Shown piece after piece: positions 1 through 64,000 of a stretch of DNA of 64,000 nucleotides. Every line of letters starts with the position of its first letter. The stretch's first letter is position 1. The position numbers were made by a program, and so were the translations under genes. The stretch spans positions 62,001 through 126,000 of the forward strand of contig CADAUA010000009.1 in NCBI GenBank assembly GCA_902791035.1. Direction: 5' to 3'. The notes under the pieces were generated by a model. The model searched no databases. It had not been told where the DNA came from and worked only from the letters and a program-made list of their open reading frames with translations. The stretch is from an uncultured Coriobacteriaceae bacterium. GTDB taxonomy: Bacteria > Actinomycetota > Coriobacteriia > Coriobacteriales > Atopobiaceae.

Positions 1-1022
1 ATGGTTATGCGGATGTGGCCGTCCTGGTCGCGAGAGAAGTCCAGGTAGCCGGGCTTGTCGGCAAGGTCCGAGGGAAAGCTGATCTCTATCCCGGTGTCCG
101 TGCGGATGCGGTGCTTGCCCGCCAGACGGTTTGCCACGCCACGGCGCACGGGCACCTCCTCGGGAAGCCTGCGCTCCTGGGCCTCGCGCTCGAAGCGCTC
201 CGCCACCTCCGGCCTGTCCTCGAAGACTGCCCGCCCCACGGCAGCTGGCTCCACGGTCTCCTCCAGGTCCGCATGACGCGCCACCGCCGCCTTGGCCCGC
301 GAGACCTCGACGGCCGGCGTGAGGCCGTACTCCTCGGCCAGGTCCTGCACGATCACGGTGACCTCGTCTATGACCTCGTGGCTCGAGGGGGTCTCCCGGC
401 ATCTGAGGAGCTTCCCTGGCACGAGCTGGACCGTCTCGCCCGCCACGGAGCGGTCCTTGTCGTGGTAGTCGATTCCCAGGGTCTGCGCGTCTATGAGGAC
501 GTAGGTGTCCACCTTCTGGCTGGGGTTGGGCAGGGCGGAGTCCTGGCGCAGGATCTCGTTCGAGGCGCCCACCTCGTGGATGAAGGCCTTCTTGCGTGGG
601 AGGAGCAGGATGGCGAAGTAGCGGCGCCCCTCCCCCTCGAAGGCCTCGTCGACCGCTGCCTGTGGCGCGTCGGGCGCAGCCTTGAGGGCCTCGCCCGTGT
701 CGGTGAAGTCGGCCACCAGGAGGTCGCACTCCTCGAGGTTGTCCGACCGACGGAGCTCCTCCCAGAACCACTGGGCTATCTGCAGCGAGAAGGGCACGAA
801 GTCCACCTCGCCCGCCAGGTACTCGCGCAGGCCCCCAGCAAAGTCCGATTCCTCCGGGAACTCCCCGTGGCGGCTCTCCGCGTTTGCCAGGGTCTTCCTC
901 AGGTGGCGCTGCACATAGCTCTTGGCCTGGCGGTTGTCCAGGTCGAGCGGAGCGTCCGAGAAGTACGTGGAGCCCGACTCGAAGTCGAACACGTGCAGGA
1001 TCGCGCGGGTAACCCGGAGCAT
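1..1022 (-). CDS. nucleoid-associated protein, NdpA/YejK family (3' end outside window)
   Basis: The minus strand reads from an ATG at 1022 to the window edge with no stop, giving 340 codons, so the C-terminus is missing. The N-terminus (MLRVTRAILHVFD) and the later stretch VDTYVLIDAQTLGIDY fit the 37-kDa nucleoid-associated family (YejK/NdpA), which is about 335 residues long, so probably only a few residues are lost. Family members bind the nucleoid; in Gram-positive bacteria their role is poorly defined. There is no transmembrane segment. The family call rests on the overall pattern rather than on a catalytic motif. Confidence 0.72.
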   Translation of the reverse strand, partial: MLRVTRAILHVFDFESGSTYFSDAPLDLDNRQAKSYVQRHLRKTLANAESRHGEFPEESDFAGGLREYLAGEVDFVPFSLQIAQWFWEELRRSDNLEECDLLVADFTDTGEALKAAPDAPQAAVDEAFEGEGRRYFAILLLPRKKAFIHEVGASNEILRQDSALPNPSQKVDTYVLIDAQTLGIDYHDKDRSVAGETVQLVPGKLLRCRETPSSHEVIDEVTVIVQDLAEEYGLTPAVEVSRAKAAVARHADLEETVEPAAVGRAVFEDRPEVAERFEREAQERRLPEEVPVRRGVANRLAGKHRIRTDTGIEISFPSDLADKPGYLDFSRDQDGHIRIT

Positions 1023-1130
1023 GGAGCCAGCCTTTCCCGATGGTTGCATGGCCTGCCGGTTGCAGGGCCATCCATTGTACCCCGCGCAGCCCCATTGCCG
1101 GCGCGGGCGCGGCGCCCGACGCACCGACCG

Positions 1131-1261
1131 ACCATAGCGCGCTCGTTGCGCCGGTCGGCAGACCATAGCGCGCTCCTTGCACCATGAACCTATCATCGGG
1201 AGGCCCTTCTTGGTGCAGATGGCGCGCTATCTCCGCGGGCGTGGTGCAGATGGCACGCTAT
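1131..1261. repeat. inverted-repeat array: two direct and two inverted copies of a ~20-bp motif
   Basis: Two direct copies begin accatagcgcgctc at 1131 and 1162. Two inverted copies, tggtgcagatggcgcgctat at 1211-1230 and a one-base variant at 1242-1261, follow. The shared core is atagcgcgc plus a spaced tgcacca. The array sits upstream of the YejK-like gene and downstream of the CorA-like gene. The function is unknown; it could be a regulator-binding cluster or a structured RNA. Confidence 0.7.
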
Positions 1262-1295
1262 CCTCGCGAGCAAGGGCAAGCCCGTCAGCGAGCCC

Positions 1296-2750
1296 CTAGA
1301 ACCAGCGCCGCCACTTGAAGTAGGCCACCTCCGCGGTAACGAGCGCCGCTGCCATGGCTATGAGGGTGAAGTAGCCGAAGGGGTTATGCAGCTCCGGCAT
1401 GTACTCCCAGTTCATGCCATACCAACCCGTGATCAGGGTGAGCGGCATGAAGATGGAGGTGATCACCGTGAGGAGCGAGACCACTGCGTTCTGTCGCACG
1501 TCTATCTGGTCTTGGTAGCTGGAGCGGACCTGCTGGCAGTAGTCCCGCAGGACGCGCGCGTCGTCCGCCAGGCGCCTCAGGCGAGCCACCAGCTGGCGAT
1601 AGAGCTGGCGTGTGCGCTTGGGCATGCCCGTGGCGGGAGCCTCCTGCAGGTCGTCCACCGCCTCGGCCAGCTGGCGGTAGAAGCGCTGCCGCACCGAGAG
1701 GTCACCGCGCACGGAGTTGATGTAGCTCACGAAGCCGCCAGGCAGCTTGCGCATCTCCTCGCCGATGTTCGCCTCCAGCTGGTCCAGGTGGGTCTCCAGC
1801 TGCACGAGCTGCTCGGCGTCGTCGCGCACCAGCACGTCGATGAGCTCGGCCAGGACCGTGGACACGTTCTGCTTTCGCAGCATCTGGCGGTCAAGGTAGC
1901 GGTCCACGAGTGCGGCGCCCTCCTCGGTGCCCACCACGAGCCAGAGGGTGCCCCCGCGGATGAGGAAGGCCAGCTGGATGTCCGCCACACGGCCCCTGTC
2001 GAGCGTGGTGGGGCTCAGCCAGTTGTCGTGCTCCAGCTCCTCGTGGGGTATCTGGATCGAGCCGTAGCTCACGCCCTCGTAGGAGTAGGCCACGCAGTGG
2101 TTGACGTCGGCAGCCACACGCAAGGCGTCGCGTGACACCTGGTCCGTCCCCATACGCTGCTCGAACTCGTCGAGCGAGTAGATGCGCACGTCGGAGGGCT
2201 CGCCATCCGCCGCCTTGCGCACGAAGCCCGTGGCCCGGTCCAGCACCAGGTGGCACACGAGCCCCTCCACTCGGGCACCCACGGGCTCGGCGCTGGCGTC
2301 CTGATGGACGTCCTCCCAAAAGCTCACGTGCTTCTGCATGTGGACAGCGGCGTAGTGGCAGAGCCCCACCACCACGCAGGCCACGCCCGACAGGGTCACC
2401 AGAACCGAGGTCGACCGCAGCGCCATGAGGAAGCACACCGTGGCCACCACGTTGAGTCCCACGAGCACGATGGCCTGGATCTCGCCCGCCACGGACTCGT
2501 CCTCGGCCAGTCGGGCCTTGTCTGCCGCCCGCCGCAGCCATCGCCAGCCGCACGCCACCTCGGCCACGGCCAGCACCAGGGCCAGCACGCAGCAGAAGGC
2601 GGACGCCGCGAGCATGGCACCCTGGACTCCCGAGGCAAGGACCCACAGCAGCAGGACGAAGAGCACGAGCGCGGGGACGCCACACAGCATGAGGAGCACG
2701 CTCGTGACCCGCAGGAACCTGCGCCGGTCCCTCACCAGATGTCTCGACAT
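1296..2750 (-). CDS. CorA-like divalent metal transporter with extra N-terminal membrane domain
   Basis: This 484-residue protein ends with the CorA signature. A hydrophobic helix runs to about residue 440, the motif YGMN follows at about 444-447, then a second helix and a basic tail (KWRRWF). The GMN triplet marks the pore entrance in CorA-type Mg2+/Co2+ channels. The cytoplasmic middle part is helix-rich and ends in a long charged helix, as in the family. It differs from ordinary CorA in having about four hydrophobic segments in residues 10-140 before the soluble domain. The ATG at 2750 follows a strong gcggagggggag ribosome site. It lies 35 bp after murG and may be transcribed with it, but its job is not cell-wall related. 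The substrate is inferred. Confidence 0.85.
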   Translation of the reverse strand: MSRHLVRDRRRFLRVTSVLLMLCGVPALVLFVLLLWVLASGVQGAMLAASAFCCVLALVLAVAEVACGWRWLRRAADKARLAEDESVAGEIQAIVLVGLNVVATVCFLMALRSTSVLVTLSGVACVVVGLCHYAAVHMQKHVSFWEDVHQDASAEPVGARVEGLVCHLVLDRATGFVRKAADGEPSDVRIYSLDEFEQRMGTDQVSRDALRVAADVNHCVAYSYEGVSYGSIQIPHEELEHDNWLSPTTLDRGRVADIQLAFLIRGGTLWLVVGTEEGAALVDRYLDRQMLRKQNVSTVLAELIDVLVRDDAEQLVQLETHLDQLEANIGEEMRKLPGGFVSYINSVRGDLSVRQRFYRQLAEAVDDLQEAPATGMPKRTRQLYRQLVARLRRLADDARVLRDYCQQVRSSYQDQIDVRQNAVVSLLTVITSIFMPLTLITGWYGMNWEYMPELHNPFGYFTLIAMAAALVTAEVAYFKWRRWF

Positions 2751-2785
2751 CGTCTCCCCCTCCGCGCGTCCCAGCGGCCCGGCGC

Positions 2786-3910
2786 CTACTCGGCAGCCAC
2801 CTGCTCCAGGACGTCCGCAAGCTTGGCGGCCGCCTGGTCCTGTCCCAGGTCCTTGGCCGCATCCCGCATGGCCTCGCGCCGCCCTGGGTCGTCCACGAGC
2901 CCCAGGAGGTCATCGGAGAACTCGGGGGTGTCGATCCTGTCGTCGGCAAGAAGGACCGCGGCCCCCGCGTCCACCAGGTAGTTGGCGTTGGTCGTCTGAT
3001 GGTCCGCCGTGGCGAAGGGATAGGGGATCAACATGCTGGGCACGGCGAGTGCCGCGATCTCCGCGATGCTCGAGGCGCCGGCTCGGGAGAGCACCAGGTC
3101 CGCCGCCGCCAGGGCCTCCCCCATGTTCGAGATGTAGGGAAGCACCTGCCAGCGGGTCTTCTCGGCATCCGTGAGCGCGAGCGCGTCTCGCGTGGCCTCG
3201 AAGCCGTCCTTGCCCGTGGAGTGCACGACCACCAGGTCCGGTCGCGAGAGCAGTTCCTGCTTGAGGGCGCAGACCCCCTCGTTTATGTGCTGGGCACCGA
3301 GCGACCCGCCAAACACCAGGAGCATGGTCTGGTCCGCCGCCACGCCAAAGGCCGCGCGGCCCTTCTCGCGCGAGGCCGTGACCACGCTCCGGCGCACGGG
3401 GTTGCCCGTGACGACGATGCGGTCGAGCGAGTCCACACGGTCCCTGAAGGCATCCGTGGCCTGGGGCAGCGCCACGCAGACGCGCTCCGCATGCCGCGCG
3501 GAGGTCTTGTTCGCAAGGCCGGGCACGGAGTTCTGCTCGTGCAGGAGGTAGGGCACGCCCTTGGCCTGGCAGGCTGCCACCAGCGGGAGCTCCACGTAGG
3601 CGCCGAAGCCTATGGCCACATCGGGCGCGCCGGCCTCGGAGAAGTGCCCCTCGATGGCCCGCTTGGCCTTGCTGCGGTTCGCCAGGGCCGAGAGGAGCGT
3701 CCATGGGCGGGACCGGTCGAAGCCGGTAACGTGGATCGGGAAGAAGTCGAAGCCTGCCTGGGGCACGAGCGTGCCCTCGAGCTTGACGGTCTGCCCGTAG
3801 AACTCCACATGATGGCCCCGTTCGCGGAGCTCCTCCGCCAGGGCCAGCGCCGGGTTTATGTGTCCGGCGGTACCGCCCGCCGCTATGGCTACCCTAAGAC
3901 CAGAAGACAC
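2786..3910 (-). CDS. murG: UDP-GlcNAc:undecaprenyl-pyrophosphoryl-MurNAc-pentapeptide N-acetylglucosaminyltransferase
   Basis: MurG adds GlcNAc to lipid I to make lipid II on the inner face of the membrane. The protein has 374 residues, close to the usual size. The N-terminal glycine-rich loop GGTAGHINPALALA (about residues 12-25) and the C-terminal segment SRAGASSIAEIAALAVPSML are typical of the GT28 fold and its UDP-GlcNAc site. The start is a GTG at 3910 with gggggaacc upstream, 15 bp after the ftsW stop. It is the last gene of the dcw run here; murC, which often follows, is absent and a CorA-like gene follows instead. Confidence 0.97.
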   Translation of the reverse strand: MSSGLRVAIAAGGTAGHINPALALAEELRERGHHVEFYGQTVKLEGTLVPQAGFDFFPIHVTGFDRSRPWTLLSALANRSKAKRAIEGHFSEAGAPDVAIGFGAYVELPLVAACQAKGVPYLLHEQNSVPGLANKTSARHAERVCVALPQATDAFRDRVDSLDRIVVTGNPVRRSVVTASREKGRAAFGVAADQTMLLVFGGSLGAQHINEGVCALKQELLSRPDLVVVHSTGKDGFEATRDALALTDAEKTRWQVLPYISNMGEALAAADLVLSRAGASSIAEIAALAVPSMLIPYPFATADHQTTNANYLVDAGAAVLLADDRIDTPEFSDDLLGLVDDPGRREAMRDAAKDLGQDQAAAKLADVLEQVAAE

Positions 3911-3925
3911 CTTGGTTCCCCCATC

Positions 3926-5497
3926 CTATCTGTCGTCCATGCGTCTGTCGGTGGTGCGGGCCGACCGCAGCCGGTCGGACGCGCTCGGTCCCAGGTCTAT
4001 CCGATCGCGTCCCGAGGCGTCGCGCCGCACCCTGCCGCGATGTGCCGAGTCCCGACTCCCGCGGCTGTCCATGCGCGTCGAGAAGGCCCGCCCGCTGTCC
4101 GTGCCGGATCCGCCCTCGTAGACCCTGAAGCCTCGGTCGGCGTCGGCATCCCGGCCGGCCCAAACCCCTGGCCCTTGCTCGTCCCACCCGCGCGCCGAGC
4201 GTGGCGTGGGCTCCCCCACGAAGGAGATCCCCCGGTCCTCGGCCACGTCCCGGAAGCTCTCGCGCCTGTCGTCCGCAGCGGTGCGCGGTAGCTCGGAGTG
4301 GACCGAGACCGAGACGATGAGTCCCACGAGCATGAGGCAGGAGAGGAGGGTGGAGCCGCCGTACGAGACGAAGGGTATGGGCTTGCCCGTGAGGGGCATG
4401 ATGCCTATGACGCCGCACACGTTTACCAGGAGCTGGATCACTATGAGCGAGGTGCAGCCCGCCGCGATGAGCTTGCCGCAGATGTCCGGCGCCGTGCGCG
4501 CGATCCTGAAGCCCGCCCACATGAAGAGGGCGAAGCCGCAGAGCATGCCCACCGTGCCCACCAGCCCCAGCTCCTCGCCCACCACGGCGTAGATGAAGTC
4601 GTTGTAGGCCATGGGGAGGTAGGAGTACTTCTGGCGAGAGGAGCCTATCCCCACCCCGAGGAGGCCGCCCGACCCAAAGGCGTAGAAGCCCTGGATGAGT
4701 TGGTAGCCGTCGCCGTAGGGGTCGGTCCAGGGGTTGAGCATGGTCATCACGCGGGCGCGCGAGTAGTCGTCCTTGAGGGACAGGAAGACGATCCCCAGGA
4801 AGCCCAGCACGAGGGCCCCTCCCAGGACCTTGCGGGGCACGCCCGCCAGGTAGCCCATCACCAGCAGGGTGGCGGCGAGGATGATCGTGGTGCCCTTGTC
4901 GGGCTGCATGAGGATGAGGACGAGGGGGATCCCCAGGGCCACGGCCATGAGCTTCCAGAAGTCCTCGGTGTCCATGCCGGGGTCCTGCACGTAGCGCTGC
5001 ACGATGGCGGCCGCCACCGAGATCACGGAGATCTTGGCGAACTCCGAGGGCTGGAACTGGAAGCCCGCTATGCTCACCCACCGGCTTGCGCCATAGGCGT
5101 CCTGGCCGGCCGTGGGCGAGAAGATCAGCATGAGCAGCAGGATCGTTCCCACCCAGATGACCTTGATCAGCCGCCCCCGCGTGTAGATGCGGTAGTCCAC
5201 GCACGCGAGCGCCGTGGCCGCCACGAGCCCCATGGCAAGGAAGCGCAGCTGGCGCTTGAGGTAGTAGGCGGGGTCGTTGCCCGTGGCCGAGGACGTGAGC
5301 GACGTGATGGAGGACGCCGAGTAGATCATGAGGAGGCCGAAGGCCACGAGCACGCCCACCGAGACGATCAGGATGATCCTGGGCTTCATGAAGACCTCGG
5401 GCACACCAAAGATCGTGCGCGTCCGGGTGTCGCGCCGCGACGTGCGCCTTGAGGCGCCCCGCGGTGATGCCATGGCTGTGGTCCGGGCGTACGGCAT
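3926..5497 (-). CDS. ftsW: peptidoglycan glycosyltransferase FtsW
   Basis: This polytopic SEDS-family protein polymerises lipid II at the septum together with FtsI. The membrane core spans roughly residues 37-400 of 523 and carries SEDS segments such as FQPSEFAKISVI and the late loop PFVSYGGSTLLSCL. Its place between murD and murG, with ftsI in the same run, supports FtsW over RodA. The ATG at 5497 is 3 bp from the murD stop. Unusual features are a 36-residue basic N-terminal leader and a hydrophilic C-terminal tail of about 120 residues rich in Arg, Asp and Ser, which is longer than in most FtsW proteins. The tail is probably cytoplasmic. Confidence 0.95.
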   Translation of the reverse strand: MPYARTTAMASPRGASRRTSRRDTRTRTIFGVPEVFMKPRIILIVSVGVLVAFGLLMIYSASSITSLTSSATGNDPAYYLKRQLRFLAMGLVAATALACVDYRIYTRGRLIKVIWVGTILLLMLIFSPTAGQDAYGASRWVSIAGFQFQPSEFAKISVISVAAAIVQRYVQDPGMDTEDFWKLMAVALGIPLVLILMQPDKGTTIILAATLLVMGYLAGVPRKVLGGALVLGFLGIVFLSLKDDYSRARVMTMLNPWTDPYGDGYQLIQGFYAFGSGGLLGVGIGSSRQKYSYLPMAYNDFIYAVVGEELGLVGTVGMLCGFALFMWAGFRIARTAPDICGKLIAAGCTSLIVIQLLVNVCGVIGIMPLTGKPIPFVSYGGSTLLSCLMLVGLIVSVSVHSELPRTAADDRRESFRDVAEDRGISFVGEPTPRSARGWDEQGPGVWAGRDADADRGFRVYEGGSGTDSGRAFSTRMDSRGSRDSAHRGRVRRDASGRDRIDLGPSASDRLRSARTTDRRMDDR

Positions 5498-5500
5498 GCG

Positions 5501-6946
5501 CTACGCCCCCACCCGTGCGTCCGCTGAGGCCGCGGGCAGGCTGCCCTTGTCCGCGAGCTCCCTCACGTAGCGCTTGAAGGTCTCGCCACGCTCCTCCATG
5601 TTGTGGAACTCGTCGAAGGAGGAGCATGCCGGGGAGAGAAGGACGGTCTCGCCCGGCCTGGCCTCGGCCACCGCGGTGCGAAAAGCATCTGCCATGTGGG
5701 GCACGAGCAGGGTGCGAGCCCCGGCGGCTTGGCAGGCCTCCGCCATACGCGGGCCCGCGGCACCGTAGCACACGGCCACGCGGCACCTGGCCGCCACGGC
5801 AGCGGAGAGCGGGCCAAGGTCTGTGCCCTTGTCGTGCCCGCCCAGCATGACGACGATGGTGCCCGGCTCGAAGGCCGTGAGGGCCTTCACGGTGGCGTCC
5901 GTGTTCGTGCCCTTGGAGTCGTTCACGTAGTGGACGCCGGCGGCATCACCCGCGGGCTCGATGCGGTGCTCGAGGGGCGAGAAGGACCTCAAGGCCGAAC
6001 GAACGACGTCGTCCGGCACGCCCAGCTCGAGGGCCACCGAGGCGGCCGCAAGGGAGTTCTGCACGTTGTGCTCGCCCTTTAGGACCATGTCCGAGAAGGC
6101 CACCAGGTCGTGCTCCTCGCCGTCCAACCGCACCACGAGCCTGCCGGCGCGCTGGAAGGCAGCGCAGCTCGCGGCGGGCTCCGCGTGCACGTCAACGCGG
6201 CACACGCGGAGGCCGCGCGCCTCCAGACGCCCGATCACGGCACGGCACCAGTCGTCCTCGTCAGACACAACGGCAAGGTCGCCCGGCTGCAGGTTCCTGA
6301 AGATGTTCTCCTTGGCTGCGGCGTATGCCTCCAGGGACCCATGCCACTCCACGTGGTCGGGCGTCACGTTGAGGAGGCACGCGATACGCGGATGCAGGCG
6401 CTTGGCGCCCGCCAGCTGGAAGCTGGAGAGCTCCGCCACGAACCACTGGTCGTCCGGTCGGGAGGCCAGCTCCCCAGTGATGATGGTCCCGATGTTCCCC
6501 ACGGCCTCCGCCGGCAGGCCGCCGGCGTTAAGGATGGCGGTCGTGAGGGTGGTCGTCGTGGTCTTGCCGTTGGTACCGGTGATGCCCACCCAGCGCTCGG
6601 GACTCTCGCGCCACGCGAACTCCGGCTCGCCGATGACCTCGCTGGCATGCGCCTGGGCAGACGCCATGAGGGGCGAGGTGGGCGGGATGCCGGGCGAGGC
6701 CACGGCCAGGTCGAAGTGCCCGTCCAGCTCGTCCGTGCCCAGCACGCAGCGCACGCCCAGGGCCTCGAGCTCGACCGAGCGTTCGCACGGCCTGGAGGCC
6801 GCGCCGCCAAAGAGCGTGACGGAGCTGGCGCGGCCGGGCACCTTCGCCGCTAGGTAGCGGGCCACGGCCATGCCCGTGCCGCCTATGCCCAGCACCGCCA
6901 CGTTACCCAGGGCGGCAAGGTCCTTCTTGCCTGCTGAGACTGCCAT
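5501..6946 (-). CDS. murD: UDP-N-acetylmuramoylalanine--D-glutamate ligase
   Basis: MurD adds D-Glu to UDP-MurNAc-L-Ala using ATP. The 481-residue protein has a Rossmann-like N-domain (VAVLGIGGTGMAVARYL), the Mur-ligase P-loop GITGTNGKTTTT at about residues 121-132, the central motif NVTPDHVEWHGS, and the C-domain segment VNDSKGTNTDATVKAL that binds the acidic substrate. The ATG at 6946 is preceded by ggaggcg. It lies between mraY (13 bp upstream) and ftsW (3 bp downstream), so translation of the three is probably coupled. Confidence 0.97.
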   Translation of the reverse strand: MAVSAGKKDLAALGNVAVLGIGGTGMAVARYLAAKVPGRASSVTLFGGAASRPCERSVELEALGVRCVLGTDELDGHFDLAVASPGIPPTSPLMASAQAHASEVIGEPEFAWRESPERWVGITGTNGKTTTTTLTTAILNAGGLPAEAVGNIGTIITGELASRPDDQWFVAELSSFQLAGAKRLHPRIACLLNVTPDHVEWHGSLEAYAAAKENIFRNLQPGDLAVVSDEDDWCRAVIGRLEARGLRVCRVDVHAEPAASCAAFQRAGRLVVRLDGEEHDLVAFSDMVLKGEHNVQNSLAAASVALELGVPDDVVRSALRSFSPLEHRIEPAGDAAGVHYVNDSKGTNTDATVKALTAFEPGTIVVMLGGHDKGTDLGPLSAAVAARCRVAVCYGAAGPRMAEACQAAGARTLLVPHMADAFRTAVAEARPGETVLLSPACSSFDEFHNMEERGETFKRYVRELADKGSLPAASADARVGA

Positions 6947-6959
6947 GCTGCAACGCCTC

Positions 6960-7979
6960 CTAGCGGAGCTGGAAGAAGAGGGCGAAGCCTAGCGCCGCGA
7001 AGGCGGCCGACACGATCCAGAAGCGGATGACGACCTTCGTCTCCTTCCAGCCCTTCTTCTCGAAGTGATGGTGGATGGGGGCCATGAGGAAGACGCGCTT
7101 GCCCGTGGCCTTGAAGCTCACCACCTGGATGATCACGGAGAGGGCCTCCGCGATGAAGAGCCCGCCCATCACGAGCGAGATGACCTCGGTCTTGGTGAGG
7201 ACGGCCAGGGCCGCGAAGGCGCCGCCCAGGGCGAGCGAGCCCGTGTCGCCCATAAAGATGGTGGCAGGGTAGCAGTTGAACCACAGGAAGCCCACGCAGG
7301 CGCCCACGATCGTGGCGGCAAAGACCGAGAGCGAAAGGTCGCCGCGGTCGAAGGCGACCATGGCCATGGCCATCATGACGCCCATGACGGTGCCACCCGC
7401 CAGCCCGTCCAGGCCGTCGGTGAGGTTGACGGCGTTGGACATGCCGGCCAGGAGCAGGAAGACGAAGACCAGGTAGAGCCAGGGAACGTCCACTCCGCTG
7501 ATGGTGGTGGTGAGCACCCCCAGGTCCAGCGTGGCACCGCCCGGGAACTCGATGGTGGGGGCCACGCCGCAGAGGTTGACTGCCGCTAGGCAGAAGACCA
7601 CGCAGATGAGGGTGAGGCCGACCATCTTCTGGGAGGGAGTGAGCCCGAGCGAGCGCTTGTGGGCCACGGACTCGATGTCGTCCAGGAGGCCGAGGGCCCC
7701 CGTGGCCAGCATGGCGAAGATGGCAAGGCCCAGCTGTAGGGTGTGGGGCGCCAGAACCAGGCTTGCCACGACCACGGCCACCAGCATGACCACGCCGCCC
7801 ATGGTGGGCGTGCCCTGCTTCACCAGGTGCTGCTGCGGGCCGTCCGCGCGCACCTGCTGGCCCACGTGCTCGCGCCTCATCATGCGGATGAAGAAGGGCA
7901 TGAGGGCGAGCACGACCACCGCCGCGATGAGGACCGCCAGGAAGACCTGGTAGGTCGGGTAGTTGGGATTACCGATCAT
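6960..7979 (-). CDS. mraY: phospho-N-acetylmuramoyl-pentapeptide transferase
   Basis: MraY is the polytopic membrane enzyme that transfers phospho-MurNAc-pentapeptide to undecaprenyl phosphate, forming lipid I. The protein has 339 residues and about ten hydrophobic segments. It shows the family motifs GTPTMGG, the Asp pair in GLLDDIES, NLTDGLDGLAGG, and the His-rich loop APIHHHFEKKGW near residue 305. The start codon overlaps the murF stop by 4 bp (ATGA), which indicates translational coupling. Confidence 0.97.
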   Translation of the reverse strand: MIGNPNYPTYQVFLAVLIAAVVVLALMPFFIRMMRREHVGQQVRADGPQQHLVKQGTPTMGGVVMLVAVVVASLVLAPHTLQLGLAIFAMLATGALGLLDDIESVAHKRSLGLTPSQKMVGLTLICVVFCLAAVNLCGVAPTIEFPGGATLDLGVLTTTISGVDVPWLYLVFVFLLLAGMSNAVNLTDGLDGLAGGTVMGVMMAMAMVAFDRGDLSLSVFAATIVGACVGFLWFNCYPATIFMGDTGSLALGGAFAALAVLTKTEVISLVMGGLFIAEALSVIIQVVSFKATGKRVFLMAPIHHHFEKKGWKETKVVIRFWIVSAAFAALGFALFFQLR

Positions 7980-9415
7980 CGGCTCACGACTCCCCTCACG
8001 AACGCGTCGAGCCCAGACGAGCGGGACGCCTTGACCAGCACGAGGTCGCCCCTGGCGATGACGGGTCCCAGCGCAGAGAGCGCGGAGGCCACGTCCGGGA
8101 ACGCCTCGATCCTATCCTCAGAGTATCCCATGGTACGGGCGGCCTCGCCCATCTCGGCGGCAAGGTCGCCACCAATGAGCACGAGCATGTCTATGGGCTT
8201 GGCCGCCGCGTAGGCACCCACGTAGCCATGCAGGCGGCGCTCCTCGGCGCCGAGCTCCCCCATCTCGCCCAGCACGGCGACCCTGCGCCCGTCGCAACCC
8301 ATCTCGCAGAGCACGTCGAGGGCCGCCGCCATGGAGCTGGGGCTCGCGTTGTAGGAGTCGTCTATCACGCGCGCACCCGAGTGCGTGGGGAGCACGTTGA
8401 GCCGCATGTGGGTGGCTGGCATGGTGGCGATGGCGTCCGCCGCCTGGGCCCGGTCCAGGCCCAGCTGCCAGACCACGGCCATGGCCAGGAGGAAGTCCGG
8501 CACGGCCTGCCTTCCCGGCACGGAGAGCGTGACCCTGTGCGAGAGGCCGTCCGCAAACGCCACGGAGAGGCTGGGACGCCCGTCGTCGCCCAGGGTCACG
8601 TCCTCCGCCCGAACGGCGTCGTGCGGGCCCTCGCCCACGAGGAGGGTGGAGACCCCCGCGGGACGGGCGTAGCGGTCCGCGATGTAGGAGGTGTAGTCGC
8701 CCGAGCTCGTGAGGGCCAGGCAGGGCTCCACGCCGCAGGACGCGGCCATGCCGGAGACTATCTCCGCCTTGGCACGGGCGATGTTCTCCCGCGAGCCCAG
8801 GAGGCCGATGTGGCTCGTGCCCACGTTGGTGATCACGGCCAGGGTGGGACGGGCGGCCGCGGCCATGCGGTCGATCTCGTGCGGGTGGTTCATGCCCATC
8901 TCGATCACGAGCACCTCGGCGTCGTCGGGAGCGGAGAGCACCGTGAGTGGCATGCCGATGAGGTTGTTGAAGTTGCCCGAGGTGGCGAAGACCCGCCTGC
9001 CGGTGGCGATTCCCGCGGCCAGCATGTTCTTGGTCGTGGTCTTGCCCACCGAGCCCGTCACACCAACCACGAGCCAGTCGGGATGACGCCGGCGACGCTC
9101 CGCGGCCAGACGCAGCAGGAACTCCTCGCAGTCGTCTCCCTCGGCACGCACCACGGTGCAGCCCAGCTCGCGCGCGCGGTCCAGCTGGGCGGCGTCGGGC
9201 TCCGCGGAGAGCGCCACGGCCGCGGCCCCCGTCTCGGCGGCTGCGGCCAGGAAGGAGTTGCCGTCCACGCGCTCGCCAGCGAAGGCCACGAAGAGCGACC
9301 CCTCGCTTGCGCGGCGGGAGTCCACGACGACCTCCCCCTCGATCCCCCTGGTTCCTGCGCAGAGGAGCTCGGCGCCCGTCACGCGGGCGAGCTCCTCCGG
9401 AGTTGTCCTTATCAT
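7976..9415 (-). CDS. murF: UDP-N-acetylmuramoyl-tripeptide--D-alanyl-D-alanine ligase
   Basis: MurF attaches D-Ala-D-Ala to the UDP-MurNAc-tripeptide. The 479-residue protein has the N-domain that recognises the uridine substrate, the P-loop GVTGSVGKTTTKN at about residues 118-130, GNFNNLIGMPLT, the MGMNHPHEI stretch, and the C-domain motif VIDDSYNASPSSM. The ATG at 9415 follows aagggagaac. murE normally stands between ftsI and murF in such clusters but is not here; the 13 bp between the ftsI stop and this gene leave no room for a remnant. Confidence 0.96.
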   Translation of the reverse strand: MIRTTPEELARVTGAELLCAGTRGIEGEVVVDSRRASEGSLFVAFAGERVDGNSFLAAAAETGAAAVALSAEPDAAQLDRARELGCTVVRAEGDDCEEFLLRLAAERRRRHPDWLVVGVTGSVGKTTTKNMLAAGIATGRRVFATSGNFNNLIGMPLTVLSAPDDAEVLVIEMGMNHPHEIDRMAAAARPTLAVITNVGTSHIGLLGSRENIARAKAEIVSGMAASCGVEPCLALTSSGDYTSYIADRYARPAGVSTLLVGEGPHDAVRAEDVTLGDDGRPSLSVAFADGLSHRVTLSVPGRQAVPDFLLAMAVVWQLGLDRAQAADAIATMPATHMRLNVLPTHSGARVIDDSYNASPSSMAAALDVLCEMGCDGRRVAVLGEMGELGAEERRLHGYVGAYAAAKPIDMLVLIGGDLAAEMGEAARTMGYSEDRIEAFPDVASALSALGPVIARGDLVLVKASRSSGLDAFVRGVVSR

Positions 9416-9428
9416 CGTGTTCTCCCTT

Positions 9429-11243
9429 CTAGGAGGTGGGTGGAATGCTCAGGTCGGTCAGGGCCTCGCTCATCACGGTGGCAAAGAGCGGCGCCGCGGA
9501 CTGGCTGGCCAGATGTGGCACGCCGTTCAGGCCCACGTAGACAAGGACCTCGGGGTCGTCGGCGTTGGCGAAGCCGCACAGGGACGCCACGTAGCGGAAG
9601 GACTCGTAGCTGCCCTCCTCGCTCGCCTGCTCACCCGTGCCCGTCTTGCCGGCTATGTCGTAGCCCTCCACCTGGCCCAGCTTGCCCGTGCCGTTGGTCA
9701 TGACGTAGCGCATCATGTCCGTCTCCTCGTCGGCGGTCTTCTTGGAGATGGGACCCTTGCTGGTGGGCCACGAGACGTCCTGGCCGTCCTTCTGGATCAT
9801 GAAGTGGGGGATCACCAGGGTGCCGTCGTTCGCCACGCAGGCGTAGGCGCGCGCTATCTGGATCATGGGGACGGACACGCTCTGCCCGAAGGACATGAAG
9901 CCCGCGGTGGAGCCGTCGTATTCCTCGTAGGACTTGACGATGCCCGAGGACTCGCCCGGGTAGTCGATGCCGGTCTTGGACCCGATGCCGTAGCCCGCCA
10001 CGCCGTCGGCGAAGGTCTTGGCGCCCATGACGTTCTGCACCAGGTAGGCCATGGCCACGTTCGAGGAGCGCCTCATCATCTCGCGCAGCGACATGTACAT
10101 CCACTCGGAACGCGAGTCGTCGTCGGACACCGTGTCGTCGCCCACCTGGATCGTCACCGGGATGTTGTAGCTGGTGTTCTGGTCGAAGGCACCGGCCTCG
10201 ATGCCGATGGAGGTGGTGAGCACCTTGAAGACGGACCCGGGCTCGTAGGAGTTGGTCACGAGCTTGAGCCCCAGGGCGTCTGAGCTCGTGTTTGCAAGGT
10301 CGGTGATGTCTGCGAGCGGGGTCGAGCAGGCGGCGTAGATCTCGCCCGTCTGGGGGTTCATGACGCAGACCGAGCCGGACTCCGCCTCGTACTCCTCCAC
10401 GGCAGCCTCGAGCTCGCCCTCGGCCTTCTGCTGGAGGTCCACGTCCAGGGAGACCACGATGTCGGTGCCGTCCTTGGCGTCCGTCACCTGGTTCACACCT
10501 CCGGCTATCGGAGTTCCCGTGAGGCCAGTCTCCATGATCATCTGGCCGTCCGTGCCCGTGAGGGTCTCGTCGTAGTAGTACTCGAGGCCCGTGAGGCCCT
10601 GGCCGTCCGCGCCCACCACGCCCAGCACCTGGCCCGCCACTGCGCCGTAGGGGTACTCGCGCTTGGAGTCCTCCAGGTAGTAGATGCCCGTGAGCTCCTT
10701 GCTTGCGAGCTCGGCCTTGACGTCTGCCGCCACGTCCTCGTCCACCTGGCGCTGCACGTAGGCAAAGGTCGTGTCGCGCGTGAGGACGGAGAGGTAGTCC
10801 GAAGCGGACCCGCCCAGGTGGCTGGCCAGGACCCCGGCCACGCCGGAGGGGTCGTGGACCTCCTTGGGGTTGGCGTAGATGGTCTTGCAGTCCACGCTCA
10901 TGGCCAGCACGTTGCCATTGCGGTCGTAGATGGTGCCACGCTTGGCCCGCAGGGTCACCACGTTCGTGCGGTTGGACTCCGCCTGGGAGGCGAGGTTGGG
11001 CGCGTCTATGACCTGCAGCCAGACGAGGCGGGCCACCACCACCGCGAGCACCGCCACAAAGAGGATCCTTATGAGGTCGAGCCCCTGCCCAAACTCCTCC
11101 TCGTCCCTGGGGTCGCTCGCGTCGCCGCTCGCGAGCCGCATCCTGCTCTGGTGATAGCGCGTACGGGCATCGAAGGCCTCGTAGTACGAGGCCTTCGGCA
11201 TGCCGCGACCATCGCGGCGTCTTCTGTCCCTGTTAGTAGTCAC
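9429..11243 (-). CDS. ftsI: septal peptidoglycan transpeptidase (class B penicillin-binding protein)
   Basis: This 604-residue protein has one membrane anchor at about residues 56-77, a dimerisation domain and a C-terminal transpeptidase domain. All three penicillin-binding motifs are visible: SVFK (about 337-340, acylated Ser), SSN (about 393-395) and KTGT (about 533-536). It cross-links stem peptides at the division site in partnership with FtsW. The track-length start is a GTG at 11243 with a poor ribosome site; an internal ATG (residue 15, MPKASYYEAF) is possible, so the first 14 residues are uncertain. PASTA repeats are absent. Confidence 0.94.
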   Translation of the reverse strand: MTTNRDRRRRDGRGMPKASYYEAFDARTRYHQSRMRLASGDASDPRDEEEFGQGLDLIRILFVAVLAVVVARLVWLQVIDAPNLASQAESNRTNVVTLRAKRGTIYDRNGNVLAMSVDCKTIYANPKEVHDPSGVAGVLASHLGGSASDYLSVLTRDTTFAYVQRQVDEDVAADVKAELASKELTGIYYLEDSKREYPYGAVAGQVLGVVGADGQGLTGLEYYYDETLTGTDGQMIMETGLTGTPIAGGVNQVTDAKDGTDIVVSLDVDLQQKAEGELEAAVEEYEAESGSVCVMNPQTGEIYAACSTPLADITDLANTSSDALGLKLVTNSYEPGSVFKVLTTSIGIEAGAFDQNTSYNIPVTIQVGDDTVSDDDSRSEWMYMSLREMMRRSSNVAMAYLVQNVMGAKTFADGVAGYGIGSKTGIDYPGESSGIVKSYEEYDGSTAGFMSFGQSVSVPMIQIARAYACVANDGTLVIPHFMIQKDGQDVSWPTSKGPISKKTADEETDMMRYVMTNGTGKLGQVEGYDIAGKTGTGEQASEEGSYESFRYVASLCGFANADDPEVLVYVGLNGVPHLASQSAAPLFATVMSEALTDLSIPPTS

Positions 11244-11254
11244 GGAGACGAAGT

Positions 11255-11764
11255 CTACGCCTCGTCAGCCGTGGCAGACGTGTCCCCGGCAGACTGCGCA
11301 GCATCACCATCAGCGGTGGCCTCCGCGTCCGCACCCTCGCTCGCCTGCCCCTCGGGCGTCACGTCCACGACCTCCTTCGAGGAGGTGAGGACCATGCCGT
11401 AGTTCTGGGTGGCGATGCGGCTGATGCGGGAGCCCGAGGAGAGCACGGAGCGCTCGACCTTGAGGTTCTGGTTCTCGGTCTGGGCGTCCTCGATGCTGGA
11501 CTCGAGGGCGGAGTTGCCCTGGAGCATGGAGACGGTCGCGGTCGTGAGCGAGACACGCACGATGCCCAGCGAGACCACGAGCACGGCCACGGCCACGGCA
11601 AGCTTGACCCATGCCAGGAAGTCCTCGGAGACCCCCTGACGCACGCGCCTGTCGAGCCCGCCGCCCTGGACGACCTCGAAGGACGGACGCGCCTGCTGGC
11701 TGCGCCGTGCCTCCTCCCTCTCCGCGTACATCGCGTCGAGCGCCGTCGATTCCCTGTAGCTCAT
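11255..11764 (-). CDS. FtsL-like septum formation protein
   Basis: A small single-pass membrane protein of about 169 residues. A cytoplasmic N-terminal region of some 50 residues is followed by one transmembrane helix (LAVAVAVLVVSLGIV) and a short predicted coiled coil (SALESSIEDAQTENQNLKVE). The tail is rich in Ala, Asp, Glu and Ser. Size, topology and position between rsmH and ftsI match FtsL, a partner of DivIB/FtsQ and DivIC/FtsB in the divisome. FtsL sequences diverge fast, so the call rests mostly on context. I chose the ATG at 11764 (MSYRES) after aaggacgggacgag; an ATG at 11788 would add 8 residues. Confidence 0.75.
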   Translation of the reverse strand: MSYRESTALDAMYAEREEARRSQQARPSFEVVQGGGLDRRVRQGVSEDFLAWVKLAVAVAVLVVSLGIVRVSLTTATVSMLQGNSALESSIEDAQTENQNLKVERSVLSSGSRISRIATQNYGMVLTSSKEVVDVTPEGQASEGADAEATADGDAAQSAGDTSATADEA

Positions 11765-11929
11765 CTGCTCGTCCCGTCCTTGCCGCATCGAGGGGCCTAG
11801 CCCCGGTGCCAGTGCATGTCTGCCGCGTTTCCAGTGCGTTTGTGGTGCGATGGTGGTGCGTTGGTGCTTCGTACTGCTGCGTTTGTGCTGCGTTCGTATG
11901 TGCAGACGGCCCTTGCGGGCCGGATGCGC

Positions 11930-12904
11930 CTATCCCACGCCCTCGCCCGTGACGTCCAGCTTGACCGCCACGCGCATGAGCGCGCTCCGCGACCTGGGGT
12001 TGGCCGCGACCTCCTCGTCGGACGCGACGAGAGGCTTCCTGCTCCTGACCTCGACTATCGGCACGTGACCGCACACGCACACCGGGAGGTCCGGTGGGCA
12101 GATGCAGCCCTGGGAGAGTTCCGTGAACACATGCTTGACGATGCGGTCCTCGAGCGAGTGGTAGGAGATGACGCAGATCCTGCCACCCGTGTTGGCCCAC
12201 CTGATGGCGGCCCTGAGGCCCTGGTCGAGCGAGTCGAGCTCGTGGTTGACCTCGATGCGCAGGGCCTGGAAGGTCTTGCGCGCCGGGTGGCCGCCATGGC
12301 GCCTCGCGGCCGCCGGGACGGCGCCCTTGACCACGTCGACAAGCTGGAGGGTGGTCTCGATGGGGGCCTTCTGGCGGGTCTCGCAGATGCGCTGGGCGAT
12401 CCGCGCCGCGAACTTCTCGTCACCGTATATGCGGAGGATCCGGGCGAGGTCTGCTTCGTTGTAGTGGTTCACGACCTCTGCTGCGGTTAGGGTGTTGTTG
12501 CCCGGATCCATTCGCATGTCTAGTGGGGCGTCCTCGTGGAACGAGAAGCCCCTCTCGGGGATGTCAAGCTGAGGCGACGAGACCCCCAGGTCAAAGAGGA
12601 AGCAGTCCACGCCGGGAACCTCAGCCGCCACGAGAAGGTCGTCGAGGTCGCCGAAGTTACCCTTGATGGCGTGGAAGTCGGCCTCGGGCACCTCGCGCGA
12701 GACGCGCTCGGTGGCCGCCTGGAGGGCCATGTCGTCCTGGTCGATGCCCAGCGAGAGGCCGTCTGGGGCCACCCGCCTGGCCAGCTCCACCGTGTGCCCG
12801 GCCCCACCAAGCGTGCAGTCGCACACCACCTCGCCCGGCTTGGGGTCAAGCTCGCGGAGGACCTCGGCGAGCATCACGGGAACGTGCCGATATTCGTGTG
12901 TCAA
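11930..12904 (-). CDS. rsmH: 16S rRNA (cytosine(1402)-N4)-methyltransferase
   Basis: RsmH (MraW) methylates N4 of C1402 in the decoding centre of 16S rRNA. The N-terminal HVPVMLAEVL, the SAM-binding CTLGGAGHT segment, FDLGVSSPQLD, and the late motif ISYHSLEDRIVKH are diagnostic. I chose the TTG at 12904 because ggggagggacc lies directly before it; the GTG 21 bp upstream has no ribosome site. With this start the protein has 324 residues, typical of the family. It sits 27 bp downstream of mraZ in the dcw run. A 165-bp gap then separates it from the ftsL-like gene. Confidence 0.96.
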   Translation of the reverse strand: MTHEYRHVPVMLAEVLRELDPKPGEVVCDCTLGGAGHTVELARRVAPDGLSLGIDQDDMALQAATERVSREVPEADFHAIKGNFGDLDDLLVAAEVPGVDCFLFDLGVSSPQLDIPERGFSFHEDAPLDMRMDPGNNTLTAAEVVNHYNEADLARILRIYGDEKFAARIAQRICETRQKAPIETTLQLVDVVKGAVPAAARRHGGHPARKTFQALRIEVNHELDSLDQGLRAAIRWANTGGRICVISYHSLEDRIVKHVFTELSQGCICPPDLPVCVCGHVPIVEVRSRKPLVASDEEVAANPRSRSALMRVAVKLDVTGEGVG

Positions 12905-12931
12905 GGTCCCTCCCCCTCGGGTCACGCGTCG

Positions 12932-13360
12932 TTAGTCGTCGAACATCAGATCGTCGAGGCTCTCCGTCTCCTCGTCCGCGGCGTCAAAGGCGCCGGTGGA
13001 CCAGATCTCGAAGTGGTCGTCGTTGCCCACGACCGTTACCTCGCGTCCGATGCCCAGCTTCTCGAGCTTGTCGGCGTCCACCTTGCCCAGGGCCACACGA
13101 CCAGCCGTGTCTATCTCCACGGTCACGGTACGGGCCATGAGGGCGCGGTGAAGCTTGACGTCCCTCCGGTTGCGGGGATTGAGCCCCTCGGGGAAGAAGC
13201 TCGAGATCCACTCCTTGTGGCTCTCGGGGGTGAAGCCGTAGATCGCGTCATCGAGGGGCACGAGGCAGACCGTGTCGCCGAACTGCTTGCGAAAGCTTGC
13301 GGGAAGGGTCAGACGGGACTTGGCATCCAGGTTGTGCTTGTAGGTGCCAGTCAGGTACAT
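12932..13360 (-). CDS. mraZ: transcriptional regulator MraZ
   Basis: MraZ is a dimer-repeat DNA-binding protein that represses its own dcw operon in the bacteria where it has been studied. With the start at the ATG at 13360 (MYLTGTYKHNLDAKSR) the protein has 142 residues, the normal size. An upstream in-frame start would add 35 residues unlike the family and would run through the likely promoter. Both MraZ half-repeats are visible: DAKSRLTLPASFR near the N-terminus and DTAGRVALG near residue 90. A strong ggaggggga site precedes the ATG. It is the first gene of the cluster. Confidence 0.95.
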   Translation of the reverse strand: MYLTGTYKHNLDAKSRLTLPASFRKQFGDTVCLVPLDDAIYGFTPESHKEWISSFFPEGLNPRNRRDVKLHRALMARTVTVEIDTAGRVALGKVDADKLEKLGIGREVTVVGNDDHFEIWSTGAFDAADEETESLDDLMFDD

Positions 13361-13417
13361 GTCCCCCTCCTTCGCCGGCTCGCGGGAGCGTCCTCCCCCA
13401 AATGACGTGAGCACATC

Positions 13418-13470
13418 ATATGCCAAACGCCACACTTTGAGACACTTAAACCCACCAAACGACATTTTGA
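13418..13470 (-). promoter_or_regulatory. candidate mraZ promoter with MraZ operator repeats
   Basis: Read on the minus strand, aagtgtctca and aagtgtggcg stand exactly 10 bp apart, with related aaatgtcgtt and tggtgggttt units in the same 10-bp phase upstream. A TATGAT hexamer follows, about 55 bp before the mraZ ATG. MraZ operators elsewhere are short repeats spaced about 10 bp (AAAGTG-like in mycoplasmas, TGGG-like in enterobacteria). I see no good -35 hexamer, so the promoter assignment is tentative. Confidence 0.5.
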
Positions 13471-13999
13471 AACATCAAGCGGTAACCATGTGCTCACGAG
13501 CGCGATTCGGTACCCCAGATTTGGTGGCAACAGACGTTCGCGACACAAGGGAAGGGCATACCCAAACGGACGTGCGACGCCCGTCCGAGATGGGATTGTG
13601 GAGGAATGGTGAATGTCCAGTTGAGTCATATATGCGCAGGTAGAAGGGCATTTATGGCTGCTGGCCCCAGGTCTGGCGGCACATGCTGGCCACTCCGGTG
13701 GGAGACCGTCCCACCCCCATCCCGCGCGCGATGCCGCGGTGGGAGGCCATCCCACCCATGGCGTCCGGGGCGTCCGTCGCACGGGCCTCCGGATGGCCCT
13801 TGTGGAGGCCTCGTGGTGTTTCCAGCGGGCCCTTCGAACCCCTCGGGCCTTGGGTCCACCCCTCTCGCGGCCTCCCACCTGCGGCGGGGAAGACGGCTGG
13901 AAGATTGGGGGAAGACAGCTGTAATCCCTGCGGAAGATTCGTGGAAGGAGGCCTCCCTAGCCTTGGTTGGACCCACTGGGCAAGAGAAGGGAGCACCAC
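13471..13999. other. gene-free stretch with two near-identical hairpins
   Basis: I find no convincing coding sequence between the mraZ promoter region and the gene starting at 14000. Two hairpins with arms ggtggga/tcccacc lie at 13697-13715 and 13738-13756, one each side of a CG-alternating tract. Further right, 13890-13950 has four spaced ggaaga units. No match to RNase P, tmRNA or SRP RNA cores was seen. It may hold a long leader or an unrecognised RNA. Confidence 0.45.
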
Positions 14000-14572
14000 A
14001 TGATCGATGCCATGTACGCGCCTACGGGATGGGGTTGGCCCACTGCCCCCGCCTGGCCTTGGCCCGCACCTCCCCAAGTGCAGCCGACCGGAGCCTCCGG
14101 CTGGTACGGGCCCGCGCCCATGCCTCAGCAGGCGCCCACACCGCAGCCCATGCCCTATCCGCTCGTCCTCCCCGTCCCCATGGCAGGCCCCATCACGGTG
14201 AGCAACACCGTCTTCTACGAGACGGGCCAGAAGGGCGACCCTCGAAAGGACGGCTGCCGGTGCGGGCACGAGGACGAGTGGTGCCTGGGATGCGACGTGA
14301 TGGGGTCCCCCGAGGACTTCCCCTCCGACTTTACGTCCCTACAGGCCGAGAGTGCCTTCGACATGGCGCACCGCATCTCCCGCCTCTTCGAGTACTGCTC
14401 GGAGAACGACCGCATGGAGACGTTCGCCGCGGCCATGGAGGACCCCCGTCAGCTCGTGAGCGCCCTGCTCGAGCTCGAGCTGGCAGAGGACGATGAGGGT
14501 GATGCGGACGATGGGGACGATGTGGACGACGAGGACGACGGGAAGGAAGGTGAGGACAAGCCCCAGGGCTAG
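14000..14572 (+). CDS. hypothetical protein with Pro/Trp-rich N-terminus, Cys cluster and acidic tail
   Basis: I do not recognise this 190-residue protein. The ATG at 14000 follows a clear agaagggagc site. Residues 1-60 are rich in Pro, Trp, Gly and Ala. A Cys/His cluster follows (CRCGHEDEWCLGCD, about residues 84-97), which could bind zinc. A helical part comes next (AFDMAHRISRLFEYCSEND), and the last 35 residues are almost all Asp, Glu, Gly and Lys. It is the only rightward gene in the first 22 kb and its end overlaps the convergent xerD by 4 bp. There is no signal peptide or membrane segment. The good ribosome site and the ordered composition argue that it is real. Confidence 0.6.
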   Translation: MIDAMYAPTGWGWPTAPAWPWPAPPQVQPTGASGWYGPAPMPQQAPTPQPMPYPLVLPVPMAGPITVSNTVFYETGQKGDPRKDGCRCGHEDEWCLGCDVMGSPEDFPSDFTSLQAESAFDMAHRISRLFEYCSENDRMETFAAAMEDPRQLVSALLELELAEDDEGDADDGDDVDDEDDGKEGEDKPQG

Positions 14573-15489
14573 AGCCCATCCCCAAAGGCCTTGGCGCGGG
14601 GGTGTGCCGCCAGGTACACCCTGCGCACGTGCGAGCGGTCCACGTGCGTGTAGAGCTGGGTCGTTGAGATGTCCGCATGCCCCAGGAGCTCCTGGACCAC
14701 ACGCAGGTCGGCGCCTCCCTCCAGGAGGTGCGTGGCAAAGCTGTGCCTCAGGGTATGGGGGTGCAGGCCCTCGATCCCCACCACACGGCCATAGCGTTCC
14801 ACGATCGCATGGACGGACTGCCTGCTGAGGCGCCCCCCGCGACGGTTGAGGAAGACAGCACTCGTCCCCACCCTGCCCACTAGGGAGACGCGCCAGTTGT
14901 CCAGGTAGTCCGCGAGCGCCCGGTTGGCAGAGCCCAGCACCGGCACGACCCGCTCCTTGGAGCCCTTGCCCAAGACGCGCAGGACCTCCTGGTCGAGCAT
15001 GACGTCCCTCAGGTCCAGGCCGCAGAGCTCGGAGACCCTGAGGCCGCATCCGTAGAGGACCTCCAGGATGGCACGGTCGCGCTGACCGGAGGCGTCGTTC
15101 GTGAAGGGCTGGTCGAGAAGGGCGGCCGCCTGCCCGCGCGTGATCACGTCGGGCAGTCGGTCGGGCTTGGAGGGCAGGGGCAGGTCCGCCGTGGGATGGG
15201 CGCGCGAGATGTCCTCCGCCACCATGAAGCGATGGAAGCCCTTGATGGCAGAGACGGCACGTTCGACGGAGGCAGGCGCCAGGCCCACCTCGTCGAGAAG
15301 GGAGACGTATGAGATCACGAGGTCGCGGGTCACGTCATCGGGTGCGCTCACCCCCGAGTCCATGAGCCACCCCACATAGCGCGCGAGGTCCCGCCCATAC
15401 GCCTCGAGGGTGTTGGGCGAGGCCCCGCGCTCCACTGCCATGTAGTCCAGGTACCGCTCCCGCGCACGCGCGAGATCGACTGATGCCAA
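14569..15489 (-). CDS. xerD: site-specific tyrosine recombinase, XerD/XerC type
   Basis: A 306-residue integrase-fold recombinase that resolves chromosome dimers. With the TTG at 15489 as residue 1, the catalytic set is complete: R151 (GCGLRVSEL), K175 (LGKGSKER), H245 and R248 (HTLRHSFATH), H271 (LLGHADIS) and the nucleophile Y280 (LYTHV). The SAM-like N-domain spans roughly 1-95. I chose the TTG because taggaag lies 6 nt upstream and it begins just after the pyrG stop; an ATG at 15555 lies inside pyrG. No phage genes adjoin, so this is the housekeeping enzyme rather than an integrase. XerD over XerC is a best guess. Confidence 0.9.
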   Translation of the reverse strand: MASVDLARARERYLDYMAVERGASPNTLEAYGRDLARYVGWLMDSGVSAPDDVTRDLVISYVSLLDEVGLAPASVERAVSAIKGFHRFMVAEDISRAHPTADLPLPSKPDRLPDVITRGQAAALLDQPFTNDASGQRDRAILEVLYGCGLRVSELCGLDLRDVMLDQEVLRVLGKGSKERVVPVLGSANRALADYLDNWRVSLVGRVGTSAVFLNRRGGRLSRQSVHAIVERYGRVVGIEGLHPHTLRHSFATHLLEGGADLRVVQELLGHADISTTQLYTHVDRSHVRRVYLAAHPRAKAFGDGL

Positions 15490-15499
15490 GCTCTGCTTC

Positions 15500-17182
<1,683 letters not shown>

Positions 17183-17290
17183 TTACGGGACTTCATTCTA
17201 CATTGCCCGCAGTCTCAACCGGGCCACGGGATGTTCTTTTCTTTCAGACGGTCACACGAAGGACACGCCCGGTGCCCCCTGGTGCCCGAG

Positions 17291-18910
17291 CTAGCAACCC
17301 AGCATCTGGCGCGCATGGGCGAGCGAGGCCTCGCTCGTGTCGCCCGAGAGCATGCGGGCGACCTCGCGCACCCGCTCCTGGCCCGAGATCTCGCGGATGG
17401 TGGTCTCGGGCAGGTCGCCCGCGCTCTTCTGCACCAGATAATGGCGGTCCGCTCGGACGGCCACCTGGGCAAGGTGCGTGACGACGATCACCTGGTGGGT
17501 GCGGGCGAGCTGGGCCAGCACGTCTGCCAGGGCCACCGCCGTGGCCCCGCCCACGCCGGCGTCCACCTCGTCGAAGACCAACGTGTCGCACTGGTCGGAC
17601 TCGCCCAGGACCACCTTGCAGGCCAGCATCACGCGGCTGACCTCGCCACCGGAGGCGATCTTGCGGAGCGGCCGGGCGGCCAGGCCGGCCGCGGGGTGGT
17701 AGAGGAACTCGACGGCGCTGGGGCCCCTGCGGGTCCATTTGGAACGCGGCAGACGCTCCTGGCGGACCTCGATGGAGGCGGTGCCCATCTCGAGCTTGAC
17801 CATCTGCTGCCCCACCAGGCGACAGAGCTGCGGCGCCGCCTTGGCGCGCGCCGCATCCAGAGCATCGGCCCGCTTGGCAAGGAGCGCCTCGGCCTCCTCC
17901 AGCGCCCTCTTGGCCCTGCGTTCCCGCTCGCCGCCGTCGCTCGCGGCGGCCACCACCTCGGCGGCCTCCTCCCGGCGGCGAAGGACGTCCGCCATCCGGG
18001 GACCGAAGGAGCGGACGAGCCTCTGCAGCTGGGCCATGCGCGACTGCATCTGGGCCAGCTCCTGGGGATCGAAGTCCATGCTGTCCGCGTAGTCGCGCAG
18101 CTCGGCAGACACGTCCTCCACGTCGATGAGGGAGCTCTCCAGGCGGTCTGCCAGGGTACCGAGCGCCTGGTCGTAGGCACTGGCGCCGCGCAGCGCCTGC
18201 ACGGCACCGCTCATGGCGTCGCAGGCGCCATCGTCGCCCGTCAGCGCCTCGCGGGCGCCAGCGGCCGCGCTCATGAGGGCCTCGGCATGCTCGAAGCGCG
18301 GCAGCCTCTCCTCCAGCGCCTCGTACTCGCCCTCCTCGGGCTTGACCTCGTCTATGCGCCGCAAGGCGAACTGCGCGTCCTCGAGCTTCTCGCTCGAGGC
18401 ACGTGCGGCCTCGCGCACGCGCCCCAGCTCGTCGGCGGCCGCCTTGGCCGCCGCCAGCGCCTCGTCGTACGCCGCGAGCGCCGCAGCCACGTCCTCCCCA
18501 GCCCAGGCATCCAGCATGTCCACATGCGTGGCCACGGAGAGGAGCCGCTGATGCTCGTGCTGGCCGCAGAGGTCGATGCTGAAGCCCACGCCGGCCGCGA
18601 GCTCACGGACCGATGCCATGTGGCCGTCGACCTCCACGCGGCCCCGGCCGTCCGCCCCCACGCGACGACGCACCACGGTACCGTCCGGGTCGCCGTCCGC
18701 CAGGAAGAGCCGCGCCTCCACCAGGAGCGCGTCCGCCCCCTCGCGCACGGCACCCGCGTCCGCCCGCTCCCCCACCAGGAGCTTGATGGACGAGAGGAGC
18801 GCGGACTTGCCCGTGCCCGTCTCGCCGGTCAGCACCGTGAGGCCGGGGGCGGGGTCTATGGTGGCGTCGCGGATGAGGGCGACGTTGCGTACGTGCAGCT
18901 CGTCAAGCAT
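17291..18910 (-). CDS. recN: DNA repair protein RecN
   Basis: RecN is an SMC-like ATPase that acts early in double-strand-break repair. The Walker A motif TGETGTGKSALL lies near residue 30. Two long coiled-coil arms rich in Ala, Glu and Arg fill the middle, and the C-terminal half has the ABC signature region (KIASGGEVSRVMLACK) and Walker B (DTLVFDEVDAGVGG). I chose the ATG at 18910 (MLDELHV), which gives 539 residues and an 8-bp overlap with nadK; a start 21 bp upstream is possible. The nadK-recN pairing is common in Gram-positive bacteria. Confidence 0.95.
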   Translation of the reverse strand: MLDELHVRNVALIRDATIDPAPGLTVLTGETGTGKSALLSSIKLLVGERADAGAVREGADALLVEARLFLADGDPDGTVVRRRVGADGRGRVEVDGHMASVRELAAGVGFSIDLCGQHEHQRLLSVATHVDMLDAWAGEDVAAALAAYDEALAAAKAAADELGRVREAARASSEKLEDAQFALRRIDEVKPEEGEYEALEERLPRFEHAEALMSAAAGAREALTGDDGACDAMSGAVQALRGASAYDQALGTLADRLESSLIDVEDVSAELRDYADSMDFDPQELAQMQSRMAQLQRLVRSFGPRMADVLRRREEAAEVVAAASDGGERERRAKRALEEAEALLAKRADALDAARAKAAPQLCRLVGQQMVKLEMGTASIEVRQERLPRSKWTRRGPSAVEFLYHPAAGLAARPLRKIASGGEVSRVMLACKVVLGESDQCDTLVFDEVDAGVGGATAVALADVLAQLARTHQVIVVTHLAQVAVRADRHYLVQKSAGDLPETTIREISGQERVREVARMLSGDTSEASLAHARQMLGC

Positions 18911-19769
18911 CCCGGCGCGCCGCCTTCCCATAGAAGACGCGCGAGACGGAGTTGTAGAAGCTCCGGGCGCTGCGGTCGAGAAGGACTATGTCGCCGGGGC
19001 CCCTGCGCACGGTGGCCCTTATCCCCGTGCCCCGTCCCTCGCCCATGAGACTCTGGCCGTCCGCAAAGAAGTGCCTGCTCACGGGCCGCTCCGGGCTCAT
19101 GGCGATCTCCACCTCGTCGTCCGGGGAGGTGAGGAAGGCGCGCGCCATGATGGTGTGCGGCGCCACGGGCACGCAGACCATGCCCTTGAACTCCGGCGTC
19201 ACGATGGGGCCACCGGCGGCGAGCGCATAGCCGGTGGAGCCCGTGGCCGTGGAGACCACGAAGCCGTCGCCGCGGAGCCGGTCGATGTGGTTGCCCGACA
19301 CGGACACGTCGAACTCGATCATGTCGCCCGCTCCACCGCGGGAGACGGCCAGGTCGTTGAGGGCGAAGCTGTGCAGCGTGTAGGTGCCACCATCCTCGCG
19401 CGCGTAGACTGCCTCGATGTCGAGCGTGGCGCGATGCGACGTGTGGAGCCTCCCCGAGAGGGCCTCGTCAACGGTGCCCACCAGGTCCTCTGGCTCCGCC
19501 GTGGTGAGAAAGCCAAGGTGCCCATAGGAGATGCCCAGGATGGGGATGCCCTTGTATCCCACGATGCGCGCCGCGCGCAGGAGCGTCCCGTCACCGCCCA
19601 GGGAGACCACCAGGTCGCAGTCGGAGACGTCCTCCACATAGCCGGGATAGCGCTTCTTGTCGTGCGCCCAGCGCGACTCGACCCCCTGGCCGGAAAGCCA
19701 GTCCTCGAGGGTGCGCGCGCCTCCCACGGCCTCGGGACGCGAGTAGTTGGGGACTATGAAGACCTTCAT
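18903..19769 (-). CDS. nadK: NAD kinase
   Basis: NadK phosphorylates NAD to NADP. The ATG at 19769 (MKVFIVPNYSRPE) follows cggagggtgcc and gives 288 residues; the longer reading frame upstream lacks family similarity. The diagnostic GGDGT (VVSLGGDGTLLRAAR) lies near residue 70, the NE/D substrate segment is FALNDLAVSRG, and STATGSTGYALAAGGPI follows. It is separated from tlyA by 145 bp and overlaps recN by 8 bp. Confidence 0.95.
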   Translation of the reverse strand: MKVFIVPNYSRPEAVGGARTLEDWLSGQGVESRWAHDKKRYPGYVEDVSDCDLVVSLGGDGTLLRAARIVGYKGIPILGISYGHLGFLTTAEPEDLVGTVDEALSGRLHTSHRATLDIEAVYAREDGGTYTLHSFALNDLAVSRGGAGDMIEFDVSVSGNHIDRLRGDGFVVSTATGSTGYALAAGGPIVTPEFKGMVCVPVAPHTIMARAFLTSPDDEVEIAMSPERPVSRHFFADGQSLMGEGRGTGIRATVRRGPGDIVLLDRSARSFYNSVSRVFYGKAARRDA

Positions 19770-19883
19770 GGGCACCCTCCGACAGTCGACAGCGACCCAA
19801 TCGAGTTTATCACCCCAAGGCCGGGGCGCCCTCGCGGCACGCCACCCCGGCGCGACAAGGGCTCTCGCGTGACACAAGGTCAG

Positions 19884-19910
19884 ACCCCAAGGCAAGCCCC
19901 CAAGGCAAGC
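19884..19910. repeat. short tandem repeat (ccccaaggcaag, two units)
   Basis: Two adjacent copies of a 12-13 bp unit lie just downstream of the tlyA stop, in the gap before nadK. They are too short to call anything more. Confidence 0.55.
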
Positions 19911-19914
19911 GGGC

Positions 19915-20709
19915 TCAGGCCTCGACCGTCAGGTGGTCGCGCACGACTGCCTCGAGGGGCAGTACCGCATCCGGTGCGCCCCGCCTCCCCAGGAGGAGGT
20001 ACTCGACGTTGCCCTTGTGGCCCCGCACGGGGCTCTCGCAGGCAGCGACGGGGCCGAGCCCGGCGGCCCGGAAGCGCTCGGCCACGCCCCTGAGGGCCGC
20101 GAGCCGGACCTGAACGGAGGTGACGACGCCCCCCTCCCCCACGTCCTCGCGCACCGCCTCGAACTGGGGCTTGACGAGCGTGAGGAAGGCCCCAGCCGGG
20201 CCCAGGCACTCGAGGACCGCCGGCAGCACCGTGCCCACGCTCGTGAAGGAGACGTCGCAGACGGCGAGGTCGAAGGCACTGGCCCAACCCATGGCGGGGA
20301 GGTCCACCACGTTGGTGCGCTCCAGGAGCGTCACGCGGGAATCCTGCCGCAGCGCCCAGTCGAACTGCGCGTAGCCCACGTCCACCGAGGTCACATGGGT
20401 CGCCCCGTGGCGCAGCAGGCAGTCGGTGAAGCCACCCGTGGAGCACCCCACGTCGAGGCACGCGAGCCCCGTCGGGTCCACGCGGAAGGCCTCGAGGCCA
20501 CGTTCGAGCTTGAGGCCACCGCGGGACACATACGCGCCACGCCCACGCACGTGCAGGGGGATGCCGCGCACCACCTGCTCGCCCGCGGAGGTCAGGCGCC
20601 GGTCCGTCGTGGACACCTCGCCTGCCAGGACGGCCCTCAGGGCGTCGTCCCGCGTGGCAAAGAGGCCCTGGTCCACGAGCTCCTGGTCCAGGCGCTGGCG
20701 GCGCGGCAC
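19915..20709 (-). CDS. tlyA: TlyA-type rRNA (cytidine-2'-O)-methyltransferase
   Basis: TlyA methylates ribose in 16S and/or 23S rRNA and underlies capreomycin sensitivity in mycobacteria; the family is also labelled hemolysin A. The 264-residue protein has an N-terminal S4 RNA-binding domain (RRQRLDQELVDQGLF), then the FtsJ-type fold with SAM loop CLDVGCSTGGFTDCLL, a D in DLAVCDVSFTS, and the catalytic Lys in LVKPQFEA. It starts at a GTG that overlaps the xseB stop by one base (TAGTG). Confidence 0.93.
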   Translation of the reverse strand: MPRRQRLDQELVDQGLFATRDDALRAVLAGEVSTTDRRLTSAGEQVVRGIPLHVRGRGAYVSRGGLKLERGLEAFRVDPTGLACLDVGCSTGGFTDCLLRHGATHVTSVDVGYAQFDWALRQDSRVTLLERTNVVDLPAMGWASAFDLAVCDVSFTSVGTVLPAVLECLGPAGAFLTLVKPQFEAVREDVGEGGVVTSVQVRLAALRGVAERFRAAGLGPVAACESPVRGHKGNVEYLLLGRRGAPDAVLPLEAVVRDHLTVEA

Positions 20710-21017
20710 TAGTCGTTCCCCGCGTCAGCGTCGGATGCAGGCCCTTCTTCGCCCGCGGCCTCGGAGACGGGCACCTCCGCCGTAGCGGCCTCGGCGTCCC
20801 TCTCGGCGCGCTCTGCCATCTGGGCCTCCTCCTCGGGCGAGAAGTCCGTGGCGTCCACGAGCTCGACCGCCTTGGACCCAAGGGCGATCGCCTCGTCGAA
20901 GAGGTCGAGCGAGCGCTCGAGCGAGACGTCCTTGTCGCGCACCTGGTCCACGATGGAGTCCAGGCGGCCGGTTATCTGCTCGAAGGTCTGGTACTTGGAC
21001 ACGTCGGGGCGGGCCAT
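20709..21017 (-). CDS. xseB: exodeoxyribonuclease VII small subunit
   Basis: XseB is the helical small subunit that binds several copies to XseA to form the single-strand nuclease ExoVII. The start at the ATG at 21017 (MARPDVSKYQTFEQ) gives 102 residues. The family core is residues 9-60 (ITGRLDSIVDQVRDKDVSLERS...LFDEAIAL with residues omitted). The remaining 40 residues are an acidic Ala/Glu-rich extension that most XseB proteins lack. It begins one base after nusB. The large subunit gene xseA, its normal neighbour, is not in the window. Confidence 0.88.
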   Translation of the reverse strand: MARPDVSKYQTFEQITGRLDSIVDQVRDKDVSLERSLDLFDEAIALGSKAVELVDATDFSPEEEAQMAERAERDAEAATAEVPVSEAAGEEGPASDADAGND

Positions 21018-21018
21018 G

Positions 21019-21594
21019 CTAGTCCTCGTACCCCTCGTCCGCGGCTTCGTCCGCCGGCACCTCGGGATCGAGGTCAGGATCCTCCTTGGCCAGCTCGGGC
21101 GAGCCCTCCTCTGCGGGAGCCTCAACGCCCTTGCCGTAGGCCGCCTCGCGCGCGAGCTGGACCACGTCGAGGCCCTCCTGCATGTCGTCGGCCACGCGGC
21201 CGAGAAGGCCGTTCACGAAGCGCGGGGAGTCGTCGGTGCCGAAGGCCTTGGCCAGCTCCACGGACTCGTCGATGGTCACGGCCACGTCTACCTCGGGGTT
21301 CTCCAGCATCTCGTAGAGCGCGACCCTGAGGAGGTTGCGGTCCACCGCCGGCATGTGGCTGATGGCCCAGGTACGGGACCTCTGGCGGATGATGAGGTCC
21401 AGGTCGTGACGCATGGCGTCAGCCCCCAGGGCCAGCTCGCGGCCATAGTCCTCCAGCTCCTCGTCGTCGGCGAGGACGTAGGCGTCGTCCAACACCTCCT
21501 CCACCGTACGGCCATTTGCCTCTGCCTGGAAGAGGAGCTCCATCGCCTGGCTGCGCGCCAGCGTGCGGGGCCCGAATTGGCTGTGCCTGCTCAA
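21019..21594 (-). CDS. nusB: transcription antitermination factor NusB
   Basis: NusB binds boxA RNA with NusE (S10) and supports rRNA antitermination. I chose the TTG at 21594 because aaggag lies 5 nt before it and the next gene ends immediately upstream; the protein then has 191 residues. The family motifs are RSQAMELLFQAE at the N-terminus, NLLRVALYEML, and VTIDESVELAKAFGTDDSPRFVNGLL with residues split across the helices. The C-terminal 35 residues are an acidic extension, like that of the neighbouring xseB product. Confidence 0.93.
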   Translation of the reverse strand: MSRHSQFGPRTLARSQAMELLFQAEANGRTVEEVLDDAYVLADDEELEDYGRELALGADAMRHDLDLIIRQRSRTWAISHMPAVDRNLLRVALYEMLENPEVDVAVTIDESVELAKAFGTDDSPRFVNGLLGRVADDMQEGLDVVQLAREAAYGKGVEAPAEEGSPELAKEDPDLDPEVPADEAADEGYED

Positions 21595-21595
21595 G

Positions 21596-21958
21596 TTACT
21601 CCTTGGGGAAAACGAGGCTGTCGATGCAGACGTCAACCGCGGAGACCTCCACGCCGATCTGCTCGGCAACGGTCTCGGCCACGGAGTCACGGACGTCGGC
21701 GGCGAGCTTGGTGAACGGATAGCCGTAGAAGACGGCCAGGTGGATGGTGAGGTGGAGCTTGTCGTCCTCCACGTAGGACTCGACGGCCTTGTCGGGCGCC
21801 ACGGGGTGGCTGGTGAAGATGCTGATGAGGCTGGAGGCGATCTCGTTGCCACCCACCGCGGCGACGCCCGCGACCTTCTTGGCTGCCTCGGAGACGATGG
21901 TGGAAACGACGCCCTTGGAAATGCCTATGCCGGCGACGTGGAGCTCGCTCTCGGCCAT
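21596..21958 (-). CDS. Asp23/Gls24 family envelope stress protein
   Basis: A 120-residue member of the Asp23/Gls24 (DUF322) family, alkaline-shock proteins that lie under the membrane in Gram-positive bacteria. The N-terminal GIGISKGVVSTIVSEAAKKV and the alternating hydrophobic YVEDDKLHLTIHLAVFYG fit the fold. The ATG at 21958 follows aggaggtccc. It stands between efp and nusB, the usual context of this paralogue, and is the first gene of a run through nusB, xseB and tlyA. Confidence 0.9.
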   Translation of the reverse strand: MAESELHVAGIGISKGVVSTIVSEAAKKVAGVAAVGGNEIASSLISIFTSHPVAPDKAVESYVEDDKLHLTIHLAVFYGYPFTKLAADVRDSVAETVAEQIGVEVSAVDVCIDSLVFPKE

Positions 21959-22010
21959 GTGGGACCTCCTGACGTAGGCGGGTCGTGCCCGCGGGACGCT
22001 GACAGTGCCA

Positions 22011-22016
22011 AGTATA
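22011..22016 (-). promoter_or_regulatory. candidate -10 box for the asp23-nusB-xseB-tlyA run
   Basis: The minus strand has TATACT 53 bp before the Asp23-family ATG and just past the efp terminator. No good -35 hexamer is visible at the expected distance. Confidence 0.4.
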
Positions 22017-22047
22017 GACGTTGCCGGACGGACGCACCCGTCTGAGA

Positions 22048-22083
22048 GGGGCCCGTCGGCGCCTGTGGCGTCTGACGGGCCCC
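22048..22083 (-). terminator. efp terminator hairpin
   Basis: A 10-bp perfect GC stem (ggggcccgtc/gacgggcccc) with a partly paired interior loop lies 36 bp after the efp stop. The U-tract is weak. Confidence 0.65.
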
Positions 22084-22118
22084 GTTGGTGCAATCATGCG
22101 GCAGCGCCGCAGCAGGTG

Positions 22119-22682
22119 CTAGACGCGGCTCACGAACTTGCCGTCGCGGGTGTCGACCTTGATGCGCTCGCCCTCGTTGAGGTACATGGGCACCTGGATG
22201 GTAGCGCCAGTCTCGATGGTGGCAGGCTTGGTGCCGCCCTGGACGGTATCGCCCTTGAAGCCCGGGTCGGTCTTGGTGATCTCGACCTCGATGAAGATCG
22301 GGGGATCGACCTCGTAGAGCACGTCGTTGGCGTACTGGAGCAGGCAGACGTCGTTCTCCTTGAGGAACTTCTCGTTGTCGCCGATGAGGGACTCCTCCAC
22401 AGGGATCTGCTCGTAGGTCTCGTTGTCCATGAACCAGTAGGAGGAGCCGTCGTTGTAGAGGTACTGCATCTCGCGGGTGCGCATGTTGACGCTCTCGAAG
22501 TGGGCGGACTGCTGGAAGTTCTCCTCGTTCACGCGCCCGGTGCGGATGTCGCGATACTTGGTGCGCACGTAGGTGTTGCCCTTGCCCGGCTTGACGTGCT
22601 GAGCCTCGAGGATGATGCAGTCCTTGCCGTTGATGTTGACGCCAAGGCCCTTCTTGAGGTCGGTGATGCCCAGAGTTGCCAC
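22119..22682 (-). CDS. efp: elongation factor P
   Basis: EF-P relieves ribosome stalling at polyproline stretches. The protein has 187 residues with all three OB-like domains: KOW-like N-domain (ITDLKKGLGVNINGK, then the loop VKPGKGNTYVRTKYRD that carries the residue entering the peptidyl-transferase centre), middle domain (NDVLYEVDPPIFIEVEI) and C-domain (KPATIETGATIQVP). The start is GTG at 22682 after gaaggag. Genes for the known EpmA/B or YmfI-type modifications are not in the window. Confidence 0.97.
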   Translation of the reverse strand: MATLGITDLKKGLGVNINGKDCIILEAQHVKPGKGNTYVRTKYRDIRTGRVNEENFQQSAHFESVNMRTREMQYLYNDGSSYWFMDNETYEQIPVEESLIGDNEKFLKENDVCLLQYANDVLYEVDPPIFIEVEITKTDPGFKGDTVQGGTKPATIETGATIQVPMYLNEGERIKVDTRDGKFVSRV

Positions 22683-22722
22683 GTATGTCTCCTTCGCTTG
22701 CGCCCGCCAAGAGGCAGGCGGA

Positions 22723-22768
22723 AATCACATGCTATGTGATTGTACCGCACGGCAGGCCGAGGCGGCAA
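22723..22768 (-). promoter_or_regulatory. efp promoter with overlapping palindrome
   Basis: On the minus strand TTGCCG (22768-22763) and TACAAT (22744-22739) stand 18 bp apart, a plausible housekeeping promoter. Directly downstream, over the expected start site, lies the palindrome AATCACA-N5-TGTGATT (22723-22741), a possible operator. Confidence 0.55.
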
Positions 22769-22876
22769 AGCTGCAGCTCTTCTCCATGCCATGCACCGAT
22801 GGTTGGGGACGGACGCCCGACGCGTGGCCCTGTGCGACGGATCTTGGCGGATAATGGCGGCGACATGGGCAGCAGC

Positions 22877-22906
22877 GGGCAGAGAGGGGGTACCCCCTCT
22901 CTGCCC
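22877..22906. repeat. 30-bp perfect palindrome centred on ggtacc
   Basis: The arm gggcagagagggggt is followed directly by its exact reverse complement with no loop. It lies 80 bp before the next gene. A related imperfect gggg-tact-cccc unit lies at about 22931-22945. In the 303-bp gap from 22683 to 22985 there is nothing else beyond the efp promoter. Confidence 0.75.
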
Positions 22907-22985
22907 ACGAGCTGAGGTGGGCACAAAGGAGTACTCCCCTGGTGCCCACCGCTGGTGCCCCAAGCAGCCATCCGGGAGGTGGACC

Positions 22986-24362
22986 ATGCCCCAGCCACAG
23001 AGGTTCTGCAAGAGGTGCGGGAGCCAGCTGCCCCTGGGCGCCGACCGCTGCCCCAGCTGTGGGGAGCCTGTCCGGCCAGCCGGCGCAGTTGCCCCCAAGC
23101 CGATAAGGACTGGCATTGCCGATCCTGGCGAGCACAAGGCAAGCGTGTGGGCGGTGGGCGCCGTCTGCGCGGTGGTGCTTGCCATCGTGGGACTTGGCAC
23201 CCACCTGCTGCTTGGCACCGGGGTCGACGTGCCGTCCTCCCCAGAGCCCGCGGTCGTCACGCTGCAGGTCACGGCCACCTATGACGGCGACTGGTCAGGC
23301 CGGTCCTTCTCGTTCGCCCTCGAGGGCGAGGGGGACTCCCCCATGCCCGATGCGGGCAGCTCCACGGCCACGGCCTCGCTCGCCAGCCGGACGGCCGCCT
23401 TTGGCCCGATCAGCTACACGAAAGCTGGAACGTACACCTATACGATTCGCGAGGATCTGCCGGATGGAGTTGGCGAGGACTCCCCCTCCGCGGACGAGAT
23501 AGCCTACGAGACGGCAGGGCACAGGGCGACCGTGACCGTGACACAGGAAGGCGGGAAGCTTGTTGCCAACGTGACCTACGATGATGGGGCCGAGGAGCTC
23601 GTGGTCGGCCATCGCGCCTCCACCGACGTCTCCGTGACCTTGGTGTGGGACGACTCCGACGACGAGGACGGCCTTCGCCCGGACTCCGTGGAGGTCCAGC
23701 TCTATGCAAATGGCGCACCCGTGGGAGACCCCGTGCCTCTTGGGGCGGACAGTGGCTGGGCCTTCGCCTGGAGCGCCCTCGACCGCTACGCGGACGGCAC
23801 GGCACTTGTCTACACCGTGGAGGAGCCCGCGGTACCCAACGGCTACACCTTGGCGAGCGGCGGCTCCGCCGTGACGGGCTACATTCTCACGAACACCCAC
23901 CAGACCGAGCGCGAGAGGCTCCGGGCCACCCAGGAAGGCCAGTTCCACGAAGCCCTCATGGCATACTACGAGGCGCTGCCGGGCTACTCGCAGCGCATAG
24001 CCGAGCAGGCGGCGTGCTTCAACGCCGACTACGCCAGCCAGGACCTGGCGCTTCGCCAGTCCCACCATGCAGACTCCAGCGTTCTCATGAAGGAGCTAAG
24101 CGACGGGCGCGCGTCTCTCGCAGCCTTGGGCAAGCCCGCGGATACCGAGTGGGGTACCCAATACGACCAGGTCCTCCAGTGCTACGACTACAACATCACC
24201 CGGCTGCAGTGCATCGTTGACGCTTGGGCCGTGAGCATCTCGTACCAGGATCCCAAGGCGCACCAAGAAGAGATACTGGCACCCATCGTAGCCGCATCAG
24301 ACGGCAGTGGCAACGTGGCCAAGGCAAACTACGATGCCCTCTACCCCCAGATAGCCCTCTAG
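22986..24362 (+). CDS. zinc-ribbon membrane protein with pilin-like and Cna-B-like domains
   Basis: A 458-residue protein starting at an ATG with gggaggt upstream. Residues 8-26 form a zinc ribbon (CKRCGSQLPLGADRCPSCG). One membrane helix lies at about 52-74 (AVGAVCAVVLAIVGLG). Outside follow a domain like the Spy0128/FctA pilin repeat (about 85-210, with TYTYTIREDLP) and a Cna B-type domain (about 218-315, with VTLVWDDSDDEDGLRP and YTVEEPAVPNGYT). A helical C-terminal region of about 140 residues has no match I recognise. There is no LPXTG sorting signal, so the anchor is the N-terminal helix. Related domains carry isopeptide bonds in pili; whether this one does is not known. Confidence 0.75.
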   Translation: MPQPQRFCKRCGSQLPLGADRCPSCGEPVRPAGAVAPKPIRTGIADPGEHKASVWAVGAVCAVVLAIVGLGTHLLLGTGVDVPSSPEPAVVTLQVTATYDGDWSGRSFSFALEGEGDSPMPDAGSSTATASLASRTAAFGPISYTKAGTYTYTIREDLPDGVGEDSPSADEIAYETAGHRATVTVTQEGGKLVANVTYDDGAEELVVGHRASTDVSVTLVWDDSDDEDGLRPDSVEVQLYANGAPVGDPVPLGADSGWAFAWSALDRYADGTALVYTVEEPAVPNGYTLASGGSAVTGYILTNTHQTERERLRATQEGQFHEALMAYYEALPGYSQRIAEQAACFNADYASQDLALRQSHHADSSVLMKELSDGRASLAALGKPADTEWGTQYDQVLQCYDYNITRLQCIVDAWAVSISYQDPKAHQEEILAPIVAASDGSGNVAKANYDALYPQIAL

Positions 24363-24366
24363 GCAA

Positions 24367-24405
24367 ACGGGCACTAGGGGGTACTCCCCTAGCGCCCGGT
24401 GCCCC
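24367..24405. repeat. imperfect palindrome, gggg-tact-cccc family
   Basis: The arms gggcactaggggg and ctcccctagcgccc form a near-palindrome between the convergent stops of the zinc-ribbon gene and the DUF956 gene. It could terminate both. It resembles the units at 22931 and 42933. Confidence 0.5.
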
Positions 24406-24819
24406 CTAGCGCCCACCCTCCTCGCCGCTCTTGCCCCCGAAGGCACCGGCGATTGAACGGCCCAGGCTCTTGACGCCACGACCCGTGATCTCGAAGAAGT
24501 TGGGCGACCTCAGCAGACGGTCCGCCGGTACGTACTCGCGCACGGCGCGCAGGGTCTTTATGTTGTCGCGCGTGGAGAAGGTGAAGTGGCCGTCGTGCTT
24601 GGTAAAGATCGCGAAGCGAGTTATGTGCTTCTTGCCCACCACTTCCGCGCTCACGTAGTCGAACTCCTCCCAGGGAATCTGGATGAAGTCATCGGCCTTG
24701 CGTTCGTTGTAGTACTCGAACGCCCTGTCGCCCACCAGGACCTTGCCATTGGTTGTGAGGCCCATGAGACAGCTCGCCGGTATCTCGAGGTCTATCTTTC
24801 CGTTGAGCGACTCCACCAT
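24406..24819 (-). CDS. DUF956 family protein (ManO-like)
   Basis: A 137-residue soluble protein of the DUF956 family, whose genes travel with mannose-class PTS operons and are called manO in lactic acid bacteria. The core reads VESLNGKIDLEIPASCLMG, then DFIQIPWEEFDYVSAEVVGK, and KHITRFAIFTKHDG. The ATG at 24819 follows ggaaggatgggg. It is the last of the PTS-linked genes but is separated from the IID gene by 159 bp holding a strong terminator, so its expression may depend on read-through or on its own promoter. Its biochemical role is unknown. Confidence 0.85.
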   Translation of the reverse strand: MVESLNGKIDLEIPASCLMGLTTNGKVLVGDRAFEYYNERKADDFIQIPWEEFDYVSAEVVGKKHITRFAIFTKHDGHFTFSTRDNIKTLRAVREYVPADRLLRSPNFFEITGRGVKSLGRSIAGAFGGKSGEEGGR

Positions 24820-24894
24820 GTGGTCCCCATCCTTCCAGAGAGAACGCCGATCCATGTGACGGCTGCATGGGCGCCGACGAGGGCCCATCACCAC

Positions 24895-24949
24895 AAAAAG
24901 GCCGCGCCCCGATAGGAAAGCGTAGCGCATTCCTTGCCGGGACGCGGCC
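24895..24949 (-). terminator. terminator of the mannose PTS operon
   Basis: On the minus strand a long stem (ggccgcgtcccg pairing with cggggcgcggcc) encloses a 26-nt partly paired loop and is followed by TTTTT. It lies 29 bp after the IID stop. Confidence 0.85.
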
Positions 24950-24978
24950 AGAGCGGCTCTATCGAGCCAAGACTGCCT

Positions 24979-25902
24979 CTAGAGCAGGCCGATGACACGA
25001 CCGGCGATGCCGATGGCAAAGAGGCCAAGGATGATCGCGATCGGGGAGACCTTCTTCTTGAGCAGCGAGCAGCAGGCCAGGGTGACGCCCACGGCGGCGA
25101 GGCCGGGGATCAGCTGGTCGAGGTTCTGCTGCAGGGTGACGACCTTCACCTGGTCGAGGCCGTTGACACCGAGCGCCGCATACTGCGTGAGGGCGGCCTT
25201 GATGCCCTCCGCATCACCCGAGATCTTGGACCAGTCGATGTAGGCACCATCCTGCTGGGTGATCTGGGAGACGACCGGGGTGAAGGAGATGGAGACCCAG
25301 CGCTCCACCAGGGCGCCGATGATGAACATACCCAGGATGGAGGCACCCTCGGTGATCTTGCCCAGCATGCCGCCGGACATGTCCTTGGTGATCTCGCGGC
25401 CCTGCTGGTAGCCGACCTCCTGCGTGTACCAAAGGAACCACATGCGGATGGCGTTCCAAGCGATGAAGAACAGGAGCGGGCCCACCACGGAGCCGCTCAT
25501 GGCCAGAGACGCGCCAAGGGCACCCAGGATCGGGCGCACGGTGAACCAGAAGACGGGGTCGCCGACGCCAGCCAGCGGGCCCATCATGCCCACCTTGACG
25601 CCCTGGATGGCCACGTCGTCGATCTCGGCACCGTTGGCACGCTCCTCCTCGAGGGCCAGGGTCACGCCGATGACGGGCGCGGAGACGTAGGGGTGGGTGT
25701 TGTAGAACTCAAGGTGGCGCTTGAGGGCTGCGGCCTGATCCTCCTTGTTGGGGTAGAGCTTCTTGATCGCGGGGATCATAGCGAAGCACCAGCCGCCGTT
25801 CTGCATGCGCTCGTAGTTCCAAGAACCCTGCAGGAACTGGTGGCGCCAGGCAACTGCCTGACGATCCTTCTTGCTGAGCTCAAGAGTCTTCTCATCTGCC
25901 AT
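24979..25902 (-). CDS. PTS mannose/fructose/sorbose-family IID component
   Basis: IID forms the membrane channel together with IIC in mannose-class phosphotransferase systems. The protein has 307 residues. The soluble N-part has the family stretch QFLQGSWNYERMQNGGW and AAALKRHLEFYNTHP; GPLAGVGDPVFWFTVRPIL is diagnostic of IID. The C-terminal 30 residues are a membrane helix. It is third in the operon, 29 bp after IIC. The sugar cannot be told from sequence; mannose and glucose are typical. Confidence 0.96.
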   Translation of the reverse strand: MADEKTLELSKKDRQAVAWRHQFLQGSWNYERMQNGGWCFAMIPAIKKLYPNKEDQAAALKRHLEFYNTHPYVSAPVIGVTLALEEERANGAEIDDVAIQGVKVGMMGPLAGVGDPVFWFTVRPILGALGASLAMSGSVVGPLLFFIAWNAIRMWFLWYTQEVGYQQGREITKDMSGGMLGKITEGASILGMFIIGALVERWVSISFTPVVSQITQQDGAYIDWSKISGDAEGIKAALTQYAALGVNGLDQVKVVTLQQNLDQLIPGLAAVGVTLACCSLLKKKVSPIAIILGLFAIGIAGRVIGLL

Positions 25903-25931
25903 TTGTGTTTCCTCCTCTCAGTGTCTTGTGG

Positions 25932-26750
25932 TTAGTAGTTCTCGAGAATGTCGCCCAGCGGGTCGCCGGAACCAGCACCGGAGCCGGCGTTCTGCTTGGC
26001 GTAGTCCTTGAGGCCGAGGTAGATGAAGGCCATGGAGAGGCCGATCATGCCCAGGGCGATGAGGGTCAGGTCGGAGATTGCGCCAAAGACGAAGCCCAGG
26101 ATGAAGAAGGGCCAGGTCTCGTTGGTGGCCATCATGTTGATGACCATGGCGTAGCCCACGGCAGCGACCATGCCGCCGCCAACGGCCATACCGCCGGTGA
26201 GCCAGGCGGGCATGGCGTTGAGGACGTCGGTGACGACCTCGGCGGGGATGAAGCAGAGGGCGGCAGCCGGGATGGCGATACGCAGGCCCTGCATGCAGAT
26301 GGCACCGATCTGGAGACGGTCGATGGCGCCGAAGTCGGCCTTCTCGGCCGCGGCGTCCATGCCATGGACGATGGGGATGGCCAGGGTACGGCAGATCATC
26401 GTCAGGAAGAGGCCAGCGACCGACAGGGGCACGGCCAGGGCGATGGAGGTGGAGATGGCGGTGGTGGCATCAGAGGAGCCGCCGTTGAGGGCGAGCGCCA
26501 TGATGATCGCGGAGGCCGTGGAGGCCAGGGCCGCGTCGGGGGCCACGGCAGCGCCGATGTTTGCCCAGCCAAGGGCCATCATCTGGAGCTGGCCGCCCAG
26601 GATGATGCCCTCGACGGGGTGGCCGGTCACGAGGCCGATGAGCGAGCAGGCCACCAGCGGCTGGTGGAACTGGAACTCGTCGAGGATGCCCTCCATGCCA
26701 GCGAAGAAGGCAACCACGACGACCAGCAAAATCGAAATAGGATTCATCAA
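25932..26750 (-). CDS. PTS mannose/fructose/sorbose-family IIC component
   Basis: A 272-residue polytopic protein with about eight hydrophobic segments. The family signature is FHQPLVACSLIGLVTGHPVEGIILGGQLQMMALGW, seen at about residues 27-61 (here written in part: QPLVACSLIGLVTGHP). It contributes the sugar-binding part of the transporter. It begins 7 bp after the IIAB gene. The C-terminus carries a Gly/Ser-rich tail. Confidence 0.96.
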   Translation of the reverse strand: MMNPISILLVVVVAFFAGMEGILDEFQFHQPLVACSLIGLVTGHPVEGIILGGQLQMMALGWANIGAAVAPDAALASTASAIIMALALNGGSSDATTAISTSIALAVPLSVAGLFLTMICRTLAIPIVHGMDAAAEKADFGAIDRLQIGAICMQGLRIAIPAAALCFIPAEVVTDVLNAMPAWLTGGMAVGGGMVAAVGYAMVINMMATNETWPFFILGFVFGAISDLTLIALGMIGLSMAFIYLGLKDYAKQNAGSGAGSGDPLGDILENY

Positions 26751-26757
26751 ACCCTCC

Positions 26758-27762
26758 CTATGCGTTCTTCTGCTCTTCGAGCAGGCCCTTGGCCTTGGCC
26801 ATCAGCTTGTCGAAGTCCTCAGCGGAGTCGGACGGGACCTTGCGGACCTCGAAGTCGATGCCCTTGTCCTTGATCTTCATCAGGGTGTCGTAGTCGTCCT
26901 GGTCCATTGCGATGGCCTGGTTGGCAACGACCTTGCCGGCGGAGCCGGCCATGGAGCCAAGGTTGACGTGCTTGATGTCCACGCCACCCTCGACGGCACG
27001 GAGCAGGTCCTGCGGGGTCTCGAAGAGCAGCATTGCCTTGGTGGCGCCGAAGCGCGGGTCCTTGGCGACCTCGATCATCTTGGAGATCGGGATGACGTGG
27101 GCCTTGACTCCAGGAGGCGCAGCCTGCTTGATCATGGTCTTGCGCAGGTCGTCGTGGGCCACGTTGTCGGACACGACGATGATGCGGTCCGGCTGCGTCT
27201 GCTTGGTCCAGGTGGTTGCCACCTGGCCGTGGAGCAGGCGGGTGTCGATGCGGACAAGCACGAACTTGATGTGGCCGTCGCCGAGGACCGTGCCCTCGGG
27301 GATGGCGCCCATGGGAGCCGGCGCAGCGGCAGCGGCGGGAGTGGCCGCGGCCTCCTTGGGCTGAAGCTCCTCGGGCTGGATACGCACGCCCTCCTTGGAG
27401 GCGCCGAAGACGTCCACGGCGAGCTCCTTGGCGGTCATGCTGTCGCGCATCGAGTAGGCTTCGATGAGCATGGGCAGGTTGAGGCCGGTGACCAGGCACC
27501 AGTCCTCGTGTCCGCCCTCGGCGAGGAGTCCGCTCACCTGGTTGAAGGGAGTGCCTCCCCACAGGTCGACCAGGAACAGAATGTGCTCCTGCTCGCTGAA
27601 CGAGGCGATCGCGTCTTGCAGCTTCTTCTTGAAGTCAGCAGGACCCATGTCGGGCGTGAGCGTCACCGCGGCGACGTCATCTTGGGGTCCGAAGATCATC
27701 TGGCCGGACTCCTTGATGCCCGAGGCAAAGGAACCATGACTTGCTAGGACAACGCTAACCAT
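26758..27762 (-). CDS. PTS mannose-family fused IIAB component
   Basis: This 334-residue cytoplasmic protein passes phosphate from HPr to the incoming sugar. IIA domain: residues 1-125, with the phosphorylated His in LASHGSFASG (residue 9) and LVDLWGGTPFNQ. An Ala/Pro-rich linker lies at about 150-172. IIB domain: about 178-330, with its His in RIDTRLLHGQVATTW. The ATG at 27762 after aggaaggagcg is the first that gives a proper IIA start; the frame stays open upstream but with unrelated sequence. It is the first gene of the operon. Confidence 0.96.
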   Translation of the reverse strand: MVSVVLASHGSFASGIKESGQMIFGPQDDVAAVTLTPDMGPADFKKKLQDAIASFSEQEHILFLVDLWGGTPFNQVSGLLAEGGHEDWCLVTGLNLPMLIEAYSMRDSMTAKELAVDVFGASKEGVRIQPEELQPKEAAATPAAAAAPAPMGAIPEGTVLGDGHIKFVLVRIDTRLLHGQVATTWTKQTQPDRIIVVSDNVAHDDLRKTMIKQAAPPGVKAHVIPISKMIEVAKDPRFGATKAMLLFETPQDLLRAVEGGVDIKHVNLGSMAGSAGKVVANQAIAMDQDDYDTLMKIKDKGIDFEVRKVPSDSAEDFDKLMAKAKGLLEEQKNA

Positions 27763-27797
27763 CTCGCTCCTTCCTCTTACATCCAATTCCCCTACAG

Positions 27798-27814
27798 TTC
27801 CAAATCGCTTGGAA
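27798..27814. promoter_or_regulatory. palindrome ttccaa-N5-ttggaa upstream of the mannose PTS operon
   Basis: A perfect 6-5-6 inverted repeat lies 36 bp before the IIAB start, in an AT-richer upstream region, and looks like an operator. No sigma-54 type -24/-12 pair was seen. Regulator unknown. Confidence 0.5.
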
Positions 27815-27954
27815 TTGCTTTCGTACTTCGCTCCACGGTTTCTCCCATACCGCTTCACGTTTCCCCCACAATTCACTCTCCTAGTCTAACATGACTTGTT
27901 CAAACAGAACGCGACATTCTCCGTAGTTTCCCGAGGTATCGTTCCCACACAAGA

Positions 27955-27982
27955 GGGGGCCGGCAGCTGCCTGCCGGCCCCC
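27955..27982 (-). terminator. pepP terminator hairpin
   Basis: A perfect 12-bp stem (gggggccggcag/ctgccggccccc) with a 4-nt loop lies 24 bp after the aminopeptidase stop, followed on the minus strand by tcttgtgt. Confidence 0.8.
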
Positions 27983-28006
27983 TGTACGAGCATAAAGATC
28001 GGTTCC

Positions 28007-29131
28007 CTAGAGCCCGACTTCCACCAGGTCGTGGGTGGAGCGTCCGAAGGGGTGATAGCCGTCCTCCAAGACCACGCCGGTGTCCTCCAGGCGGATGCCG
28101 AACTTGCCGGGCAGGTAGATGCCGGGCTCGACCGTGACCACCGAACCGGCAGGGATGGGCGCATCGAAGTAGCGGCCGAAGCCCGGCTGCTCGTGGATCT
28201 CGATGCCCACGCCGTGGCCCAGACCGTGGTTGAAGTACTCCCCGTAGCCGGCGTCACCGATGACCTTCTCTGCCATCTTGTGGACATCCCAGCCGTTGAC
28301 CCCGGCCTTTGCCATGGCCTCGCAGGCCTCGTTCGCCGCACGGACCACGTCGTAGACGCGCCTCTCCTCGTCGGTGGCATGGCCCACGCAGACGGTGCGG
28401 GTCATGTCGGCATGGTAGTCGCAGTAGCCGGCGCCATAGTCCATGACGATGAGGTCACCCTCCCCCACCACGCGCTCACCGGGCAGGGCGTGCGGCTTGG
28501 CCCCGTTGGGACCGCTGGCGATGATGGAGTCGAAGGAGAGGGCATCCGCGCCATGGCTGAGCATGTAGCTCTCCAGCTCCGCGCGGATCTGCAGCTCGGT
28601 CATGCCCGCATGGATGAAGCCGCAGATGTGGTCGAAGGCATCGTCGGTGATCTCCTGGGCGCGACGGAGAAGGGCGAGCTCCTCCTCGTCCTTGACCATG
28701 CGCAGACGGGTCAGGTCCCCATGCAGGCGGGGCAGCAGGCACGCCACGGACTTTCGGGACATCTCAGAGGCCAGCCGGTCGAAGAAGGCCAGGTCCATCG
28801 TGTCCTCGATGGCGACCACGCGCGCCCGCGACTGGCGGATGCACTCGGCTGCGAAGCCCGCCGCCGGCATGGGCTCCATGTCCACCTTCCAGGCCGTGCC
28901 CTCCCCCAGGCGCTCCACAAAGGTCTCGTAGTAGCGCGAGTCGGTGTGGAGCCAGAGGCCGTCTGCCGTCACGAAGGCGGTATGGGCCGTCTCGTCGTCG
29001 AAGGCACGAGCGGCCCCGGTAAGCCAGCGCAGGGAGGCGTTGTCGCGGACGATCACCGCGTCATATCCCCGCTCCTCCATGAGCTTACGCATCTTTGCCA
29101 CACGTCCCTGGCATGCCATGCTGTCTGCCAT
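28007..29131 (-). CDS. pepP: Xaa-Pro aminopeptidase (M24B)
   Basis: A 374-residue metallopeptidase that removes an N-terminal residue before proline, or cleaves X-Pro dipeptides. The creatinase-like N-domain is followed by the pita-bread domain with the dinuclear metal ligands visible: Asp in VMDYGAGYCDYHADMTRT (two), His in FNHGLGHGVGIEIHE, Glu in VTVEPGIYLPG and Glu in IRLEDTGVV. The ATG at 29131 follows cggagggagagg. It lies 67 bp after the aroB-like gene. In many Firmicutes and coriobacteria efp follows directly; here the PTS block intervenes. Confidence 0.93.
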   Translation of the reverse strand: MADSMACQGRVAKMRKLMEERGYDAVIVRDNASLRWLTGAARAFDDETAHTAFVTADGLWLHTDSRYYETFVERLGEGTAWKVDMEPMPAAGFAAECIRQSRARVVAIEDTMDLAFFDRLASEMSRKSVACLLPRLHGDLTRLRMVKDEEELALLRRAQEITDDAFDHICGFIHAGMTELQIRAELESYMLSHGADALSFDSIIASGPNGAKPHALPGERVVGEGDLIVMDYGAGYCDYHADMTRTVCVGHATDEERRVYDVVRAANEACEAMAKAGVNGWDVHKMAEKVIGDAGYGEYFNHGLGHGVGIEIHEQPGFGRYFDAPIPAGSVVTVEPGIYLPGKFGIRLEDTGVVLEDGYHPFGRSTHDLVEVGL

Positions 29132-29198
29132 GTTCCTCTCCCTCCGGGCACTTGCGGCCCCTTCTTCGCTTGTACGGTCCCACAGGGCCTGGCGGCAC

Positions 29199-30395
29199 CT
29201 AGGCCCCCCTCGAGGCGCACCAGGCACCCACGTGCTCGGCCAGTAGGTCGTCGTCGACCGCGGTGAGGCGCACGCGCCCGATGGCACGCGGCAGGCAGAG
29301 CATGAGACGGTTCGTGGTGCGGAAGCGCTCGGACTTGATGGCCGCGACCATCTGGTCGGGATCCACCGCGCAGCGGACGGTGTCCAGGCCCAGCCGGTCC
29401 AGGGCTTCGTCCTGTGCGAACATGTCGTCCACGCCCAGGAAGCCCTGGGCCACGGCCAGACGACCCGCAAAGCGCAGGGCGTCCGCTAGGATCGAGCTCG
29501 TGGGCACGTCGTCGCCCACGAGGGTACGGACGGCATGCGTGAAGGTCATGCCATAGGCCGCGGACTGCCTCACCGCCACAGACGTGGACGAGACCAGGCG
29601 GCCGCGGCTGCGCAGCGAGTCCGCCATCTGGGTGGCCACGGTGTCCAGGTCGCCCGCCACCAGCTGCTCCGAGCGATCCCATAGGCGCTCGAAGACCTTG
29701 TCGGAGTCCGCCATTGCGGCTGCGACCATAAGCGCGCGGGCAAGAAGCACGCTCTCGGAGTCCCCCGCCACCTCCATGAGCCCAAGGTCGCAGAACTCGT
29801 AGCGGGCCATGCCATCGCGCGTGACCAGACGCGGGAATCCCGCCACGTCCAGGGGGCGAGGCGTGACCGGCGCATAGAGGGCTGCCGTGAGGTCGGTGGG
29901 CACGAGCGTGAGGGCCACCCCTCCGCACCAACCCGCAGCGGCGTGCGAGACGAGCGAGAGCGCATAGGCGTCGCCCATGGCCATCACCAGGTCGTCGCCC
30001 GTGAGGCCGATCCCCGCAAAGGCCTGGAGGACCTCTCCCAGGGAGGCCAGGCTGCAGGCGCCGGCATCACCCGGAAGCTCCACCCGGCTCACCAGAAAGC
30101 CGACCGAGGTGAGCTCGCGGCGAAAGGCCTCCACCGCATCGGCATCCGCGCTCGGGCCCACCGCCAGCGCGCACGCGCGCGGCCTGCCCACGACGGACTT
30201 CATGTCGTTCCCGATGCCATCCACGAGGTGCAGTCCCACGCGCGCGTCCATGGACGTGCCCCGCAGGCTCACCCACTGCCGTGCGGAGGTCACGCGGGCC
30301 TCAGCGACCTCAGGCTCGGTGGCCTCGGGCTCGGTAGGCACGGGCGCGTCAGCCGCGGGCTCCGCGACCGCACCCTCGATTTCCTCTTCGCTCAA
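29199..30395 (-). CDS. degenerate 3-dehydroquinate synthase-like protein
   Basis: The 398-residue product aligns by eye with AroB along its length, for example GDDLVMAMGDAYALSLVSHAAAGW against the NAD loop and AIKSERFRTTNRLMLCLPRAIG against the family's KxDKK...RG segment. Key residues are missing: the AroB substrate segment DSSVGGKTxVN is replaced (VPTDLTAALYAPVTP), and of the zinc ligands in GHTFGHA and HGEAVAIGM only one His remains (MTFTHA, then SSILADALRF). An acidic/Pro-rich N-terminal extension of about 45 residues precedes. The TTG at 30395 overlaps the aroK stop. The frame is intact, so it is probably expressed, but DHQ synthase activity is doubtful. Confidence 0.7.
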   Translation of the reverse strand: MSEEEIEGAVAEPAADAPVPTEPEATEPEVAEARVTSARQWVSLRGTSMDARVGLHLVDGIGNDMKSVVGRPRACALAVGPSADADAVEAFRRELTSVGFLVSRVELPGDAGACSLASLGEVLQAFAGIGLTGDDLVMAMGDAYALSLVSHAAAGWCGGVALTLVPTDLTAALYAPVTPRPLDVAGFPRLVTRDGMARYEFCDLGLMEVAGDSESVLLARALMVAAAMADSDKVFERLWDRSEQLVAGDLDTVATQMADSLRSRGRLVSSTSVAVRQSAAYGMTFTHAVRTLVGDDVPTSSILADALRFAGRLAVAQGFLGVDDMFAQDEALDRLGLDTVRCAVDPDQMVAAIKSERFRTTNRLMLCLPRAIGRVRLTAVDDDLLAEHVGAWCASRGA

Positions 30396-30937
30396 AGCAG
30401 TCCCCTCTCCCACAGCAGGTCGGCGGTCTCGTCCGCGACCTCGTCGAACGTGCGATTCCTTATGTCTACCGAGAAGTCCGCCGCCGCCTCGTAGAGCGGA
30501 CGGCGGTGGTCGTAGAGCTCCTGGGCGTGCGCCCGCGAACCCAGGTCCGGACGGCGCTCGGGGCACTGGATCTGGCGCAGCGAGTCCTCCAGGTCGCCAT
30601 CGAGGAAGACCACGACGCCCATCTCGTGCATGAGCTCGCAGTTGCGCTCGCGTTCTACGATGCCGCCACCGCAGCTCACGAGGAGGGACTTGCGGGCACG
30701 CAGGCCCTCCAGCACCCTGGTCTCCGCCCGACGGAAGGTCTCCTCCCCATCCGCCAGGAAGCAGTCCGAGACGGACTTGCCCAGTGCCCGCTCCGCCAGC
30801 TGGTCCGTGTCCACATAGGACCGGTGGAACATGCGGCCGAGGTTACGGGCCAGGGTCGACTTGCCCGCTCCCAGGAAGCCCACAAAGAATATATGGTCGC
30901 AGCCCTCATGGACCACGTATCCCCCGCCCTGGTGCAC
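30392..30937 (-). CDS. aroK: shikimate kinase
   Basis: AroK phosphorylates shikimate with ATP. With a GTG at 30937 the protein has 181 residues; cgggaggcaga precedes this start, though another GTG seven codons on is possible. Motifs present: Walker A in FVGFLGAGKSTLARNL, the shikimate-binding Asp in YVDTDQLAE, the Arg in ETFRRAETRV, and the glycine-rich VSCGGGIVERERN. It overlaps the aroB-like gene by 4 bp. An intact kinase beside a degenerate aroB raises the question of what pathway remains. Confidence 0.9.
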   Translation of the reverse strand: MHQGGGYVVHEGCDHIFFVGFLGAGKSTLARNLGRMFHRSYVDTDQLAERALGKSVSDCFLADGEETFRRAETRVLEGLRARKSLLVSCGGGIVERERNCELMHEMGVVVFLDGDLEDSLRQIQCPERRPDLGSRAHAQELYDHRRPLYEAAADFSVDIRNRTFDEVADETADLLWERGLL

Positions 30938-31007
30938 TCTGCCTCCCGATGCCGCTGACGCTGTGATTCTATCACCACACATCTGTGGGCTACGCACGCC
31001 CACCGCA

Positions 31008-31499
31008 TCAGCGCAGGAAGAGCCGCTCCACCGCCCGGAATGGACGTGCGTACCATAGGTCCGATGCGCATTGCGGCTCCACGAGGATCGAGCGCACGCC
31101 TGCGAGGTTTGCCGCCAGGACGTCCGTGAACACCTGGTCTCCCACGACCACCGCCTGCTCGGCCGGCACACCCATGCGCACGAGGGCAAGGGTCACCGCG
31201 AAGGGTGCGGGCTTCATTGCCGGATGCACGACGGGCACGCCCAGCTCGCGCGCACTTCTCTCCACCTCGCCCCTATGGGTGTTGTTCGTGAGGAGGCAGA
31301 GGGCGAGCCCGGCCTCCCTGGCATGGGCGAACCACGCGGCCACCTCTGCGGGTGCCTCCCGGGCATCACGGGGGACGCAGGTGTTGTCGCGGTCAAGGAG
31401 CACCAGGCGCACGCCCTCCCCCACCAGTGCGTCGACGTCGATAGCGTCGACGCTGGCAGCGCGGCTCGTGGGCTCCAGGACCCTTGCCACCACACCCAT
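31008..31499 (-). CDS. YqeG family HAD-IIIA phosphatase
   Basis: A 163-residue HAD-superfamily protein. The catalytic motif I is LLDRDNTCV (two Asp), motif II is LLTNNTH, and motifs III-IV are MKPAPFAVTLAL (Lys) and VVGDQVFTDVLAA (Asp pair). The N-terminal pattern with LEPTSRAASVDAID fits YqeG. The phosphatase substrate is not established; characterised relatives act on phosphatidylglycerophosphate in some lineages. It starts 3 bp after the mltG stop. Confidence 0.85.
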   Translation of the reverse strand: MGVVARVLEPTSRAASVDAIDVDALVGEGVRLVLLDRDNTCVPRDAREAPAEVAAWFAHAREAGLALCLLTNNTHRGEVERSARELGVPVVHPAMKPAPFAVTLALVRMGVPAEQAVVVGDQVFTDVLAANLAGVRSILVEPQCASDLWYARPFRAVERLFLR

Positions 31500-31502
31500 G
31501 GG

Positions 31503-32876
31503 CTAGTTCGCCGGAGCGTTGGCTATGGCCTGCTGGTGCTCCTCGTAGGTGGAGGAGAAGGCGCTGTAGCCCTCGGAGAGGTAGAAGTAGTAATAGCTGG
31601 TGTCCGCAGGGTTGCAGGCCGCCTGGAGGGCTTCCGCACCGGGGTTGCAGATGGGCGTGGGCGTAAGGCCGGAGTTGAGGTAGGTGTTGTAGGGACTCTC
31701 GGTCTTGAGGTCGTCCGCCGTAACCTCGCCGCCGGTCACGTAGGTCATCGTGGCATCCGACTGGAGGGGCATGCCCGCCACCAAGCGGTTGTAGAAGACC
31801 GAGGCCACCTTGTCGCGGTCCTCGGCAGTCCCCGCTTCGCGCTCGATGATGGAGGCGATGGTCACGAGGTCGTACTCGTCTATGTCCAGGCCGTAGCGGG
31901 CGGAGACGTTGGCAGCCGCCGCACTCAGGTCCAGCTGGGCCTCCTCGGTCTGGTACTGGGAGAGCATGGTCCTTATCACCGTGTCGGCGGTGGGGTCGGC
32001 CTGGGCGGAGAAGTCATAGGTCTTGGGGAAGAGGAAGCCCTCCAGGGAGTCGTCTGCCGCCGCCTGGAGGAAGGGATAGTCCGCCACGTAGTTGGACGCC
32101 TTGGCCTGGTCCAGGAAGTCCGAGGCCGGGATGCCCAGGGAAGACTCGACGATCGCCGCCGTCTGGGCCACGGTCTGCCCCTCCGGGATGGTTACCGCCG
32201 ACGTCGTGGCGTTGGGGCCGCTCACGAGCTGGTCGATCACGGTCTGGGTGTCGGAGCCCGTGTAGAGCAGGTAGGCGCCGCTCTTGAGGGAGTTCTCCAC
32301 CCCCTGGCGCCTGATCGCGCCTAGGAAGTCGCTCGAGGAGTCGATGACACCGGTGTCGTAGAGCATCTGCGCGACCTCGGCGGCACCCGAGCCGTCGGGG
32401 ATGGTCACGGTGACCTCCTGACCAGGCGTGATGTCTCTCGTGTCCTTGGGGCCCATGAGCCTGGGGACGACCACGAAGGCCACGAGGGCTATGACTGCCA
32501 CGACGGCCACCCCCAGGAGGGCAAGAAGGACAGGGCTGGTGCGCTTGCGGGGGTGCGCGTGGGAGGAGCCAGCCTTGGTCCGGGCACGGTTGGTGGTGGC
32601 GGCGGAGCGGTTGGAGAGGCGACCGTCGTGCAGGGCGGAACGCGGTGCCTGCGCACCGGACTCCAGGCCTCGCGCGGCACTCGGCCGCACGGGCTGCTCC
32701 TCGCGCTCCAGGCGCGGCGTGCGCGGAACGGCCACGTCGGCCCGGCGGGTCGGCTGCTGGGCCGCGGCCCTCCGCTGGGTGGCGGGCGCCTGTCCGGACG
32801 CGGCCTGGCGGGGCGTGCCCTGTCGGCGGGTCCCGTAGTGGGCGGCCCTTCTTGGTTGTTGGTCGTTCTCGGCCAT
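31503..32876 (-). CDS. mltG: endolytic murein transglycosylase MltG
   Basis: MltG cuts nascent glycan strands near the membrane and sets glycan length. The 457-residue protein has a basic, Arg/Gln/Pro-rich cytoplasmic segment of about 110 residues, one membrane helix (about 117-140, VLLALLGVAVVAVIALVAF), a LysM-like part (VTVTIPDGSGAAEVAQML) and the YceG catalytic domain with the Glu in VTIASIIEREAG and the late SPYNTYLNSGLTPTPICNPG. It is 9 bp after ruvX. Confidence 0.95.
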   Translation of the reverse strand: MAENDQQPRRAAHYGTRRQGTPRQAASGQAPATQRRAAAQQPTRRADVAVPRTPRLEREEQPVRPSAARGLESGAQAPRSALHDGRLSNRSAATTNRARTKAGSSHAHPRKRTSPVLLALLGVAVVAVIALVAFVVVPRLMGPKDTRDITPGQEVTVTIPDGSGAAEVAQMLYDTGVIDSSSDFLGAIRRQGVENSLKSGAYLLYTGSDTQTVIDQLVSGPNATTSAVTIPEGQTVAQTAAIVESSLGIPASDFLDQAKASNYVADYPFLQAAADDSLEGFLFPKTYDFSAQADPTADTVIRTMLSQYQTEEAQLDLSAAAANVSARYGLDIDEYDLVTIASIIEREAGTAEDRDKVASVFYNRLVAGMPLQSDATMTYVTGGEVTADDLKTESPYNTYLNSGLTPTPICNPGAEALQAACNPADTSYYYFYLSEGYSAFSSTYEEHQQAIANAPAN

Positions 32877-32885
32877 GTGGGCCCC

Positions 32886-33299
32886 CTAGTCGTTTCTGGC
32901 GTCCAGCCAGGCCTGCAGGAAGAGCGACGCGGCGACCATGTCCACCTTGCCGCGCATGGATTTCTCGTTCAGACCCTGCTCGCGCAGGATCCGTTTGGCT
33001 TCCGCGGAGGAGAGCCGCTCGTCGGCGAACTCGAGCGGGAGGCCGCAGGCCTCAGCGATCTTGTGGGCCTGGACGCGCAGGCGCTCGGCCTGTGGCCCCT
33101 CCTCGCCCGCAAGCGTCATGGGACGGCCGCAAACGAGGACGTCGGGCTCCCAGTCCTCCAGCACGCGACGGAAGCTCCGCGCACCGGAGAGGACTTCGGC
33201 TGCCGGCAGCACGCACACCGGGGAGGCCACGACGCCCGCGGGGTCGCTCACCGCGACCCCCACGCGCACCTCACCTATGTCGAGTGCCAGGGCCCTCAC
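32886..33299 (-). CDS. ruvX: YqgF/RuvX family Holliday junction resolvase-like nuclease
   Basis: A 137-residue RNase H-fold protein of the YqgF family, linked to pre-16S rRNA 5' end maturation and to Holliday junction resolution. The GTG at 33299 gives the right N-terminus (VRALALDIGEVRVGVAVSDP) with the first catalytic Asp; the second acidic pair lies in LEFADERLSSAEA, and the last in KVDMVAASLFLQ. It lies 10 bp after alaS and 9 bp before mltG, the usual order. Confidence 0.9.
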   Translation of the reverse strand: MRALALDIGEVRVGVAVSDPAGVVASPVCVLPAAEVLSGARSFRRVLEDWEPDVLVCGRPMTLAGEEGPQAERLRVQAHKIAEACGLPLEFADERLSSAEAKRILREQGLNEKSMRGKVDMVAASLFLQAWLDARND

Positions 33300-33309
33300 G
33301 AACGGGTCC

Positions 33310-35920
<2,611 letters not shown>

Positions 35921-35953
35921 GGGTCTCCTCTGACGGTACGTGCAAAACGTGCG

Positions 35954-36041
35954 TCGCCCCGGCGGGGCGAGGGACATGCGGAGAAGAGTCTACCGCAGAG
36001 AAGGACTTGATGTTGTCGCCAAGGCCAAGACCTTGGTTTTT
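35954..36041. promoter_or_regulatory. two hairpins in the alaS upstream region
   Basis: A 7-bp stem (tcgcccc/ggggcga) lies at 35954-35970 and a 6-bp stem (ccaagg/ccttgg) followed on the plus strand by ttttt at 36019-36041. The latter looks like a plus-strand terminator but no plus gene precedes it. As part of an alaS leader they could be regulatory; the T-box core sequence was not found. Confidence 0.35.
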
Positions 36042-36151
36042 CCAGCTAACGCACAGCTCCGCAGGTAGAGGCGCCGGGCAGAGTCGCCCGTTTGTGGGCC
36101 ACAAAGGGGCAGCGGCGGGCCTGCGGGGATGGCGCGGGATGTTTGTGCGCC

Positions 36152-37426
36152 CTACTCTCCCCAGCCGCCGGGCGGCACCAGCCGAGACCCCTCGAAGAAG
36201 GACTCGTCGTCAAGGGCGTCGAGGGCTGGCTCCACCCGGCCCGCACCATCGCGGAAGGCACCCGACTGGAAGAGGGCGCCCTCCGGCGACACGAGCTGAC
36301 GTCCGGTTCGGCTCTCGTAGAAGTACACGAAGACGCCGCGCAGGGCCGCCACCGCCGGGATGGCCAGTACCATGCCCCAGACGCCACCGAGCGCCCCGCC
36401 GATCACGATGCCCACGAGCGAAAGCACGGGATGCACCTTGACGGCCGACCGCATGACCAGGGGCGAGAGCAGGTTGTCGGTCAGGTTCTGGGCAACGACC
36501 ATGACCACGAGCGACCACACCGCGAGCGGCAGCCCCGAGAAGAGCGCGAGCGCCACGGCCGCAATGGCCGATACGAGCGGCCCTATGACCGGCACGAAGT
36601 GCATGAAGAAGGTCACCATCGCCACGAGCCAGGCATACTGGTGCCCGCAGAGGGCAAGCCCCACGAAGGCCAGCACGCCGTTGACCACCGAGGTGATGAG
36701 GGCGCCCCGCATGTAGCCACCCATGGAGCGCGACGCCACGGCCATGAGCAGCACGAGGGAGCGCTCATGGCGGGGCCCCGCGACGGCGGCCAGCTCACGG
36801 CATATGACCGGGTAGTCCTTGGCAAGCCAGTAGCCCAGCACGAGCGCAAGGAAGAAGGTCACCACGTGGTTGACCATGTCCACGACGTTGCTCACCATAC
36901 CGGAGGTTATCTGCTTTGCCAGGTCCTGGGCGTAGCCCGTACCCGCGGAGGAGACCGCGGCCAGGACCGCATCGCTCACTTGCTGGACCTCGGCGTTGCC
37001 ACCGGTCCCGTGGCTGGCCCAGAAGTCCGCCATGCCGGCCTGTACCTGCTCGGCATATGAGGGAACGTTGCGCAGGAGCGCCATGAGCTGCTGGAGGCAG
37101 GGGCCGAGCACGAGCGCCGCCGCGCCGGCGAGCACCGCCACCACCACTACCAGCGCGATCAGCGCCGCAAGTGCCCGCGGCACGTGGGCGTCCTCCAGGG
37201 AGTTCGTGATGGGGCTGCACACGAAGCCCACCACGATGCCCACCAGCAGGAGCTCCACAGCCTGACCCACCTGGGCCAGGCCCATGACCGCCAGGACGAA
37301 GACCGCCGCCATGCCCACGAGGGCCCACGCGACGACGGCACGACGCCGCCACCGCGCGAGTCCCTCGTCGGCACTCCTGTCTGCGTCCTCAGCCACGGGC
37401 ACTGCCTGCGTCGCCCGCAGACCCAT
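36152..37426 (-). CDS. AI-2E/PerM family transporter
   Basis: A 424-residue polytopic protein of the AI-2E exporter (UPF0118/PerM) family. About eight hydrophobic segments alternate with a soluble loop between the third and fourth; the late FMHFVPVIGPLVSAIAAVALAL and the stretch ALGGVWGMVLAIPAVAAL are typical. Its substrate is not predictable; family members move autoinducer-2 or sodium/proton. The ATG at 37426 overlaps the end of the sigma factor gene by 38 bp; GTG codons just downstream are alternatives. It may be co-transcribed with the SigB-type operon and so be stress-linked. Confidence 0.82.
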   Translation of the reverse strand: MGLRATQAVPVAEDADRSADEGLARWRRRAVVAWALVGMAAVFVLAVMGLAQVGQAVELLLVGIVVGFVCSPITNSLEDAHVPRALAALIALVVVVAVLAGAAALVLGPCLQQLMALLRNVPSYAEQVQAGMADFWASHGTGGNAEVQQVSDAVLAAVSSAGTGYAQDLAKQITSGMVSNVVDMVNHVVTFFLALVLGYWLAKDYPVICRELAAVAGPRHERSLVLLMAVASRSMGGYMRGALITSVVNGVLAFVGLALCGHQYAWLVAMVTFFMHFVPVIGPLVSAIAAVALALFSGLPLAVWSLVVMVVAQNLTDNLLSPLVMRSAVKVHPVLSLVGIVIGGALGGVWGMVLAIPAVAALRGVFVYFYESRTGRQLVSPEGALFQSGAFRDGAGRVEPALDALDDESFFEGSRLVPPGGWGE

Positions 37427-38474
37427 CTGGCTCGATCTTCTCCTGGATCCGCTTGAGGGTGCGCCGCAGCAGGCGTGAGACCTGCACCTGCGACACCCCT
37501 AGGCGCTGCGCTATCTCCACCTGGGTGAGCCCGTCGACGAAGCGCATGCGGATGACGTCCTTCTCGCGAGGCGAGAAGTCCCGGATGGCCTGCTCGAGCA
37601 CCATGCGGTCGTCGGAGCCGGCCAAGGCCTGGTCCTCCGTGGCGTAGCGGTCGATCACGGCGGGAGCATCATCGTCGTCGGACGAGCCGCCGCCCTCCAG
37701 GGGCACCGAGCTGTACGCGCTCGACGACTCCATGGCCTCCAGGACCTCGTCCACCGAGGCTCCCACGCGGGCCGCGATCTCGTCCACCGAGGGACTGCGC
37801 TGCAGCTCGTTCGTGAGCTCGTCCGTGGCCTGGTTGACCTTGGCAGAGAGCTCCTGCAGCCGGCGCGGCACGCGCACCGACCAGCCCTTGTCGCGGAAGT
37901 GGCGCTTTATCTCGCCCAGGATCGTGGGCGTGGCGTAGGTGGTGAACTCCAGCCCACGGTCGGGATCGAAGCGGTCGATGGCCTTGATGAGGCCGATCGT
38001 GCCCACCTGCACGAGGTCGTCGAGCGGCTCGCCACGGTTCTTGAACTTGGAGGCCAGGAAGCGCACCAGGTTGAGGTGGCTCATGATCAGCTGGTCGCGA
38101 GCCTCAGTGGAGCCAGTCGTCTTGTACTCGTGGAAGAGCCTGCGCGTACGGTCCTTGTCCCATGCGGCCTTACCCTTGGGCGCACGACGAAGTGCCAGCC
38201 GAGAGGCCCGCGTCGACCTGGGACGAGGTGATGCGGACTCAGCATCGAGACCGTCCAACTCCCCTTCGTGGTCATCATCGTCCTCGGCCTCCGAGGGTTC
38301 GGTCTCGTCGGAGTCCTCCTCGTCCAGCGACTCCTCGGTGTCCTCCTCGGCATCGTCGAAGTCCTCGGACTCGTCGTCCTCGGTGTCGTCGAGCTCGTCC
38401 GCCAGGTCGTCGCCCAGCAGGGTCTCCTCGTCTGCCTCGGTCTCCACGTCCTCGGGGGCCTCGCTACTCAGCAT
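37389..38474 (-). CDS. SigB/SigF-type RNA polymerase sigma factor
   Basis: A 361-residue sigma-70 family group 3 factor. Region 2 (about 130-195) has DDLVQVGTIGLIKAIDRFDP and FTTYATPTILGEIKRHFRD. Region 3 follows (WSVRVPRRLQELSAKV) and region 4 carries the helix-turn-helix LTQVEIAQRLGVSQVQVSRLLRR. This matches SigB/SigF. It is preceded by an anti-sigma gene, overlapping by 11 bp. Unusual is an N-terminal extension of about 85 residues made almost only of Asp, Glu and Ser. The ATG at 38474 (MLSSEAPED) is the first sensible start. Confidence 0.93.
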   Translation of the reverse strand: MLSSEAPEDVETEADEETLLGDDLADELDDTEDDESEDFDDAEEDTEESLDEEDSDETEPSEAEDDDDHEGELDGLDAESASPRPRSTRASRLALRRAPKGKAAWDKDRTRRLFHEYKTTGSTEARDQLIMSHLNLVRFLASKFKNRGEPLDDLVQVGTIGLIKAIDRFDPDRGLEFTTYATPTILGEIKRHFRDKGWSVRVPRRLQELSAKVNQATDELTNELQRSPSVDEIAARVGASVDEVLEAMESSSAYSSVPLEGGGSSDDDDAPAVIDRYATEDQALAGSDDRMVLEQAIRDFSPREKDVIRMRFVDGLTQVEIAQRLGVSQVQVSRLLRRTLKRIQEKIEPDGSAGDAGSARG

Positions 38475-38856
38475 CCGCAGCTCCCACCCTCTTGGACAGG
38501 TGCAGCGTGGCCCCATCCTCGGAGACCCCAAAGTCGTCGCAGATGGCCGAGAGGAGAAGCTCCACCAAGTCGAGCGAGGCGTCCGGCGACTCCTCGGGAT
38601 CGGGCACGGAGCTGCCCAGGGAGAAGTCCATGGACATCTGGTCGTGCGCCAGGCCAAAGGCGATGTCGCAGGAGCCGGGCTTGGTGGCACACGAGTACAC
38701 GAAGCCCTCCTCCGCCGCCATGCGCACGTCCTCCACGTCGTCGACCGACATGTCGCAGTCCACGGCCAGGTTTGCCGCCATCATGCGGACGGCCCGTGCG
38801 AAGGTGGCCTCCGCGGGCACGCTGAGCCGTACGGTCTTGCTGGGCACGGCCACCAC
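38464..38856 (-). CDS. anti-sigma factor, RsbW-like serine protein kinase
   Basis: A 130-residue GHKL-fold protein next to the sigma gene. The N-box-like helix is MSVDDVEDVRMAAEEGFVYSC; the usual Asn of RsbW (EALTNA) is not plainly present, so kinase activity is uncertain. The rest is beta-rich (SCDIAFGLAHDQMSMDFSLG). By family and position it should bind the SigB-type factor and hold it inactive. No RsbV-type anti-anti-sigma gene is in the window. Start is a GTG directly after the previous stop. Confidence 0.8.
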   Translation of the reverse strand: MVAVPSKTVRLSVPAEATFARAVRMMAANLAVDCDMSVDDVEDVRMAAEEGFVYSCATKPGSCDIAFGLAHDQMSMDFSLGSSVPDPEESPDASLDLVELLLSAICDDFGVSEDGATLHLSKRVGAADAE

Positions 38857-39402
38857 CTACTCCGCCTCGGGCGCCGCCGGAGCGTCGCCCGTGGTACCCG
38901 GGGTCTGGCCATAGACCACATAGCCCTCGTTGCGAGCGGGCTCGGGTGTGGGTACGGGGACGGACTCCTCCCCGGTGGCCTCCTCCAGCTTGGGCTGCGG
39001 GTTCGCACCGCGAGTGCCAATCTTGGAGATCGCGCCGGCCACCCCGGTGACCGCGCTCGTGGCGGCCTTGGTCACCGTATTCGTGACGTTGGCGGTAACG
39101 CCGGACACCGTGGACACGTCACCCAGGATCACGTTCACGTTGTCGAGCGCGTCCGTTGCGGACGTGATGGTACCCTCGGCCTTCTCGAGAAGGGCGGGCA
39201 CCTGGGCCACGGAGGGCTGCAGGTCGTCCACTATGCCATCGGCCTTGGTGATGATGGGCTGTACCTGGGCGATCGTCTCGTTCGCGGAGTTCACGACCTC
39301 CTCGAGCGAGCTGCGTGCCTTGCGGATGGTGAGGGCCAGCTCCACGACCGCCCACACGGCGGCCACGACGAGCACGACAAGGACGATATGCAGGAGATCC
39401 AT
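38857..39402 (-). CDS. membrane-anchored helical protein, DUF948-like
   Basis: A 181-residue protein with one N-terminal membrane helix (residues 2-24, LLHIVLVVLVVAAVWAVVEL) and then a region of regular amphipathic helices (IAQVQPIITKADGIVDDLQP) that recalls DUF948 and chemotaxis-receptor-like coiled coils. The last 45 residues are Pro, Glu and Thr-rich. It precedes the anti-sigma gene with no gap and is the likely first gene of this operon. No function is known; general-stress operons of Gram-positive bacteria often hold such proteins. Confidence 0.65.
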   Translation of the reverse strand: MDLLHIVLVVLVVAAVWAVVELALTIRKARSSLEEVVNSANETIAQVQPIITKADGIVDDLQPSVAQVPALLEKAEGTITSATDALDNVNVILGDVSTVSGVTANVTNTVTKAATSAVTGVAGAISKIGTRGANPQPKLEEATGEESVPVPTPEPARNEGYVVYGQTPGTTGDAPAAPEAE

Positions 39403-39481
39403 CGCTGCTCCTTAGTGACGGGCTGAGTTACGGATATGCCTATCTTACCCAAACGCGGCAACCACAAGCGAGAGACAAGAA

Positions 39482-39511
39482 GAGCGGGACCGGCCAGGAC
39501 CGGTCCCGCTC
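39482..39511 (-). terminator. terminator of the GH3 lipoprotein gene
   Basis: A perfect 12-bp GC stem (gagcgggaccgg/ccggtcccgctc) with a 6-nt loop lies 78 bp after the GH3 stop, followed on the minus strand by ttcttgtctc. Confidence 0.75.
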
Positions 39512-39589
39512 GGGCTGTGCCGTGGGATGTGTGCGGGAAGGTGCACCATCACGTCACGGCGGAGAGCTCATGCCCCGTGGCACGTGGGG

Positions 39590-42067
39590 CTACTCGTCGG
39601 CCTTCCACTCCGTCTCGGGCTCGGAGAGCGGAGCGACCTTGTAGGTCTTCACGCGGTCGTCATCGATCACGCCGGACCAGTTGAGGCCGAAGCAGAAGTC
39701 GTAGGTGTTGCCGTCGGCGTCCGTGTAGCAGTCCATGTCGCGGGGGACATCCTCGTTGTTGGCCTCGACGGTGTCCATGTCCTTGGGCATCTGCTCGGGC
39801 AGGAGGCCGGAGGGCTCCACGGTGCCGGAGATGACGTCGGCGAATGCCTGCTCGCAGATGTTGCCGGCGCTGCCCATGCCAAGGAGGATGGCGTCGCAGT
39901 AAGGCTCGAGCTCAGAGAAGATCATCGGGCGGTCAGCCTCGACCACGGCGATGAGCTTGGCATCGGCAGGCAGCTTCTCCTTGATGGAGATGACCCAGTC
40001 GAGGTCTGCCTCGTTCTTGGCGTAGGTGTCAGCGCCGTAGTAGGAGCGGTTGATGTACTCGCCGAACTCGTCCTCGGGGTTGAGGGACTCCTGGCGCACG
40101 TTGGGGCCGTCGGCCGTGTAGGGACGGTACTGGAGCGAGACGGGCTTCCAGTAGGGGCCGGGCTTGGGCTCGGTGCCCATGACGATGGTCATGAAGGAGG
40201 GTCCGCCCTCGACGCCCTGGTAGGCGTCGGTGGGGTTCTTGATCTTGACGACCGCGTACTTGACGTCCGCAAGGTCCTCGGCCGTGAGGGCCGTGATGTC
40301 GCTCTCCTGCGGCGTGGCCTTGCCGTCGTCGCCAGCGGGGCCGGAGGGCTCGCCCACGGTGTCGGTCACGACGTCCCAGTCGAGGTCGAGGTCAGCGCCG
40401 AAGGCGGGGGCCACAGTCGCAGGCGTGGAGCCAAAGAAGCTCTGGACGGCAGGGGTGAACTTCTGCGGGATGTAGACCTTGCCCTGCAGACCGTCCTTGG
40501 AGATGGCGTTGCCCGAGTTCTTGAGCATGATGACGGACTTCTGCGCGGCCTCCAGACCGAACTTCTGCGCAGCCTCGGAGGTCATGGCCTCCTTGGCAGC
40601 GGAGGTGTCGGAGTAGGGGTTCTCGAAGAGGTCCACGGTCATCATGGCCTTGAACATACGACGGGCGGAGTCGCGGTAGAGCTCGTCCGCCTTGTCCTGT
40701 CCAAGCTCGTCCACCAGGTCCTGGTAGGACTGCTCCATGATGTCGGTGCGGAACTCGCCGCCCAGCTGATCGATCGTGTTGCCGTAGAGCTTGGCCAGAC
40801 GCTGGTCCTCGGTGAGGTTCTTCACGCCGTGCGGAATGCCCTTGACGATCATCCAGTCCGTGACGATCATGCCGTCCCAGCCGGTGTTGCGCAGGATGGA
40901 CATCTTGAACTTGGAGTAGGCGGAGCCCACGTGCTCGCCAAGGCCGTCCGGGTCGTTGGGATCGTAGGCGATACCGTAGTTGGGCATCACTGCCAGGGCC
41001 TGCTCGGTCTTGGAGTCAAGCTTGAAGCCGCCGTCCAGGAAGGGCACCAGGTGGGCTTTGAAGTTGCCGCCGGGATAGACGTCCCACTTGCCGGAGTCGG
41101 AGTGGTCGTCTCGGCCGCCCTCGTTGGAGCCCTCGCCCACGAAGTGCTTGAGCATCACGCCGCAGGACTGCTTGCCCCAGCCCTGGTCGTCGGTGGCCTC
41201 GTCGTCGCCCCAGGTGGACTGCATGCCGGCACCAAAGGCCTGGATGAAGTCACGGTTGAGGGCGGGGTCCTCGGACACGGAGCCGTTGAAGCGGGTACCA
41301 CGCGGCTGGCTGTAGACATCGATCTGCGGGCCGAGCTCGCAGCGCACGCCGGAGGCACGCCAGGCGCGGGCCTGCCACATGCCGGCCTTGCGCCAGAGGT
41401 CCTTGTCCATGGCGGCGGCGATGCCGATGGAGCTAGGCACGTTGAAGAGGCTGTAGGGATCCGAGTAGTTGAAGTAGGGGATGCCGTAGGTGCTCTTCTC
41501 GCAGACCTCCTCCACCTGGTTGATCCACTTGACGGCAGAGGCATAGGAGTCCGGGTTGGCGGTCAGACGGGACACGCCGGCGCGGGAGCCCTGCTCCACC
41601 AGGTCGAAGGCGCTCGTGTCCGTGGATGTCTGGTTGTCGGACACGCCACCCGCAAACTTCATGGGCATAATATCGGTCTTGATGTCCACCATGTCTGCCA
41701 GGGCCTTGGCACGGTCGTCGATGGGCTGGCGCCAGTCCTCGTAGAGGTCCAGCTTGCCGTTGCCGTTCATGTCCTTGAAGGCCAGACCGTCAACCTGGAT
41801 GATCTTGGAGGCATCCATGACGCCGAGCTCCGCGCCGCCGTCGGGGTTGGTCACGCGAGTCCAACCGTCGCGGACCTCCTCGGTGGTGTACTTGGCCTCG
41901 GTGCCCTCGGCATCCGGGTCGATCGGGTACTGGTCCGCGCTTGGAAGCGCGGGCTCCTGCGTGGCGGTGCTGCCACCATCGGTCGAGCCGCAGCCAACCA
42001 GGCCCGCCAGCACGGCCGCCGCAGCGGTCCCGCCGATGAAGCCACGACGAGAAACGTTCGTGCTCAT
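39590..42067 (-). CDS. glycoside hydrolase family 3 lipoprotein, Tat-exported
   Basis: An 825-residue beta-glycosidase. The ATG at 42067 (after gaggagtgg) gives a twin-arginine signal, SRRGFIGGTAAAAVLAG, ending in a lipobox LVGC. The mature enzyme would be tethered outside the membrane. The GH3 N-domain carries the likely nucleophile Asp in IVTDWMIVKG, with HFVGEGSNEGGRDDHS nearby, and the C-domain of the family follows (ALAVMPNYG is before it, KSVIMLKNSGNAI after). Beta-glucosidase or beta-xylosidase activity is possible. A small lipoprotein gene stands upstream. No sugar operon is attached. Confidence 0.9.
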   Translation of the reverse strand: MSTNVSRRGFIGGTAAAAVLAGLVGCGSTDGGSTATQEPALPSADQYPIDPDAEGTEAKYTTEEVRDGWTRVTNPDGGAELGVMDASKIIQVDGLAFKDMNGNGKLDLYEDWRQPIDDRAKALADMVDIKTDIMPMKFAGGVSDNQTSTDTSAFDLVEQGSRAGVSRLTANPDSYASAVKWINQVEEVCEKSTYGIPYFNYSDPYSLFNVPSSIGIAAAMDKDLWRKAGMWQARAWRASGVRCELGPQIDVYSQPRGTRFNGSVSEDPALNRDFIQAFGAGMQSTWGDDEATDDQGWGKQSCGVMLKHFVGEGSNEGGRDDHSDSGKWDVYPGGNFKAHLVPFLDGGFKLDSKTEQALAVMPNYGIAYDPNDPDGLGEHVGSAYSKFKMSILRNTGWDGMIVTDWMIVKGIPHGVKNLTEDQRLAKLYGNTIDQLGGEFRTDIMEQSYQDLVDELGQDKADELYRDSARRMFKAMMTVDLFENPYSDTSAAKEAMTSEAAQKFGLEAAQKSVIMLKNSGNAISKDGLQGKVYIPQKFTPAVQSFFGSTPATVAPAFGADLDLDWDVVTDTVGEPSGPAGDDGKATPQESDITALTAEDLADVKYAVVKIKNPTDAYQGVEGGPSFMTIVMGTEPKPGPYWKPVSLQYRPYTADGPNVRQESLNPEDEFGEYINRSYYGADTYAKNEADLDWVISIKEKLPADAKLIAVVEADRPMIFSELEPYCDAILLGMGSAGNICEQAFADVISGTVEPSGLLPEQMPKDMDTVEANNEDVPRDMDCYTDADGNTYDFCFGLNWSGVIDDDRVKTYKVAPLSEPETEWKADE

Positions 42068-42094
42068 ATTCCACTCCTCTGTTGCATTTCCCAA

Positions 42095-42117
42095 GGGACG
42101 GCCCCGCAGGGCCGCCC
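42095..42117. promoter_or_regulatory. hairpin 28 bp before the GH3 start
   Basis: Nine base pairs with one bulge (cggccc/gggccg plus ggg/ccc) and a 4-nt loop lie close to the ribosome site. There is no U-tract. It could attenuate or stabilise the transcript. Confidence 0.4.
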
Positions 42118-42236
42118 CTCCTCCCCTATGCAAGTGCCGCTATTTGCCGCGGCGCGCGGCTTCCCGACCGCGCCTGGCCTTGGTGCTACCCTCCAGCGGA
42201 AGCCCGCCGTCAAAGCTCAGGCTAGGAACTCGACGA

Positions 42237-42704
42237 TTAGCCGTAGAAGTCGAAGGTGATGACGTCGAAGTCGGCGATGTCGAAGTCGTGGGCGTCGCCC
42301 TCCATGGTGGCCTGGTCCTTGAGCGTGAGGGTGATGTCCTTGCTCGAGAGGTGCAGGACGACCTTATCGGAGTCACCCTCCCAGGTGCCGGTGTCGGTGA
42401 GCAGGTCGGCGTGGGCCTCGAGCGGCTTGACCTCGCAGGTGCCGTCGTCGTTGAAGATGACGTCGAGCATCTGCTCGTTGCCACCGGCGTTGCCGTAGAC
42501 GGTCTGGCCGGTGATGGCCACGGAGCCGCGCCACTGGCCGACATAGGTGGCGTTGGCGTCGAAGTCGCCGCTCTGGGTGGCGGTGGTGCTGGAGCCGCCG
42601 GCGCTCGAGGACGCGGACGAGCTGTCGCTGGAGCCGCCGCAGGCGGCGATCGGCATGCAGAGCGCGGCACTCAGCAGACCGGCGACGATGACCTTCTTGT
42701 TCAT
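42237..42704 (-). CDS. small secreted lipoprotein, unknown function
   Basis: A 155-residue protein with a Sec lipoprotein signal (MNKKVIVAGLLSAALCMPIAACG, lipobox IAAC at about 19-22), a Ser/Ala/Thr linker, and a domain of about 105 residues with beta-rich pattern (YVGQWRGSVAITGQ, then GTWEGDSDKVVLHL and KDITLTLKDQ). The layout recalls small lipocalin-like coriobacterial lipoproteins. It is transcribed toward the GH3 gene with 169 bp between them. Start at ATG after a weak aaagagggaag site. Confidence 0.7.
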   Translation of the reverse strand: MNKKVIVAGLLSAALCMPIAACGGSSDSSSASSSAGGSSTTATQSGDFDANATYVGQWRGSVAITGQTVYGNAGGNEQMLDVIFNDDGTCEVKPLEAHADLLTDTGTWEGDSDKVVLHLSSKDITLTLKDQATMEGDAHDFDIADFDVITFDFYG

Positions 42705-42932
42705 GCTTCCCTCTTTCCCTTGCGTGCGGGTGTCCGCACGACCTTCCGCACCGTCCTGGCGGTGCTTCCTAACACGCGACTATGTAACCGCGTTGTAACG
42801 CCGGGGGAAGAACGGTCTAAACTGTCGAAATCCGGTCGTATTTGGCGCACAAAGCGGCCCGGCGGACGGTCGGGATGACCTTGCGAACGGCAAACGAGCA
42901 GGTAGATGAGTTGATGGTCAAGCAAGTAGGCG

Positions 42933-42986
42933 CAACACCGGGGGTACTCCCCTTTGTTTCAACACCGGGGGTACTCCCCTTTGTTT
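42933..42986. repeat. perfect tandem duplication, 27 bp x 2
   Basis: The unit (caacaccgggggtactcccc plus tttgttt) occurs twice with no mismatch. Each unit holds the ggggg-tact-cccc palindrome seen at 22931 and 24375. It lies downstream of rarA, so it could act in termination. Confidence 0.8.
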
Positions 42987-43001
42987 GCCACGCCTGTATG
43001 C

Positions 43002-44339
43002 CTAGCCCTTGTGTCCGCCACGGTCGCGCGCCGTGGCCTCGATGCGCCAGGCCTCCCAGCCGCGTGGACTGGGGTGGTAGAAGGCACCCCTCTCCAGACC
43101 CTCCGGCAGGTAGCGCTGGTCCACCCAGCCCTCCGGGTAGTCGTGGGGGTAGAGGTACTCCCCGTAGGACTCCGAGCCCGGTCGGTGGCGGTCGCGCAGG
43201 TAGTTGGGCACCTCGCGCCGCGGCCCTTGCCGCACCTCGGCAAGCGCGGCGTCAATCCCCGCCTCCGCGGCGTTGCTCTTGGGCGCGAGCGCCACGTAGG
43301 TCGCGGCCTGTGCCAGGTTGATGCGACACTCGGGATAGCCTATGACCTCCGCCGCCTTGAAGGCTGCCTCCGCCACGAGAAGCGCCTGCGGGTCGGCGTT
43401 GCCCACGTCCTCGGAGGCGCAGATCATGATGCGGCGGGCTATGAACTTGGGGTCCTCTCCCCCGTCTATCATGCGCGCAAGCCAGTAGAGGACGGCATCG
43501 GGATCGGACCCGCGCATGGACTTGATGAAGGCGCTGATGATGTCGTAGTGCATGTCGCCGGACTTGTCGTAGGCAAGGCCGCGGCGTGGGTTGGCCTCCA
43601 GGACCATGTCGCGCGTGATCCGGAGCGGGTGGTCGGCGCTGGCCTCCGCAGGGTCTCCCGTGGGAAGGGCCATCTGGCTGGCCAGCTCGAGCGACGTGAG
43701 GGCAGCGCGGCCGTCCCCACCGGAGAGGGTGACGATGGCGTCGAGCGCATCGTCTCCCAGGACGAAGGCCCCGGCCAGGCCCTCGGGGGCCTCTACGGCC
43801 CGGCGGACCAGCACCTTCAGGTCGTCCGGACCCAGCGGGGCGAGCTCTACCACCCGAGAACGGCTTATGAGGGCCTGGTTGACCTCGAAGTAGGGGTTCT
43901 CGGTCGTGGCGCCCACGAGCACCACCACCCGGTCCTCCACCGCATGGAGGAGGGCATCCTGCTGGCTGCGGTTGAAGCGATGGATCTCGTCCACGAAGAG
44001 GATGGTGCGCTGGCCCGAACCCAGGAGGCGGGCCTCCGCGGCGTCCACCTCGCGGCGCAGGTCCTTGACGGTGCCCGTGACCGCCGAGACCTCCACGAAG
44101 GCCGCATGCGTGGAGTTGGCGATGATGCGGGCCAGCGTGGTCTTGCCCGTGCCCGCAGGACCGTAGAGGATCACCGACGAGAGCGTGTCGTGCTCTATGG
44201 CGCGGCGCAGCCACGAGCCCTCGCCCACCGCCTGCCGCTGCCCCACGAAGTCCTCGAGCGTGCTGGGACGCATGCGCACGGCCAGAGGCGCGTTGGCGCG
44301 GCGCTTGGTCACCTGTATGTTCGTGAAGAGGTCTTCCAT
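43002..44339 (-). CDS. rarA: replication-associated recombination protein RarA (MgsA)
   Basis: An AAA+ ATPase of 445 residues that acts at stalled forks in contact with SSB. The N-terminal VRMRPSTLEDFVGQ, Walker A ILYGPAGTGKTTLARI, Walker B TILFVDEIHRFNRSQQDALL (first part), sensor 1 GATTENPYFEVN, and the C-terminal tetramerisation domain with SFIKSMRGSDPDAVLYWLARM are diagnostic. The ATG at 44339 (MEDLFTN) is preceded by ggagga. It is transcribed away from a LytTR regulator gene across 90 bp. Confidence 0.95.
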   Translation of the reverse strand: MEDLFTNIQVTKRRANAPLAVRMRPSTLEDFVGQRQAVGEGSWLRRAIEHDTLSSVILYGPAGTGKTTLARIIANSTHAAFVEVSAVTGTVKDLRREVDAAEARLLGSGQRTILFVDEIHRFNRSQQDALLHAVEDRVVVLVGATTENPYFEVNQALISRSRVVELAPLGPDDLKVLVRRAVEAPEGLAGAFVLGDDALDAIVTLSGGDGRAALTSLELASQMALPTGDPAEASADHPLRITRDMVLEANPRRGLAYDKSGDMHYDIISAFIKSMRGSDPDAVLYWLARMIDGGEDPKFIARRIMICASEDVGNADPQALLVAEAAFKAAEVIGYPECRINLAQAATYVALAPKSNAAEAGIDAALAEVRQGPRREVPNYLRDRHRPGSESYGEYLYPHDYPEGWVDQRYLPEGLERGAFYHPSPRGWEAWRIEATARDRGGHKG

Positions 44340-44429
44340 GGGAGGAATTGTATACCCCACACAGCCGCAGGGGATCGCCGCGCCCCGCGGCCCCCTCATG
44401 GCCTACACTCGGACGGAGGGAGGCATGGC

Positions 44430-45140
44430 ATGCACAGGTTGCTCATAGTCGAGGACGTGACGGAGGATGCGTCCGTCCTCATGCGACACATAGAGCGCTT
44501 CTCGCGCGAGACCGGCGAACAGTTCGAGGTGACCCTGCGTCCCAGTGCGGTGGACCTCGACCCCGATGCCGAGTTCGACCTCGTCTTTATGGACGTGGGG
44601 CTCCCGGGTATCTCCGGCCTGGAGGCCGCCGAGGGGCTTCGCAGCTTCGACAGCTCGACCCCCCTCATCCTCATGAGCACGGAGCCAGCCCACGCCGTGC
44701 ACGGCTACGAGGTGGGAGCCCTGGACTTCCTGGTGAAGCCCGTGGCCTACCAGGCATTCCGACCGCGCATGCAGAAGGCCCTGCGCCATATCGCGGGCCA
44801 GGGCAACCACAGCATCGCCTTTGGCACGCGCGACGACCGCCGGGTGGTGCCCGCGAAGGCCGTCGTCTACGTGGAGGTGGCTAACCACAACCTGCTCTTC
44901 CACCTCGACGGCGAGAGCGAGCCCTCGGTGGCGCGAGGAACCCTGGCCGCCCTGGAGAGCGAGCTCGCTGGCGGCAGCTTCGTGCGCGTGTCGTCCAGCC
45001 ACCTGGCAAACATGGCCCACATCGTGGCCGTACGCCGCGACTCCGTGGAGATGACGAGCGGTGACGTGCTCTACTTCAGCCGTCCCCGCCGCAAGGCTGC
45101 CATCCAGCGAATCACCGACTACCTCTGCGCGAGCGAGTAG
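44430..45140 (+). CDS. LytTR family response regulator
   Basis: A 236-residue two-domain regulator. Receiver domain: residues 1-120, with acidic pocket VEDV and the phosphorylated Asp55 in DLVFMDVGLPG, and Lys in FLVKPVAY. LytTR DNA-binding domain: about 135-236 (VPAKAVVYVEVANHNLLFHL, then SSSHLANMAHIVAV). Such regulators bind direct repeats and control virulence, autolysis or peptide signalling. The ATG at 44430 follows ggagggagg. No histidine kinase gene is within the window, so its partner lies elsewhere. Confidence 0.92.
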   Translation: MHRLLIVEDVTEDASVLMRHIERFSRETGEQFEVTLRPSAVDLDPDAEFDLVFMDVGLPGISGLEAAEGLRSFDSSTPLILMSTEPAHAVHGYEVGALDFLVKPVAYQAFRPRMQKALRHIAGQGNHSIAFGTRDDRRVVPAKAVVYVEVANHNLLFHLDGESEPSVARGTLAALESELAGGSFVRVSSSHLANMAHIVAVRRDSVEMTSGDVLYFSRPRRKAAIQRITDYLCASE

Positions 45141-45163
45141 GCAGGGGCAAGAGGGCCCGACCG

Positions 45164-46408
45164 CTAGGGACGCACGTCGGCAAAGTAGCTCCTGCGCGGG
45201 AAGATTCCTGCCGCCTGGGGGAAGACCCTCTCGCACGTGGCCATAAAGTAGTCGTCCGTCATGGAGCTCAGGAAGTCCACGACCGTCATGTGGGGGTCCG
45301 ACTGCCAGTCGTAGCCACGCCCGTAGGGAGCCAGGTGACGCTCCAGGGGCCGCACGTGATGGGCGAAGATGGCACTCGACTCGTCGCTGGCGAGAAGCGC
45401 CTCCAGCTCGTGCTCGTACAGCGCCTCGAAGAGCTCCCGCACGTCCTCGGAGAAGTCCCCGTTCACCTCGGCGGCGTTGTAGATCTTCTCGTAGTTCTCG
45501 CGCTTGGCGCGGCGCAGCTCGCAGAAGCCCTCCTCGGAGAGGGAGATCCTCCCCGTGCCAGCGCTCGCGTTGACCACGTCCGCCACGAAGGCTCCCAAGG
45601 CCCAGGCGTTGTAGGCCCCACCCAGGCCGTCGGCGAAGTCCCCCTCGGATAGGAGCCCGGCGCGGATGGCGTCCTGGCGGTCCTTGCCCACGTAGGCGAT
45701 GATATCCGACACGCGAACCACGCAGCCCTCGGACGTCATGGGACGCAGGTGCCGGATGCGGGCGTCCCCCTGTTCACAGCACTCCCCCACCATGCGGTCG
45801 AACTCCCCGAAGTCCGCCAGGTCGCTCGTGTAGAGCACCTGTTGCTCGAACTCGCCGTTGTGGCAGAGGGCGCCGTCCAGCGTCTGGAGCGAGACGTTGC
45901 GCCCCCCTATCACGTCCATCACCCGAACCGACTGGACGTTGTGGAAGAACCACCGGCCGGTACGCGCGTGGAAGACGCCGTTGAGGTAGCGCTCACCGGC
46001 ATGTCCGAAGGGGGTGTGGCCCAGGTCGTGCCCTAGGGCTATGGCCTCTATGAGGTCGAGGTTGAGGCCAAGCGCGCGGCCGATGTCTCGTGCCACTCGG
46101 GCCACCAGCTGCACGTGGAGGCCGCGGCGGCAGAGGTCGTCGTTGGCGCGGAAGGAGAAGACCTGCGTCTTGCCCGCCAGGCGGTTGTAGGCCCCCATGT
46201 GGACGATCTTCTCCGCGTCGCGGACATAGGCCGGTCTGAGCATGGTGTCGTCGTCGCGCTCCGTGGCATCACGCCGGACCGCCGCGGCGTCTGGGGTGGC
46301 GCCTGGGGCCAGGGCATGCGCCGAGAGGTTGGCGGCAACGATGCGCGCCGCCTCCGGGGTTAGCTCGCCCGTGAGGTCCGGGGCGAGTGGGTTCGTGGCG
46401 TGTGGCAT
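45164..46408 (-). CDS. HD-domain deoxyguanosinetriphosphate triphosphohydrolase-like protein
   Basis: A 414-residue HD protein of the dGTPase family, which hydrolyses dNTP to nucleoside and triphosphate. The HD core is EAIALGHDLGHTPFGHAGE near residue 135, with upstream His in DLCRRGLHVQLVARV and the Asp in VVRVSDIIAYVGKD later. The ATG at 46408 (after cagggaggtcac) is chosen; the longer frame is non-homologous. The call is family-level; the nucleotide is not known. Confidence 0.87.
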   Translation of the reverse strand: MPHATNPLAPDLTGELTPEAARIVAANLSAHALAPGATPDAAAVRRDATERDDDTMLRPAYVRDAEKIVHMGAYNRLAGKTQVFSFRANDDLCRRGLHVQLVARVARDIGRALGLNLDLIEAIALGHDLGHTPFGHAGERYLNGVFHARTGRWFFHNVQSVRVMDVIGGRNVSLQTLDGALCHNGEFEQQVLYTSDLADFGEFDRMVGECCEQGDARIRHLRPMTSEGCVVRVSDIIAYVGKDRQDAIRAGLLSEGDFADGLGGAYNAWALGAFVADVVNASAGTGRISLSEEGFCELRRAKRENYEKIYNAAEVNGDFSEDVRELFEALYEHELEALLASDESSAIFAHHVRPLERHLAPYGRGYDWQSDPHMTVVDFLSSMTDDYFMATCERVFPQAAGIFPRRSYFADVRP

Positions 46409-46454
46409 GTGACCTCCCTGGCGTTCGTCGTTTCCTGCCCATTCTATACGCGAC

Positions 46455-46481
46455 GGGCCGGACACAAATCGCGTCCGGCCC
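46455..46481 (-). terminator. hairpin downstream of the ATP-grasp gene
   Basis: A 9-bp perfect GC stem (gggccggac/gtccggccc) with a 9-nt loop lies 27 bp after the ATP-grasp gene's stop. A U-tract is missing. Just beyond, tatagaat on the minus strand could be the -10 box of the next gene. Confidence 0.5.
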
Positions 46482-46507
46482 ATCGGGAACCCTCCTGGCA
46501 TCCGCCG

Positions 46508-47881
46508 CTAGCGGACGACGATGCAGCCCATGTTTATGCGGTGGGTCCACTCCCCGATCACGTTCTGGTACCCGCAGCGGGTAAAGACCCCGCCGAACTT
46601 GCCACGGAAGAGGTAGAGGCCCTCCATGTTGCTGGCCTGGCGGAACTCGAGCGGGTCCTCGCCCTCCGCGGGCGCGTTCCCCTGTACGACGGGGGTGCGG
46701 TACTGGCGGGCGTACTCCTGCACCACGCCGCCCGTACGGGCGGTGAGCTCGAGCGCCTCGCGCCACTCCTCCTCCGTGCAGTCGAGGCCGGCGCGAACGC
46801 CCTGGGCGTTGTAGCCGCCGGCGGGCTTGACGATCCAGCGGTCCTTCTCCGCATAGGGGGCAAGGTCGCTCGAGGGGTCGAGCAGGACCGTGTAGGGCAC
46901 GTGGGCGTGCACGAACTCCAGCTCCTCGGGGGTGAGGATGTCCTTGACCGCGTCGGAGCACAGAACCGCGAAGACGGTCTTGGTCGCGCAGGGCCAGGTG
47001 GCAAAGCCCCCCACCACGCACACGAGCCCCTGGCGCGCCGCCTCCGCTAGCGCCTCCACTCCATCGCAGGGTTTGTCGGCGATCTCGCCCGTAACGGCAC
47101 GACGGTACACGCAGTCGATGCGGCCCTCCGCGTCGCAGAGGCACATCTGGCCGTCCACGGGCCTCATCTTGAGGTCGCGGATGTCCGTGAAGCGCGCGTG
47201 GATGCCCCGCGCATCCAGGCGGTCGATGATGTCGTCCACCTCGTCGGCCGAGACGGACTCGGCATAGTCCACGAGGGCCATGGAGGGACCCTGGGCGGGA
47301 TGGATGCCCTTGCCCGCGCCCTCCCAGCTGGCGTAGGTCTCCAGCACGGCGCCGATTGCGCCCTGCACCACGTCGAAGGTGGAGATGCGCGGGTGACGCT
47401 CGGCAAAGCGCTGGTAGGATGCCGTGCGCTGGATGGCACGGGTGATCTCCACGGTGTTGGTCATGCCGGCGGAGCCGTCGGTGTTGAGCTCGCAGAACTG
47501 ATAGTCGCCCGTCTCCTCGTCGAAGAATACGTCCACGCGGGCCAGCGGGATCAGGCAGTCGTAGCCCGAGGGGATGAGCGTGAGGTCCTCCAGGGACTTG
47601 GGCAGGTGGAAGAGGGTCCGGAAGCCGGCGTCCTTGAGATAGTGGGCCGTGACCTTGTTCATGATGGCGCCCATGGTCTCGGCGGCGTCGCGCAGCACCT
47701 CCACCTGGCCGCGGTCGAAGATCTTGGGACTCAGCGCCCACGAGGCGGGACCCCCGTGGTAGAGGGCGTGAGTCCCCAGCAGGTACTGGTCGCCCTTCCG
47801 GCGGCCCTCCACGTCTCCCCCGAGCTCGGAGACGATGCCGCAGAACTCGTCCTCGAGCTCGCGTCCCTCAAATAGGCCCAT
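46508..47881 (-). CDS. glutathionylspermidine synthase-like ATP-grasp protein
   Basis: A 457-residue protein of the GSP-synthase C-terminal (preATP-grasp/ATP-grasp) family. FCELNTDGSAGMTNTVE (about residue 143) and the late KDRWIVKPAGGYNAQGVRAG (nucleotide-binding Lys) are characteristic. It lacks the amidase domain of true glutathionylspermidine synthetases, and actinobacteria do not usually make that compound, so the real amide-bond product is unknown. The ATG at 47881 follows aagggaagg. The flanking genes give no pathway hint. Confidence 0.75.
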   Translation of the reverse strand: MGLFEGRELEDEFCGIVSELGGDVEGRRKGDQYLLGTHALYHGGPASWALSPKIFDRGQVEVLRDAAETMGAIMNKVTAHYLKDAGFRTLFHLPKSLEDLTLIPSGYDCLIPLARVDVFFDEETGDYQFCELNTDGSAGMTNTVEITRAIQRTASYQRFAERHPRISTFDVVQGAIGAVLETYASWEGAGKGIHPAQGPSMALVDYAESVSADEVDDIIDRLDARGIHARFTDIRDLKMRPVDGQMCLCDAEGRIDCVYRRAVTGEIADKPCDGVEALAEAARQGLVCVVGGFATWPCATKTVFAVLCSDAVKDILTPEELEFVHAHVPYTVLLDPSSDLAPYAEKDRWIVKPAGGYNAQGVRAGLDCTEEEWREALELTARTGGVVQEYARQYRTPVVQGNAPAEGEDPLEFRQASNMEGLYLFRGKFGGVFTRCGYQNVIGEWTHRINMGCIVVR

Positions 47882-48084
47882 GGTCTGCCTTCCCTTCGCA
47901 CGGGGGCTCCGGCACGCAGGTTGTGGTGCCAGCCCCAGAAGCATCACGATTCGGCCAACGGCTTAGTATTTCCCCCATGCGGATGTAGAGCGAGAAGAAG
48001 CGACCTTTCCTACACACAAAGCACAAAGCCACACGGCAACAAGGCCCTGTGGCAGCGGCTCGCCAGCACTCTATGCCCCAAGGC

Positions 48085-49938
48085 CTACTCCCGGTACAGG
48101 TAGTGCATGTCCTCCGCAGGCCGCAGCGCCAGGCCCAGCTTGCTTTGCAGGGCTATCGAGGGCTCGTTGTCGGGCCAGATCTCCGCCCAGGGACGTGCGC
48201 CCTCCGCCAGCTGCTGGGCGATCTTAGCGCTCTCGAGGACCGTGGCCCAGCCGCGGCGGCGGTACCCGTCGAAGACCTCCAGCATGCCCATGCTGCCCGT
48301 GGTGTGCTCCCCCACGAAGCCACAGAGCCTGCCCGCCTCGAAGGCACCGAGGATCCTCCCGCGGCGCAGCAGGTCCTCAAGTTCCCCCTCGTGCAGGTAC
48401 TCGGGATGGGAGTAGTGGGCAAGCACCGCGCCGGCATAGGCCTCGTTGAGCACGCGCACGTCGCGGCCACGCTCGATGGCAGGTGGCTCCTTGCCCTCGA
48501 AGACCGCCAGATGGCAGGGGTCGTCGCGGTTGAGGCGCAGGGCCCGGCTGGCCTCGCGGACCCCCGTAGAGCCCAGGAGCTGCACGAGCGAGCCCGGGAC
48601 GAGCGCCGGCAGCAGCCGCTCCAGCTGGCGGGCATCCGGCGCCCACACCATGGCGGACGGGCCCGGCAGGCGCACGAGCACGCAGCCCTTGTCGGCATAG
48701 AGGACCTCGCCCAGCCCACGCCGCACGACCTCCGCCATGGGAAGGGCCTCCATGGGGGCGTCCGCCAGGATGCCTGCCGCGCGCTCGCGCCTGGCCTCGG
48801 GACTCGCTGCCAGGGTGTCCATCACGAAGCCCAGGCGCTCCGCCACCATGGCCGAGCCCCTGGCGTTTGGGTGCTCGTAGGCGTCGGCCATGAGGGAGGG
48901 CTTGGCGTCGATCAGCCACGAGCCCTCCACCACCTCCATGTTTTCGCGACGGGCCACCTCGGCGCGGATCACGTCGGCCACGTCCGCGAAGCAGCTCCGC
49001 GGGTCAGTGGGGTAGCGGAGCTCGTCGTGCCACATGGGGGTCGTCACCCACACGCGGGTTGCAGGCAGGGCTTCCCTGAGCTCCCCCAGGTACATCCGGA
49101 CGTCGCGCGCCACCTCGCCGCGGCCGCAGCGCTCGTAGCGGTAGTTCTCGCCCAGCTCCACGACCACGGCCTCGACCTCCTGGGGCTCCAGGACCGAGAG
49201 GACACCCGCCACCGTGCCGGGCTGGAAGACCTGCCCACCGATGGACTGGTTCACGAGGTCGAGTCCCATGCGCTCCGCCACCAGGGTGGGCCAGGCAAGA
49301 GCCGGGTCTCCAGCCACGTAGCCCTGGGCTATCGAGTCGCCCAGCACGAGCAGGCGGGGCCGGGCGGGCACCGCGCGCAGGAAGGTGCCGTCGCCCCACA
49401 CGCGGCCCAGGACGCATCCGCGCAGGCAGGGCAGGTAGATGCGCACGTGATGGGTGGATCCCAGACCGGGGAGGCTCCGCACGCCCGGGCCCTTGGTCAC
49501 GGCGGGGTCGGTGAGGAGGAACTCCACGCCAACCTGACCCTCGGCGGGCACCTGCACTGGCAGGTGGCGGCCGTCGACCGTCGTGGAGAGGCCGTCCACC
49601 GGCTCGCGCAGGTTGCCTGCGCGCTCCACGTCGTCTATGACAGCCTGGCTGCCCCGCGGCATGGGGTCGAGCCGAACCTCCACGAGGAGCTCCGAGGAGT
49701 CGGTCTCCAGCTCGAGCGTGATGCCCGCCGTGGTGGTGGCAAGCGAGCGGAAGAGGCCGGGGTGCCAGGCGCGCACGCTGGTGAGGGCCTGGAACTGCCG
49801 TCGGGTAAGGCGCGAGGGCCGGATGGCGCCGCGGCCCACGTCGTCCGTGCGCAGGGCACCGTGCAGGAAGTCGCCCGCCGACGCGCTAACCATGAGCTCG
49901 CGCGCCCAGGCCTCGCCGATGAGCTCCGAGATGGACAT
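48085..49938 (-). CDS. SGNH hydrolase - GNAT acetyltransferase fusion
   Basis: A 617-residue protein with three parts. Residues 1-190: beta-rich domain as in CE2-like esterases. Residues 195-375: SGNH/GDSL hydrolase with the nucleophile Ser in LVLGDSIAQG (202) and the His in AYEHPNARG; the Asn block reads ELGENYRYE. Residues 385-617: GNAT-like domains ending in a typical motif A, MLEVFDGYRRRGWATVLE (acetyl-CoA loop RRRGWA), and LGLALRPAEDMHYLY. The combination suggests coupled removal and addition of acetyl groups, but the substrate is unknown. The ATG at 49938 overlaps a short upstream frame. Confidence 0.82.
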   Translation of the reverse strand: MSISELIGEAWARELMVSASAGDFLHGALRTDDVGRGAIRPSRLTRRQFQALTSVRAWHPGLFRSLATTTAGITLELETDSSELLVEVRLDPMPRGSQAVIDDVERAGNLREPVDGLSTTVDGRHLPVQVPAEGQVGVEFLLTDPAVTKGPGVRSLPGLGSTHHVRIYLPCLRGCVLGRVWGDGTFLRAVPARPRLLVLGDSIAQGYVAGDPALAWPTLVAERMGLDLVNQSIGGQVFQPGTVAGVLSVLEPQEVEAVVVELGENYRYERCGRGEVARDVRMYLGELREALPATRVWVTTPMWHDELRYPTDPRSCFADVADVIRAEVARRENMEVVEGSWLIDAKPSLMADAYEHPNARGSAMVAERLGFVMDTLAASPEARRERAAGILADAPMEALPMAEVVRRGLGEVLYADKGCVLVRLPGPSAMVWAPDARQLERLLPALVPGSLVQLLGSTGVREASRALRLNRDDPCHLAVFEGKEPPAIERGRDVRVLNEAYAGAVLAHYSHPEYLHEGELEDLLRRGRILGAFEAGRLCGFVGEHTTGSMGMLEVFDGYRRRGWATVLESAKIAQQLAEGARPWAEIWPDNEPSIALQSKLGLALRPAEDMHYLYRE

Positions 49939-50000
49939 CACCGATCACCCGCCCCGACCATGGCGCGCGTGGCGCGGATGCCCTTGTCCGTACGGTCCAT
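49938..50000 (-). CDS. possible 20-residue leader peptide before the SGNH-GNAT gene
   Basis: A short frame starts at ATG 50000 after cgggggtaggc, encodes MDRTDKGIRATRAMVGAGDR and stops in a TGATG overlap with the next gene. The layout suggests translational coupling. At this length it may be chance. Confidence 0.3.
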   Translation of the reverse strand: MDRTDKGIRATRAMVGAGDR

Positions 50001-50158
50001 GCCTACCCCCGTGATACGACTAAGCCGCCTTGCCCAACTAGGGTAGCAGCAGCGAGCGTCCTCCACCCGGCAACACACGCGGAATCGACAGGTTGGGAGG
50101 CGTAGTGCCGAGGGGACCGTGGGCCCGCCAGGCCTCCCGTCGGTCGCCCCGCCGGCGG

Positions 50159-50665
50159 CTAACCCTTCTCGGCCGCCTGGCGCACGGGAGCGTAGGCACG
50201 CACGAGCTCCTCGAGCGACCAGCGCGCATTCGCAGGGCTCGTGGAGGGCAGGACCGTGCAGGGCACACCCAGCGTGGGCTCGAGCAGACGTCGGTAGAGC
50301 CGGCCGGCCGTGCCTCCCGTGCAGAAGATCCCCCGCACGTCGGCCGAGGCCAGGATGCGGCCAACGTCGTTTGGCACGGCATCGCGGATGCTCGCGTCGC
50401 TCGCCCCCACAATCTGGCAGCTGGCCACCACGTCCCAGAGTGCCACGCGATGGTCCAGGCAGAAGTCGCGCCGCGCCGCCGTGCCCTCCGGCACCTCCTC
50501 ATCCCACAGGGCCGCCATCACCCGCCAGAAGCGGTTCTGCGGGTTGCCGTAGTAGAAGCCCACCTCGCGCGACTTGGGGCTGGGCAGCGAGCCCAGCACG
50601 AGCACCCGGCTCCGAGAGTCGTACACCGGGCTGATCGTATGGACCACCCGACCTGGGGCGGACAC
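50159..50665 (-). CDS. uracil-DNA glycosylase-superfamily enzyme, DNA-deoxyinosine glycosylase type
   Basis: A 168-residue member of the UDG fold in the subgroup named DNA-deoxyinosine glycosylase. The N-terminal VLVLGSLPSPKSREVGFYYG and the NRFWRVMAALW segment are its signature. CTVLPSTSPANARWSLEEL carries the second motif. It should remove deaminated or mismatched bases. The start is a GTG at 50665 that directly follows the metallophosphatase stop, so the two are coupled. Confidence 0.85.
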   Translation of the reverse strand: MSAPGRVVHTISPVYDSRSRVLVLGSLPSPKSREVGFYYGNPQNRFWRVMAALWDEEVPEGTAARRDFCLDHRVALWDVVASCQIVGASDASIRDAVPNDVGRILASADVRGIFCTGGTAGRLYRRLLEPTLGVPCTVLPSTSPANARWSLEELVRAYAPVRQAAEKG

Positions 50666-51460
50666 CTACTCGCCCTCCAAGACGGGCTCCGCGAACTCCT
50701 CGCCGTCGTCCAGGCGCAGCACGGTCACGCGGCCGAAGCCGGCTCCACCCGCGGCACCCGAGTCGATGTCCCAGCGGTCGTACACGCCGCCCGTCTCCTC
50801 CGGGTGCCCCACGCGCACGATCTGGGCCCTGCCGTCATCCCCCATCACGGGACGATCCGTGGGATAGTCGCGCAGGTAGGGCGAAGGCGTGTGTCCCGCG
50901 ATCACGATGGGGCCCCTGCCCTCGTCGTCCACGAGACCTGTCCGCCTGGACCAGAACTGGTCGCGGATCCAGGCCAGGTCCTCCGGGTCCTGGGCCGCCA
51001 TGAGGTCCTCCACGTCCTTCTCGCCCATCTCGCCCAAGGGCGCGCCCCGATGGGGCATGATGCCCGCATGCACCAGGACGTAGCGCCGCTCGCCCACCAC
51101 GACCTGCGTCCAGCGCGCAAGGCCGCACACCCAGTCCACGAGCTCCTGGGCCTCGCCGTCGGGCATGTCCCTCATGCCGGACACCGTGCGCATGCCGCCG
51201 TTCTGGAACCAGTTGAGCTGGTTCAGCGGGTCGTCCGGGTCGGCAAAGAAGGAGATCATCAGGTCCTCGTGGTTGCCCATGAGGACCTGCACGTGGGGCA
51301 GGCCACGGACCACGCGCACGACGCCCACCGGATCCGGCCCGCGGTCGATCATGTCGCCCAGGCAGAAGAAGGTGTCGTCCTCCGTGGGCGACACCCGCTC
51401 CATCACGCGCTCCAGCGTGGCGCGGTGCCCGTGCACGTCGGAGAAGACATATGTGGCCAT
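50666..51460 (-). CDS. metallophosphatase, serine/threonine phosphatase-like
   Basis: A 264-residue calcineurin-like phosphoesterase. Metal motifs are visible: DVHG (residues 7-10), GDMIDRGP, GNHE, HAG (LVHAGIMPH) and GHT (VIAGHTPSP). The layout matches PrpA/ApaH-like bacterial phosphatases. The ATG at 51460 is chosen over an upstream frame because it starts the fold (ATYVFSDVHGH). It is followed at once by the glycosylase gene. Confidence 0.9.
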   Translation of the reverse strand: MATYVFSDVHGHRATLERVMERVSPTEDDTFFCLGDMIDRGPDPVGVVRVVRGLPHVQVLMGNHEDLMISFFADPDDPLNQLNWFQNGGMRTVSGMRDMPDGEAQELVDWVCGLARWTQVVVGERRYVLVHAGIMPHRGAPLGEMGEKDVEDLMAAQDPEDLAWIRDQFWSRRTGLVDDEGRGPIVIAGHTPSPYLRDYPTDRPVMGDDGRAQIVRVGHPEETGGVYDRWDIDSGAAGGAGFGRVTVLRLDDGEEFAEPVLEGE

Positions 51461-51541
51461 CTGCGCCTCCCGTTGGGTCCTCGTTTCCACAAAGCTTACA
51501 ACTCTTTGGCGCAGGGGCACGTCGGGATGGGTGTGGCGCCC

Positions 51542-52042
51542 TCAGCGCCTGGCCAGCCTGCCGCGCGCCACGCCCAGCTGCCACGCGCTCATGGCCCCCA
51601 CCTCGCGCACCTGGGGCACGTGTGTGGCGGGGTCGCCAGCACGCCTCACGAGGAGGGCCATCTCGTCGAGGGTTGCCTGGGCACGTCCCTTCTTGAGCCT
51701 GCACTCCCACACCACGAGCACCACCCAGCCGGACTGGACGAGCAGGTTGCAGTCGCGCAGGTCGCGGGCGCGGTTGCGCGCGAACTTGGCCGTCCAGAAG
51801 TCGACGTTGGTCTTGGGGGTGGAGAGGTGGCAGTGCGGGCACCTGTGCCAGAAGCAGCCGTTGACGAATATAGCGACCTTGCGACCGGGAAAGCACACGT
51901 CGGGACGGCCCGGGGCCTTCTTCCAGTGCAGCCGGTAGCCCGTGAGGCCCCGCTCGCGCAGGCCGGCGCGAACCACGAGCTCCGGGGATGTGTCCTTGGA
52001 CTTGTTCGCCTGCATCACATGGCGCGTGGCCTCGCTCGTCAC
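51542..52042 (-). CDS. vsr: very short patch repair endonuclease (Vsr)
   Basis: Vsr nicks next to T:G mismatches that arise by deamination of 5-methylcytosine. The 166-residue protein has MQANKSKDTSPELVVR, GRPDVCFPGRKVAIFVNGC (catalytic Asp) and the zinc site CFWHRCPHC. The start is a GTG overlapping the phospholipase stop (GTGA). vsr normally sits beside a cytosine methylase gene; none is near, so either the methylase is elsewhere or it was lost. The C-terminal 30 residues are an extra extension. Confidence 0.92.
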   Translation of the reverse strand: MTSEATRHVMQANKSKDTSPELVVRAGLRERGLTGYRLHWKKAPGRPDVCFPGRKVAIFVNGCFWHRCPHCHLSTPKTNVDFWTAKFARNRARDLRDCNLLVQSGWVVLVVWECRLKKGRAQATLDEMALLVRRAGDPATHVPQVREVGAMSAWQLGVARGRLARR

Positions 52043-53031
52043 TGGGCCGCGCGCTCCCCGGCGCCCGCCGCGTCGGGCCATCCCATGCCGTCCGCGCCGC
52101 CCACAGGCTCGCCCGAGAAGTCGAGGTCGTGCGTGAGCTCGTGCGCCGCGGTAAGGTCGAAGCCAGGCGCAAGGAAGGCCCGACCGGAAGGGACCGCCAG
52201 CGCGAGCGCTGCGTCACGCAGGTCCCAGAAGGATTCGGTGCGGACCGCACCCGTAAAGGGATCGCGCCACGGGGCATGGTCACGGTTGTCGAAGTCGGAG
52301 GTCGCCTCCGGACGGTTGCGGTGCGCCATGGAGCAGTAGAAGGAGTAGGGCTTCTTGGTAAAGGCACGCTCCGCCGTGCCCAGGACCGCGAGCTTGCCGC
52401 CGTGCGCGGAGTAGAAGAGGTGCTGCACGCGCCGGAAGGACTCGACCGCCGCCGTGTAGGTCCCAGGGTCGATGGTCACCTCGTAGGCGCGGAGCATGGC
52501 GTAGAAGTACAGGCGGTCCACCACCGAGAGGATCCGGTCGTCCGCCTGGAGGACCTCCTCGTACGGACGGTACTTCTCTATGGTCATGCCCGTCTCGGAG
52601 AAGAGCACCGCCTCGTCGAGGTCGCGCTCGATCTCCGCGTGGACGAGGTTGCCCTGCTCGTCGGTGAGTCCCGGCACCCCCGCCGAGCAGATGCCGTACT
52701 GGTAGTGGTACACGAGCGGGTGCACCGACCGGTCCAGGAGATAGTGGCAGAGGAAGCCGGCCACGTAGGCCTGGCCCACGAGCTCCTCGTCTGCGGGCAG
52801 GCTGCCCACGGCCTCGCGCATGCACAGGAGGAGCCATGCGGGCCGCTCGTGGTGCATGCGGTCGCCCATGGGCTCCCAACGCTTGTGCTTGCGGTCCGCC
52901 GCGAGGTAGAAGAAGGGGTCCGGTCCCTGGTTGCCCAGGAGGAAGGCCTCGCGCTCGGTGGGCGTGACCCGCTCGGTAAAGCCCTCCAGGACGGCGCGGC
53001 CGAAGAAGTCGTGGGTGAGGATTGCTGGCAT
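52039..53031 (-). CDS. zinc-dependent phospholipase C-like protein
   Basis: A 330-residue protein of the Zn-dependent PLC/S1-P1 nuclease fold, cytoplasmic by sequence (no signal peptide). ILTHDFFGRAVL opens the domain, and the ligand-rich helix AGFLCHYLLDRSVHPLVYHY (about 92-111) carries His and Asp metal ligands; ERDLDEAVLFSE adds more acidic residues. Actinobacteria and clostridia hold many such intracellular homologues of unknown function. The ATG at 53031 follows caggaggaacc. Confidence 0.82.
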   Translation of the reverse strand: MPAILTHDFFGRAVLEGFTERVTPTEREAFLLGNQGPDPFFYLAADRKHKRWEPMGDRMHHERPAWLLLCMREAVGSLPADEELVGQAYVAGFLCHYLLDRSVHPLVYHYQYGICSAGVPGLTDEQGNLVHAEIERDLDEAVLFSETGMTIEKYRPYEEVLQADDRILSVVDRLYFYAMLRAYEVTIDPGTYTAAVESFRRVQHLFYSAHGGKLAVLGTAERAFTKKPYSFYCSMAHRNRPEATSDFDNRDHAPWRDPFTGAVRTESFWDLRDAALALAVPSGRAFLAPGFDLTAAHELTHDLDFSGEPVGGADGMGWPDAAGAGERAAQ

Positions 53032-53128
53032 GGTTCCTCCTGTCGTCTGCACCGTCGATTATGACGCAAGCGGCGGCAAGCGCCGTCCACCGGTCACGAC
53101 ACCACAGCTTACCGCCTCCTAACGTTTT

Positions 53129-53144
53129 GTTCGAACCCACGAAC
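53129..53144. promoter_or_regulatory. palindrome gttcg-N6-cgaac in the divergent promoter region
   Basis: An inverted repeat lies between the phospholipase and MFS genes, directly before a TAAGAT hexamer (53146-53151). It could be an operator overlapping the MFS gene promoter; no well-spaced -35 is visible. Confidence 0.4.
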
Positions 53145-53220
53145 CTAAGATTGTCTGGATTGTGTTGGGGACGGGCGCCGCGACGCGCCGCCCGAGAGGC
53201 TTGCAGACCAAGGAGCACAT

Positions 53221-54441
53221 ATGGCAGGCACCAAATTCACCAAGGCAGAGAAGAGCTGGATCGTCTACGACGTGGGCAACTCCGCGCTCGTGCTCCTTGC
53301 CACCTCCGTCATCCCCATCTACTTCAACAGCCTGGCGGACGGGCCCGCACTGGTGGCCTGGTCCTACGCCGAGACGGTGGCCTCGCTCATCATCGCCCTG
53401 CTCATGCCGGTGCTCGGCTCCATCGCCGACATGCAGGGCATGAAGAAGAAGTTCATCCGCGCGACCGTGGCCTGCGGCGCGGTGGCCACGGTGGCCATGG
53501 GCTTCTTCACCGACCCCACCGCCTTCCTCTTCGTGTACGTGCTCTCGTCCATCATGCTCAACACCTCGATCGTGTTCTACGACGCGCTACTCGTGGACTG
53601 CACCACCGACGAGCGCATGGACGACGTGTCCAGCCAGGGCTACGCCTGGGGCTACATCGGCTCCTGCGTGCCCTTCATCGCCTGCCTGCTCATCGTCCTC
53701 AACGCCAAGAGCCTGGGGATGGACTTGCAGGGTGCCATGAAGATCGCCTTCATCATCACCGCCGCCTGGTGGGTCATCTTTACCGTGCCCATGATGAAGA
53801 ACGTGGAACAGACCCACTACAAGCCGCGCGAGGAGCACGCCGTGGCCAACGCCGTGCGCGGCATCGGCGCTACCCTCAAGAAGATCTGGGCCGACAAGAC
53901 CCTGCGCACGTATATCCTGGCCTACTTCTTCTACATCGACGGCGTCCACACGATCATCAAGCTCGCAACGAGCTACGGCTCCGACCTGGGCATCGAGGGA
54001 ACCCAGCTGGTGCTGGCCCTGCTTGTGACGCAGTTCGTGGCCTTCCCCTCGGCCATCATCTACGGCAAGCTGGGTGGCAAGGTGGGCACCCGCAAGATGA
54101 TCATGGTGGGCATCGTGGGTTACACCTGCATCACCCTCTACGCGGCCTTCCTGCTTCGCACTGCCGTCGACTTCTGGATCCTGGCCATCGCCGTCGGCCT
54201 CTTCCAAGGCGGCATCCAGGCCCTCTCGCGCTCCGAGTTCGGCAAGCTCTGCCCCAAGGAACACGCCAACGAGTACTTCGGATTCTTCGACATCTTTGGC
54301 AAGTACGCCGCCGTGATGGGCACCTTCATCGTGGGCACCATGACCGCAGCCACCGGCAATGGCTCGCTCGGCGTCCTCTCCGTGGTGGTCCTCTTCATCG
54401 TGGGCCTGATCCTCATGAGCAAGGTGCCTGAGCGACAGTAG
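53221..54441 (+). CDS. MFS transporter, UMF1/Atg22-like family
   Basis: A 406-residue protein with about twelve hydrophobic segments. The start AEKSWIVYDVGNSALVLLAT, the loop DALLVDCTTDERMDDVSSQG with YAWGYIGSC after it, and GGIQALSRSEFGKLCPKEHA are characteristic of the UMF1 family (related to yeast Atg22). Some relatives export amino acids from vacuoles; the bacterial substrate is unknown. The ATG at 53221 follows ccaaggagcacat. Confidence 0.92.
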   Translation: MAGTKFTKAEKSWIVYDVGNSALVLLATSVIPIYFNSLADGPALVAWSYAETVASLIIALLMPVLGSIADMQGMKKKFIRATVACGAVATVAMGFFTDPTAFLFVYVLSSIMLNTSIVFYDALLVDCTTDERMDDVSSQGYAWGYIGSCVPFIACLLIVLNAKSLGMDLQGAMKIAFIITAAWWVIFTVPMMKNVEQTHYKPREEHAVANAVRGIGATLKKIWADKTLRTYILAYFFYIDGVHTIIKLATSYGSDLGIEGTQLVLALLVTQFVAFPSAIIYGKLGGKVGTRKMIMVGIVGYTCITLYAAFLLRTAVDFWILAIAVGLFQGGIQALSRSEFGKLCPKEHANEYFGFFDIFGKYAAVMGTFIVGTMTAATGNGSLGVLSVVVLFIVGLILMSKVPERQ

Positions 54442-54469
54442 GCGAAGGCAGGCTTCCTGAACCCTTGCA

Positions 54470-54505
54470 GGGCCGTCCGGCTTGTGGCCGGGCGGCCCTC
54501 ATTTT
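54470..54505 (+). terminator. MFS gene terminator
   Basis: A 12-bp stem with one wobble pair (gggccgtccggc/gccgggcggccc), a 5-nt loop and tcatttt downstream, 28 bp after the stop. Confidence 0.85.
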
Positions 54506-54530
54506 GTGGGTCACTTTGGACGGAACTGGC

Positions 54531-54887
54531 CTCGAGTAGGCAACTCCCGCAAAGCCAGCGACGCTCCGAGCTCATAGTCAGCTCCTCTCTTGACGACTCC
54601 GCGGTCGAGTAGGCAACGGGAACCTCGCGCCATGGCCCGCCAATGCCTGGATGCACCCTCGAGTAGGCATTCCTGAACAGCAAGCCGTGAATGAATGTGC
54701 CAAACATGGCTCGAGTAGGTCATGGGCAGCATGGGACCCCGGCCGCGCAAGCTCCAAGGCACCTACTCGAGGGTCGGCCGCGACACAGCCAAACCGAGAG
54801 TCTCCCAGCAAGTGCCTACTCGATGGCATGACCGTCAGGCTTCGCGCTCTTGGTTAACCACGCAGCAAACTAACCTGCCTACTCGAG
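54531..54887. repeat. array of seven ctcgagtaggca motifs, four direct then three inverted
   Basis: Direct copies lie at 54531, 54604, 54658 and 54710; inverted copies (tgcctactcgag) at 54760, 54813 and 54876. Spacings are 73, 54, 52, 50, 53 and 63 bp. The intervening bases differ from each other. Two copies have a one- or two-base change, and one adds a base. No gene fits this 357-bp span, which lies between the MFS terminator and the argD terminator. I do not recognise the element. Confidence 0.85.
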
Positions 54888-54921
54888 CGTGGTCTCGTGC
54901 GGCTGGAGCACCAAGGCCACA

Positions 54922-54954
54922 ACAAAGGGCCCCGGGGAAGACCCTGGGGCCCTT
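54922..54954 (-). terminator. argD terminator
   Basis: A 12-bp stem with one mismatch (aagggccccagg/ccggggccctt) and a short loop, then ttgttg on the minus strand, 24 bp after the argD stop. Confidence 0.8.
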
Positions 54955-54978
54955 GGTCATGCCGTTATTGCAGCTCAG

Positions 54979-56247
54979 CTAGGCTAGCTGCTCGATGATG
55001 CTCGTCAGCCGGTCCGCCATCCGGTCCACCTGCTCGCAGGTGACCACCAGCGGAGGCAGGAAGCGCAGGATGGAGTCGCCGATATGGTTGAGCACGAGTC
55101 CTTCCGCAAGGCCTAGGCTCACTGCCTCGTTCGCGATGGGCACGTCCAGCTGGGCGCCTCGCATGAGGCCGTGACCGCGCACCTCCGTCACGTGGGGCAG
55201 CATTGCCAGACGCTCGGCCAAGCGCTCCCCCACCTCGATCACGTGCTCCTCCATGTGGTCGGCCATGAGCTTCTCCACGGTGGCGCGGCCCGCAGCCGCC
55301 GCCAGGGCGTTCCCGCCAAAGGTGGAACCATGGTCGCCAGGCCGCATGAGGTCCGCGACCTCGAACCGAGCCGCCACCGCCCCCATGGGGAAGCCGTCCG
55401 CGATGCCCTTTGCCATGCTCACCACGTCCGGCTCGATCCCGGCCAGCTGGTAGCTGAAGGGTGCGCCGCAGCGGAAGAAGCCCGTCTGCACCTCGTCGAT
55501 CACGAGCAGGATCCCGCGTTCGTGGCAGGCCGCAGCGAGCCCCTGCAGGAACTCGAAGCTCGCCGGCCACACGCCGCCCTCGCCCTGCACGCACTCCAGC
55601 ATCACGGCACAGACTGGACCCGTGGCCTCGCTGGGATGATCCATGGCTTCCTCGAAGGCCTCGAGGTCGTTGAGTCCCACCGCCTCGAATCCGGCAGGCA
55701 TGGGCAGGAAGCTCTTGTGGAAGGCGTCCTGGCCGGTGGCCGAGAGCGTGGCCAGCGTACGACCGTGGAAGCTCTTCTGTGCCGTAAGGATACCGGTGGC
55801 ACCGCCCAGCTTCTCCTCGCCCCAGCGACGTGCCACCTTGATGGCGCCCTCGTTTGCCTCGGCACCGGAGTTCGCAAAGAAGGTCTTCCAGGTTGTGTCC
55901 GTGGAGCCCGTCACGTGGCCCAGCTCGTCGGTCGTCGTGGACAGCAGCTCCGAGAGGTGGGCCGCCAGCTCGCCGCGGTTCTCCACGTAGTAGTAATTAC
56001 CCACCTGCCAGACCTTGTCGACCTGGGCCTTGAGGGCCTCCGCCACGACAGGGTTGGCATGCCCCAGGCTGGCGCAGCCGATTCCGCCAAGGAAGTCCAG
56101 GTAGACCTTGCCCGTGCTGTCGGTAAGAGTCGCGCCCTCGCCCGTCACGAACTCCACCGGAAGACGTCCGTAGGTATGCATCACATAGGTGTCGTCCAGC
56201 GCCTTGGCCTCGGCGGGGACGGTCGAGAAGCCCTTCTGGTCTGCCAT
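54979..56247 (-). CDS. argD: acetylornithine aminotransferase
   Basis: A class III PLP aminotransferase of 422 residues that converts N-acetylglutamate semialdehyde to N-acetylornithine. It has YLDFLGGIGCASLGHANP, the FFANSGAEANEGAIKVAR loop, LLVIDEVQTGFFRCG (Asp that pairs with PLP), the Lys-bearing PDVVSMAKGIADGFPMGAV and GDHGSTFGGNALAAA. It is last of the arg run; its start is 2 bp after argB. Confidence 0.96.
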   Translation of the reverse strand: MADQKGFSTVPAEAKALDDTYVMHTYGRLPVEFVTGEGATLTDSTGKVYLDFLGGIGCASLGHANPVVAEALKAQVDKVWQVGNYYYVENRGELAAHLSELLSTTTDELGHVTGSTDTTWKTFFANSGAEANEGAIKVARRWGEEKLGGATGILTAQKSFHGRTLATLSATGQDAFHKSFLPMPAGFEAVGLNDLEAFEEAMDHPSEATGPVCAVMLECVQGEGGVWPASFEFLQGLAAACHERGILLVIDEVQTGFFRCGAPFSYQLAGIEPDVVSMAKGIADGFPMGAVAARFEVADLMRPGDHGSTFGGNALAAAAGRATVEKLMADHMEEHVIEVGERLAERLAMLPHVTEVRGHGLMRGAQLDVPIANEAVSLGLAEGLVLNHIGDSILRFLPPLVVTCEQVDRMADRLTSIIEQLA

Positions 56248-56249
56248 GG

Positions 56250-57128
56250 CTAGTCCTCCTTGTAGAACATCGTGCCGATGCCCGCGTCCGTGAAGACCTC
56301 GAGCAGGAGCGAGTGTGGGAAGGTGCCGTTCAGGAAGTGCACGTGAGTGACCCCGGCATCGAGCGCCTCCGCGGCAGCCGTGACCTTGGGGATCATGCCG
56401 CGCTCGAGCGTGCCGGAGTCCACGAGCTCATGGACCTCGGTGGCTTCCATGGAGGAGACCAGGCTGGACTCGTCGTCGAAGTCGCGGTAGAGGCCGTCCA
56501 CGTCGGAGAGGTAGATGAGCTTGTCGGCATGGAGGGCGATGGCAAGCTCGGATGCGGCCACGTCGGCGTTGATGTTGTAGGAGCCGTCCTCGCCCCAACC
56601 CACGCCCGCGACCACGGGGATGTAGCCGTCGTCCAGCATGCTCTCCACCAGATGGGTGTTCACGCGCTCGACCTTACCCACACGGCCGTGGACGTCATCA
56701 AGGGCGGACGTCACGAAGGTGCGGCCGTCCGCGCCGGAGATGCCCACGCCCAGGTCGCCGTACTGGTCCACCGCCGACACCAGCATCTGGTTGACCTTGC
56801 CCACCAGCGCCATCTGCACGGCATCCATGGCCTCGGGCGTGGTCACGCGCAGGCCGTCCACGAACTCCACCGGCAGGTCGAGCGCCTTCATGAGGGCGCT
56901 TATCGCCTTGCCGCCGCCGTGCACGAGCACGATACGCATGCCCACGCGGCGCATGAGAACCACGTCCGCCACCACCTGGCGACGCAGTTCCGGGTCTTCC
57001 ATGGCAGAGCCGCCGTACTTGACCACGACGGTCTTGCCCTCCCAGCTGTTTATCCATGGCAGGGCCTCTGCCAGCACGTTCGCCGTCTGCTTGGCCCTCT
57101 CCAGCTCGTCCTTCTCGCGCTTGAGCAT
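56250..57128 (-). CDS. argB: acetylglutamate kinase
   Basis: ArgB phosphorylates N-acetylglutamate. The 292-residue protein belongs to the amino-acid kinase fold: VVVKYGGSAMED (Lys), VLVHGGGKAIS, the NINADVAASELAIALHADKL segment, and the PKVTAAAEALDAGVTHVHFL end. The N-terminal 30-residue helix (ERAKQTANVLAEALPWIN) is the type associated with hexameric, arginine-inhibited enzymes. The ATG at 57128 follows aggggagacg. Confidence 0.96.
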   Translation of the reverse strand: MLKREKDELERAKQTANVLAEALPWINSWEGKTVVVKYGGSAMEDPELRRQVVADVVLMRRVGMRIVLVHGGGKAISALMKALDLPVEFVDGLRVTTPEAMDAVQMALVGKVNQMLVSAVDQYGDLGVGISGADGRTFVTSALDDVHGRVGKVERVNTHLVESMLDDGYIPVVAGVGWGEDGSYNINADVAASELAIALHADKLIYLSDVDGLYRDFDDESSLVSSMEATEVHELVDSGTLERGMIPKVTAAAEALDAGVTHVHFLNGTFPHSLLLEVFTDAGIGTMFYKED

Positions 57129-57174
57129 GCGCGTCTCCCCTCGGTCTCGCAGCCTGTCGGTCCTGGGCCGGCTC

Positions 57175-58473
57175 CTAGGTGCGGTACTCCCCGTTGATGC
57201 GCACGTAGTCGTGCGTCAGGTCGCAGGTCCACATGCGCGAGAAGAACTCCCCCGCCCCGAGCGAGATCACGATGTCGATCTCTGGCGCCTCGAAGCGGCA
57301 CAGCATGTCGTCCTCGTCCATGGCAAGCGGCAGGCCCGCGCGCAGGACGGGCACGCCCATGAAGTCGATGTCCACCGCGTACTGGTCGAAGGGCACGCCG
57401 CACTTGCCTGCCGCGGCGGCCACGCGGCCCCAGTTGGCATCGTGACCAAAGATCGCCGTCTTTACCAGCGGCGAGTTGGCGATGGAGCGGGCCACGGTGT
57501 CGGCGTCGGCCTGGCTCGCCGCGCCCGTCACGTAGACCGTCACGAGCTTGGTCGAGCCCTCGCCGTCGGCCGCGATCTTGCGCGCCAGGTCACCGCAGAC
57601 GCCGCGGATGGCGGCCGCCACCTGCGGGTAGGCCGGCGAGTCCAGGTCGATGGGCTCGGTGATTCCACCGGCGGCCTTGCCCGTGGCAAAGAGGAAGCAG
57701 GAGTCGTTCGTCGAGGTGTCGGAGTCGACGGTCACCTTGTTGAAGGTCTGGCCCACGGCAGCAAGAAGAGCGGCATGCGCGGCCTCGGACGTGAGCGGGG
57801 CGTCGGTCGAGAGGACCGCCAGCATGGTGGCCATGTTGGGCTGGATCATGCCGGAACCCTTGACGAAGCCACCCACGTGGATCGTCACCGGGGCCCCGCC
57901 CAGGCCGCAGGGCACCTGGCCCGAGAAGGACACCTCCTTGGGCACCGTGTCGGTGGTCATGACGGCACACGCCGCGTCGTGCGCGGCCGCGGCCGAGTGC
58001 ACGAGGGCCTGCGCGGCTGCCGGCACGCCCACCTCGAAGGGGTCGAGCGGCAGCTGGACGCCGATAACGCCCGTGGAGGCCACCAGGACCTCGGACTCAT
58101 CACAGCCAAGCGCGCTGGCCACAAGGGCTGCGGACTGGTACGCCACCTCCAGGCCCTTCTCGCCCGTAGCGGCATTGGCATTGCCGGAGTTGAGCACCAC
58201 GGCACGCGCGTGGCCGGCGGCAGCGCGCTCGCGAGAGACCTGCACCGGCGCGGCGCAGAAGCGGTTCTGCGTGAAGGTTGCGGCGCATACGCAGGACTCC
58301 TCCGCGGCCACGAGGGCCAGGTCCTTGCGCTGGGGGTTCTTGCGGAAGCCCGCGGAGATGCCCGCGGCCAGCATGCCCTCAGCAGCGCAGACGCCTCCCT
58401 CGCAGGGCTCGAAGCCGTAGGACTGGGGGACGTCGTCCGTAACGGGGACGGCGAGGGGTTCGACCTTCTTCAT
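57175..58473 (-). CDS. argJ: bifunctional ornithine acetyltransferase/N-acetylglutamate synthase
   Basis: ArgJ recycles the acetyl group from N-acetylornithine to glutamate; bifunctional forms also use acetyl-CoA. The 432-residue precursor cuts itself before the Thr in the motif KGSGMIQPNMATML, giving alpha and beta chains. Other family segments are VLNSGNANAATGEKG, ASTGVIGVQLPLD and VDSDTSTNDSCFLFAT. Its presence means no separate argE or argA is needed. It lies 46 bp before argB. Confidence 0.96.
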   Translation of the reverse strand: MKKVEPLAVPVTDDVPQSYGFEPCEGGVCAAEGMLAAGISAGFRKNPQRKDLALVAAEESCVCAATFTQNRFCAAPVQVSRERAAAGHARAVVLNSGNANAATGEKGLEVAYQSAALVASALGCDESEVLVASTGVIGVQLPLDPFEVGVPAAAQALVHSAAAAHDAACAVMTTDTVPKEVSFSGQVPCGLGGAPVTIHVGGFVKGSGMIQPNMATMLAVLSTDAPLTSEAAHAALLAAVGQTFNKVTVDSDTSTNDSCFLFATGKAAGGITEPIDLDSPAYPQVAAAIRGVCGDLARKIAADGEGSTKLVTVYVTGAASQADADTVARSIANSPLVKTAIFGHDANWGRVAAAAGKCGVPFDQYAVDIDFMGVPVLRAGLPLAMDEDDMLCRFEAPEIDIVISLGAGEFFSRMWTCDLTHDYVRINGEYRT

Positions 58474-58527
58474 GTGGGGATCCTTTCGGTGGTGAGCGTA
58501 TGGGACGTGGGCCCGCCACCTCGCGCG

Positions 58528-59604
58528 CTAGATCAGGGGGGCCGCCTGGGCTATCCCCGTGGTCTCCTCGAAGCCCAGCACGACGTTCGCGCACTGGACG
58601 GCCTGGGCGGCGGCGCCCTTGCCGAGGTTGTCTATCGCGCAGGAGGCGACGATCACCCTACGTCGTCGGTCGTCCAGGGCCACGCCCACCTGGGCGCGCG
58701 CCGTGGCCACCACCGAGGCCGTGGCCGGCATCTGGCCGGCAGGCAGGGCCTGCACCAGCGGCTCGTCTGCATAGCGGCGCTCGTAGGCCGCCTGCACGTC
58801 CGCGGCCGTCACGCCATCGGCCGCGCTCATGTACACCGTGGAGAGAAGCCCGCGGGTGAGCGGGGCCAGGTGCGGGGTAAAGACCACGCTCATGGGACGG
58901 CCCGCCACCTGGGTCAGGGTCTGCTCGATCTCCGGCGTGTGGCGGTGGTGGGCCACTCCATAGGCCTCCACCGACTCGTTGGCATGACAGTAGTGAGTGC
59001 GTGCCGTGGCCTTGCGACCGGCACCGGAGACGCCCGAGATGGCGTCGGCGATAACGAGGTCGCCCGTAGCCAGGCCCGCCTCGAAGGCCGGGATGGCAGC
59101 GAGGGCCGTGGCCGTGGGATAGCAGCCGGGCACGGCCACGAGCACGGGCTCGCCCTGGGCGTGCCGCGCGGCAAGGGCCTTGAGCCCCGCCCGGTTGAGC
59201 TCCGGCAGGCCGTAGACGGTCTTGTCCAGAAGCTCGGGCGAGGTGTGGGGCGTGGCATACCACTGCTCGTATAGCTCGGGGTCGTGCAGGCGGTAGTCCG
59301 CCGAGAGGTCCAGCACCGTTACGCCCAACCCCAGGAGCTGGGGCGTGATGGCGAGCGAGGCAGTGTGGGGCACGGCCAGGAAGGCGACGTCGGCCGCCTG
59401 GGCTATGGCCGCAGGCTCCGGCAGCGAGAAGGGCAGATCGCAGATGCCAGCCAGCGAGGGATAGACGTTGGCGATGGGTGTGCCGGCCTCCTTGCGGTCG
59501 GTGACCATGGTCAGCTCGAGGTTGGGATGGCCGAGCACGAGGCGCACGACCTCGACCCCAGCGAACCCTGTGGCCCCCACGACGCAGACCCTCGTCTTGC
59601 CCAT
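58528..59604 (-). CDS. argC: N-acetyl-gamma-glutamyl-phosphate reductase
   Basis: ArgC reduces acetylglutamyl phosphate with NADPH. The ATG at 59604 (MGKTRVCVVGATGFAGVEVV) gives 358 residues; the frame upstream is unrelated. The catalytic Cys is in VAVPGCYPTATALA. The C-terminal stretch NLGKGAAAQAVQCANVVLG is typical. The gene begins the arginine run and is preceded by a recognisable promoter and operator region. Confidence 0.96.
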   Translation of the reverse strand: MGKTRVCVVGATGFAGVEVVRLVLGHPNLELTMVTDRKEAGTPIANVYPSLAGICDLPFSLPEPAAIAQAADVAFLAVPHTASLAITPQLLGLGVTVLDLSADYRLHDPELYEQWYATPHTSPELLDKTVYGLPELNRAGLKALAARHAQGEPVLVAVPGCYPTATALAAIPAFEAGLATGDLVIADAISGVSGAGRKATARTHYCHANESVEAYGVAHHRHTPEIEQTLTQVAGRPMSVVFTPHLAPLTRGLLSTVYMSAADGVTAADVQAAYERRYADEPLVQALPAGQMPATASVVATARAQVGVALDDRRRRVIVASCAIDNLGKGAAAQAVQCANVVLGFEETTGIAQAAPLI

Positions 59605-59622
59605 GCCGCAACACTCCAAACT

Positions 59623-59699
59623 ATTGCATAACGAATTACGAAAATGCATGTATGCTTTTCTTTGTGCCGGCACTATACCATATGCCGCATGAGTGTCCA
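59623..59699 (-). promoter_or_regulatory. argC promoter with candidate ARG box
   Basis: On the minus strand TGGACA (59699-59694) and TATAGT (59677-59672) stand 16 bp apart. Downstream, an AT-rich stretch at 59623-59655 holds ttgcata and aatgcatgtatgc, alike to Streptomyces ARG-box halves. ArgR bound there would block transcription. No argR gene is in the window. Confidence 0.6.
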
Positions 59700-59776
59700 C
59701 GTTCGGGCCCGCACGTTCTCCATTCGGACACATTGCGACACGGGCCGGAAACCTGTTCCCCGCCGAACGGGCACAA

Positions 59777-59809
59777 GAAGGCGCCCAGGCTCTCCGCCCG
59801 GGCGCCTTC
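59777..59809 (-). terminator. terminator of the glycosyltransferase gene
   Basis: A perfect 10-bp stem (gaaggcgccc/gggcgccttc) with a 13-nt loop, then ttgtgc on the minus strand. Confidence 0.7.
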
Positions 59810-59818
59810 GCCTCACTG

Positions 59819-59849
59819 TGTCACAAAAGTGTCTGACACTTCTGTGACA
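59819..59849. repeat. 31-bp palindrome, copy 1
   Basis: Two 15-base arms (tgtcacaaaagtgtc with its near complement) around a central T, one mismatch. It abuts the stop codon of the glycosyltransferase gene. It is, apart from the centre base, the exact reverse complement of the copy at 63010. Confidence 0.85.
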
Positions 59850-62800
59850 TCACTTCTTGCCCTGGAGGGCACGGGCGATGGCCTTGGCCCTCTCGCGCCT
59901 CTCCGAGCCGTAGGGCAGGAAGGGGTCGATCACCTTGCGCAGGGGCGAGGTGTCGGGGATGGCGCGCTCGTGGTACTCCACCACGTCATCGTCCTTGTTC
60001 TGCTCGGGAACCATGGACTGGAGGATCTGCTCGTAGAAGGGCGTCTGACGCGCGTAGTTCCAGAAGTAGCCGCCCAGGTCGATGCTGGCGTTCTGCCAGG
60101 GCTTGATGGCACCGGCGTAGTGAACCACCTGCGGGTCGGCGCGGCCGGCCTGGTAGTCGTCGAAAACCTGCGATGGCGCCCAGGGGTAGAGCTTGTCCAC
60201 CCGCCCGAAGATGTTGTTGGTCACGTTCCAACGGCCGGGCAGGTAGGTCACGCGGCCTTCGCACTCGGCGTTGAGGATGTCCTGGTCGTTGTAGATGAAG
60301 TCCGGCCGTGTGGCGATCCTCAGCCACTCGGACACGGTATGGAGGCGACGCATCTCCTGGGTGTTGAGCACGAGGACGCCCGCCTGGAAGTAGTCGTAGG
60401 GGTTCCTCATCTGCAGGACGCCGGTGGTGTAGCGCATGCGGATGCCGTCCGGCTGGTTGAGGTTGGCCAGGTAGTCCACGTCGCGCGTGGCGGCTATCAG
60501 GGTGTCTCCCAGGTCGGTGTCGAAGAGCTCGGCCACGTCGCCGTTGACCACCAGGTCGGAGTCCAGGTAGACGACCTTGTTGTACGCGCGAAGGATCTGC
60601 TGCACCAGGAAGCGGAAGTAGGTCTCCACCGAGATGTGGGCGTTGTTGGTGTCGAGCTTGTAGTCCTTGACCATGCGCCACACGTTGAAGAAGGTCAGGC
60701 GCATGTTCGGGTAGCGTTCGAAGTGCCGCCACATGCGCAGCTGCTTGCCACCGCCGATGTCCGTGTTGAGCACCATGACCTCGTAGAAGCGGTCGGGACT
60801 GGCGTTGCGCATCATGGAGTCCATGGCCACGGTGAGCACGGGGACGTAGTTGTTGTCGGCCGCGAAGACCACGGGGACCACGTCGGCGCGTCGCACCGTG
60901 GGCTGGCGCTCGAAGACCGGGGTGAAGGTCTCGGGCGGCTCGGGGTGCTCGAAGTGCACGCACTGGAGCTCCTTGACCTTCCACTCCGGGTGCATGCGCA
61001 GCTGGTGGAGGCGCCAGATGTTGAAGAGCCGCTCCGCCAGGTGGCCGGGGGTGCGCATTGCTTCGCGGCTGTAGGTGGTCATGTCGGTCTGGGCGCACCA
61101 CTCGTCCAGAATGGGGAAGAGCCACTCGCAGTAGGAGTCGAAGATGGGCTTGCGCATGATGTACATGTTGCAGAAGCAGGAGAGGTGGCCATCAAGAAAC
61201 GCCGTCACGTCCTGGTCGTAGTCGGGGTACATGGCGCGCACGATCTTCTCGCAGCGGAGAAGGTCCTCGTAGTGGAGGCGCTCCGCCTTCTGGTAGTGCT
61301 CGCGCGGCGTCGAGAAGTCCCCGGGAAAGTCGCGCAGGTCGTGGACGCCCGTGGTGATGAGGTCGTAGCCCTCCACGCAGACGCGCACGTGCTCGTCGTC
61401 CAGGCCGTACTTGCGGATGGCATCGTCGTCGATGAAGTCGTCCATCACCTCGCCGAAGGGGTTCTCGCCGTAGGTGGTGTCGGAGAAGTTGAAGTAGCGG
61501 CGGTAGTGGCAGAAGCCCACGTAGTCGCTGGCCACGTTCTTCCAGGCCCAGTACTGGGTGGTCATCTCGCAGTACATGGGGTTCTTGTCGGAGATGTTGT
61601 CGCCCGTGTCGTCGTGAAGCGACCGGTTGAAGCGGCCGTGCGTGGACTTGTTGCCGGGACCCACCTGGATGGGCTGCAGGGTGGTGCCCTCGGGGACGGA
61701 GACCTTCTTGTGTGTGGTCACGAGGATGCGCACGGGCTCGGCCTCGAAGCGCGCCATGGTGGAGGCAGGCTCCAGCTCGTGTACGTGCACCATGGCTTCG
61801 GCCCGCATGCCCCAGGCCCGCTCCATCTGGGCGTCCGTGCCGCCGTAGGGCCCGACCTCGCGAGCCTGGCGCAGCAGGTCGTAGAGCTCGTCGGTGAGCG
61901 CCGGGGTCTGGCTGTGGTCGTAGAGCTCGTAGGAGCGGTCGCGCACGAAGCGCCAGAGCTCGTGGTCCACCGCAGCCGCGCCCAGGAGCTGGGCGGCCTT
62001 GCGGGCGGCGGCGGGACGCTCGTTTGCGGCCACGCGCTCGTGCCAGTTGTTCATGAGGGTCTCGGTCAGCTTCTGTGCCAGGCCTTCGGCGCAGTCGTGC
62101 TCCAGGTCGCCCATCCCCGCCACCTGGGCTCGGGAGGCCTCGATCACCCGGGCCACGTCTGCTGCCTCACGCTCGAAGTCGGCTGTCGGCTGAGCCGTGG
62201 CCTTGGTCACGCCCGCACCCATGTGATAGCGGTAGCCCATGATGTCGGTCCGGCAGCGCTCGCGCTTGCTGGCCATGGCGATGACCAGGCACTCGTAGGC
62301 ATCCTCGCCCCGCTGGAGCCGCTCCCCCGCCATGGAGGCGAAGGCGCGACGAACGACGTCGGCGGCGTAGAGGCGGTGGGTCACGTGCCAGGGCACCACG
62401 TAGCCGCCTTCCTCGCAGAACATGCTGCGGAGAAGCCCCTCCCGGTCCAGGTCGTCCGTCTCGTGGTTGGACCAGGCCATGAAGCCCGTCGCGGCGCTCT
62501 CGGGCGTGCCCTCCTCGGGCAGGGCCTCCAGGCCGAAGCGCAGGGAGTCCGCCGGGTCGGCCTCCATGGCGTCGGCGAGGTCGCCCAGGACCGCCGGCCC
62601 CACGAGCTCGTCGTCGCCGTCGAGGAAGATCAGGTAGTCACCCGTAGCGGCCGTCACGCCCGAGCGGCGGGCGAGGTGGCGGCCCTGGTTCTGGGCGTGA
62701 CGTACCACATGAACGCGGGGGTCTCGTGCGGCGTAGTTGTCCGCAAGGGCACCCGTGCCGTCGGTGGAGGCGTCGTCCACCACCACTGCCTCCCAGTCCC

Positions 62801-62888
62801 CGAAGGCCTGGGCAAGGAGCGAGTCCAGGCAGCGGGCCAGGTACTTGTCAACGTTATAGGCAGGAATGACCACAGAGATCTTGGGCAT
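59850..62888 (-). CDS. three-domain glycosyltransferase (GT2 - DUF4422 - GT8)
   Basis: A 1012-residue cytoplasmic protein. N-terminal GT2 domain (about 1-240): SVVIPAYNVDKYLARCLDSL, VVVDDASTDGT and the DXD-like FLDGDDELVG. A helical region of some 120 residues follows. The central DUF4422 domain (about 365-600) has RILVTTHKKVSVPE, TQYWAWKNV and GFCHYRRYFNFS. The C-terminal GT8 domain (about 650-920) has VVFAADNNYVPVLTVAMDSM and the DXD motif KVVYLDSDLVVNGDVAEL. Three catalytic folds in one chain suggest assembly of a multi-sugar unit for surface polysaccharide or glycoprotein. There are no other polysaccharide genes in the window. Confidence 0.88.
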   Translation of the reverse strand: MPKISVVIPAYNVDKYLARCLDSLLAQAFGDWEAVVVDDASTDGTGALADNYAARDPRVHVVRHAQNQGRHLARRSGVTAATGDYLIFLDGDDELVGPAVLGDLADAMEADPADSLRFGLEALPEEGTPESAATGFMAWSNHETDDLDREGLLRSMFCEEGGYVVPWHVTHRLYAADVVRRAFASMAGERLQRGEDAYECLVIAMASKRERCRTDIMGYRYHMGAGVTKATAQPTADFEREAADVARVIEASRAQVAGMGDLEHDCAEGLAQKLTETLMNNWHERVAANERPAAARKAAQLLGAAAVDHELWRFVRDRSYELYDHSQTPALTDELYDLLRQAREVGPYGGTDAQMERAWGMRAEAMVHVHELEPASTMARFEAEPVRILVTTHKKVSVPEGTTLQPIQVGPGNKSTHGRFNRSLHDDTGDNISDKNPMYCEMTTQYWAWKNVASDYVGFCHYRRYFNFSDTTYGENPFGEVMDDFIDDDAIRKYGLDDEHVRVCVEGYDLITTGVHDLRDFPGDFSTPREHYQKAERLHYEDLLRCEKIVRAMYPDYDQDVTAFLDGHLSCFCNMYIMRKPIFDSYCEWLFPILDEWCAQTDMTTYSREAMRTPGHLAERLFNIWRLHQLRMHPEWKVKELQCVHFEHPEPPETFTPVFERQPTVRRADVVPVVFAADNNYVPVLTVAMDSMMRNASPDRFYEVMVLNTDIGGGKQLRMWRHFERYPNMRLTFFNVWRMVKDYKLDTNNAHISVETYFRFLVQQILRAYNKVVYLDSDLVVNGDVAELFDTDLGDTLIAATRDVDYLANLNQPDGIRMRYTTGVLQMRNPYDYFQAGVLVLNTQEMRRLHTVSEWLRIATRPDFIYNDQDILNAECEGRVTYLPGRWNVTNNIFGRVDKLYPWAPSQVFDDYQAGRADPQVVHYAGAIKPWQNASIDLGGYFWNYARQTPFYEQILQSMVPEQNKDDDVVEYHERAIPDTSPLRKVIDPFLPYGSERRERAKAIARALQGKK

Positions 62889-63009
62889 CTATGCATCCTC
62901 CATCGCTCGTACGGCACGACGCCGTTCTTGTCTCCGACATTCTACCAGCACATGTCATACGACCCGCATTGCCCACAGGTAGCACACGCAAAGCCACGCC
63001 AGCCACCGG

Positions 63010-63040
63010 TGTCACAGAAGTGTCTGACACTTTTGTGACA
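63010..63040. repeat. 31-bp palindrome, copy 2
   Basis: Arms tgtcacagaagtgtc and gacacttttgtgaca around a central T. It lies 3 bp after the stop of the ABC permease gene and forms an inverted pair with the copy at 59819. Confidence 0.85.
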
Positions 63041-63043
63041 CAC

Positions 63044-64000
63044 CTAGTCCACGCTCTTGAGGCTCTCGACCATGTTCACGCGATCCAGCTTGGGCCGCAT
63101 GAAGAGGAGCACCAGCACCGTGAAGACCAGCGTGAGGGCGAAGGAGTAGCCGTAGCTCGGCGCATGGATGAGCCGCCCGAACATCACGTAGTCGACCTCC
63201 GCCGTGGTGACCACGAAGGTCTCCAGCCAGGTGCCTAGGACCAGACCCAGGATGTCGCCAAGGAGTGCCAGGATCACCATCTCGCGGAAGATGTAGGCGT
63301 GGACCTCGTGGCGCGTGAAGCCCAGCACCTTGAGGCTGGCAATCTCGCGGATGCGCTCCGAGACGTTTATGTTCGTGAGGTTGTAGAGCACGATGAAGGC
63401 GAGCGCCGCGGCCGAGACGATGAGGACCACGACCACCATGTTCACGGCACTCAGCGCGTTCCGGTACATGTTTATGGTCTCGTCGGTAAAGACCACGGTG
63501 GACACGTGGTCCTGGGAGGCTAGCGCGGAGGACAGGGCCTCCCGCTCCCCCTCGGAGGACCCCACGTTCGTGTAGAGGGTCTGGAAGACCGGGTCCTCGG
63601 AGCCCATCGCCGCCCAGGCCTCGCGGCCCACGTAGACGACGTTGCCCACGTAGTTCTCCACGATGCCGGTCACCGTGAGCTCGTGGCCCTCGCCCACCGC
63701 GTTGCCCACGTCGTCCTGGTCGTAGAGGCGGAAGGTGTTGCCTACCCCCACGCCCAGGAGCTTGGCGGTCTTCTCGGTGAGGACGACCGAGTCGTCGTCG
63801 AAGGTCACGGGGTCCTGCGAGAGGCGGTCCTTGAAGGTGAGGGCCTGCGGGAGCTCGTCGGAACTCATGGGCACCGCGACGCTCACCCGCAGCGGCGCAT
63901 GGAGGGAGGAGCCAGCCTGGAGGTTCTCGCTCTGGACGCGCACCGTCCCGGTGGCGCCCTCCTGGCCCAGGTAGGCGGCAACGGCCTCCACGTCGGCGGA
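63044..64000 (-). CDS. FtsX-type ABC transporter permease, C-terminal part (5' end outside window)
   Basis: The frame is open to the window edge; 319 codons are visible and the protein continues upstream. The visible part ends in the FtsX/MacB fold: an extracellular domain, then membrane segments MVVVVLIVSAAALAFIVLYN, MVILALLGDILGLVLGTWL and YSFALTLVFTVLVLLFM. The loop REIASLKVLGFTRHEV is typical, as is the terminal NMVESLKSVD. Such permeases export lipids or peptides or drive lysis of the wall; the ATPase is not in the window. A GTG at 63991 is internal, not the start. Confidence 0.88.
   Translation of the reverse strand, partial: SADVEAVAAYLGQEGATGTVRVQSENLQAGSSLHAPLRVSVAVPMSSDELPQALTFKDRLSQDPVTFDDDSVVLTEKTAKLLGVGVGNTFRLYDQDDVGNAVGEGHELTVTGIVENYVGNVVYVGREAWAAMGSEDPVFQTLYTNVGSSEGEREALSSALASQDHVSTVVFTDETINMYRNALSAVNMVVVVLIVSAAALAFIVLYNLTNINVSERIREIASLKVLGFTRHEVHAYIFREMVILALLGDILGLVLGTWLETFVVTTAEVDYVMFGRLIHAPSYGYSFALTLVFTVLVLLFMRPKLDRVNMVESLKSVD

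Follow-up and report, generated by a model that had tools for sequence, protein, structure and literature searches.

What does a run of seven short motif copies, the first four direct and the last three inverted, represent in the gap between two convergent genes? The run lies in a 64,000-nucleotide stretch (the window, C9:62001-126000) of a 2.69-Mb genome of Atopobiaceae type assembled in 37 contigs. Four direct followed by three inverted copies in a span free of genes had been reported in a preliminary description, and both the order and the absence of genes were borne out (Table 1). According to gene calls made with an in-house codon-usage script, the array sits between an MFS-type transporter gene and an argD-like gene, the latter opening an argD-argB-argJ-argC run, and inside the predicted intrinsic terminators of both. 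The count of seven stands for the 9-mer TCGAGTAGG, which is exact in every copy, whereas the full 12-mer is present in only three. Matches to the motif with up to two mismatches number 15 in the window (6.1 expected), a value reached by none of the shuffled sequences, and no sigma-70-like promoter was found within the array span.

Table 1. Features of the window array and positions of related arrays. Plain coordinates refer to the window; the others refer to the contig named.
Feature	Position	Strand	Sequence or remark
MFS-type transporter gene	53221..54441	+	406 aa; annotation by sequence reading
Predicted intrinsic terminator of MFS gene	54469..54499	+	left border of the array
Upstream half-box of copy 1	54518..54524	+	GGACGGA, 1 to 1.5 turns 5' of core; from position-specific counts over 61 exact sites
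Motif copy 1	54531..54542	+	CTCGAGTAGGCA
Motif copy 2	54604..54615	+	GTCGAGTAGGCA; 73 bp (7 turns) from copy 1
Motif copy 3	54658..54669	+	CTCGAGTAGGCA; 54 bp (5 turns) from copy 2
Motif copy 4	54710..54721	+	CTCGAGTAGGTC; 52 bp (5 turns) from copy 3
Motif copy 5	54760..54771	-	CTCGAGTAGGTG; 51 bp, 9-mer start to start (5 turns), across the orientation switch
Motif copy 6	54813..54824	-	ATCGAGTAGGCA; 53 bp (5 turns) from copy 5
Motif copy 7	54876..54887	-	CTCGAGTAGGCA; 63 bp (6 turns) from copy 6
Predicted intrinsic terminator of argD	54926..54945	-	right border of the array
argD-like aminotransferase gene	54979..56247	-	422 aa; named by sequence reading, ArgD segment matched in relatives
Seven arrays of the 9-mer, C9	116.5, 129.3, 140.2, 149.3, 163.8, 167.7, 184.6 kb
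Three arrays of the 9-mer, C13	22.9, 62.6, 66.5 kb
TGTCACG arrays, same genome (L018, L014, L153, L151)	C13:17774-18073, C13:55065-55132, C13:12437-12506, C9:52976-53045
TGTGGGTG array examples, related genus (L210-L215)	G036:C1 95263-95400, 113355-113492, 179904-180060, 199092-199296

Throughout the genome, the exact 9-mer forms ten arrays comprising 61 exact sites, distributed over the contig of the window (C9) and one further contig (C13), and is found elsewhere only as scattered single copies. The preliminary description had overlooked the nine further arrays of the same form, and its concern that the motif might be common genome-wide at random spacing proved unfounded, the copies being clustered in the ten arrays. 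These hold five to eleven copies over 250-650 bp and lie 4 to 40 kb from their neighbours. A plus block precedes a minus block in all ten, with centre spacings between the blocks of 41 to 115 bp, and two arrays carry one or two extra plus copies at their right end. On C9 and C13, contigs with 13% intergenic sequence, 62 of the 64 exact 9-mers are intergenic. The end of C13 very probably joins the end of C9, because the order HisS-AspS-Ppc-FeoB-LigA is conserved in several relatives and because a related genome, Olsenella sp. kh2p3, has a glycosidase gene, an array, and feoAAB side by side. Counting this join, the set spans about 115 kb, or 4.3% of the genome, and none of 200,000 random placements was as tight as the ten-array set.

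The whole-turn spacing of the sites had also escaped the preliminary description. Distances between all pairs of sites within arrays have a best period of 10.50 bp at phase 0.1 (171 pairs, R=0.81), and adjacent-site distances reach R=0.87 (59 distances), whereas the highest value among 2000 jittered sets was 0.38. The spacings amount to 4 to 12 helical turns, and the phase is kept by same-orientation and opposite-orientation neighbours alike. The sites therefore lie on a common face of the helix, as in phased protein-binding arrays, their distances being multiples of 10.50 bp. Phasing also holds for distances other than the two common spacings (R=0.82, n=16, p about 2e-5, a p-value that, like the others, takes distances as independent), and copying of one unit length is therefore not the explanation. 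Position-specific counts over the 61 exact sites revealed a second box in the flanks, with C at -11 in 79% of sites, GG preceding it and G/A-rich bases following, as well as a pyrimidine at +9 in every site. The extended site, GGACGGAn5CCTCGAGTAGGYM, is thus about 24 bp long, asymmetric and two-part. Such a site suggests that each protein reads DNA with two of its parts, purely by analogy with the phage repressor of PMC9283540.

The plus and minus copies had alternatively been proposed to pair as the arms of a transcribed structured RNA. The minus strand of the window array does fold slightly better than shuffled sequences (z=-2.25), but the plus strand reaches only z=-1.39, no Rfam family matched the window array at the family cut-off, no promoter was found, and terminators stand on both sides. 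In addition, phasing at the B-DNA repeat points to a protein on DNA and has no rationale in RNA, and the centre spacings vary widely. This proposal consequently fared poorly, and we regard a structured RNA as very improbable.

The other proposal, that a DNA-binding protein lands on the array, is well supported by the 10.5-bp phasing, the two-part 24-bp site, the persistence of the motif, and the inward polarity repeated ten times. We therefore consider it very likely that the arrays are docking platforms for a putative DNA-binding protein. Each array would be bound by a sequence-specific protein that reads the ~24-bp two-part site, and copies placed at whole helical turns would align the bound molecules on one DNA face over 250-650 bp. 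Because the first half of an array points right and the second half left, anything entering the array would meet the same polarity from either flank. We infer that neighbouring sites, and perhaps separate arrays, are linked by oligomerisation of the protein, and that the ten platforms, which would mark a ~115-kb segment of core chromosome in mid-replichore, serve to organise or delimit this segment, either as a local macrodomain or as a two-sided insulator element. Observed features on which this model builds are the sites, their phasing, polarity, confinement and intergenic location, and the persistence of the motif during spacer divergence. Given docking, the layout makes an architectural role slightly favoured at best, and to docking, oligomerisation, and the organising or bounding of the segment taken as a whole we give an even chance. 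The protein would probably be lineage specific and oligomerising, and the arrays would probably serve either to organise the chromosome locally or as a two-sided boundary element.

Confinement, together with the presence of arrays in all types of gap (convergent, divergent, and co-directional), points to such an organising or bounding role. Two arrays lie in convergent gaps, and local promoter control therefore cannot be the general rule. The neighbours of the arrays are core genes without a common theme, among them ppc, ligA, gltBD, htrA, ferritin, feoAAB, and argD, and further flanking genes encode a DUF559 protein, a CAAX protease, a hemerythrin-PAS protein, ABC transporters, and two GH3 glycosidases. 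Arrays in divergent gaps and 5' of feoA and the ferritin gene could nevertheless act on promoters, as operators of one transcription factor whose targets (among others feoAAB, ferritin, hemerythrin-PAS, ABC transporters, and the two GH3 glycosidases) happen to cluster. Helical phasing is common among cooperative regulators and would suit such operators, and the array upstream of feo is also found in kh2p3. We hold this explanation to be unlikely: it is weakened by the convergent-gap arrays, the one in the window lying between two terminators without a promoter-like site, by the lack of a common function among ppc, DUF559, CAAX protease, htrA, gltBD, and argD, and by the unusual restriction of a regulon to 4.3% of the chromosome. 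Proteins of the region that might be the binder (TetR, AraC, RpiR-NUDIX, and OmpR-type) were ordinary, and none was preferred.

Arrays of the motif were detected in 2 of 140 genomes of the family and 2 of 249 genomes of the order, overlapping sets in which the same two genomes are the carriers. Only the present genome has the full set; the other carrier, kh2p3 (G050, L056), has a single array, located between a GH3 glycosidase gene and feoA-feoA-feoB. The neighbours of this array match the genes flanking the C13-C9 join on both sides, and a relative thus keeps an array together with its flanking genes, the absence of which had been a concern of the preliminary description. The kh2p3 piece was probably acquired from this lineage, because the FeoA beside its array is 92% identical to that of the present genome, against 57% for the second kh2p3 FeoA, like its neighbours. 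Genes of the two genomes are 84-86% identical, and the array spacers have diverged past alignment while motif copies are still present. Phasing of the kh2p3 array is moderate (R=0.64, six gaps). A triple-motif scan of the genome collection returned at least 114 stretches; among the matches listed, most had conserved flanks and many had CRISPR-typical periods, a dozen had less similar flanks, four of these being viral contigs with regular coding-like spacing, and only kh2p3 stood out. In the same scan, none of 16 stretches in viral contigs was a comparable array. De novo array searches over 80-200 kb from six relatives revealed nothing comparable apart from the TGTGGGTG arrays of one genus.

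Spacers of different arrays are unrelated, with the exception of one duplicated pair, the C13 arrays at 62.6 and 66.5 kb, which have a common centre. The array at 184.6 kb contains units resembling one another. Some arrays have thus grown by local duplication, and part of the pattern may be copying. The arrays might accordingly be viewed as an interspersed repeat without host function, either STAR- or BOX-like or consisting of relics of a non-autonomous mobile element, spread and reshaped by recombination, in which the direct-to-inverted form would be the leftover of two element ends. Other direct-to-inverted motifs in this genome (TGTCACG and AAACGTGC) and genome-wide in a related genus (TGTGGGTG) fit this explanation, as do the two common-centre arrays flanking a TetR-GH3 glycosidase pair (C13:62583-66839), the transfer of one array with feoAAB and the glycosidase gene into kh2p3, and the position of several arrays between genes that do not adjoin each other in relatives. 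Tn7- and Mu-type transposons likewise carry several direct protein-binding sites at each end, with the two ends inverted. However, unlike such ends, the arrays have unrelated spacers and no termini, core, or cargo in common, and neither a terminal sequence nor a body shared between copies, as in a transposon end pair or a MITE, was found. Passive spread would also not be expected to give exact phasing, and the link to breakpoints is ambiguous: in a hand count, about 1 of 9 array junctions was adjacent in some relative, versus about 14 of 41 other gaps. We consider a functionless repeat improbable. The idea that arrays delimit inserted gene modules was appealing with two relatives but not clear-cut with six. 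None of the relatives compared has the TetR-GH3 glycosidase pair between ppc and feo. A gene of 719 aa, weakly similar to the MXAN_6230/SCO0854 family, likewise lies between two arrays.

The direct-then-inverted architecture is wider than this motif. In the present genome, 22-bp tandem units starting with TGTCACG are in some cases followed by inverted units, and the 15-bp remainder is nearly identical across distant arrays; AAACGTGC arrays have a similar form. At C9:16657-16813 (L149), four GCACGTTTG units in one direction precede two inverted ones in a convergent gene gap, and at C9:180847-180936 (L013 1848-1937) an inverted pair of TGTCACAAA...GTGACA palindromes lies between an AraC-family gene and feoB. 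Two genomes of a related genus (G036 and G005, about 99% identical over most compared stretches) carry several dozen TGTGGGTG arrays genome-wide, direct then inverted, with a period of 20-22 bp. These consist of TGTGGGTGC units, a core of ~60 bp, similar in those read, and inverted units. In one case (L226, G005:C50:8000-15000, positions 2618-4394), the arms of the element are 1.7 kb apart, with an apparent insertion in the core. A third genome of that genus, G069, is without these arrays. Upstream of feoA in other genera, arrays of the unrelated motifs GTGTACC, GGGTGTGT, and CCTCGGACAyATA were seen (L163 897-1257, L173, and L164 1110-1200). Another genome harbours four copies of a near-identical AGTTGTGA element of ~100 bp in both orientations (G041:C1 523313, 529075, 539187, and 601550; L216-L220).

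Among region-specific site systems, ParB, MatP, Noc, and SlmA are either associated with ori or ter or keep clear of ter. ParB/parS resembles the arrays in that clustered sites nucleate a nucleoprotein complex, but the array motif, taken in full, is no palindrome. The regional confinement recalls matS or Ter layouts, and the arrays could in principle be an ori, ter, or partition site set, that is, a parS, Ter, or matS analogue. Canonical parS sites (TGTTTCACGTGAAACA), which typically mark the vicinity of ori, are located elsewhere, three of them on C2 (C2:83 kb) and none in the arrays, and where relatives have single-contig genomes the block is found mid-arm, at neither ori nor ter. C9 and C13 contain no dif match, and their GC skew, read together with gene strand, has no clear ori- or ter-like switch. 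Such a role is thus very doubtful. The arrays are not CRISPRs either, as already stated in the preliminary description. CRISPRs have near-identical repeats in a single orientation, unique spacers, and cas genes, whereas the arrays have a 9-bp core, an inverted half, and variable spacing, and no cas gene was present among the annotated array neighbours.

The closest known kinds are STAR elements in form, phage stoperators as asymmetric two-part sites, and matS as regional sites, and each of these has a defining feature that the arrays lack. In Staphylococcus aureus, STAR elements are described as direct repeats with the consensus T(G/A/T)TGTTG(G/T)GGCCC(C/A) and a start signature, dispersed genome-wide, with spacers that recur within a locus; the text of PMC3532100 contains neither 'inverted' nor 'helical'. 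The arrays likewise consist of a short GC-rich motif of variable copy number and unknown function in intergenic DNA, with locus-specific spacers of roughly 40 bp (~40-44 bp). In contrast, their motif is TCGAGTAGGY, the second half is inverted, the set keeps to a single region, and neighbouring sites are whole turns apart. In the genomes of cluster A mycobacteriophages, stoperators are solitary 13-bp sites that follow the direction of transcription and are read by a protein with two DNA-binding domains (PMC9283540). They share with the arrays many asymmetric sites in short intergenic spaces whose orientation matters, whereas here ~24-bp sites are arrayed in mirrored halves, both orientations per array, among core genes of the chromosome. 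MatP has 23 matS sites of 13 bp, spread across 800 kb of the terminus region (PMC3330122); like the array motif, they recur tens of times within a single chromosomal segment only. Unlike matS, the motif described here is asymmetric and its sites form phased arrays over 115 kb, mid-replichore in relatives. A literature search returned no report of the motif as a described element, the matches to the 9-mer appearing unrelated as judged by title.

That the arrays represent a dedicated regional chromosome-organising or boundary system of a Coriobacterial lineage, served by a putative undescribed DNA-binding protein, is a tentative proposal, less likely than not. It would consist of ten mirrored, phased platforms marking a core segment that is neither ori nor ter, in a layout analogous to convergent CTCF sites, with motifs turning over between genera. 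If an organising or bounding role is right, the arrays would be the trace, readable in the sequence, of a protein that organises one chromosome segment away from ori and ter or fences it off. They would be ready bait for this protein, and the 10.5-bp rule is testable by half-turn insertions. Even for a functionless repeat family, the exact phasing would still have to be accounted for, and current models of intergenic repeats offer no account of it.
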